The position numbers were made by a program, and so were the translations under genes. The notes under the pieces are model-generated. The model had not been told where the DNA came from, did not search any database, and worked only from the letters and a program-made list of their open reading frames with translations. From an uncultured Bacteroidales bacterium (GTDB lineage Bacteria; Bacteroidota; Bacteroidia; Bacteroidales; JACABE01), in the NCBI GenBank assembly GCA_903899825.1, contig CAIUKU010000287.1, positions 1 to 32,445 on the forward strand: a stretch of DNA of 32,445 bases, written 5' to 3'. Shown in pieces: positions 1-32,445 of this stretch (its first letter is position 1; every line of letters begins with the position of its first letter).

Positions 1-40
1 AAAATAATATAATAAGAAATAGACTCAAAACTAACTAAAA

Positions 41-167
41 ATAAGGTTAATAAGGTTGAGTATCCAGTTAATTTCTTTTTTTCTACTAAGGTTAAAAAAA
101 CCTTATTTTTAGCCATTAACCTTAGTACAAATAATACTTAAAAGAATAAAAACCTTATTACCTTATT
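41..167. repeat. Nested inverted repeat built of AAGGTT words
   Basis: A perfect 11-bp inverted pair, ACTAAGGTTAA at 85-95 and TTAACCTTAGT at 116-126, is enclosed by a looser outer pair. The outer pair is two ATAAGGTT words at 41-57 opposed by AACCTTATTACCTTATT at 151-167. A further small AAGGTT/AACCTT pair lies within (88-93 and 99-104). The whole could fold into one long hairpin as RNA or a cruciform as DNA. I see no coding function; it resembles the degenerate word repeats found between other genes in this window. Confidence 0.6.
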
Positions 168-184
168 AAAACCCGAAGGGTTTT
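168..184. terminator. Hairpin with T-run, terminator-like
   Basis: AAAACCC (168-174) and GGGTTTT (178-184) form a 7-bp perfect stem around a GAA loop. On the plus strand it is followed by one more T. It lies about 180 bases beyond the stop of asd, which reads toward it, and the stem is symmetric, so it could stop transcription in either direction. Confidence 0.4.
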
Positions 185-363
185 TAGGTTTATTGAAACT
201 TAAACTGGTGAAATGATTTTTAATTTGATAGTAAAGATAGACAGCTCAGTTTAGCTATAGCTGAGACAGAGGTATTTTGTAATTTATAACCGTTGCAGGA
301 GAATCCATCCCGTTTCAGACAGCAAACCAATGGAAGCTGATACAATTGAAAAGTCAGATGAAT

Positions 364-1356
364 TTACTTCACCAACCCATTTTCAATTAAATACTGCATA
401 ATCTGCACTGCATTGGTAGCTGCACCTTTGCGGAGATTGTCAGCTACTATCCATAAATTCAGCGTATTGGAGTTGGATTCATCACGGCGGATTCTTCCAA
501 CGAATACTTCGTCTTTGCCTTCTGAAAGCATTGGCATTGGGTAAATGTTCTTTTCAACATCATCCATTACAACAATACCTGGCATTTCAGTCAATAAATT
601 TCTGACATTAACCAGTGTAAAATCATTTTCAAATTCAACATTCACGGCGATAGAATGTCCGCCAGTTACCGGAACTCTTACAACGGTAGCTGTAATTCTC
701 ATGCCTTCATCCGACAGAATTTTGCGGGTTTCATCCTGTAATTTTTGTTCTTCGGAGGTATACCCGTTTGTTAAGAAACTGCCTCCATGAGGAAATAAGT
801 TTCTGTGAATCGGATAAGGATAAGCCATTTCTGAGGATAATCCTTTGGTTTCGTCTTCAAGTTGTTTTACTGCTTTAACACCGGTACCTGTAACCGACTG
901 ATAGGTAGAAATAACCAATCTCTTAATATGATACGCATTGTGAAGGGGTGACAACGCCATCACCATTTGAATGGTTGAACAATTGGGATTGGCAATAATT
1001 CTGGTCGCTGGTGTAATGGTATGCGCATTGATTTCAGGTACTACCAGTGGAACTTCGGCATACATCCGCCAGGCAGAAGAATTATCAATGACAAAACATC
1101 CAATGTTGGCAAACTGAGGCGCATATAGCAATGAAGCATCTGAACCTGCCGAAAATATAGCAATGTCGGGCTTTAGAATGATGGCTTCTTGAACAGAAAC
1201 AACGGTATATTCCCTGTTGAAGTATTTTACTTTCCTGCCAACCGAAGCCGATGAAGCAACAGGAATCAGCTCGATACCGGCAAATCCTCTTTCTTCCAAT
1301 ACTTTAAGCATGATGTTGCCTACTAATCCGGTAACACCTATAATTGCAATTTTCAT
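364..1356 (-). CDS. asd: Aspartate-semialdehyde dehydrogenase
   Basis: This enzyme reduces L-aspartyl-4-phosphate to L-aspartate 4-semialdehyde with NADPH. The step is shared by the lysine/diaminopimelate, threonine and methionine pathways, so it also feeds cell-wall synthesis. The 330-residue length is normal. The N-terminal nucleotide-binding loop is GVTGLVG (residues 7-13). The active-site cysteine is in NPNCSTIQ (Cys126), and the catalytic histidine is in TGGHS (His234). The C-terminal RKGAATNAVQIMQ segment is the typical ending of the family. The ATG at 1356 directly precedes the Rossmann strand MKIAIIG, so the start is secure. It is divergent from the secreted protein at 1653 and appears to be a single-gene unit with a candidate promoter just upstream. 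Confidence 0.97.
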   Translation of the reverse strand: MKIAIIGVTGLVGNIMLKVLEERGFAGIELIPVASSASVGRKVKYFNREYTVVSVQEAIILKPDIAIFSAGSDASLLYAPQFANIGCFVIDNSSAWRMYAEVPLVVPEINAHTITPATRIIANPNCSTIQMVMALSPLHNAYHIKRLVISTYQSVTGTGVKAVKQLEDETKGLSSEMAYPYPIHRNLFPHGGSFLTNGYTSEEQKLQDETRKILSDEGMRITATVVRVPVTGGHSIAVNVEFENDFTLVNVRNLLTEMPGIVVMDDVEKNIYPMPMLSEGKDEVFVGRIRRDESNSNTLNLWIVADNLRKGAATNAVQIMQYLIENGLVK

Positions 1357-1383
1357 TTGTTGAACCTATTTTTAAAACGACAT

Positions 1384-1391
1384 CAAACCTA
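1384..1391 (-). promoter_or_regulatory. Candidate -7 promoter element of asd
   Basis: On the minus strand this reads TAGGTTTG, matching the Bacteroidota -7 consensus TAnnTTTG, 28 bases before the asd ATG. I see no clear TTG -33 element at the expected distance, so this rests on the -7 box alone. Confidence 0.4.
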
Positions 1392-1434
1392 CGATTTTTT
1401 TTTTATATAATGAGATTTTAGGTAAAATATTGTG

Positions 1435-1442
1435 TAGATTTG
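1435..1442 (+). promoter_or_regulatory. Candidate -7 element for the lamin-tail protein gene
   Basis: TAGATTTG matches TAnnTTTG on the plus strand. If used, the message for the gene at 1653 would begin near 1450 and have a leader of about 200 bases containing the hairpin at 1594-1618. No convincing -33 element was seen. Confidence 0.3.
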
Positions 1443-1593
1443 CTTATTAAAATAAATTAAATGCTAATTAAATAAGATGCAGTTTGTTTTAATAGTTGTA
1501 ATGTGAATATATACTATAAAATAGGCAAATGTAAAATCCAAAATCTTAGGGACCAACCGAAAATGATTCCCAAACTTCAGGATGGCGTAATAC

Positions 1594-1630
1594 CCCATCT
1601 CACCACTGTCGAGACGGGAGAGGTTTTTTG
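1594..1630 (+). terminator. GC-rich hairpin with T-run in the leader of the next gene
   Basis: CCCATCTC (1594-1601) pairs with GAGACGGG (1611-1618), with one mismatch, around a 9-base loop. AGAGG and six T residues follow (1624-1629). It looks like an intrinsic terminator, yet it lies between two divergent genes, 23 bases before the ATG at 1653. It could be a leader attenuator, the end of an unseen small RNA, or a dispersed palindrome. Confidence 0.35.
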
Positions 1631-1652
1631 ATCAATAATAAAATATAAACTG

Positions 1653-3455
1653 ATGACGAAGCTATTTATCTTATTCTTATTCTTTCCTTTTTTTGTTCAA
1701 GCTCAGGTAATTGATAATTTTAATGATGGCGATTTTACCCAAAATCCGGTTTGGGTGGGTGATGTAAATAGTTTTAATATTGAAAACAATCAGCTTCACA
1801 GCAATGGTCCCCAGGCCAGCAGTAAAATTTATTTAAGTACAGTCAATACGATGATGGATAGTACTGAATGGAATTTTCTGGTCGATCTGAAATTTGCCCC
1901 TTCTTCAACAAATTTTGTGAGGGTTTATTTAGTAGCCAATGATTCAAATTTACTTACTGCTTCAGATGCTTATTATCTGGAAATCGGGCAAAGCAATCAG
2001 GATTCAATTAAGTTTTTTAAAAAACAGGGTAGTGTTTCTTCTCTTCTTTTTACGGGGACTACTTCTTTTGGAGCCACCATTGCCGAATTAAAAGTCAGAA
2101 TTAAGGTAAGTCGCAAAAATAATGGGAGTTGGAATATATTATCGGATAAAACTGGCGGTTTTAATTTTGTTTCCGAAGGAAATTCATTTATTGATAACAG
2201 CATACTAACTACTGCTTATTTTGGTTTTTACTGCCAGTATGCAACAGCCAGCCGCGCTGTGATGTATTATTTTGACGATGTAAATATTGGTTTTATTGTC
2301 CCGGATACTACTAAACCCATCATCAGCTCAGTAATAGCAAAAAGTTTGACTACTTTAGATATTTTATATAACGAAGAAATTGATGCAGCCACTGCACAGG
2401 ATATTAATAATTATTCAGCAGATAATGGATTGGGAAATCCGGTATCCGCTATAAAAGATGTTAACAATAATGCATTGGTTCATTTGACTTTTGCAAATAA
2501 TTTTCCGTTGACAGGCATCAGTCATATTTCTATAAAAAATGTAAAAGATTTAAGTGGGAATGTAATCTTAACTTCAAGTTTTCCTTTTGCTTTTCCAGTT
2601 GAAGCCTCACTTGGCGATGTGGTTATCAATGAAGTGCTTTTTAACCCTAAAGATGATGGTGAAGACTTTGTAGAAATCTACAACCGTTCACAAAAAAATA
2701 TAGATTTAACAAAATTAATGATTGCAAGCTATGATCTGACATCCAATAAATTAAAATCAATTTATGTGGTTGCAAATGAATATAAAATATTGTTTGCAGG
2801 CGAATACCAGGTAATTACCAAATCACCGGATCAAATAAAACAACAGTTCTTTACTGAATCACCCCTGAATTTCATTCAAATGAATTCAATGCCATCTTTT
2901 AACAATGATATGGGCATCGTAGTGCTATGCCTGCCTGATTCTACTATCATTGACCGTTTTGATTACAACGAAGGTATGCAATTCCCATTATTGGTAACAG
3001 TAGAAGGCGTATCTTTAGAACGAATCAATCCAGATCAGCCGTCTCAGGATCCACAAAACTGGCATTCTGCAGCACAATCGGTGGGATTTGCAACACCTGC
3101 CTATAAAAATTCGCAATACAGTAATTTTCTCTACCTTGAAGATCCTATTACCATCTTGCCTGAAATATTTTCACCCGATAATGATGGTTACAATGATTTG
3201 CTGAACATCAGTTATCAGTTTTCTACTGCCGGATACACAGCCAATGTAGTCATTTATGATGCCAGGGGAAGGCTGATCAGAGTACTGAGAAAAAATGAAT
3301 TATTGGGAACTCAGGGAGCATTTAGCTGGGATGGCTTAGATGATTTGCATCAAAAAGCCCTTATTGGAATTTATATTGTTTATATAGAAGTATTCGACAC
3401 CCATGGCAATGTTAAATCATATAAAAAAACAGCTGTTTTGGGCGGAAAGTTTTAG
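1653..3455 (+). CDS. Secreted lamin-tail-domain protein with C-terminal type IX sorting domain
   Basis: Residues 1-17 form a Sec signal peptide (a Phe/Leu-rich core ending FVQAQ). Residues 18 to about 215 are a beta-rich region of LamG/jelly-roll-like appearance (NFNDGDFTQNPVW opening), followed by a segment like an Ig/Big domain. A lamin-tail domain (LTD) begins near residue 322 with VINEVLFNPKDDGEDFVEIYN. The last 85 or so residues (PEIFSPDNDGYNDLL, then a WDGLDD and IYIVYIEV pattern) match the FlgD-like, gliding-motility-associated sorting fold used by the type IX secretion system. The protein is therefore probably exported or attached to the surface. LTD domains in bacteria often accompany secreted nucleases or phosphatases, but no catalytic domain is visible, so the activity is unknown. 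Confidence 0.85.
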   Translation: MTKLFILFLFFPFFVQAQVIDNFNDGDFTQNPVWVGDVNSFNIENNQLHSNGPQASSKIYLSTVNTMMDSTEWNFLVDLKFAPSSTNFVRVYLVANDSNLLTASDAYYLEIGQSNQDSIKFFKKQGSVSSLLFTGTTSFGATIAELKVRIKVSRKNNGSWNILSDKTGGFNFVSEGNSFIDNSILTTAYFGFYCQYATASRAVMYYFDDVNIGFIVPDTTKPIISSVIAKSLTTLDILYNEEIDAATAQDINNYSADNGLGNPVSAIKDVNNNALVHLTFANNFPLTGISHISIKNVKDLSGNVILTSSFPFAFPVEASLGDVVINEVLFNPKDDGEDFVEIYNRSQKNIDLTKLMIASYDLTSNKLKSIYVVANEYKILFAGEYQVITKSPDQIKQQFFTESPLNFIQMNSMPSFNNDMGIVVLCLPDSTIIDRFDYNEGMQFPLLVTVEGVSLERINPDQPSQDPQNWHSAAQSVGFATPAYKNSQYSNFLYLEDPITILPEIFSPDNDGYNDLLNISYQFSTAGYTANVVIYDARGRLIRVLRKNELLGTQGAFSWDGLDDLHQKALIGIYIVYIEVFDTHGNVKSYKKTAVLGGKF

Positions 3456-3473
3456 ACTTCATTCGCTGCTATT

Positions 3474-3493
3474 CTCCAAAAAAGGAGGTTTTT
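3474..3493 (+). terminator. Weak terminator-like hairpin
   Basis: CTCC (3474-3477) and GGAG (3484-3487) can pair around AAAAAA, followed by GTTTTT. The stem is short, but it lies 19 bases after the stop at 3455 and between convergent genes, where a terminator is expected. Confidence 0.25.
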
Positions 3494-3609
3494 CCGGTTC
3501 AAATTTCCTTAAATTTCAAAATAATAAAATAGAATTTATCGGATGAAGTGGGTAGATAAAAGTATAAAAAATATTTTGTTGGCAGCAAATAAATGAAATA
3601 ATCAGCAAA

Positions 3610-5970
3610 TTATTCTTTTACCACTACCATTTTTTCAACCGCGATGAGCTTGCCACTGACTGTAAGCAGCTTTACCAGATAGCTTCCAGTTTTCATTGCC
3701 TTAACCGAACGTTTTATAAGCTGTGTTTTTCCGGCTATAGGGAAGCTGTCCACCAATAATTGGGTTTGGGTATAAATTTCAGCCATTACATCTTCGTTTA
3801 CATCATTGAGTTTGAGGGTAAATTCGCCAGCATTGGGATTGGGAAAAATCTCCATTTTTACGGGAACTGCCGGCGATGCTTCGTTCAATCCCGACTGAAA
3901 GGGTCTGCCAACGCCCAGCACATATTCTCCCTGCTGAAGATGATTGGTGGTGAGATAACCTGAAAAACTATCATCATCTTTTACAAAATTAACCAAATGC
4001 CAATCATCCCAGGTGTTTTTACGGTACAATAAAATCAATGAATCTGTTGACTGATAGTTGGGCAATAAGCTGAGGTGATCAAGGTGCATGGGCGTTTGAC
4101 AATTGTAGTAAAACTTGCCTTTGGTATCAAAACCATTAGGGAATATGCCCTGTACCAGCCAATAACGAAGCGGACTTATTCTTTTTATTTCGCTATTCGG
4201 CGTTTTTAAACTATCAGGTTTTACCCAGTTGTGTACCACGCGAACCAGTGCTGAATCTGAAACCTGCTGTACATCTAATTGAAACAGACTAGATGGATAG
4301 TCAACGATGCCGGTATTTTTAATAATTTCATAGCTGTCGGTAGTGGCATCTGCAATTTTTTCATCCATATCAAGCATGGCAATCGTTGGAGCAAAGGGCA
4401 TCTGAAAAGATTTCATCCCGTATTCTCCGTCAAAATGCATGGTATCCGAATATTTATCCCAATTGTTATTCATAAAGGTAATTTCTACAATATTTGAATT
4501 GGCAAATGCCGGACTCCCTTTTAATTTCTGACGAACATATACATTGTGATTGGAAGGGCAGGAAAAATTAATTAAACTATCAATGGAATAATGGGTAAAC
4601 CCCGGTGCATACACGTGAAAATTAAAAAAATCGCTGAGATTGATACCTGAATAAGTTGTCAGAAATTGCTGCATATCTGAAGTAGAAATATCGTCAAATG
4701 CATATTGATTCAGCATTTGCTTAACACCTCCAAAAAACAATGTATCACCCAGATAAGCTCGTAAACTTTGTACCACACAGCTTCCTTTCTGGTAGACAGT
4801 TTCACCATAGGTATAGTCAGTTGGAATTCCATACAAAGCCCTGTAACCGGCATCTTCGAAATGGCAATGTTGAAGTACACGCTGAAGTTTGGTTCGCAAA
4901 TAATCTTTGTATGCTTTTCTGCCATAAATGCCTTCCCGGTACAAAGCCTCATTGAAAGTAGCCCAGCCTTCGTTGATCCACATGTCTTCTGCAGTGGTAC
5001 AGGTAATTAAATTACCAAACCAGTGATGCGATAGTTCGTGTGCAACCAGGTATTCGTTGCTGAGGCTTCCGTCAATAGAGGATGCAGGATAGGCAATATT
5101 GGTGGCATGTTCCATAGCACCAAGTGTTGTAGCAACATAGCCCACTCTTTCCCAACGGTAAGGACCCCAGTAATGTTCGAAGGTTTGCATTATGCTGTTG
5201 AGATGGATGAAAGAGGCCTTTGCTTTATTGGTATCTGAAGGCAATACATAGATGGCAGTCGGAATGTTACCATTCATACCCTGATATACTCCACTTACGG
5301 CTACATAATTATACACTGCCACCGATGCCAGGTAAGCAGGAATGCTGTTGTTGAATTTCCAATTGAAAGTCTTGCTTCCATCGCTATTGCTCATTATATT
5401 GATCAGACTCCCACCGCAAACTGCATATTTTGTGGAATCTACGGTTATGTAATAGTCATAATAAGCCCTGTCTACAAAATCGTCCACACAAGGGAAGAAA
5501 CATTTACCATAATTGTGAGGATTGTCATCAAATGAGATGCCTAAGTTGTAGGACATGCCCGAACTTATATGAAAGCCGCCCCATCCATAAGCTTCTATAT
5601 GCGGACTGCCCCGGTAATATACTTTAACGTAGAAAGTGTCGTTAATAGTAGCCGGTACTAAAAGTGGAATGTTGATTTTATTACTGATATAGGTAAAATT
5701 ACTGTTTACATTGTTTACATATATTGAATCTATGGTTAATAATAATAATTCCAGTGTGATCTGCTGTATGCCATTTATTTTCGGTTTCAGTTGAACTTCC
5801 GTATAGCCGAATAACTGATTTGCAAATTTATGAGCAATATCCAGATGAATATCATAATGCAATACATCTATTGAGTCGCTTACCAATGCCTTGGAAGATG
5901 ACGACTGAGCATTGCTGATAAAAGATAAAAATAAAAAGACCACTGAGGTATAAAAGAATTTGATTCGCAT
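3610..5970 (-). CDS. Secreted M1-family zinc aminopeptidase with type A sorting tail
   Basis: A gluzincin metallopeptidase, probably cleaving N-terminal residues from peptides outside the cell or at its surface. The N-terminal signal peptide ends near SNAQ (residue 22). The zinc motif HELSH (311-315) is followed 19 residues later by the third ligand in NEGWATF (Glu334). The exopeptidase motif is GAMEH (284-288) where the family usually has GAMEN, and the transition-state tyrosine is probably Tyr393 in VYQKG. The last 80 or so residues, beginning near EIFPNPNAGEF and ending with KTGSYLVKLL, are a Por-secretion (type A) C-terminal domain. At 786 residues it is a usual length for secreted Bacteroidota M1 enzymes. 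It stands alone, convergent with the gene before it and divergent from the TolC gene. Confidence 0.93.
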   Translation of the reverse strand: MRIKFFYTSVVFLFLSFISNAQSSSSKALVSDSIDVLHYDIHLDIAHKFANQLFGYTEVQLKPKINGIQQITLELLLLTIDSIYVNNVNSNFTYISNKINIPLLVPATINDTFYVKVYYRGSPHIEAYGWGGFHISSGMSYNLGISFDDNPHNYGKCFFPCVDDFVDRAYYDYYITVDSTKYAVCGGSLINIMSNSDGSKTFNWKFNNSIPAYLASVAVYNYVAVSGVYQGMNGNIPTAIYVLPSDTNKAKASFIHLNSIMQTFEHYWGPYRWERVGYVATTLGAMEHATNIAYPASSIDGSLSNEYLVAHELSHHWFGNLITCTTAEDMWINEGWATFNEALYREGIYGRKAYKDYLRTKLQRVLQHCHFEDAGYRALYGIPTDYTYGETVYQKGSCVVQSLRAYLGDTLFFGGVKQMLNQYAFDDISTSDMQQFLTTYSGINLSDFFNFHVYAPGFTHYSIDSLINFSCPSNHNVYVRQKLKGSPAFANSNIVEITFMNNNWDKYSDTMHFDGEYGMKSFQMPFAPTIAMLDMDEKIADATTDSYEIIKNTGIVDYPSSLFQLDVQQVSDSALVRVVHNWVKPDSLKTPNSEIKRISPLRYWLVQGIFPNGFDTKGKFYYNCQTPMHLDHLSLLPNYQSTDSLILLYRKNTWDDWHLVNFVKDDDSFSGYLTTNHLQQGEYVLGVGRPFQSGLNEASPAVPVKMEIFPNPNAGEFTLKLNDVNEDVMAEIYTQTQLLVDSFPIAGKTQLIKRSVKAMKTGSYLVKLLTVSGKLIAVEKMVVVKE

Positions 5971-6001
5971 GATTCAGCATTTAAAATGGATAACTCAACT
6001 G

Positions 6002-6009
6002 CAAAAATA
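6002..6009 (-). promoter_or_regulatory. Candidate -7 promoter element of the M1 peptidase
   Basis: On the minus strand it reads TATTTTTG, fitting TAnnTTTG, 32 bases before the ATG at 5970. It shares the divergent intergenic space with the TolC operon promoter. Confidence 0.35.
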
Positions 6010-6072
6010 AGCCTTTGGGCGAAAAAAATGTAATAAAAATGTAATAAATATTAAAAACTGAAGTTTTATTCT

Positions 6073-6080
6073 TACTTTTG
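6073..6080 (+). promoter_or_regulatory. Candidate -7 promoter element of the TolC-adaptor-tsaB operon
   Basis: TACTTTTG fits the Bacteroidota -7 consensus, 66 bases before the ATG at 6147. The same octamer appears before the DUF2795 gene and, on the minus strand, before the oxidoreductase and 77-residue-repeat genes, which supports it being a real promoter word in this genome. Confidence 0.4.
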
Positions 6081-6146
6081 ATACCTTGTTTAAAAACAAA
6101 TTTTATTTTGTAAATTACACAAAAAGAAATATATACATCCAGATAA

Positions 6147-7490
6147 ATGAAAAAAATATTGTTAATGTTCAGCATTTTGTTCTTTGCATTCCATTTGCAG
6201 GCACAACAAAAATGGACATTGGAAGATTGTATAAAATATGCACTCGATAATAATATACAGATCAAACAAAGCCAGTTGAGTGCTGAGTCAGACAAAATCA
6301 GTGTGTTACAGAATAAGTTAGGCGTCTTACCCAACCTTAACGGAAGTATAAGTCATAATTATAACTGGGGACGAAATATTGATCCTTCATCTAATTCCTA
6401 TACTGATCAGCAGACGCAATCCAATACATTTTCTTTAAATTCATCCGTTGATTTGTTCAATGGATTCCAGAAAATAAACAGCATTCGACAGAGCCAGTAT
6501 AATTATGTGGCCAGTAAACTGGATGTTGAAAAGATGAAAAACGATATTGCCCTTCGTATCGGACAGGCATATCTGCAAATACTTTTCAATATAGAACAAG
6601 TGGGGATTTCGCAAAATCAGGTGGATATCAGCAATCTGCAAATAACCAGAACAAAAAATCTTTTTGAAGCGGGCAGCATTGCAAAAGGGAATTTGCTCGA
6701 CATACAGGCCCAGGGTGCACTGGAGGAAGCCAATCTGGTAGCTGCCCAAAACCAGTTAGAGTTATCTTATCTGGACCTGGCTCAGTTATTAGATTTGAAA
6801 TCCACTGCAAATTTTGAAATTGAAAAACCTGATCTGAAAATGGATAATCAACTTACATTGGTACCTGCCAGTCAGGTATTTGCTTACGCTTCCGGTGTAA
6901 TGCCTGAAATAAAAAGTGCTCAGTACCGCCTCGAAAGTTCTTACAAAGGATTGGCAATTGCACGTGCCGGAAGATACCCCAATTTAACATTAAGCGGATA
7001 TTTTGGCAGCAATTATGCAGACAATTTTCCCGAAGATTTCCCAAATAATGACAAAATCATGTCTTTTAAAGATCAACTGGACAGAAACCTGAATAAATCC
7101 CTGCGGTTTTCACTGAATATTCCGATATTTAACGGTTATCAGGTAAATGCAAATGTAAGCAAAGCAAAATTAAACACCTTAAACGGAGATTATAATTTGC
7201 AGTTGGCCAAAAATCAATTGCAAAAAAGTATTGAACAGGCTTTTGCCGATGCCCAGGGAGCGTATAAAAGCTATAATGCCTCCCAAAAAGCAGTCACTTC
7301 TTTTCAGGAAGCCTTTAATTATACCCAGCAAAAATTTGATGTAGGTATGATGAACTCTGTGGATTACAATGATGCTAAGAACAAGCTGATTAAATCACAG
7401 TCTGATTTGCTGAAAGCGAAATATAATTTCATCTTCAAGAAAGTAATACTCGATTTTTATCAGGGAAATCCCATTACATTATCAAAATAA
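6147..7490 (+). CDS. TolC-family outer-membrane efflux protein
   Basis: The outer-membrane channel of a tripartite exporter. The 447 residues start with a signal peptide (about residues 1-20, ending LQAQQ). Two repeated outer-membrane-efflux halves follow: WTLEDCIKYALDNNIQIKQ near residue 23 opens the first, and SGVMPEIKSAQYRLESSYKGLAIARAGRYPNL near residue 250 opens the second. Each half ends in long alpha-helical stretches rich in Gln, Asn and Ala. Length and pattern are normal for the family. It starts an operon with the adaptor gene 28 bases downstream. The substrate cannot be told from sequence. Confidence 0.95.
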   Translation: MKKILLMFSILFFAFHLQAQQKWTLEDCIKYALDNNIQIKQSQLSAESDKISVLQNKLGVLPNLNGSISHNYNWGRNIDPSSNSYTDQQTQSNTFSLNSSVDLFNGFQKINSIRQSQYNYVASKLDVEKMKNDIALRIGQAYLQILFNIEQVGISQNQVDISNLQITRTKNLFEAGSIAKGNLLDIQAQGALEEANLVAAQNQLELSYLDLAQLLDLKSTANFEIEKPDLKMDNQLTLVPASQVFAYASGVMPEIKSAQYRLESSYKGLAIARAGRYPNLTLSGYFGSNYADNFPEDFPNNDKIMSFKDQLDRNLNKSLRFSLNIPIFNGYQVNANVSKAKLNTLNGDYNLQLAKNQLQKSIEQAFADAQGAYKSYNASQKAVTSFQEAFNYTQQKFDVGMMNSVDYNDAKNKLIKSQSDLLKAKYNFIFKKVILDFYQGNPITLSK

Positions 7491-7518
7491 AAAATAAATA
7501 AAAAATAAATTTTTCATT

Positions 7519-8907
7519 ATGAAAAAGAAAAATATCATCAGATTATCCATTGTACTGGGCGTTGTTATCATTGTTTTTTTACTCATCGCTAAAAAAAGCG
7601 GATGGATAGGCGGTGATTCAACTATAGAAGTTTTTACCGAAAAAGCAACAAAGAGAAACATTACAGAATCGGTTTCGGCAAGTGGGAAAATAAAACCTGA
7701 AGTTGAAATCAAAATCAGTCCGTTTATCTCGGGTGAAGTAGTCAAACTTATGGTGAAAGAAGGGGATGAGGTAAAACAAGGTCAATTGCTGGCAGATATT
7801 GACCCTGAAATTTACAAATCTTCCTACGAGCAAAGCATGGCAATGCTCAATGGTCAGAAAGCCGGTTTAGCCAATGCCAAAGCCAACCTGGCTCAGGTTA
7901 AGGCCCAATACAACAATACCCGTATCACTTTCGAAAGAAATGAAAAGCTGTATAAACAGCAAACCATTTCAACGGCAGATTTTGATGCTGCCAAGGCTGC
8001 TTTTGATGTTGCCAAAGCTCAGGTAGATGCAGCAGAACAAAATGTGGAAGCTGCAAAATTCAATGTAAGCAGCTCCGAAGCTTCCCTGAAACAATCCAGG
8101 GAAAATCTGAACCGTACTTCCATTTATGCACCCAACAGTGGAACCATTTCAAAGCTGAGTGTGGAAGTGGGCGAAAGAGTTACCGGTGCATCCCAGTTCT
8201 CGAGTGGTACCGAAATTATGCGTATCGCCAATCTCAACAATATGGAAGTAAATGTTGATGTAAACGAAAATGACATTGTCAGGGTAAAATTAGGCGATAC
8301 TGCTTTGATTGAAGTAGATGCCTATCTGAACCGTAAATTTAAAGGACTGGTTACCCAGATTGCCAACTCTGCCAATACTACCGGTGTGAGTGCCGATCAG
8401 GTGACCAATTTCAATGTTAAGATCAGAATTTTACAATCCTCCTATCAGGATCTGATGAAAGCCGATAAACCCAATATCAGCCCTTTCAGACCGGGTATGT
8501 CGGCAACCGTTGAAATTCAGACTAAAAAAGCTTTGGATATTTTAACTGTACCTATACAATCTGTCACCACCAGAGAAGATTCTACCGGCAAAAAGTCATT
8601 GTTTGCTAAAAAAGAAAATACAGAAAATCAGGACAATGACGATGATAAAACATCAACCAAGAAATCCATCAAGGACGAAATCGTAGAATATGTATTTCTG
8701 TATAAAAACGGAACAGCTGTGATGCAAAAGGTTAAAACGGGCATACAGGACAACAATTACATCGAAATCAGGGAAGGTCTGAAAGAAAATGATGAAATCA
8801 TAGCCGGACCCTATACTGCTGTTACTAAATTACTCAAGAACAAAGCTGTGGTTAAAAAAGTTGACAAATCAAAAATGTTTGAAATCAAAGCCGAAAAAAG
8901 CAAATAA
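7519..8907 (+). CDS. HlyD/MacA-like periplasmic adaptor (membrane fusion protein)
   Basis: This links an inner-membrane transporter to the TolC-like channel encoded just upstream. A single N-terminal membrane segment (about residues 6-25) anchors it. A lipoyl/barrel-sandwich half follows (residues about 45-90, ISPFISGEVVKLMVKEGDEVKQGQ). Next comes a long helical hairpin rich in Ala, Lys and Gln (about 95-190), then the second lipoyl half (IYAPNSGTISKLSVEVGERV) and beta-barrel domains. An acidic, Lys-rich insert (roughly residues 365-390, KENTENQDNDDDKTSTKK) interrupts the membrane-proximal domain. The shape fits adaptors that work with ABC permeases of the MacB type. No permease gene follows; the next gene, 9 bases on, is tsaB. 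Confidence 0.94.
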   Translation: MKKKNIIRLSIVLGVVIIVFLLIAKKSGWIGGDSTIEVFTEKATKRNITESVSASGKIKPEVEIKISPFISGEVVKLMVKEGDEVKQGQLLADIDPEIYKSSYEQSMAMLNGQKAGLANAKANLAQVKAQYNNTRITFERNEKLYKQQTISTADFDAAKAAFDVAKAQVDAAEQNVEAAKFNVSSSEASLKQSRENLNRTSIYAPNSGTISKLSVEVGERVTGASQFSSGTEIMRIANLNNMEVNVDVNENDIVRVKLGDTALIEVDAYLNRKFKGLVTQIANSANTTGVSADQVTNFNVKIRILQSSYQDLMKADKPNISPFRPGMSATVEIQTKKALDILTVPIQSVTTREDSTGKKSLFAKKENTENQDNDDDKTSTKKSIKDEIVEYVFLYKNGTAVMQKVKTGIQDNNYIEIREGLKENDEIIAGPYTAVTKLLKNKAVVKKVDKSKMFEIKAEKSK

Positions 8908-8916
8908 TACAGATTA

Positions 8917-9618
8917 ATGGGATTGATAATATTGATAGAAACAGCTACAGAAGTTTGTTCTGTGGCGCTGGCCAAGGACGGGCAATTGATTTCATTAAGA
9001 GAAATATCCGATGGCAATTCGCACTCAGCCAATGTGGCCGTTTTTTTGGATGAAGTGTTGAAAGAAGCTGGAAAAATACCCAAAGACCTGGATGCAGTGG
9101 CTGTGAGCAAAGGACCCGGTTCCTATACCGGTTTGCGCATCGGTGTATCTTCAGCCAAAGGCTTAAGTTACGGACTCAGCATTCCCCTCATTTCTATCAA
9201 CACCTTAAAATCAATGTGCAAAGGTGTTTTAGAAAAACATAAAGCAACTGATCATTCTGCTTTTTTCTGTCCCATGATAGATGCCCGCAGAATGGAAGTT
9301 TACAGTGCTTTTTACGATGGAAAGCTGCAGATGATCCGTGATGTTCAGGCTGATATCGTGGACGAAAACAGCTATGAGGAATACCTGGCACAACATCCGG
9401 TTTACTTTTTCGGAAATGCTGCTTTAAAGTGCAAAGAAGTATTATCTAAACATCCCAATGCCTTTTTTATTGAAGATATTCAGCTTTCTGCTGCAAACAT
9501 GGCTGAGCTTGCCGAGGAAAAATACAAGCAAGCTGCATTTGAAAATGCTGCCCGGTTTGAACCTTTTTACCTGAAAGATTTTATTGCTGCTAAAGCGGTT
9601 GTGAAAGGGTTATATTAA
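8917..9618 (+). CDS. tsaB: tRNA threonylcarbamoyladenosine biosynthesis protein TsaB
   Basis: TsaB is the partner of TsaD in making the t6A modification at position 37 of ANN-decoding tRNAs. The 233-residue product has the ASKHA-fold N-terminus (ILIETATEVCSVALAKDG, residues 4-21). It has the diagnostic SKGPGSYTGLRIG stretch (about 64-76), which gives the dimer interface with TsaD. It begins 9 bases after the stop of the adaptor gene, so it is probably co-transcribed with the exporter genes. That pairing looks like genomic convenience rather than shared function. The start at MGLIILIET is well placed for the first strand. Confidence 0.96.
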   Translation: MGLIILIETATEVCSVALAKDGQLISLREISDGNSHSANVAVFLDEVLKEAGKIPKDLDAVAVSKGPGSYTGLRIGVSSAKGLSYGLSIPLISINTLKSMCKGVLEKHKATDHSAFFCPMIDARRMEVYSAFYDGKLQMIRDVQADIVDENSYEEYLAQHPVYFFGNAALKCKEVLSKHPNAFFIEDIQLSAANMAELAEEKYKQAAFENAARFEPFYLKDFIAAKAVVKGLY

Positions 9619-9815
9619 GGTTAAAGTAAAAAGGATAAAGTAAAAAGTTTTAAGTTGAACAAAGTTTTAAGAAATGAAAGAAAGTTTTAAGTTAAAGAAA
9701 GTTTTAAGTTTTAAGAAAAACAACACCAACTTAACACTTCTATCACTTAACACTTAACACTTTCCGCCGCAAGGCGGACTTAACACTTAAGATTTAACAC
9801 GTATTAAATATTCCG
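9619..9815. repeat. Degenerate word-repeat spacer with GCAA hairpin
   Basis: The first half (9619-9720) is made of AAAGTTTTAAG-like words and the second (9729-9799) of CTTAACACTT-like words, which are partly complementary to the first. Between the later copies sits a perfect 6-bp hairpin, TCCGCC (9763-9768) and GGCGGA (9773-9778), closed by a GCAA tetraloop. The 15-mer ATAAAGTAAAAAGTT (9635-9649) recurs exactly at 24269-24283. No coding sequence was seen. Confidence 0.6.
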
Positions 9816-10634
9816 ATGGACGAAGAAAAGAATCAACATATCATTGTTTTAACTGATTTTACAGAGAGGAGTTGCATTGCACTGGATCATGGCATAGTGC
9901 TGGCAGATGTGCTGGAGAAAGAACTCTCATTGCTTTGTTTTGCACAGGAAAATGAAGACGAAAATATGTTGCATGAAAAAATGCAGGCGATTGCAAAAGA
10001 CCGTAAAATTCAGCTTAGTACTTATGTGCTGAAAGCTAAATATGCCAAAGCATACAATGAATTGGTAGCGGAAAGCAATGCTATACTGGCCATTGTTTGT
10101 TTTGACAATACGGATAGCAAAAGTAATTTTCATCCTGCCAGATTACTGAAATTTTTTCATCAGTCGCGCATACCCTATATATTTGCCAATAATGCCATTA
10201 CAGATGCCAGCTATTATAAAAAGATCATATTACCCATAGATTCTACCAAAGAATCCAAGGAAAAAGTCTTGTGGGCCAGTTATTTCGGAAGGTTTAATGA
10301 ATCGGAATTAAAAGTAATGGCAGCTTCGGTAAAGGACGAATACCTCTTGCGGCAAATGAACAATAACCTCAAATTTATAAAAAAAATATTTGACAGCTTT
10401 GAAGTAAATTTTGAAATACTCAGAACAACTCAAAAGCAAAGCAGTATTGATGAAGCAGCCATTCATGCAGCGGCTGATGAAAATGCCGGACTGGTCATCA
10501 TATTGTCGACCAAGAGTTATGGCATACTTGATTTATTGAAAGGACCCAAAGAATTAGGCTTAATTACCAACGAAGAAAGGATTTCCATTATGTGCCTCAA
10601 CCAGCGAGATGATTTGTACGTGATGTGTGATTAG
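9816..10634 (+). CDS. Universal stress protein with two Usp domains
   Basis: A cytoplasmic UspA-family protein of 272 residues, the usual size of the double-domain form in Bacteroidota. The first domain begins HIIVLTDFTERSCIALDHG (residues 8-26). The second begins KKIILPIDSTKESKEKVLWA near residue 130. I cannot find the GxxG-9x-G(S/T) ATP-binding signature at the end of either half, so it may belong to the non-ATP-binding group. It stands between two repeat-rich or hairpin-bearing spacers and is probably a single-gene unit. Its role in stress is inferred from the family only. Confidence 0.85.
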   Translation: MDEEKNQHIIVLTDFTERSCIALDHGIVLADVLEKELSLLCFAQENEDENMLHEKMQAIAKDRKIQLSTYVLKAKYAKAYNELVAESNAILAIVCFDNTDSKSNFHPARLLKFFHQSRIPYIFANNAITDASYYKKIILPIDSTKESKEKVLWASYFGRFNESELKVMAASVKDEYLLRQMNNNLKFIKKIFDSFEVNFEILRTTQKQSSIDEAAIHAAADENAGLVIILSTKSYGILDLLKGPKELGLITNEERISIMCLNQRDDLYVMCD

Positions 10635-10726
10635 GAATGTAATGATCTAGTAAATTGAAATTACTATAAACGGAACAAAAGTTTCGTCAGGTAAAATAAC
10701 TATTTTAAATAACAAATTTTAGAAGG

Positions 10727-10751
10727 AAAACCTGTCTTTTTGATAGGTTTT
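10727..10751 (+). terminator. Terminator-like hairpin after the Usp gene
   Basis: AAAACCT (10727-10733) and AGGTTTT (10745-10751) form a perfect 7-bp stem around an 11-base loop, and ACTTATTTTT follows. The hairpin lies 93 bases after the Usp stop and just before the next gene, whose -7 box overlaps the T-rich tail. Confidence 0.4.
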
Positions 10752-10754
10752 ACT

Positions 10755-10762
10755 TATTTTTG
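10755..10762 (+). promoter_or_regulatory. Candidate -7 element with very short leader
   Basis: TATTTTTG fits TAnnTTTG and ends only 8 bases before the ATG at 10771. If it is the promoter, the message would be leaderless or nearly so. No TTG lies at the usual -33 distance; the nearest (10740-10742) is only 12 bases upstream. Confidence 0.3.
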
Positions 10763-10770
10763 TTCTCAAT

Positions 10771-11943
10771 ATGAAGTTTCTAAAAAATTTACTATTTATA
10801 TTCTTATTATTATTTGGAATAAATTCCAAAGGACAGATTGTTGGAAATAATCTAGTAAATAATTCTTCATTTGAAGAATACTTTAGCTGTCCAATTAGTA
10901 CAGGTGAACTTTATAAATCAAAATATTGGTGGGGTTATAGTACAGATTATTATAATACTTGTAGTCTATCATCTGGTATTCCCATGAATGGGAGCGGATT
11001 TCAATTTGCTAATATTGGAAATGCTTATGCTGGTTTTATTATTTATAACAAACCAATTCAGAATCCATTTAATTATAGAGAATACATTAAAACTAAACTA
11101 AAAACAAGTTTAATTAATAATAGGAGATATTGTACTTCTATAAATATTAACCTTGCAGAATATTCGTATAATAATAATTCATATATAGAATTAGATACTA
11201 TAAGCATGTTATTTACTAAAAATCAAGTAGAGGATACTATTTTACCAATATGTTATAATTGTGCTCAAATAAATAAAAGTATTTTATTAATTGATACTGC
11301 AAATTGGCTAAAAATAAATGGTAGTTTTATTGCAACTGGTGGAGAAAATTATCTGTCAATTGGTAATTTCCAAAATTTAATTTTATGGCCTACAGGAGTT
11401 CATGGTGTAATATATTTATACATTGATGATGTTTCTGTATGCGAGTGTGCCTATAATATTAACTTAGGCAACGATACCAATCTGTGTGAGGGGAAAAGGC
11501 TAGCACTTAATGCTATATTGCCTGATGCAACATACATCTGGCAAGATGGAAGCAGCAATGCTACTTATGAGGTAAAACAAGCAGGTACATATTGGGTGAG
11601 AGCTTACATAGCAGAATACGATATTACAACTTCTGATACCATTGTTATCAGCTATAGCGATTGCAACATACCGAAATTATTTATTCCCAACAGCTTTACC
11701 CCAAATGGAGATGGGTTAAATGATAAATTTGAATATGGTAATGCAGCATTTTTTGATATAAAAACATACATTTACAACCGCTGGGGTCAGCTCATTTATG
11801 AAGGTGAAAATACAGATTACTGGGATGGAAGCTATAAAGACAAGCTGGTTCAAATGGATGATTATAATTACAGTATAGAAGCCACATACAAAACAAATAA
11901 TGAAGTAGTAAAATACAGCGGAAAGGTGACGGTGGTGAAATAA
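10771..11943 (+). CDS. Secreted protein with type B (gliding-motility-associated) sorting domain
   Basis: The 390-residue product has a signal peptide (residues 1-21, ending NSKGQ) and then NLVNNSSFEEYFSCP, an opening common in Bacteroidota surface proteins. Residues 25 to about 225 look like a beta-rich ligand or carbohydrate-binding fold of unknown specificity. A second module (INLGNDTNLCEGKRLALNA, then YIWQDGSS and GTYWV) resembles an Ig-like domain also present in the protein at 19416-22517. The C-terminal 85 residues (FIPNSFTPNGDGLNDKF, YNRWGQLIYE, YWDGSYKD, GKVTVVK) are a CHU_C/type B sorting signal for type IX secretion. The first two-thirds of the gene is clearly more AT-rich than the sorting-domain part. 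Confidence 0.88.
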   Translation: MKFLKNLLFIFLLLFGINSKGQIVGNNLVNNSSFEEYFSCPISTGELYKSKYWWGYSTDYYNTCSLSSGIPMNGSGFQFANIGNAYAGFIIYNKPIQNPFNYREYIKTKLKTSLINNRRYCTSININLAEYSYNNNSYIELDTISMLFTKNQVEDTILPICYNCAQINKSILLIDTANWLKINGSFIATGGENYLSIGNFQNLILWPTGVHGVIYLYIDDVSVCECAYNINLGNDTNLCEGKRLALNAILPDATYIWQDGSSNATYEVKQAGTYWVRAYIAEYDITTSDTIVISYSDCNIPKLFIPNSFTPNGDGLNDKFEYGNAAFFDIKTYIYNRWGQLIYEGENTDYWDGSYKDKLVQMDDYNYSIEATYKTNNEVVKYSGKVTVVK

Positions 11944-12004
11944 TTAGGAATTAGGAACAATTGATAAATGACACTACAAATACAAATTTACACTGAAGTA
12001 AAAG

Positions 12005-12021
12005 CCTCCCCTTCGGGGAGG
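12005..12021. terminator. Strong GC hairpin between convergent genes
   Basis: CCTCCCC (12005-12011) and GGGGAGG (12015-12021) form a 7-bp stem with a TTC loop. A second GGAGGGGCTTC just after (12025-12035) offers an alternative pairing partner. It lies between the stops of genes at 11943 (plus) and 12036 (minus), as expected for a bidirectional terminator. The C-rich/G-rich design also resembles palindromes scattered in many Bacteroidota genomes. Confidence 0.5.
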
Positions 12022-12035
12022 TATGGAGGGGCTTC

Positions 12036-13451
12036 TTATTTCCCTCTACCCTGAACAATGATAATCAAAGTATATAATAGGATTTTAAAATCGGTGGCTA
12101 AAGACATATTTTCAATATACAATAAATCATATTTTAGCCTTTCAACCATTTCGTCTACATTTTCGGCATAGCCAAATTTTACCTGTCCCCAGGAAGTAAT
12201 CCCGGGTTTTACTTTATGAAGTAAGCGGTAATGCGGTGCTTTTTTCATGATTTCGTTGATAAAATACTGGCGTTCGGGGCGGGGGCCTACCAACGACATA
12301 TTGCCTTTGAGGACATTGTAAAACTGAGGAATTTCGTCCAATCGTACTTTTCGCATGAATCTTCCAAAATTAGTGATGCGGGGGTCGTCCTGGCATGAAA
12401 GCAAAGGGATTCCGTCTTCAGCATTTATATACATCGAACGGAATTTATACATTAAAAAAGGTTTCCCTTTTAATCCGATACGTTCATGTGAATAAAAAAC
12501 AGGTCCTCTGGAGGAGGTTTTTATGATGAAAGCCGTGATCAGATATACCGGAGATAATAAGATCAGCATAAGGATGGCAGAAATGATATCAGCAATGCGT
12601 TTCAGGGATTGTTGCCAGGCGGGCATTAAATCGGGGGAAATAAGAATGAGGGGTGCCTGAAATATCGCGCTCATTTTTACAGATCCCAGCAAAATATCCT
12701 GTATGTCCGGTATGATTTTAATAACCACCTCACTGTCTTCCAAAGCAGTAATAATGCTTTCGATGAGTTTGTGTTCGTTTTCTTCAATTGCAATCACCAC
12801 TTCTTCCACTCCGGCTTCTTTAATGATGTTTTTCAGCGATTTATAATTGCCCAGATAAGGCAGATGCTGTATCATGATGGATTGCTGAGAACCATTTAAA
12901 CTAACAAAACCTATGAATTTGTTACCGGAAGATTCAATCTGATTTTCAATGTCGAGATAGGTTTTAACGGCATTTTCATGACTGCCAACGATTACGGTAT
13001 TAAATCCTAAAATTTTATGATGAATTTTATAAGCCGTTCGGGAAGTGATAATTAAACGCAACAAATAGGTGAAAAAGAAATGCAGTGAAAACAATACAAA
13101 AAAGGATTGATAATAGTTTTTATAGGTAACGATTACGTCGTCCAGTATCAGTGCAAAAAAGATGATTAAAACACCTATCAGGCTAATTACAAAGGTTTGT
13201 TCAAGTTCTTTTAACCTCGATTTCCGGTATATTTTCCGGTAGGTACCCATCATCAGATACAATAGCATCCAGAATACAGGAACCAGCAGTAAGCCTTTGT
13301 AAAAATTGATATCATGGATGATGGTATCGTATTTCTGAAGGATATCCGGTTCAATTTTGCTTTTGCGGTAAATAAAAAACAAACCCCATGCCAGCATAGC
13401 AGCGAAAATATCGGCGATTACATACTTGGCAACGTGTAATTTTTTATTCAT
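12036..13451 (-). CDS. Exopolysaccharide polyprenyl-phosphate sugar-1-phosphate transferase
   Basis: This integral membrane enzyme moves a sugar-1-phosphate from a nucleotide sugar to undecaprenyl phosphate, starting an exopolysaccharide, capsule or O-antigen repeat unit. The 471 residues hold four N-terminal membrane helices (within residues 8-140). A CoA-binding/NAD-fold region follows (about 145-265, FNTVIVGSHENAVKTYLD). A fifth hydrophobic segment is near 290-310, and then comes the bacterial sugar transferase catalytic domain. Its hallmarks are KRIADI, FYSHERIGLKGKPF, YKFRSM, RKVRLDEIPQF and LVGPRPER. The layout is that of the WcaJ/WbaP-type, two-part family. It lies 8 bases after a lipoprotein gene, in the same operon. 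No other glycan genes are next to it in this window. Confidence 0.94.
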   Translation of the reverse strand: MNKKLHVAKYVIADIFAAMLAWGLFFIYRKSKIEPDILQKYDTIIHDINFYKGLLLVPVFWMLLYLMMGTYRKIYRKSRLKELEQTFVISLIGVLIIFFALILDDVIVTYKNYYQSFFVLFSLHFFFTYLLRLIITSRTAYKIHHKILGFNTVIVGSHENAVKTYLDIENQIESSGNKFIGFVSLNGSQQSIMIQHLPYLGNYKSLKNIIKEAGVEEVVIAIEENEHKLIESIITALEDSEVVIKIIPDIQDILLGSVKMSAIFQAPLILISPDLMPAWQQSLKRIADIISAILMLILLSPVYLITAFIIKTSSRGPVFYSHERIGLKGKPFLMYKFRSMYINAEDGIPLLSCQDDPRITNFGRFMRKVRLDEIPQFYNVLKGNMSLVGPRPERQYFINEIMKKAPHYRLLHKVKPGITSWGQVKFGYAENVDEMVERLKYDLLYIENMSLATDFKILLYTLIIIVQGRGK

Positions 13452-13459
13452 TCCGGCTT

Positions 13460-14389
13460 TTATTTTGAAGTTTTAAAATGTACCAGTTTAATATTATCTA
13501 AATAAATCTCAGCGGTTTGTATTCCTTCATCTTTGTAGGCACCAAAAAATACCTTAAAACTTCCGGCACTGTAATAATCACTGATATCAGGAGTAAAATT
13601 AATATAAATCTTTTTCCATTCTGTAGTGGGTTTGAGCTTGATGGTAGATACCTGATTGGACGGATAGCTTTGATTGGGTTGGTAGACCAATAGTCCGATA
13701 TAGAGACTGTTGTTTGTTTTGTAATTCATTTCCAGGAAAACAGGGGAGGCACCTTTAGGTAAAACAAAATTATCGCCCTTGGTTTCCATTTCAAAAAAAT
13801 TGTGTTGCGAATCAATGGTAACGATACCTGAATGAGAACCTTCAAAAACATTCGGCAAATTGGTCTGAATAACGGTAGTATCGCTATTGATTCTTTTCTG
13901 AAATTTTATAGTGGCATCATCAAAATTTTCTTCCCAGAATACGATCTCTTTATTATCGCTTGCAAGGTCTTTGTATTGTGTATGAAGCGTATCAAGATTT
14001 ATGGTATTGCCCACTACAAGGTTAGAATCAGTTATTATGATTGATTTATAAAACTCATATTGTACCCTTGTTCCGGCCATTCCATTCATTTTAATACCCG
14101 GATAGATACTGATTTTATGTTTCCCGTTTTGTAAGACCGGGAAAGTAGCCGGTAATTCAAAAGCACCAATTAAAATATCATCTACATATACCCATGCATC
14201 TGTAATTTTATTCGACAAAGTTCCTTCGAAAATAAATGGATTTTCCTCTAATTTTATATTTTCAATATGAATATAAGCCGGAATAGTTTGATCACCATCG
14301 AATTTATTGCAGGAAATCAGCCATGGAATAAATAAGAGTAAAAATAATATGGTTTTAACAGCCCGGGCGAAAAAATACTTTTGTAACAT
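13460..14389 (-). CDS. Lipoprotein of unknown function paired with the sugar transferase
   Basis: I place the start at the ATG at 14389, giving 309 residues. An upstream ATG at 14494 would add 35 residues unlike a signal peptide, whereas from 14389 the sequence has Lys/Arg, a hydrophobic core and a lipobox LISC (Cys27). The mature part is beta-rich: a PEGA-like stretch (AWVYVDDILIGAFELPAT, then GKHKISIYPG) near residues 67-105, and a second half (EIVFWEENFDD, then SLYIGLLVYQPNQ and AEIYLDNIKLV) resembling a carbohydrate-binding jelly-roll. It is the first gene of a two-gene operon with the exopolysaccharide-initiating transferase, so a role in surface glycan handling is plausible but inferred. 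I do not recognise a named family for the whole protein. Confidence 0.75.
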   Translation of the reverse strand: MLQKYFFARAVKTILFLLLFIPWLISCNKFDGDQTIPAYIHIENIKLEENPFIFEGTLSNKITDAWVYVDDILIGAFELPATFPVLQNGKHKISIYPGIKMNGMAGTRVQYEFYKSIIITDSNLVVGNTINLDTLHTQYKDLASDNKEIVFWEENFDDATIKFQKRINSDTTVIQTNLPNVFEGSHSGIVTIDSQHNFFEMETKGDNFVLPKGASPVFLEMNYKTNNSLYIGLLVYQPNQSYPSNQVSTIKLKPTTEWKKIYINFTPDISDYYSAGSFKVFFGAYKDEGIQTAEIYLDNIKLVHFKTSK

Positions 14390-14699
14390 TATATCGTGAT
14401 AAGTGAAAACAAATATTAAATAGGAACGAAGAATTTTATAGTTTATTATATGTAGTTGGCTTATATTTTTTTTGCCACTAAGACTCCAAGACACTAATTT
14501 TCAATGATTCTGATTTAATGTGGTCCTGATTTTTTATTTTATTTTTGTATTTTAATGTCTTAATAACTATCTTATAGTCATTTATAGATTTATTAATTCC
14601 ATATTGACAGTTTAAACTTAAATAAATCAGTTTAAAATCTCTGCTTAAATTGAGAAATCAGTTAAAAGATATGTCCTTTATCAGGTTTTAAATTCAAAA

Positions 14700-15671
14700 T
14701 TAATCGTTTAATTTTTCAATAATCTGGTAAGCAACATTGAGGGCATTGTATCCGTCAATTATGGAGACCAATGGTGTAGTGTCGTTTACAACGGAATGAT
14801 AAAAAGTTTCCAGTTCCATTTTAATTTCATTGACAGGCAAAATCTCAGGTTTTTCAAAAAATATCTGCTTGGCAGCTTTGTTTTCGCCCAACTCAATAAT
14901 CATGGCAAACGGGTCATTATCCCCTGGTATAACTTCTTTCATGCGAACGATTTCTGTCGTTTTTTCCAGGAAATCAACGGCAATATAAGCATCGCGCTGG
15001 AAGAATCTGGATTTGCGCATATTTTTCATAGAAATACGGCTTGCCGTCAGGTTTGCAACGCAACCATTGTCAAATTCGATACGGGCATTGGCAATATCAG
15101 GAGTGTCGCTAACAACTTTTACTCCACTGGCGCTGATTTTACGAACATTTGATTTTACCACACTCAACACGATGTCAATGTCGTGTATCATCAGATCGAG
15201 GATAACAGGCACATCGGTACCACGAGGGTTAAACTGCGCCAGACGATGTGTTTCGATAAACATCGGATTGTCGATATAGTTTACTGCTGCTGTAAAAGCC
15301 GGGTTAAATCTTTCAACATGTCCTACCTGAACTTTTACATTGGCTTCAGTGGAGAGGTCTATCATTTTTTTAGCTTCTTCAGCAGAAGCAGCAATAGGTT
15401 TTTCTATGAAAACATGTTTCCCACGTTTTAATGCTTTGGAGGCACATTCGAAATGTGCAAATGTAGGTGTAACAATGTCAACTACATCTACTTCATCAAT
15501 TAATTCTTCGATAGATGCAAAAGAATGTGTATTGAATTCTTCTGCAACTTTTTTAGCGTTTTCCTGATCCGGGTCAAAAAAACCAACGAAATTATACTCA
15601 GGTATTTGCTGTATACATTTAATATGTATTTTCCCAAGGTGACCAACACCCATTATGCCTATTCTTAACAT
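14700..15671 (-). CDS. Gfo/Idh/MocA-family NAD(P)-dependent oxidoreductase
   Basis: I choose the ATG at 15671, giving 323 residues. The frame stays open to 15815, but the extra 48 residues are low-quality sequence, overlap the next gene and include the candidate promoter. From 15671 the protein opens directly with the Rossmann motif MLRIGIMGVGHLGKIH. EKPIAASAEEA (about residues 94-104) is the classic family signature with its catalytic-region lysine, and QVGHVERFNPA follows. The C-terminal domain covers about residues 125-320. Members act on sugars, sugar nucleotides or related polyols. The substrate here is unknown, though the exopolysaccharide genes downstream on the same strand make a nucleotide-sugar role possible. 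The 310-base gap before the lipoprotein gene argues for a separate transcript. Confidence 0.9.
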   Translation of the reverse strand: MLRIGIMGVGHLGKIHIKCIQQIPEYNFVGFFDPDQENAKKVAEEFNTHSFASIEELIDEVDVVDIVTPTFAHFECASKALKRGKHVFIEKPIAASAEEAKKMIDLSTEANVKVQVGHVERFNPAFTAAVNYIDNPMFIETHRLAQFNPRGTDVPVILDLMIHDIDIVLSVVKSNVRKISASGVKVVSDTPDIANARIEFDNGCVANLTASRISMKNMRKSRFFQRDAYIAVDFLEKTTEIVRMKEVIPGDNDPFAMIIELGENKAAKQIFFEKPEILPVNEIKMELETFYHSVVNDTTPLVSIIDGYNALNVAYQIIEKLND

Positions 15672-15690
15672 GCGCTTTATTATTTTTTTG

Positions 15691-15698
15691 CAAAAGTA
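15691..15698 (-). promoter_or_regulatory. Candidate -7 promoter element of the oxidoreductase gene
   Basis: On the minus strand this reads TACTTTTG, an exact match to TAnnTTTG, 19 bases before the chosen ATG at 15671. Its position supports the shorter start, because the longer reading frame would place the promoter inside the coding sequence. Confidence 0.45.
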
Positions 15699-15766
15699 AT
15701 TTTTTATCATCATTGAAATGAGTATTTTCGCAAAAAAATAAACAAAGTTTGAAGAAAAATTAATAA

Positions 15767-16414
15767 ATGACAGATTCATACAAACACAAAGGCTTACGGA
15801 AACAGCTGATAGCAATTATTAAAGAAAAGGGAATACTGGATGAAAATGTGTTGAATGCAATCGAAAAAATTCCTCGTCATTTTTTCCTGGATTCTTCATT
15901 TACTGAATTTGCATATATAGATAAAGCATTCCCTATTGGAAACGGACAGACGATTTCTCAACCTTATACCGTTGCTTTTCAATCGGAATTATTAAAAATT
16001 AAAAAAGGGGAAAAAGTACTGGAAGTAGGTACCGGTTCAGGATATCAGGCCTGTGTGCTGCTTGAACTGGGTGCCAAGGTATTTACCATAGAACGTCAGA
16101 AAGCCCTGTATCAAAAAACCAAAGCATTTTTACCAACGATAGGCTACAATCCACGCATGTTTTATGGCGATGGTTATGCAGGTTTGCCTGCTTATGCTCC
16201 ATTTGATAAAATAATAGTCACAGCCGGAGCTCCTTTTATTCCTGAAGCCTTGGTTCAGCAACTGAAAGTGGGCGGGATACTTGTAGTTCCTGTCGGTGAA
16301 GATGTGCAAACCATGATCAGCCTTACAAAGATTTCCGAAACTCAGATTGAACAAAAAGAACATGGCAGTTTCAGGTTTGTGCCTTTGCTGGAAGACAAAG
16401 CGGACGGGAAATAG
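15767..16414 (+). CDS. pcm: Protein-L-isoaspartate O-methyltransferase
   Basis: This cytoplasmic repair enzyme methylates isoaspartyl residues in aged proteins using S-adenosylmethionine. The 215 residues contain RKQLIAIIKEKGILDENVL near the start and the conserved PIGNGQTISQPYTVA (about residues 56-70). The SAM-binding motif I is VLEVGTGSGYQACVL (about 84-98), and post-motif sequences include DKIIVTAGAP. Length matches the bacterial family. It is divergent from the oxidoreductase gene with 95 bases between starts; TATTTTCG (15722-15729) is one mismatch from the -7 consensus and may serve it. Confidence 0.96.
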   Translation: MTDSYKHKGLRKQLIAIIKEKGILDENVLNAIEKIPRHFFLDSSFTEFAYIDKAFPIGNGQTISQPYTVAFQSELLKIKKGEKVLEVGTGSGYQACVLLELGAKVFTIERQKALYQKTKAFLPTIGYNPRMFYGDGYAGLPAYAPFDKIIVTAGAPFIPEALVQQLKVGGILVVPVGEDVQTMISLTKISETQIEQKEHGSFRFVPLLEDKADGK

Positions 16415-16624
16415 AAACTGGAGTACTTAAAGTGCCTAAAGTACTTAGAGTACTTAAAGTTAAAAAATCCTTGAGTTCATTTAACAAAACAGGAAATATT
16501 ACCCATTATCATTTTAGAACAAATAAAATTCAATTTGCTTTTTTTTGTCTGAATTAAGCTAAACAAATAGATGCATTTGATGTTTTTAATTTACAAAAGA
16601 TTGTTCATAAGAAAACAATCCATT

Positions 16625-16656
16625 TTGCGTTAGATATAAAACATTGTATAAATTTG
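16625..16656 (+). promoter_or_regulatory. Candidate promoter of the exonuclease III gene
   Basis: TTG at 16625-16627 (within TTTTGC) and TAAATTTG at 16649-16656 match the Bacteroidota -33 and -7 elements with a 21-base spacer. This is among the best promoter matches in the window. It predicts a start near 16663 and a leader of about 100 bases. Confidence 0.5.
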
Positions 16657-16672
16657 CTATTTTAAATACTTT

Positions 16673-16732
16673 ATGAAATGCCCACGAGTCAATATTACAT
16701 ACAAACCGACAATGATATTATGGGCATTCCAT
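16673..16732 (+). promoter_or_regulatory. Inverted repeat in the leader of the exonuclease III gene
   Basis: ATGAAATGCCCA (16673-16684) and TGGGCATTCCAT (16721-16732) pair at 11 of 12 positions around a 36-base loop. The element lies downstream of the promoter and ends 30 bases before the ATG at 16763. It could be a leader structure controlling translation or a protein-binding operator; no known riboswitch fold was recognised. Confidence 0.4.
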
Positions 16733-16762
16733 GTGACATTTAAATATTTTAAATAATAACAC

Positions 16763-17530
16763 ATGAAAAAAATAATCACCTATAATGTCAACGGTATCAG
16801 ATCGGCGATGTCGAAAGGCTGGCTGGACTGGGTAAAAATTGTGAATCCTGATATTATTTGTTTACAGGAACTTAAAGCCCAGGCAGACCAATTGCCTATA
16901 CTTGAATTTCAGGAAGCAGGCTATCATTGTTATTACAAAACAGCTGTAAAAAAAGGCTATAGTGGCGTTGCCATTCTGACCAAAGAAATTCCTGATAACG
17001 TTATTTATGGCATCGGGGTTGAAAAATATGACAATGAAGGTCGCTATATCCGTGCTGATTATGGGGATGTATCTGTTATAAGTGCTTATCATCCTTCAGG
17101 GAGCAGCGGAGATGAACGCCAGGGATTTAAAATGATATGGCTCAACGATTTTCATGATCATATCAAGGAATTAAGAAAACAAAGGCCCAATTTAATTCTG
17201 GCAGGCGATTACAATATTTGTCACAAACCTATTGATATTCACGATCCTATAAGAAATGCAACCAGCTCAGGCTTTTTGCCCGAGGAACGCGAATGGATAG
17301 GAGGGTTTATCAACGATGGTTTTGTGGATGCTTTCAGAGCATTTAACCAGCAACCCCATCAATATACCTGGTGGAGTTTTCGTACCAGAGCCAGAGACCG
17401 TAATTTAGGCTGGCGCATCGATTATTTTATGGTGAGCGAAAGCCTGGCAGATAAAATGAAACGTTCAGTAATTCTGGCAGATGCAGTACATTCTGATCAC
17501 TGCCCGGTTTTGCTGGAAATTGATTTTTAA
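16763..17530 (+). CDS. xth: Exodeoxyribonuclease III / AP endonuclease
   Basis: This DNA-repair enzyme cuts at abasic sites and removes 3' blocking groups in base-excision repair. The 255 residues show the full endonuclease/exonuclease/phosphatase set. These are the N-terminal YNVNGIR (residues 7-13), the metal ligand in LQELKAQ (Glu36), and YHPSGSSGDERQ. The catalytic GDYNICH and the C-terminal SDHCPVLLEIDF (Asp245-His246) complete it. WWSFRTRARDRNLGWRIDYF is the conserved DNA-contact loop. It opens directly at MKKIITYNVNG, so the start is clear. It has its own promoter and a structured leader. Confidence 0.96.
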   Translation: MKKIITYNVNGIRSAMSKGWLDWVKIVNPDIICLQELKAQADQLPILEFQEAGYHCYYKTAVKKGYSGVAILTKEIPDNVIYGIGVEKYDNEGRYIRADYGDVSVISAYHPSGSSGDERQGFKMIWLNDFHDHIKELRKQRPNLILAGDYNICHKPIDIHDPIRNATSSGFLPEEREWIGGFINDGFVDAFRAFNQQPHQYTWWSFRTRARDRNLGWRIDYFMVSESLADKMKRSVILADAVHSDHCPVLLEIDF

Positions 17531-17572
17531 TACAGAAGTAGCTATATTTAAAAATATAGAAAGCAATATTTT

Positions 17573-17604
17573 GAACGCGGATGACGCGGATACCTTCGGC
17601 AAAC
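17573..17604 (+). repeat. Left arm of 32-bp inverted repeat flanking the GxxExxY pseudogene
   Basis: This starts GAACGCGGATGACGCGGATA and matches the reverse complement of 18018-18049 at 30 of 32 bases, including the first 24 without a mismatch. A third copy, in the orientation of the right arm, lies at 22553-22584 (29 of 32). The arm is GC-rich against an AT-rich background. Confidence 0.9.
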
Positions 17605-17622
17605 ACGGATTAAACCGATTTT

Positions 17623-18012
17623 ATGGAAATATTAAACAAAGAATTAACAGATTGCATATTAAAGGTTTTTTATGACGTCTATAATGAACTTGGTTATGGT
17701 TTTCTTGAAAAAGTTTACCAAAATTCAATGTATATTGAATTATGTTCACGTGGTTTTAAGGTTGAAGCTAATAAACATATAAAAGTTTATTATAAGGAAA
17801 TAGAAGTAGGTGTATATTATGCTGATTTGTTAGTTGAAAATACTGTAATTTTAGAATGAAAAGCTGCTGATGTAATTGTTAATGAATTTGAATATCAATT
17901 ATTAAATTATCTGCGAGCTACAAATATTGAGGTTGGGCTTATGCTTAACTTCGGAATTAAGCCAGCGTTTAAAAGAAAAGTTTTTGATAATTTAAGAAAG
18001 CATCAGCGATAA
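17623..18012 (+). pseudogene. GxxExxY protein (PD-(D/E)XK nuclease-like), broken by an in-frame TGA
   Basis: The frame reads 78 codons from ATG 17623 to TGA 17857-17859. It then continues in the same frame to TAA at 18010-18012, for 129 codons in total, the usual family size. The family signature is present as GFLEKVY (G-x-x-E-x-x-Y, residues 27-33). The nuclease-like core follows: Asp in YYADLL, then E-stop-K where intact members have E-L-K. Changing one base (TGA to TTA, Leu) restores the motif. The rest (KAADVIVNEFEYQLLNYLRA, then GLMLNFG and RKVFDN) is well conserved. TGA ends other genes here (for example at 24879 and 30618), so general recoding is unlikely. The gene lies between near-perfect 32-bp inverted repeats, suggesting a mobile or formerly mobile cassette. 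The function of the family is unknown to me. Confidence 0.85.
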
Positions 18013-18017
18013 TCAGC

Positions 18018-18049
18018 GTTTACCAAAGGTATCCGCGTCATCCGCGTTC
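18018..18049 (-). repeat. Right arm of 32-bp inverted repeat flanking the GxxExxY pseudogene
   Basis: Reverse-complementary to 17573-17604 at 30 of 32 positions; the differences are two C/T changes near the inner end. It begins 5 bases after the pseudogene's final stop and ends 39 bases before the ATG of the OmpA-family gene, so it also forms that gene's upstream region. Confidence 0.9.
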
Positions 18050-18088
18050 TGTTAAATCAAAAAATAATTAATACAAATAACAAATAAT

Positions 18089-19123
18089 ATGAAAAACTCA
18101 TTAAATTTAAAATTCCTGCTTTTTGCAGCCATGCTGATAATGGTTACATCCTGTGTAACCCAAAAACGTTATGCCGATCTGGAAACCAAGTATAAAAAAT
18201 GCAATGATGATCTTACAACGATTGAAAAATCGAAAAACGATATTGCTGTCCAGAATACAGAACTGAATGCTGTAATTGAAAAAATGAAGAAAGAAAGATC
18301 AGAAAATGAAATGGCTTCCACTGAGGTAAGAAATAATTTCGATAAATTACTGGCTGAACAAACCGTATTATCAGCGGATTATGCTGCTATGCAACAGAAA
18401 TACAATAAATTATTGGGTGGCAACCGTGCCGAAACTTCTGAAATCATGGAAGCTTTGCAAAAAACACAAAGTGATTTACTGAAAAAAGAAAATGATCTGA
18501 AGAAAACCGAAACTGAAATGCAGCTCATGCAATTACAGCTCAATGAGAAAAAGAAAAATCTGGACAATTTATCTGCTGAGATGGATGTAAAAGAAAAAAA
18601 ACTGAACGAATTGCAGGCCATTCTTGATAATAAAGACAAACAGGTCAACGATCTGAAAAATAAAATCACCGATGCTTTGTTGGGATTTAAAGACAAAGGT
18701 TTGACCATCAACACCCGCAACGGGAAAGTTTATGTATCGATGGACGAAAAATTGCTTTTTGCTTCCGGCAGCTGGAACATAGCCGAAGATGGCAAAACAG
18801 CCTTGCGGAATGTAGCCAAAGTGCTGGAACTAAATCCTGATATCAATGTAATGATAGAAGGCCATACCGACAATGTACCCTATAATGGTGCTGGACAGGT
18901 AAAAGACAACTGGGATTTGAGTGTATTGAGAGCCACTTCTATTGTCAAGATCATATTGGAAAACAAAGGCATAGAAGCCCAGCGGATTATTGCTTCGGGC
19001 AGAAGCCAGTATGTGCCGGTAGAAGCAATGGATACCAAAGAAGCCCGTGCCAAAAACCGCCGTACAGAGATTATTTTAACACCTAAAATGGATGCCTTGT
19101 TTAAAATACTTGAATCGAATTAG
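18089..19123 (+). CDS. OmpA-family peptidoglycan-associated lipoprotein with coiled coil
   Basis: The 344-residue protein has a lipoprotein signal with lipobox VTSC (Cys22). A long coiled coil runs over residues about 30-195, rich in Lys, Glu, Leu and Asn. The OmpA C-terminal domain follows at about 200-340 (LLFASGSWNIAEDGKTALRNVA, then MIEGHTDNVPY and KNRRTEIIL). The OmpA domain binds peptidoglycan non-covalently and the lipid anchors the other end in the outer membrane, so the coiled coil would act as a spacer across the periplasm. It stands alone, preceded by the repeat-bounded pseudogene, and no promoter motif was recognised. Confidence 0.93.
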   Translation: MKNSLNLKFLLFAAMLIMVTSCVTQKRYADLETKYKKCNDDLTTIEKSKNDIAVQNTELNAVIEKMKKERSENEMASTEVRNNFDKLLAEQTVLSADYAAMQQKYNKLLGGNRAETSEIMEALQKTQSDLLKKENDLKKTETEMQLMQLQLNEKKKNLDNLSAEMDVKEKKLNELQAILDNKDKQVNDLKNKITDALLGFKDKGLTINTRNGKVYVSMDEKLLFASGSWNIAEDGKTALRNVAKVLELNPDINVMIEGHTDNVPYNGAGQVKDNWDLSVLRATSIVKIILENKGIEAQRIIASGRSQYVPVEAMDTKEARAKNRRTEIILTPKMDALFKILESN

Positions 19124-19132
19124 TTTGTAAAG

Positions 19133-19156
19133 TTCATAAAGTATTTAATTTATGAA
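19133..19156 (+). terminator. AT-rich hairpin after the OmpA-family gene
   Basis: TTCATAAA (19133-19140) and TTTATGAA (19149-19156) form a perfect 8-bp stem around an 8-base loop, beginning 10 bases after the stop. It lacks a following T-run, so terminator function is uncertain; it may instead protect the 3' end. Confidence 0.3.
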
Positions 19157-19234
19157 TCAATGCCATTTTGTTAGTGGCTTTGATCCTGACACTTTTAGGT
19201 CTATCGACGCTGAAAGCACTGATATGCAAATTAA

Positions 19235-19264
19235 CCTGACAGCGTCAGAAGGTCCTGTCAGCGT
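19235..19264. repeat. Short direct repeat CCTGACAGCGT / CCTGTCAGCGT
   Basis: Two 11-mers at 19235-19245 and 19254-19264 differ at one base. The first also forms a small hairpin with following bases (CTGAC-AGC-GTCAG). The region is more GC-rich than the surrounding spacer. Two spaced copies upstream of the large surface-protein gene could be a binding site or a fragment of a dispersed repeat. Confidence 0.45.
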
Positions 19265-19321
19265 TAAAATTCCATAATTAACGACATTGTGTTATGAATT
19301 GTAATTCTTTGTTTTTTGTCC

Positions 19322-19358
19322 TTATGAAATTGCTGTAAGCGAAAGTAGAATTTCATAA
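19322..19358 (+). promoter_or_regulatory. 10-bp perfect inverted repeat upstream of the propeller protein
   Basis: TTATGAAATT (19322-19331) and AATTTCATAA (19349-19358) are exact reverse complements around a 17-base loop. The pair ends 57 bases before the ATG at 19416. It may be an operator or a leader hairpin; no -7 motif closer than TAATTTTA (one mismatch) was found. Confidence 0.35.
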
Positions 19359-19415
19359 ATATTTTCTGTTTATATTATTGTGGATTAAAATTTTGTTAAT
19401 TTTACAAAATCTCAA

Positions 19416-22400
19416 ATGATAATAAAAATGAGTAAATATTTCCTGCCATTTCTTATGTACTTATCTTTTTCCATCTCATTGCTGGCGGGCAATCCCTATG
19501 CCGGTAAAACCAAAGAAGCCAAAGCAAGGGAATTCCTCAAAAACCAACCCCTTGAATTTATTGAAAACAAAGGCCAATTTACAAATACCGATGGAAATGC
19601 AGCAGACAATGTGCTGTTTAAAACTTCTTTTGGTAATTGCGATATTTACATTACCGATAAGGGCTTGAGCTATGTGTTTGTGAAGATGGAAGCAGAAAGA
19701 CCGAAGTCAGAAAGACCGAAGTCAGAAGATCGAAGTCAGAAGATCGAAGTCAGAAGACTAAAGACGGAAGACCGAAATCCCGCATTTGGAGAAAAGGAGA
19801 AAGAAGAAAACAGAAAAGTATCCTACTACCGCTTAGATATGGATTTAGTTGGAGCCAATATCGTGAAATCCAATATCATCAAAGAAGAAGAAAGTATACA
19901 GGGACATTTTAATTATTTTTATCCCCATTGTCCCCAGGGAATTTATGATGTGAAGGCTTATGGCAAGATTACGATCAAAAACATTTACAAAGGCATAGAC
20001 TGGGTGATTTATACCAATGCTGACTCTAAGGACCATCCCCTGAAATACGATTTTGTAGTACATCCCGGTGCTGATTATAAAGCTATTCAAATAAAATTCC
20101 TGAATGCTCAAAGCACAAGCCTCACAGATAACGATACCAAGCTTAAAATACAAACTATTGCAGGGAATATTGAGGAGGGGAATCTGTATTCCTACTTAAT
20201 AAATGAAAAAACAGAAGTAACGACCAATTATGTTATTTCAGCTGATTCCACCATCTCATTTAAGATGGCAGATTACGATAGTTCGAAAATCTTAATCATT
20301 GATCCATTGGTTTGGGCTACGTATTATGGGGGGACTGTTACAGACTTTAATTCAATTAGTATTGACAATAAAGATAATATATATATAACTGGGAGTAATC
20401 ATTCAACCGACTTTCCAACGCAACATTTAACTGGTGCATATTGGCAAGCAAATAGTGCTGGTGGAATTCCAGGCCATAATGTTGATTTATTTATATTAAA
20501 ATTTGACTCTTTAAATGTCAGACAATGGGCTACATATTATGGCGGAACGGATATTGATGCAGCTTTATCTATTTGTACAGATAGTTTAAATTATATTTAT
20601 ATTACCGGAGATACATATTCTACAGATTTTCCTACACAACAGTTAACAGGAGCTTATTGGCAATCTTCATTTTCCGGTGGATTTGGAGATGTATTTATTC
20701 TGAAATTTAATAATCAGGGAGTAAGACAATGGGCAACATATTATGGTGGTAATGCACAAGATGGTGCAACATCAATTCTTACTGATAATCAAGGGAATCT
20801 GTACATAACAGGAGGTACTACTTCTCAAGATTTACCCACACAACAATTAACTGGTGCGTATTGGCAAGCAACAAATGTGGTAAATTATAGCAATGTATTT
20901 ATATTAAAATTTAATTATCAAGGAGTGAGGCAATGGGCAACTTATTATGGAGGTGAAGGTGCAACCGGATATTCGATGTGTATTGACAGTCAAAATAATC
21001 TTTTTATTACAGGAGTGGCTGGCTCCAACTTTCCAACTCAACAATTATCTGGTGCATATTGGCAAGCGAATAGTGGGGGTGTTACAAATGCTTTTATTTT
21101 AAAGTTTAATAATCAAGGTTTAAGATTATGGGCTACATATTATGGAGGTAATGGCGGAATTATGGGTGATTGTGCTCAAGCAATTTGTGCTGATAGCCAT
21201 GATAATATATTTATTACTGGATTTACTGGCTCAACAAATTTCCCAATCCAACAATTTCCTGGTGCTTATTGGCAGGACACAATGAAAAGTAATACAGTGA
21301 ATATTTTTATTTTGAAATTCAATAATCAGGGAGTAAGACAATGGGCTACCTATTATGGTGGAAGTTCTGTAGATTATTTTAATGATTGTTATGATAAAAT
21401 AATTTGTGCTGATAAGCAAGATAATATTTATATCACAGGATTAAGTTGCTCTCAGGATTTTCCGGTTCAACTATTATCTGGTGAATATTTTCAAGTAAAT
21501 GATAATGGTGTAGCAAAATCTTTTATACTTAAATTTTGCAATTCTGGTGTTAGGCAATGGGCAACATTATACGGCACTGGTGATGGAGCATACGGTAGAA
21601 GTATTGCTGTTAACAGTCAAAATTCTGTTTTTTTTATTGGCTCAAGTTGGGGGCCTGGTTTATATACAATGAATCCAGGTAATGGAGCATATTTCAATAA
21701 TATTTTTGGAGGTATACATGATAGTTATATTATTAAAATGAATTTTTTAAATAACCCATATATTAATAATTACAAACCAACTTCATTACAAGCAAATAAA
21801 AATAATATTTGCAGGAATGATAATGGTAACCTAATTTTAAATGCTTTTGGGGGATCAGGAGGAATATTAAAATGGTATATAGGTGGATGTGGTCTAAATT
21901 ATATCGGTATGGATACTGTTTTAACATTGCCTTTCCCAACACAAACAACTACATACTTTGCTCGTTGGGAAATCGGCTGCAATTTTAGTTCTGATTGTGA
22001 TAGTATTATTATTAAAGTCAAACCATCACCAATGATTAACTTAGGAGGTGATACAATATTATGTCAAGATTCACCTTTTTTGCTAAATGCAACATACCCA
22101 AATGCATCATATTTATGGCAGGATAATTCAACGAATCCAACTTTCAATGTCAGCCAACAGGGATTATATTGGGTAAAGACAACAATTGACAGTTGCAGCA
22201 GTATAGACAGTATAAATATTATTATTGAAGATTGTGAAATTATTTTGGAAATTCCTAACTTTTTCTCTCCGAATAATGATGATGTAAACGATGTGTTTCA
22301 TCCTTCAAAAATAAAAGGAATTTTATCAATGCATACCATGATTTATAACCGATGGGGGAATTTGGTGTTTACTACAGATGAATTGTCCATAAAATGGGAT

Positions 22401-22517
22401 GGAAAAACAAACAAAGGAGATCAGGTGGCGGATGGGGTGTATTATTGGATTGTAAATTATAGTGATAGAAATGGAATAACTGCAAGCAAAAATGGTTCAG
22501 TAACAGTGCTCAGGTGA
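19416..22517 (+). CDS. Large secreted SBBP beta-propeller protein with type B sorting domain
   Basis: The 1033-residue product begins with a signal peptide (residues about 1-25). An N-terminal domain typical of this family follows (FIENKGQFTNTDG, then FGNCDIYITDKGLSYVF). Seven repeats of about 68 residues come next, each opening with a WATYYGG motif (coding near 20314, 20527, 20730, 20934, 21129, 21342 and 21558, the last WATLYGT) and carrying DNIYITG and TDFPTQQLTGAYWQ elements. Seven copies fit one seven-bladed propeller. Two Ig-like modules follow; the second (INLGGDTILCQDSPFLLNA, YLWQDNS) resembles one in the protein at 10771. The CHU_C sorting domain (EIPNFFSPNNDDVNDVF, YNRWGNLVF) ends it. 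Residues about 93-122 come from a 14/15-nt repeat array. The ligand or role is unknown; adhesion is a common guess. Confidence 0.9.
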   Translation: MIIKMSKYFLPFLMYLSFSISLLAGNPYAGKTKEAKAREFLKNQPLEFIENKGQFTNTDGNAADNVLFKTSFGNCDIYITDKGLSYVFVKMEAERPKSERPKSEDRSQKIEVRRLKTEDRNPAFGEKEKEENRKVSYYRLDMDLVGANIVKSNIIKEEESIQGHFNYFYPHCPQGIYDVKAYGKITIKNIYKGIDWVIYTNADSKDHPLKYDFVVHPGADYKAIQIKFLNAQSTSLTDNDTKLKIQTIAGNIEEGNLYSYLINEKTEVTTNYVISADSTISFKMADYDSSKILIIDPLVWATYYGGTVTDFNSISIDNKDNIYITGSNHSTDFPTQHLTGAYWQANSAGGIPGHNVDLFILKFDSLNVRQWATYYGGTDIDAALSICTDSLNYIYITGDTYSTDFPTQQLTGAYWQSSFSGGFGDVFILKFNNQGVRQWATYYGGNAQDGATSILTDNQGNLYITGGTTSQDLPTQQLTGAYWQATNVVNYSNVFILKFNYQGVRQWATYYGGEGATGYSMCIDSQNNLFITGVAGSNFPTQQLSGAYWQANSGGVTNAFILKFNNQGLRLWATYYGGNGGIMGDCAQAICADSHDNIFITGFTGSTNFPIQQFPGAYWQDTMKSNTVNIFILKFNNQGVRQWATYYGGSSVDYFNDCYDKIICADKQDNIYITGLSCSQDFPVQLLSGEYFQVNDNGVAKSFILKFCNSGVRQWATLYGTGDGAYGRSIAVNSQNSVFFIGSSWGPGLYTMNPGNGAYFNNIFGGIHDSYIIKMNFLNNPYINNYKPTSLQANKNNICRNDNGNLILNAFGGSGGILKWYIGGCGLNYIGMDTVLTLPFPTQTTTYFARWEIGCNFSSDCDSIIIKVKPSPMINLGGDTILCQDSPFLLNATYPNASYLWQDNSTNPTFNVSQQGLYWVKTTIDSCSSIDSINIIIEDCEIILEIPNFFSPNNDDVNDVFHPSKIKGILSMHTMIYNRWGNLVFTTDELSIKWDGKTNKGDQVADGVYYWIVNYSDRNGITASKNGSVTVLR
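19694..19779 (+). repeat. Tandem 14/15-nt repeat array within the coding sequence
   Basis: Six units run end to end: AGAAAGACCGAAGTC twice (15 nt), AGAAGATCGAAGTC twice (14 nt), then the degenerate AGAAGACTAAAGAC and GGAAGACCGAAATC (14 nt each). Because 14 is not a multiple of three, successive units are read in different frames (ERPKS, ERPKS, EDRSQ, KIEVRR, and so on), giving a charged low-complexity segment. Gain or loss of a 14-nt unit would shift the frame. Confidence 0.9.
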
Positions 22518-22552
22518 TTCAGTAATAAATTATAAAATCCGTGATTATCCTC

Positions 22553-22584
22553 GTTTACCGAAGGTATCAGCGTCATCTGCGTTC
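22553..22584 (-). repeat. Solo copy of the 32-bp repeat that flanks the GxxExxY pseudogene
   Basis: On the minus strand this matches 17573-17604 at 29 of 32 bases. Similarity continues outside it (GTGATTATCCTC here, CGATAATCAGC before the right arm). It stands without a GxxExxY gene and 24 bases before the methyltransferase ATG. It shows that the element is a dispersed repeat, either a remnant of a lost cassette or an independent unit. Confidence 0.85.
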
Positions 22585-22608
22585 CAATAAAACATTATTA
22601 ATAAAAAA

Positions 22609-23394
22609 ATGAATAAATTTCAATTAATTATCAATTACCTCAACTACCGTTTTACGGCTCAAACCAAATACGATGTTCATTCACCTTTTGTATTTCAGTT
22701 ACTTACCAACGTAATTAATGACAAGACTGTATTGCCTGCTTATAAAGAGATAGAAAATCTGCGTTCCAGCCTTTTAAAAAACAAAACTGAAATACTGATT
22801 GAAGATTTTGGCGCAGGTAGTTTGAAAGGCAATACAAAAACAAAAACGCTAGCTGAAATTGCACGGAATGCGGCCAAGCCACCCAAATATGCTCAGCTCT
22901 TATACCGTCTGGTCAAGCATTTTCAGCCTGACAGTTTACTGGAACTGGGCACTTCAATGGGTATCAGTACGGCTTACATGGCCAAAGCTTCGCCTGCTAC
23001 CAAAATTACGACCATAGAAGGCAGCGAAGCCATTGCAAAACTGGCAACTGAAAATTTCAGTTTATTGAATCTGTCAAATATCAAGGTCATTACCGGAAAT
23101 TTTGATGTACAGCTTCCGCTTTTACTGGAAAATAGGCATGAATTTGATTTTGTTTTTTTCGATGGTAATCACCGGAAAATTCCAACGCTTTCTTATTTTG
23201 AAAGCTGTCTGAAACACAAGCACAACGACAGTGTTTTTGTTTTCGATGATATTCACTGGTCAGCAGAAATGGAAGAAGCCTGGGAAATCATCAAGCAATC
23301 TCCTGAAGTTACGGTTAGCATTGATTTGTTTTTTATAGGATTGGTTTTTTTTAGAAAAGCATCCACAAAAGAAAATTTTATTATACGATTTTAA
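22609..23394 (+). CDS. Class I SAM-dependent methyltransferase
   Basis: A 261-residue protein with an O-methyltransferase-like Rossmann domain. SAM motif I is LLELGTSMGISTAYMA (about residues 104-119). The acidic ribose-binding residue follows in ITTIEGSE, and there is a DFVFFDGNHRKIPT motif (about 180-193). The N-terminal 90 residues (KYDVHSPFVFQLLTNVI) are conserved in Bacteroidota relatives. The C-terminal part includes FVFDDIHWSAEMEEAWEII. The methyl acceptor is unknown. It lies just after the solo 32-bp repeat and before an AAATCACC-word spacer, so it is probably transcribed alone. Confidence 0.88.
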   Translation: MNKFQLIINYLNYRFTAQTKYDVHSPFVFQLLTNVINDKTVLPAYKEIENLRSSLLKNKTEILIEDFGAGSLKGNTKTKTLAEIARNAAKPPKYAQLLYRLVKHFQPDSLLELGTSMGISTAYMAKASPATKITTIEGSEAIAKLATENFSLLNLSNIKVITGNFDVQLPLLLENRHEFDFVFFDGNHRKIPTLSYFESCLKHKHNDSVFVFDDIHWSAEMEEAWEIIKQSPEVTVSIDLFFIGLVFFRKASTKENFIIRF

Positions 23395-23414
23395 TAAAAG
23401 TATCGTTTTATTCT

Positions 23415-23472
23415 ATAATCACTAAATCACTAAATCACCAAATCACCAAATCAATATAACGCCAAATCAAAA
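23415..23472. repeat. AAATCACC/AAATCACT word repeats
   Basis: Several near-identical octamers (TCACTAAA and TCACCAAA types) run in tandem between the methyltransferase and the ABC ATPase gene. They look like another degenerate intergenic word array and not like spaced CRISPR repeats. Confidence 0.5.
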
Positions 23473-23481
23473 AATATTTTG

Positions 23482-23489
23482 TAGATTTG
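23482..23489 (+). promoter_or_regulatory. Candidate -7 promoter element of the ABC ATPase gene
   Basis: TAGATTTG fits TAnnTTTG, 22 bases before the ATG at 23512. No -33 TTG at good spacing was found. Confidence 0.4.
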
Positions 23490-23511
23490 TACCTCTAAAA
23501 AAACACAAAAA

Positions 23512-24237
23512 ATGGCTGAAGAAATCATTACGTTGAGCAATATTGCAAAGCATTATAAAGTTGGAACAGAAATTGTTAAAGCATTGCGTACGATATCACT
23601 TACCATCTATAAAAACGAATATGTAGCCCTGATGGGACCTTCAGGATCCGGTAAATCCACCTTGATGAATATACTGGGATGTCTGGATACACCGACTTAT
23701 GGAACCTATATTCTGAATAAACACGATGTAAGTAAACTGGATGATAATTCACTGGCTGAAATCCGCAACAAGGAAATCGGCTTTGTGTTTCAGACGTTTA
23801 ACCTTTTACCCCGTTCAACTGCATTGGAAAATGTAATGTTACCCTTAATCTACGCCGGAATGAACAAAGCCGACCGTATTGAAAAAGGCGAAAAAACCCT
23901 GGCTGATGTAAAGCTTGCCGACAGAATGAAGCACAGACCCAACGAATTGTCGGGTGGTCAACGTCAGCGTGTGGCTGTAGCAAGAGCTCTGGTAAATGAC
24001 CCATCAATTATACTTGCAGATGAGCCTACCGGAAATCTCGATTCAAAAACTTCCGTGGAAATTATGGGTTTATTTGAAGAAATTCATAGAAAAGGAAATA
24101 CCATTATTGTAGTAACCCACGAAGAAGACATTGCCCGTCATGCTCATCGTATTATCCGTTTGATCGATGGTGAGGTAGCTTCCGATGAAATCAACCCTAA
24201 AATTCGCAAAATGGCGGATTATCTGGTAGAAGTTTAG
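23512..24237 (+). CDS. ABC transporter ATP-binding protein of the MacB/LolD type
   Basis: The cytoplasmic ATPase of a type VII (mechanotransmitting) ABC transporter. The 241 residues contain Walker [10 protein letters not shown] (42-50), the Q-loop Gln94 in [10 protein letters not shown], and the signature [15 protein letters not shown] (146-160). Walker B is [13 protein letters not shown] (from 166), and the switch is His203 in [11 protein letters not shown]. The FQTFNLLP and TGNLDS wording places it with MacB, LolD and FtsE relatives. Its partner permease is not adjacent; the next gene is a cobalamin adenosyltransferase. The adaptor and TolC-like genes 14-16 kb upstream are possible partners, but that is inference. 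Confidence 0.94.
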
Positions 24238-24239
24238 GT

Positions 24240-24297
24240 GAAAAAGGTTAAAGGTTAAAGTTTAAAGTATAAAGTAAAAAGTTAAAGTTTTTAGAAA
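24240..24297. repeat. AAAGTT-word spacer related to 9619-9720
   Basis: A run of GGTTAAAGTTTAAAGT-like words follows the ATPase stop. The 15-mer ATAAAGTAAAAAGTT at 24269-24283 is identical to 9635-9649 in the spacer before the Usp gene. This indicates a repeat family shared by distant intergenic regions. Confidence 0.55.
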
Positions 24298-24318
24298 ACA
24301 ATTATCCTACAATCAGGT

Positions 24319-24879
24319 ATGGCAGAAGACTGGAAAATATATACCAAAACCGGCGATAAGGGAGAAACCTCTCTGATTGGTGGCAAAAGAGTTCCTAAAT
24401 ACCATGAACGTATTGAAGCCTATGGGACTGTGGATGAACTCAATTCTTACATTGGTTTGATACGTGATCTGGAAATCGGCAGTCATTATAAAAAACTCTT
24501 AATCGAAATACAGGACCGCTTATTTACAGCTGAATCTTTATTGGCTGAAGATACTGAAACATCTCAACGACCCTTGCCTCAGATTTTCGAAAAAGATATT
24601 TTATTACTTGAAAAAGAAATAGATGTCATGAATGAGGAGTTACCGGAATTGCATTCTTTTATACTTCCCGGTGGGCATCCTATTGTATCGCATTGTCATA
24701 TAGCAAGATGTATATGCCGTAGGGCAGAGAGAATTACTTTAAAAGTTTCAGAAACCTACATCATTTCTCCTTTGGTAATTAAATATTTAAACCGCTTATC
24801 TGATTTTTTATTTGTGTTGGCCCGTAAAATCGGGAAGGATTTGGGAGCAAGCGAAGAGATTTGGAAAGCCAGAATTTGA
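24319..24879 (+). CDS. PduO-type ATP:cob(I)alamin adenosyltransferase
   Basis: This enzyme transfers the adenosyl group of ATP to cob(I)alamin to make coenzyme B12 (adenosylcobalamin). The 186 residues have the family's N-terminal ATP-binding signature IYTKTGDKGETSLIGGKRVPK (split here: IYTKTGDKGETS, then LIGGKRVPK, residues 7-27) and the VDELNSYIGL helix. The central FILPGGHP (about 114-121) and the CRRAERITL and YLNRLSDFLFVLAR segments carry the active-site Arg, Glu and Asp residues. It implies B12-dependent enzymes, such as methylmalonyl-CoA mutase, elsewhere in the genome. No cobalamin riboswitch was recognised upstream; the spacer is word repeats. Confidence 0.94.
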   Translation: MAEDWKIYTKTGDKGETSLIGGKRVPKYHERIEAYGTVDELNSYIGLIRDLEIGSHYKKLLIEIQDRLFTAESLLAEDTETSQRPLPQIFEKDILLLEKEIDVMNEELPELHSFILPGGHPIVSHCHIARCICRRAERITLKVSETYIISPLVIKYLNRLSDFLFVLARKIGKDLGASEEIWKARI

Positions 24880-24944
24880 GAATGAGGTTTTAAAACCTTT
24901 ATTTTCTGATAATTAACAAAAAGTATTTTTTTGAAAAAAAAGAA

Positions 24945-24973
24945 TTGTTTAATCAAAAAATAAATTACTTTTG
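24945..24973 (+). promoter_or_regulatory. Candidate promoter of the DUF2795 gene
   Basis: TTG at 24945-24947 and TACTTTTG at 24966-24973 fit the -33 and -7 elements with an 18-base spacer, slightly short of the usual 19-21. The predicted start leaves a leader of about 25 bases before the ATG at 25004. Confidence 0.45.
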
Positions 24974-25003
24974 CAAAAATATCTAACCTAAAATTTTCGT
25001 AAT

Positions 25004-25225
25004 ATGTATTGGACATTAGAATTAGCATCAAAGCTTGAAGACGCTCCTTGGCCCGCTACTAAAGAAGAGTTAACCGATTATGCGCTCAGATCCGGTGCAC
25101 CACAGGAAGTAATTGAAAATCTTCGGGAAATTGAAGACGAAGGAGAAATTTACGAAAGTATCGATGATTTATGGCCTGACTATCCTACCAAGGATGATTT
25201 CTTCTTTCATGAAGACGAATATTAA
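25004..25225 (+). CDS. Small acidic DUF2795 protein
   Basis: A 73-residue, strongly acidic protein (MYWTLELASKLEDAPWPATK opening, DEDEY-like ending) matching the DUF2795 family, which is widespread in Bacteroidota. The conserved core is the PWPATKEELTDYALRSGAP stretch followed by VIENLREIEDEGEIYESI and DLWPDYPT. No catalytic residues or membrane segment are seen, and its role is unknown. It has its own good promoter and a strong terminator, so it is an independent, probably well-expressed unit between the adenosyltransferase and secA. Confidence 0.88.
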   Translation: MYWTLELASKLEDAPWPATKEELTDYALRSGAPQEVIENLREIEDEGEIYESIDDLWPDYPTKDDFFFHEDEY

Positions 25226-25233
25226 AAAAGGAT

Positions 25234-25267
25234 AAACCGTTTTGCTAATGTGAGACGGTTTTTTTTA
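25234..25267 (+). terminator. Intrinsic terminator of the DUF2795 gene
   Basis: AAACCGT (25234-25240) pairs with ACGGTTT (25255-25261). The stem extends inward through wobble pairs to a TAAT loop, and an uninterrupted T-run follows (to 25266). It begins 8 bases after the stop, the textbook position. Confidence 0.8.
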
Positions 25268-25281
25268 CAATAATACGCTAA

Positions 25282-25311
25282 ATTCTTTTTTAATTTTTAT
25301 TAAAAAAGAAT
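25282..25311. repeat. 13-bp perfect A/T hairpin upstream of secA
   Basis: ATTCTTTTTTAAT (25282-25294) and ATTAAAAAAGAAT (25299-25311) are exact reverse complements around TTTT. Beyond three unpaired bases, a further CGC/GCG pair can form. It lies between the DUF2795 terminator and the secA promoter, and could insulate secA from upstream transcription or bind a protein. Confidence 0.6.
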
Positions 25312-25320
25312 GCGGAATGC

Positions 25321-25360
25321 AATAATTAAGTTAATTTTGCTTTATGAAGGAATAATTAAG
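25321..25360 (+). promoter_or_regulatory. Candidate secA promoter region with flanking direct repeats
   Basis: The -7-like TAATTTTG (25332-25339) is flanked by two exact copies of AATAATTAAG at 25321-25330 and 25351-25360, 30 bases apart, close to three helical turns. This arrangement is what a regulator binding both sides of the promoter would need. The predicted leader before the secA ATG is about 90 bases. Confidence 0.4.
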
Positions 25361-25437
25361 CAATAATGTCATTTTTACTTCATTTTTATTGCTATATTTT
25401 ACCAATGATCACTTTATAAACTTATATATTACACTAC

Positions 25438-28400
25438 ATGTTTAAATCGTTTAGTAAATTATTCGGAAATAAATCGCAAAGAGATATAAAAGAAATTTCC
25501 CCCTTATTAGAAGCTACCAAAATAGCCTATCAGTCAATCAGCCTGCTTAGCAATGATGAATTAAGAGCAAAGACACAGGAATTCAAAGACCGGATTGCTG
25601 AATATGTTACCGATGAAAGAAATCAGATTGCGGAATATAAAGAACGCATTGACCTCGAAGTGGATATGGATGTTGATGAAAAGGAATTACTTTATCAACA
25701 GATAGATAAGCTCGAAAAGGCGGAATATGATAAAATTCAGGAAGTCTTGAATGAACTTTTGCCTGAAGCTTTTTCAGTTGTAAAAGAAACAGCCAAAAGA
25801 TTTACTGAAAATGAAAAGGTTGAAGTCAGTATCATGCCATGGGACAGGGATTTAGCAGCCAGAAGAGACAGTATAAATATTATAGGTGAAAAAGCCTATT
25901 ATGACAACAAATGGTCAGCCGGTGGCACCATAATTACCTGGGATATGGTTCATTACGATGTACAGTTGATCGGGGGTATTGTGTTGCATTCAGGTAAAAT
26001 TGCCGAAATGGCTACCGGTGAAGGGAAAACATTGGTTGCAACCTTACCGGTATATTTAAATGCCCTACCCGGAAAAGGGGTTCACCTGGTTACTGTTAAC
26101 GATTACCTGGCAAAACGTGACTCGGAATGGATGGGGATGTTGTTTGAATTTCATGGCTTAAAAGTAGATTGTATTGACAGGCATGAACCCAATTCAGAAG
26201 CCCGCAAGAATGCTTATCTGGCAGATATTACTTACGGAACCAATAATGAATTTGGCTTTGATTATCTGCGTGATAACATGGCCCGCAACGTGGAAGAACT
26301 GGTTCAACGCAAACACAATTATTCAATTGTAGATGAGGTAGATTCTGTATTGATTGATGATGCACGTACACCTTTAATCATTTCCGGACCTACACCCAAA
26401 GGTGATAATCAGGAGTTTGAAGCGCTGAAACCTAATATCCTGAAAATTTACAATGCTCAACGTAACCTGGTGACCCAACTCTTAGCAGAAGCCAAAAAAA
26501 TATTAACGGAAAATCCAAACTCTGAAAATGAAAAAAAAGGAGGAGTTTTGTTGTTTCGTGCGCACAGGGGTTTACCTAAAAACAAAGCTTTGATCAAGTT
26601 CCTGAGTGAACCGGGTATGAAGGCTTTGATGCAAAAAACCGAAAATTTTTATATGGCAGAACAATCAAAAAATATGCACATCATCGACGATGAGCTTTTT
26701 TTTGTAATTGATGAAAAAAATAATACAATCGACCTAACAGACAAAGGGATTGATTATGTATCCAATGATGCTGAAGAAGCAAAATTTTACATACTTACAG
26801 ATGTGGGTGCTGAAATTGCTGAACTCGAAAAAATGAATCTGAGTCCGGCCGCAAAACTTGAAAAGAAAGCCGAAATCTTACGCAACTATGCCATTCAGTC
26901 CGACAGGGTTCATACTGTCAATCAGTTATTGAAAGCTTACACTTTATTCGAACTTGATACAGAATATGTTATCATTGACAATAAAGTGAAGATTGTAGAT
27001 GAGCAAACAGGTCGTATTATGGAAGGCAGGCGTTATTCTGATGGTTTGCATCAGGCCATTGAAGCCAAGGAAAATGTAAAAGTGGAAGCTGCTACCCAAA
27101 CTTATGCTACCATTACTTTGCAGAATTATTTCAGAATGTACAGCAAACTTGCTGGGATGACCGGTACAGCCGAAACAGAAGCAGGTGAATTGTGGGATAT
27201 TTACAAACTGGATGTTGTTGTTATACCTACCAACAGACCCATCGTTCGTAAGGATAGAGAAGATCTTGTCTATAAAACCAAAAAAGAAAAATACAATGCA
27301 GTTATTGAAGAAATTCAGAATTTAGTAAACATTGGAAGACCTGTTTTGGTGGGTACTACTTCTGTTGAAATTTCAGAATTACTCAGCCGTTCCCTTAAAA
27401 TGCGCAATATTCGCCACAATGTGCTGAATGCCAAGTTGCATAAAAAAGAAGCCGATATTGTTGCGGAAGCAGGTATTGCCGGAACGGTTACCATTGCTAC
27501 CAATATGGCTGGTCGTGGAACCGATATAAAATTAGGACCCGGTGTTAAAGAGGCAGGTGGTCTGGCAATTGTAGGTACTGAACGCCATGAATCCCGTCGT
27601 GTTGACCGCCAGTTACGTGGACGTGCCGGTCGTCAGGGAGATCCGGGAAGTACTCAGTTCTTTGTTTCTCTGGAAGATGATCTGATGCGATTATTTGGTT
27701 CAGATCGTATTGCCAGTGTGATGGATCGTCTGGGACTGAAAGAAGGAGAAGAAATTCAGCATTCCATGATCACTAAATCTATCGAAAGAGCACAAAAGAA
27801 GGTGGAAGAGAATAACTTCGGTGTTCGTAAACGTTTGCTCGAATACGATGATGTAATGAATGCACAGCGCGAAGTAATTTACAAGAAACGCCGTAATGCT
27901 TTGTATGGAGACCGTTTACCGATTGATATTTCAAATATGATGTACGACGTCAGCGAAAGTATCATTCAGGATCATATTGAAAACAGAGATTTTAGCGGTT
28001 TTAACCTGGAGCTTATCAGAACTTTCGGGGTTGAATCTCCGGTTAATGAAAAAGAATTCTTTAATTTCAAAATGGATGATATGTCTGATAAGGTTTTTGA
28101 TGAAGTATATCAATCCTATCACAACAAATCAGTTTTAATGGCCGAACAGGCATATCCCATCATTAAAGATGTCTATGAAAACAATGCCGGACGATATGAA
28201 AATATTGCGATACCAATCACCGACGGCAAAAAGACATTAAATATTGTAGCACCTATTAAAAAATGCTATGATACCAAAGGAAAAGAAGTAATCGTTGCTG
28301 TTGAGAAAAGCCTTACCCTGGCCTTAATTGACGATGCATGGAAAGAACAACTCCGCGAAATGGATGAGTTGAAACAATCTGTTCAAAACGCAACTTACGA

Positions 28401-28734
28401 ACAAAAAGACCCTTTGTTGATTTACAAATTTGAATCCTTCGAATTGTTTAAAACAATGATTCAAAACATTAATAAAGAAATCAGTTCGTTTTTATGCTTA
28501 GGAAAGTTACCAATCCAGGATTCATCCAACGTAAAAGAAGCTAAAATACAACATACCGACATGAGCCGGCTAAAAACCAGCCGTGATGAGCAATTGCCTA
28601 CAGGCAACCGCACACAAAGTGAAGAAAAGGTACAACCTGTAAGGGTAGAGAAAAAAGTGGGTCGCAATGATCCTTGCCCTTGTGGTAGCGGAAAAAAATA
28701 TAAACAATGCCATGGTAAGGATTTGGAGAATTAG
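25438..28734 (+). CDS. secA: Preprotein translocase ATPase SecA, long Bacteroidota form
   Basis: SecA drives preproteins through SecYEG using ATP. At 1098 residues it is about 200 longer than the E. coli protein. Walker A is [14 protein letters not shown] (191-204), whereas in E. coli it is near residue 105, so roughly 90 extra residues lie before it (charged, about 45-120). The DEAD-like box is [18 protein letters not shown] (from 297), and [14 protein letters not shown] precedes it. The preprotein-crosslinking domain also has an insertion (about 335-450). Motor domain 2 shows AGRGTDI and the [14 protein letters not shown] arginine-finger region. The C-terminal zinc motif [16 protein letters not shown] binds SecB or ribosomes in other species. 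It is the main housekeeping gene of the window and supports export of the type IX substrates, which cross the inner membrane by Sec. Confidence 0.98.
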
Positions 28735-28800
28735 AGATTTGGTGATTTATAATTTAACTCGAACACCTTTTTTAACGTATAAATTAAGTACTTCAGGCAT

Positions 28801-28820
28801 TCTAAGTACTTTAGGCACTT
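28801..28820. repeat. 20-bp repeat shared with the pcm-xth spacer
   Basis: TCTAAGTACTTTAGGCACTT is the exact reverse complement of 16430-16449. It sits among further AAGTACTT-like words (28785-28825) between secA and the DUF1294 gene, showing another intergenic word-repeat family. Confidence 0.7.
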
Positions 28821-28829
28821 AAAAACAAT

Positions 28830-29117
28830 ATGCTGATAGTCTGTTATTTAATTTCAATAAATTTACTGTCAGCGATTGTGTTCTATGCAGATAAGCGAAA
28901 TGCTGTAAAAAAGCGAAGGCGCATACCTGAAACCACACTTCATTTATTAGAACTGTTTGGAGGCGTATTTAGTATTCTGATTTTAATGTACTTAATACAT
29001 CATAAAAACAGTAAGCCTTTTTATTATATTGTAAGCTATCTTTTGTTAATCACTTGGATACTGATTTATTTAAAATTCGATGTTTTGATTCAGTTTTTTA
29101 ATCAAACTTTGAAATAA
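28830..29117 (+). CDS. DUF1294 small membrane protein
   Basis: A 95-residue integral membrane protein with three hydrophobic segments (about residues 1-18, 40-56 and 67-88). The DUF1294 signature is YADKRNAVKKRRRIPETTLHLLELFGGVF (seen here as YADKRNAVKKRRR, residues 16-28, then IPETTLHLLELFGG) with a later HHKNSKPFYY. Some longer relatives fuse this domain to a cold-shock domain; none is present here. Function unknown. It follows secA by 95 bases of repeat-containing spacer and precedes the DUF2867 gene by 64 bases. Confidence 0.85.
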   Translation: MLIVCYLISINLLSAIVFYADKRNAVKKRRRIPETTLHLLELFGGVFSILILMYLIHHKNSKPFYYIVSYLLLITWILIYLKFDVLIQFFNQTLK

Positions 29118-29181
29118 AGATATCGTCTTGATTAATTTCAATATTTGCTTACTGAAATGGAATTATTAAAATTCAACATGC

Positions 29182-30618
29182 ATGAAAATTCTTCTCACGG
29201 GTGCTACCGGCTATATTGCACAGCGATTGTTGGCAGTTTTACTTCAAAATGGCCATGAGGTTGTTTGCTGTGTAAGAGATACAAATAGATTTAATACTCA
29301 TAAATTCCCTTTAGGAAGATTAAAAGTAATTGAAGCTGATTTTCTTCATAAAGACAGTTTGGACAGCATCCCGGATGATATTGATGTGGCATATTATTTA
29401 ATACATTCAATGTCAACAGAATCAGGAGATTTCGGGAGTATGGAAGAAATCTGTGCCATTAACTTCAGGGAAAGAATTGAAAAAACCAAGGCTGTTCAGG
29501 TCATTTATTTAAGCGGGATTGTAAACGAAACGGTATTGTCCAGACATTTGTCTTCGCGAAAAAATGTAGAAGATATACTGGCTGATTCAGGTTTTGCATT
29601 GACTACTTTGAGGGCCGGGATTATAGTTGGTTCTGGTAGTGCTTCCTTTGAAATCATCAGGGATCTGGTAGAAAAATTACCTGTCATGATTACACCACGC
29701 TGGCTGAATACTAAATGCCAACCCATCGCAATTCGCAATGTTGTTGAATTCTTAATCGGAGTTATTGGGAAAACGGATACCTATCATAAAAGTTATGATA
29801 TCGGAGGTCCTGACATCTTAAGCTATAAGGAAATGCTCCTGCATTTTGCCAGGATCAGAGGACTTAAACGGAAAATATTTGTAGTTCCTGTGATGACACC
29901 CAAAATTTCGTCCTACTGGCTTTATTTTGTTACGGCAACTTCATTTGCTTTAGCCAAAAATCTTGTAAACAGCATGAAAGTTGAAGTTATATGCAAACCC
30001 AATAATTTAGCCTCATTGCTTGAAATTTCTTTGATTGATTATGACACATCCATAAAACTGGCATTTGATAAAACAGAACAGAATCAGGTCTTGTCGAGTT
30101 GGAAAGATGCTCAAACCTCTGGTATTCTTTCAAAAGGAATTTCCAAATACATTGAAGTGCCGGTAAACGGGTGTTATACAGATATCCGCAAAATACAAAC
30201 TGAAAATACCAAAAATGTGCTGGATAAAGTCTGGTCTATTGGAGGGAAAACAGGATGGTATTATGGTAACTGGCTTTGGGAAATCAGAGGATTTATAGAT
30301 CAGTTAATAGGTGGAGTAGGGATGAGAAGAGGCAGAAAAAGTGAAACAGAGATTTCGCCAGGCGAAGCCCTTGATTTCTGGAGGGTTTTATTGGCGAATA
30401 AAGAAGAGAAAAGATTATTACTCTATGCCGAAATGAAATTACCCGGTGAAGCATGGCTGGAATTTAAAATAGATGAACAAAATATGCTTACTCAAACGGC
30501 TACTTTCAGACCATTGGGGCTTATGGGCAGAATGTACTGGTATTCAATGCTTCCTTTCCATGGATTTATTTTCAGGGGAATGATCAAAAATATTGCAAAG
30601 CAATGCGGTGAGAAATGA
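29182..30618 (+). CDS. NAD(P)-binding epimerase-like protein with C-terminal DUF2867
   Basis: The 478-residue protein starts with an extended-SDR/NmrA-like Rossmann domain (ILLTGATGYIAQRLLAVLL, residues 3-21; VIEADFLHKDSL near 50; VIYLSGIV near 107). Its nucleotide-binding half ends near residue 290. The C-terminal 150 residues (DKVWSIGGKTGWYYGNWLW, then GVGMRRGR, ALDFWRVL and a PLGLMGRMYWYSMLPFHGFIFRGM ending) match DUF2867, the usual partner of this dehydrogenase type. The substrate is unknown. The C-terminal domain resembles a SRPBCC-like lipid- or ligand-binding fold, which is inference. The reading frame ends in TGA, like several genes here. Confidence 0.88.
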   Translation: MKILLTGATGYIAQRLLAVLLQNGHEVVCCVRDTNRFNTHKFPLGRLKVIEADFLHKDSLDSIPDDIDVAYYLIHSMSTESGDFGSMEEICAINFRERIEKTKAVQVIYLSGIVNETVLSRHLSSRKNVEDILADSGFALTTLRAGIIVGSGSASFEIIRDLVEKLPVMITPRWLNTKCQPIAIRNVVEFLIGVIGKTDTYHKSYDIGGPDILSYKEMLLHFARIRGLKRKIFVVPVMTPKISSYWLYFVTATSFALAKNLVNSMKVEVICKPNNLASLLEISLIDYDTSIKLAFDKTEQNQVLSSWKDAQTSGILSKGISKYIEVPVNGCYTDIRKIQTENTKNVLDKVWSIGGKTGWYYGNWLWEIRGFIDQLIGGVGMRRGRKSETEISPGEALDFWRVLLANKEEKRLLLYAEMKLPGEAWLEFKIDEQNMLTQTATFRPLGLMGRMYWYSMLPFHGFIFRGMIKNIAKQCGEK

Positions 30619-30657
30619 TAAACCCTTTATTTTGTCGGGAAAGTGTTGCTCCACAAT

Positions 30658-30695
30658 TTGATTAATTTCCGGCAATACCGGGAAATTTCAATCAA
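30658..30695. terminator. Bidirectional terminator-like hairpin
   Basis: AATTTCCGG (30664-30672) pairs with CCGGGAAATT (30678-30687) with one bulged G around a CAATA loop. The stem continues, after a two-base bulge, with TTGATT (30658-30663) and AATCAA (30690-30695). It lies between the stops of convergent genes at 30618 and 30705. Confidence 0.55.
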
Positions 30696-30704
30696 TTAAA
30701 CACC

Positions 30705-32162
30705 TTATTCCTCCGGTTCTATTCTGTTTTTAAGTTCCCTCATTTCAGTTTCCAGCTTTTCAATTTCACGTTTTTTCTTTTCAATACCGCTTCGAGCAGA
30801 TATAATACGTGCTTCAATACCGGTTTTTGCAGTACTGTCCTTACCCGATGAAATAAGGATATCCAGATGATCTTCCAGTTCTGATAAATTTTCTAGGTCT
30901 CTTTCAATATCTGCTTTTAACTGATGTATTTCTGTATTGGTTTCGGCTAATTTATACTGCATCCTTACTTCCCAGTTCTTTTTCTTGGTATGGAAATATT
31001 CATCTACACGGGTGTTCAGTATTTCAAAGGCAGTTTGCAGCCGGGCATACAATTCCTCCCTTTCCTCTTTAATCAATTTAATACCTTTGAATTCAGACTG
31101 TATTTTTTTAAGAAACTCTCTGGTATCTTTGTATTCGTGGGTTTCCTCTGCCTGTTCCAGCCCTTTACTTACCAATGCTTTTAAGCGTTTGTAGTTTTCA
31201 GAAGCTTCTTTTGTATAACTACCTCTTTCTTCGTCCTGCCGGAAATTAAGTTTTTCAAATGCCTGCTGAAGTAAGGCTTGAAGTTCCAATCTTTGTTCTC
31301 TTAATAAAGCAGATTCCCTTATATTTGATTGTAGTTCTTTGAGTTTTTCTCGAACTGTTTTAAAATCAGATGAATGTTCTGACTGACTTAGTATTTCATC
31401 AACTTTTGGTTTATATTCATCATACTGACTTTGTGCCAGCGACAGATTTTTTTCTGTTTCCTCTTCTTTCCGAAGATTAATGACAGTGAATGCTTCCTGG
31501 ATTTTTGCATACAATTCATCCTTTTGCTCTCTGCTTAATTTAGCATCCCTCAGATGGGACTGAACTTGTATCAATCCATCTTTACCCGCTCTTGTATCAT
31601 CTGTATGTATTGAAAATGCTACAGCCTCCTCAACACTTTGTTTTAATTCATTGTAGTTTTCCGAAACTTCTGTGGCAAAGGAATTCGCTTGCGTGTTTTG
31701 TAGTTCTTTCAATGCGTTAAATGCTCCCTGCAACCTAGCATAAAGGGTTTCTCTGTGTTCACGTTGTAATTTGGCTCCTTTAAAAAGCGACTGAACCTCA
31801 AGCAGGAAATTCCAGCATTCTCTGGTGTCCTTGGTGTTATGAGCCATAAATACAGCCTCTTCCACTTTGTTTTTAATTTCAAAATAGTTCATAGCCGCTT
31901 CATTTTCAAAATTCAGGCGATCTTCATTTATTTTTTGATTAAGGTCGGCAAAACTCAATTGAAGCCTGTTGTAAAGTTCTTCCCGGTCTTCACGATGAAG
32001 TTTTAAACCTTTAAAACAATTTTGAATTTCAATCAAATAGCCTTTAGCTTCACGTAAGTCTGAAGTCTTTTTTACTTTACCAAGTGTTTGTTCTAGTTTG
32101 ACTTTGAGTTCTTTGTAATTTTTTAGGCTTTCCTCATCGCGCATTCTTTCATTGTCTAACAT
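30705..32162 (-). CDS. Helical protein of five exact 77-residue repeats plus C-terminal coiled coil
   Basis: I choose ATG at 32162 (485 residues). A TTG-started frame extends to 32207, but that TTG is the end of a consensus -7 box. Five repeats are marked by a tyrosine at 16, 93, 170, 247 and 324, every 77 residues without an indel. A second landmark (64, 141, 218, 295, 372; Tyr except Gln295) keeps the same step. The consensus is NYxELKxxVEEA, then DxRExxxxLxEIQSxFKG, KLxREQREELYARLQ, AFxxLNxR and an acidic linker. Residues 400-485 form a separate coiled coil (LKADIERDLENLSELEDHLD, then EKKKREIEKLETEMRELKN). There is no signal peptide or membrane segment, so it is probably cytoplasmic. The FKG...REELYARLQ...AF pattern recalls DUF349, but I am unsure. 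Function unknown. Confidence 0.85.
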   Translation of the reverse strand: MLDNERMRDEESLKNYKELKVKLEQTLGKVKKTSDLREAKGYLIEIQNCFKGLKLHREDREELYNRLQLSFADLNQKINEDRLNFENEAAMNYFEIKNKVEEAVFMAHNTKDTRECWNFLLEVQSLFKGAKLQREHRETLYARLQGAFNALKELQNTQANSFATEVSENYNELKQSVEEAVAFSIHTDDTRAGKDGLIQVQSHLRDAKLSREQKDELYAKIQEAFTVINLRKEEETEKNLSLAQSQYDEYKPKVDEILSQSEHSSDFKTVREKLKELQSNIRESALLREQRLELQALLQQAFEKLNFRQDEERGSYTKEASENYKRLKALVSKGLEQAEETHEYKDTREFLKKIQSEFKGIKLIKEEREELYARLQTAFEILNTRVDEYFHTKKKNWEVRMQYKLAETNTEIHQLKADIERDLENLSELEDHLDILISSGKDSTAKTGIEARIISARSGIEKKKREIEKLETEMRELKNRIEPEE

Positions 32163-32445
32163 AAAGTAATAATCTTTGTTAATATGGATTTGTTTCTGGT
32201 AATGCAAAAGTAAAAAAAATGATGGATATATGAATGAAAGATGTTTTTAGCAGTTTTAAATTAATATAATTTACAATGTAGTGATTAATAAATATGCATT
32301 AAAATCCTTTTAAAATTAATCAAATTTCATGCAGCACCAATTCTGAAGAGATTTTAATATACAAACCTAATACCATGGCTTGGTTTATTTATATAAAAAG
32401 ACGAACTTTCTACCATTAAAATTTTTCGAAATAAAGTGAAATAAG
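32163..32445. other. AT-rich right end without a recognised gene
   Basis: Apart from the promoter element at 32205-32212, I see only AT-rich sequence with no open frame of note, no RNA gene and no clear repeat up to the end of the window. Confidence 0.5.
32205..32212 (-). promoter_or_regulatory. Candidate -7 promoter element of the 77-residue-repeat gene
   Basis: On the minus strand it reads TACTTTTG, an exact TAnnTTTG match, 43 bases before the ATG at 32162. Its final TTG coincides with an upstream alternative start codon, which argues that the message begins downstream and that translation starts at the ATG. Confidence 0.5.

Follow-up and report, generated by a model that had tools for sequence, protein, structure and literature searches.

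Does a small nuclease-like gene enclosed by inverted repeats in an uncultured Bacteroidales bacterium form a mobile unit, and does its protein act on the repeats that flank it? The question is raised by positions 17573-18049 of the stretch analysed here (the window, 32,445 nucleotides). An earlier note, made from the sequence alone, had described 32-bp inverted arms around a GxxExxY frame broken by a single TGA. It inferred a small mobile or formerly mobile unit, recently inactivated, whose protein may act on its own flanks. The arms, gaps, frame and TGA were confirmed in every detail. The arms at 17573-17604 and 18018-18049 agree at 30 of their 32 bases, with inner gaps to the frame of 18 and 5 bases, and a repeat search lengthens the pair to 17573-17612 and 18010-18049 (40 bp, 90% identity), the right arm then overlapping the stop codon of the pseudogene. 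Scored as an ungapped inverted repeat, the cassette flanks reach 26, whereas none of 300 shuffles exceeded 11.

The left arm (17573..17612, plus strand) consists of two CRCNGAT units (ACGCGGATG and ACGCGGATA), a mini-hairpin (ACCTTCGGC, 17592..17600, plus strand) and two more units. In the inverted right arm (18010..18049, minus strand), the mini-hairpin at 18022..18030 is ACCTTTGGT on the minus strand and reads ACCAAAGGT on the plus strand. The arms end in GAACGC and GCGTTC, without a GTAG-tagged repeat end. The neighbours of the cassette are protein genes, xth-like upstream and ompA-like downstream. The cassette folds strongly as RNA (z -7.5), and an Rfam search of the window gave no match.

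The enclosed frame (17623..18012, plus strand, 129 codons) is a pseudogene of the GxxExxY family of PD-(D/E)XK nuclease-like proteins, based on the TGA at codon 79 (17857..17859, plus strand), between Glu78 and Lys80 of the E-x-K motif; a sequencing error at 17857 remains possible. Intact relatives mostly have Leu at this position. The family assignment made earlier held, with matches to the profiles TIGR04256 (E=2.3e-35, 121.4 bits for a curated cut-off of 35) and PF13366 (PDDEXK_3; E=1.2e-36, 126.1 bits for a curated cut-off of 22). The active-site residues E29, D68, E78-x-K80 and Q92, nearly invariant in the family (Glu78 and Lys80 included), are all present, the frame being broken at codon 79. 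The structure predicted for the read-through protein has a pLDDT of 92.6, and the solved structures closest to it are Cas4 SSO0001 (E 1e-4, Z 9.5), LHK-Exo and lambda exonuclease, with Hjc resolvases lower down. Cas4, lambda exonuclease and Hjc share the D, E-x-K and Q-x3-Y motifs, but identity is only ~15% and the GxxExxY protein stands alone at ~125 aa. A sequence search of the PDB found no real match, none being better than E 0.38. Structure matches of this size, resting on a predicted model, support a PD-(D/E)XK fold and no particular activity.

The dN/dS ratio is 0.20 between the window copy and the intact copy of a congener, and 0.02-0.15 for other GxxExxY pairs. Such low values (0.02-0.20) indicate that the protein matters and that the nonsense codon is recent, or is a sequencing error. 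The recent inactivation proposed in the earlier note thus fits the ratio of 0.20, the otherwise intact frame and the existence of further decayed GxxExxY copies, with the same reservation about 17857.

Evidence for mobility came from comparing filled and empty sites by flank matching, global alignment being uninformative. The xth-like and ompA-like genes are adjacent without a cassette in three congeners (G001, G002 and G003), and likewise in G004, of the same family. G003 carries a cassette with an intact frame at an unrelated place (G003:C24). Its homology to the window cassette starts at AACGC in the left arm, which marks the mobile unit's outer end there, and runs to GCGTTC in the right arm. 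Four more GxxExxY loci of the genome were examined (C38, C18, C93 and C439), and for each of them at least one congener has a cassette-free counterpart; at the C18 and C439 sites the cassette is present in G001 but missing from G002 and G003. A lack of occupied/empty polymorphism would have refuted the earlier proposal. This was checked in the congeners and is not what we see, since all five loci (5/5) are polymorphic. On one Scalindua contig, two cassettes are 90% identical, with no homology beyond the arms. Copies that carry the gene reach only to the arms and have no MITE ends. Some cassettes in Flavobacterium are vertically inherited at one site. No target-site duplication was recognised at the junctions read, the empty sites being too diverged.

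As a block, the arm-to-arm unit is either there or missing; it turns up at unrelated sites, and many of its relatives have no gene. That it is a mobile unit is very likely, and the proposal of a small mobile or formerly mobile unit is supported by the empty sites and the arm-bounded homology. Searches of phage records gave no GxxExxY match, and only 8 plasmid records had one. A tandem pair of GxxExxY cassettes (loci L183 and L196, G111:C4:68683-69764) was also seen, with 94% identity over 906 bp.

What the earlier note had not foreseen is that the arm copies in this genome are mostly gene-less palindromes. With the cassette as query we found at least 26 matches, among them the cassette's own and one at another GxxExxY gene; with up to 3 mismatches allowed, the arm pattern gave at least 38 matches and its reversed control none. 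As search results, these numbers are lower bounds. Most copies are gene-less palindromes of ~100-130 bp or half-arms, such as the lone arm of the same family at 22532..22584 of the window (minus strand), which has no gene. Each arm has a mini-hairpin between two pairs of units. The mini-hairpin sequences differ (ACGTTCCGT, CCCTAAAGGG, TTCTAAAGAA, CCCGAAGATTCGGG), yet 21 of 29 distinct forms are self-complementary (stem of at least 3 pairs), against 1.7 expected. Varied but self-complementary mini-hairpins suggest that the arms are recognised as folded single strands, or that palindrome-templated mutation is at work. RNA folding of a gene-less copy gave z -9.1. Several gene-less cores are centred in larger MITE-like palindromes (~270 bp, with ends TAAGTAGTAAAC), so mobilisation by another enzyme is still possible. 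In G003, several gene-less CRCNGAT palindromes lie in tandem (L149:4520-5200, on contig C6), with an N run between copies.

Across many phyla, inverted arms flank 33 of 52 GxxExxY loci and none of 152 control ORFs, an arm being called where the score exceeded that of every control. A Bacteroidota sample not picked by similarity to the window gene gave 46/77 for GxxExxY genes against 8/83 for controls. The arms follow a common grammar of inverted tandem C-R-C-N-R-A-(G/T) units, each of 9-10 bp. Such CRCNRAK tandems flank 46 of 135 GxxExxY genes on both sides, but 0 of 169 controls (p=4e-19). The exact form of the motif was phrased after viewing the loci and is thus fitted, and the fair comparison is with the control ORFs and with the wrong-orientation counts (12 on both flanks); in a few of the 135 rows, a single gene is counted again as a duplicate or split frame. 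Arm sub-type tracks protein relatedness for 45 of 52 nearest neighbours, a result matched by none of 5000 shuffles, which could possibly stem simply from joint inheritance. Arms scattered through genomes with no link to GxxExxY genes would have spoken against the earlier proposal; this is not the case, and the association holds across phyla.

At the level of genomes, a GxxExxY gene is found in 59 of 118 sampled Bacteroidota, and the arm pattern in 17/59 with the gene against 5/59 without it (p=0.008, with no correction for phylogeny or genome size). Five genomes therefore have the arm pattern and no GxxExxY gene, and for about one third of GxxExxY genes the arms are undetectable. In one spirochaete genome a two-unit pattern gave 458 loose matches, and the control 92. 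Separately, the Bacteroidota genome G066 holds 129 copies of the two-unit arm pattern, many of them 75-bp palindromes, and 4 GxxExxY genes.

A parallel set of cassettes was found around four-helix-bundle genes (TIGR02436, S23/IVP-like), of which this genome has 14. Inverted arms surround 28 of 42 such genes, compared with 3 of 23 controls, and are built of 7-bp units in 16 of 22 cases, private to each cassette. CRCNRAK units were found around none of the 42 four-helix-bundle genes, and no 7-bp period was seen among 22 GxxExxY arms. Each protein family therefore pairs with its own arm kind, and the two arm types are unmixed. The absence of CRCNRAK arms around the 42 four-helix-bundle genes rules out the gene as freely exchangeable cargo. 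At one orthologous site, the four-helix-bundle genes of G000 and G001 differ, as do their units, and in G002 the site is empty.

The best-supported mechanism is a minimal selfish element whose movement is driven by the GxxExxY nuclease, although we consider it as likely to be wrong as right: the role of the nuclease is inferred, and its activity, its binding to the arms and transposition are all undemonstrated. The element would consist of one PD-(D/E)XK nuclease gene at the apex of a palindrome, its arms being tandem 9-10-bp CRCNRA(G/T) units with small hairpins. The nuclease would recognise the arm units, probably as an extruded or single-stranded hairpin, and cut at the element ends, and the unit would be excised or copied into new intergenic sites via host repair. 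Gene-less palindromes would be passengers mobilised in trans, and the window copy, its active site lost, would now persist only as a palindrome. The evidence named for this model is the empty sites, the arm-bounded homology, the association of arms with GxxExxY genes across phyla and genomes, the arm/protein specificity, the compensated mini-hairpins, the fold and dN/dS. Weighing against it are the gene-less cores within MITE-like palindromes that a different transposase may move, the GxxExxY genes without arms, the five genomes with arms only, the vertical inheritance in Flavobacterium and the possible joint inheritance of arm and protein types. An action of the protein on its own flanks, as suggested earlier, is not shown, and rests on the specificity of arm type for protein family and on the fold.

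A possible alternative is that MITE or REP-like palindromes are moved by an unrelated host transposase, the nuclease gene being a passenger with another function (e.g., repair or defence). In its favour, several different longer palindromes, among them a family with terminal repeats TAAGTAGTAAAC, have a gene-less core at their centre; the gene is absent from most copies; and strong purifying selection would fit a host function too. Against it, gene-bearing copies stop at the arms and lack MITE ends, the association spans many phyla, and each protein family has its own arm unit and period, which GxxExxY and four-helix-bundle cassettes do not exchange.

An RNA-level element resembling the intervening sequences of 23S rRNA is unlikely. 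Here the arms would pair in the transcript, RNase III or the encoded protein would process the gene loop, and spread would occur through recombination or reverse transcription. The very strong RNA folding of both the gene-less element and the cassette, the compensated hairpins, and the occupation of parallel cassettes by four-helix genes of the S23/IVP type, which 23S rRNA intervening sequences are known to carry (PMC4990558), are in line with it. However, good RNA folding is expected of any palindrome, the window cassette lies between protein genes and has no reverse transcriptase, and the closest folds are DNA exonucleases. Least credible are static regulatory hairpins or bidirectional intergenic terminators that trapped a gene by chance; the intergenic location and strong hairpins would suit them, but the empty counterparts, the unrelated sites and the cross-phylum tie to one gene family do not.

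The selfish-element reading invites comparison with known systems. REP/BIME palindromes with RAYT (REPtrons; PMC3733652) likewise join a small gene to a flanking palindromic repeat that is also scattered gene-less, with conserved hairpin structure. They differ in having an HUH tyrosine transposase and a GTAG end, whereas the only gene of the cassette is PD-(D/E)XK, with a Cas4/RecB-like fold, and lies inside the palindrome, between arms of tandem 9-10-bp units. The 23S rRNA intervening sequences with an S23/IVP four-helix-bundle ORF, as in Coxiella (PMC4990558), are also short selfish units with an ORF between inverted arms; the cassette lies outside rRNA, encodes another protein and has arms built from microrepeats. 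MITEs and small insertion sequences share the terminal inverted repeats, short length, intergenic location and gene-less derivatives, but the cassette has no DDE transposase and its junctions, where read, showed no recognisable target duplication. The cassette thus works like REP/RAYT or MITE systems, lacks defining features of REP/RAYT and has no known transposase. In the literature searched (subscription papers and curators' notes excluded), GxxExxY and PF13366/PDDEXK_3 are barely mentioned and such cassettes are undescribed. The recurrence across phyla of GxxExxY genes with palindromic arms of 9-10-base repeats suggests a class of minimal mobile element that is little described, with the window copy as a freshly broken example. 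The link to a mobile palindrome gives a testable job to a widespread family of unknown function and, if the nuclease-driven reading is true, a Cas4/RecB-fold nuclease joins the enzymes able to drive a minimal element.

In a bolder reading, towards which we lean slightly less than against, the Cas4-fold nuclease and the unrelated four-helix-bundle protein would each define an undescribed class of minimal mobile element, with inverted arms that are self-renewing short tandem repeats of protein-specific period (9-10 bp or 7 bp). If true, many intergenic repeats across bacterial phyla, both short tandem and palindromic ones, that are so far unexplained would originate from these elements. Heptamer repeats (TAACTGA) in Beggiatoaceae, cyanobacteria and Bacteroidota are of unexplained origin, and 'no mechanism is evident' for their spread (PMC4679880). 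They too are short intergenic tandem units, patchy across phyla, but were reported as direct repeats without an associated gene, whereas the 7-bp units here form inverted arms of four-helix-bundle cassettes. Those cassettes offer a concrete origin for intergenic heptamer repeats.

Several short arrays were also noted in the window. Gene-less inverted heptad arrays (AAGTTTTAAGTTAAAG and ACTTAACACTTAAC) at 9617-9800 resemble arms of a four-helix-bundle cassette whose gene was lost or never present. The solo 9-mer array at 16422-16460 has the unit AGTACTTAA, which also forms the arms of the four-helix-bundle cassette L035 and a G001 array at the empty xth-ompA site. Solo arrays of AATCACCA and AAAGGTT, at 23417-23453 and 24243-24290, match the arm units of C407 and L039, two four-helix-bundle cassettes in this genome. 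Finally, a 7/14-bp tandem array at 19682-19776 lies inside the ORF 19416-22517 and is translated (RPKSERPKSEDRSQK...).
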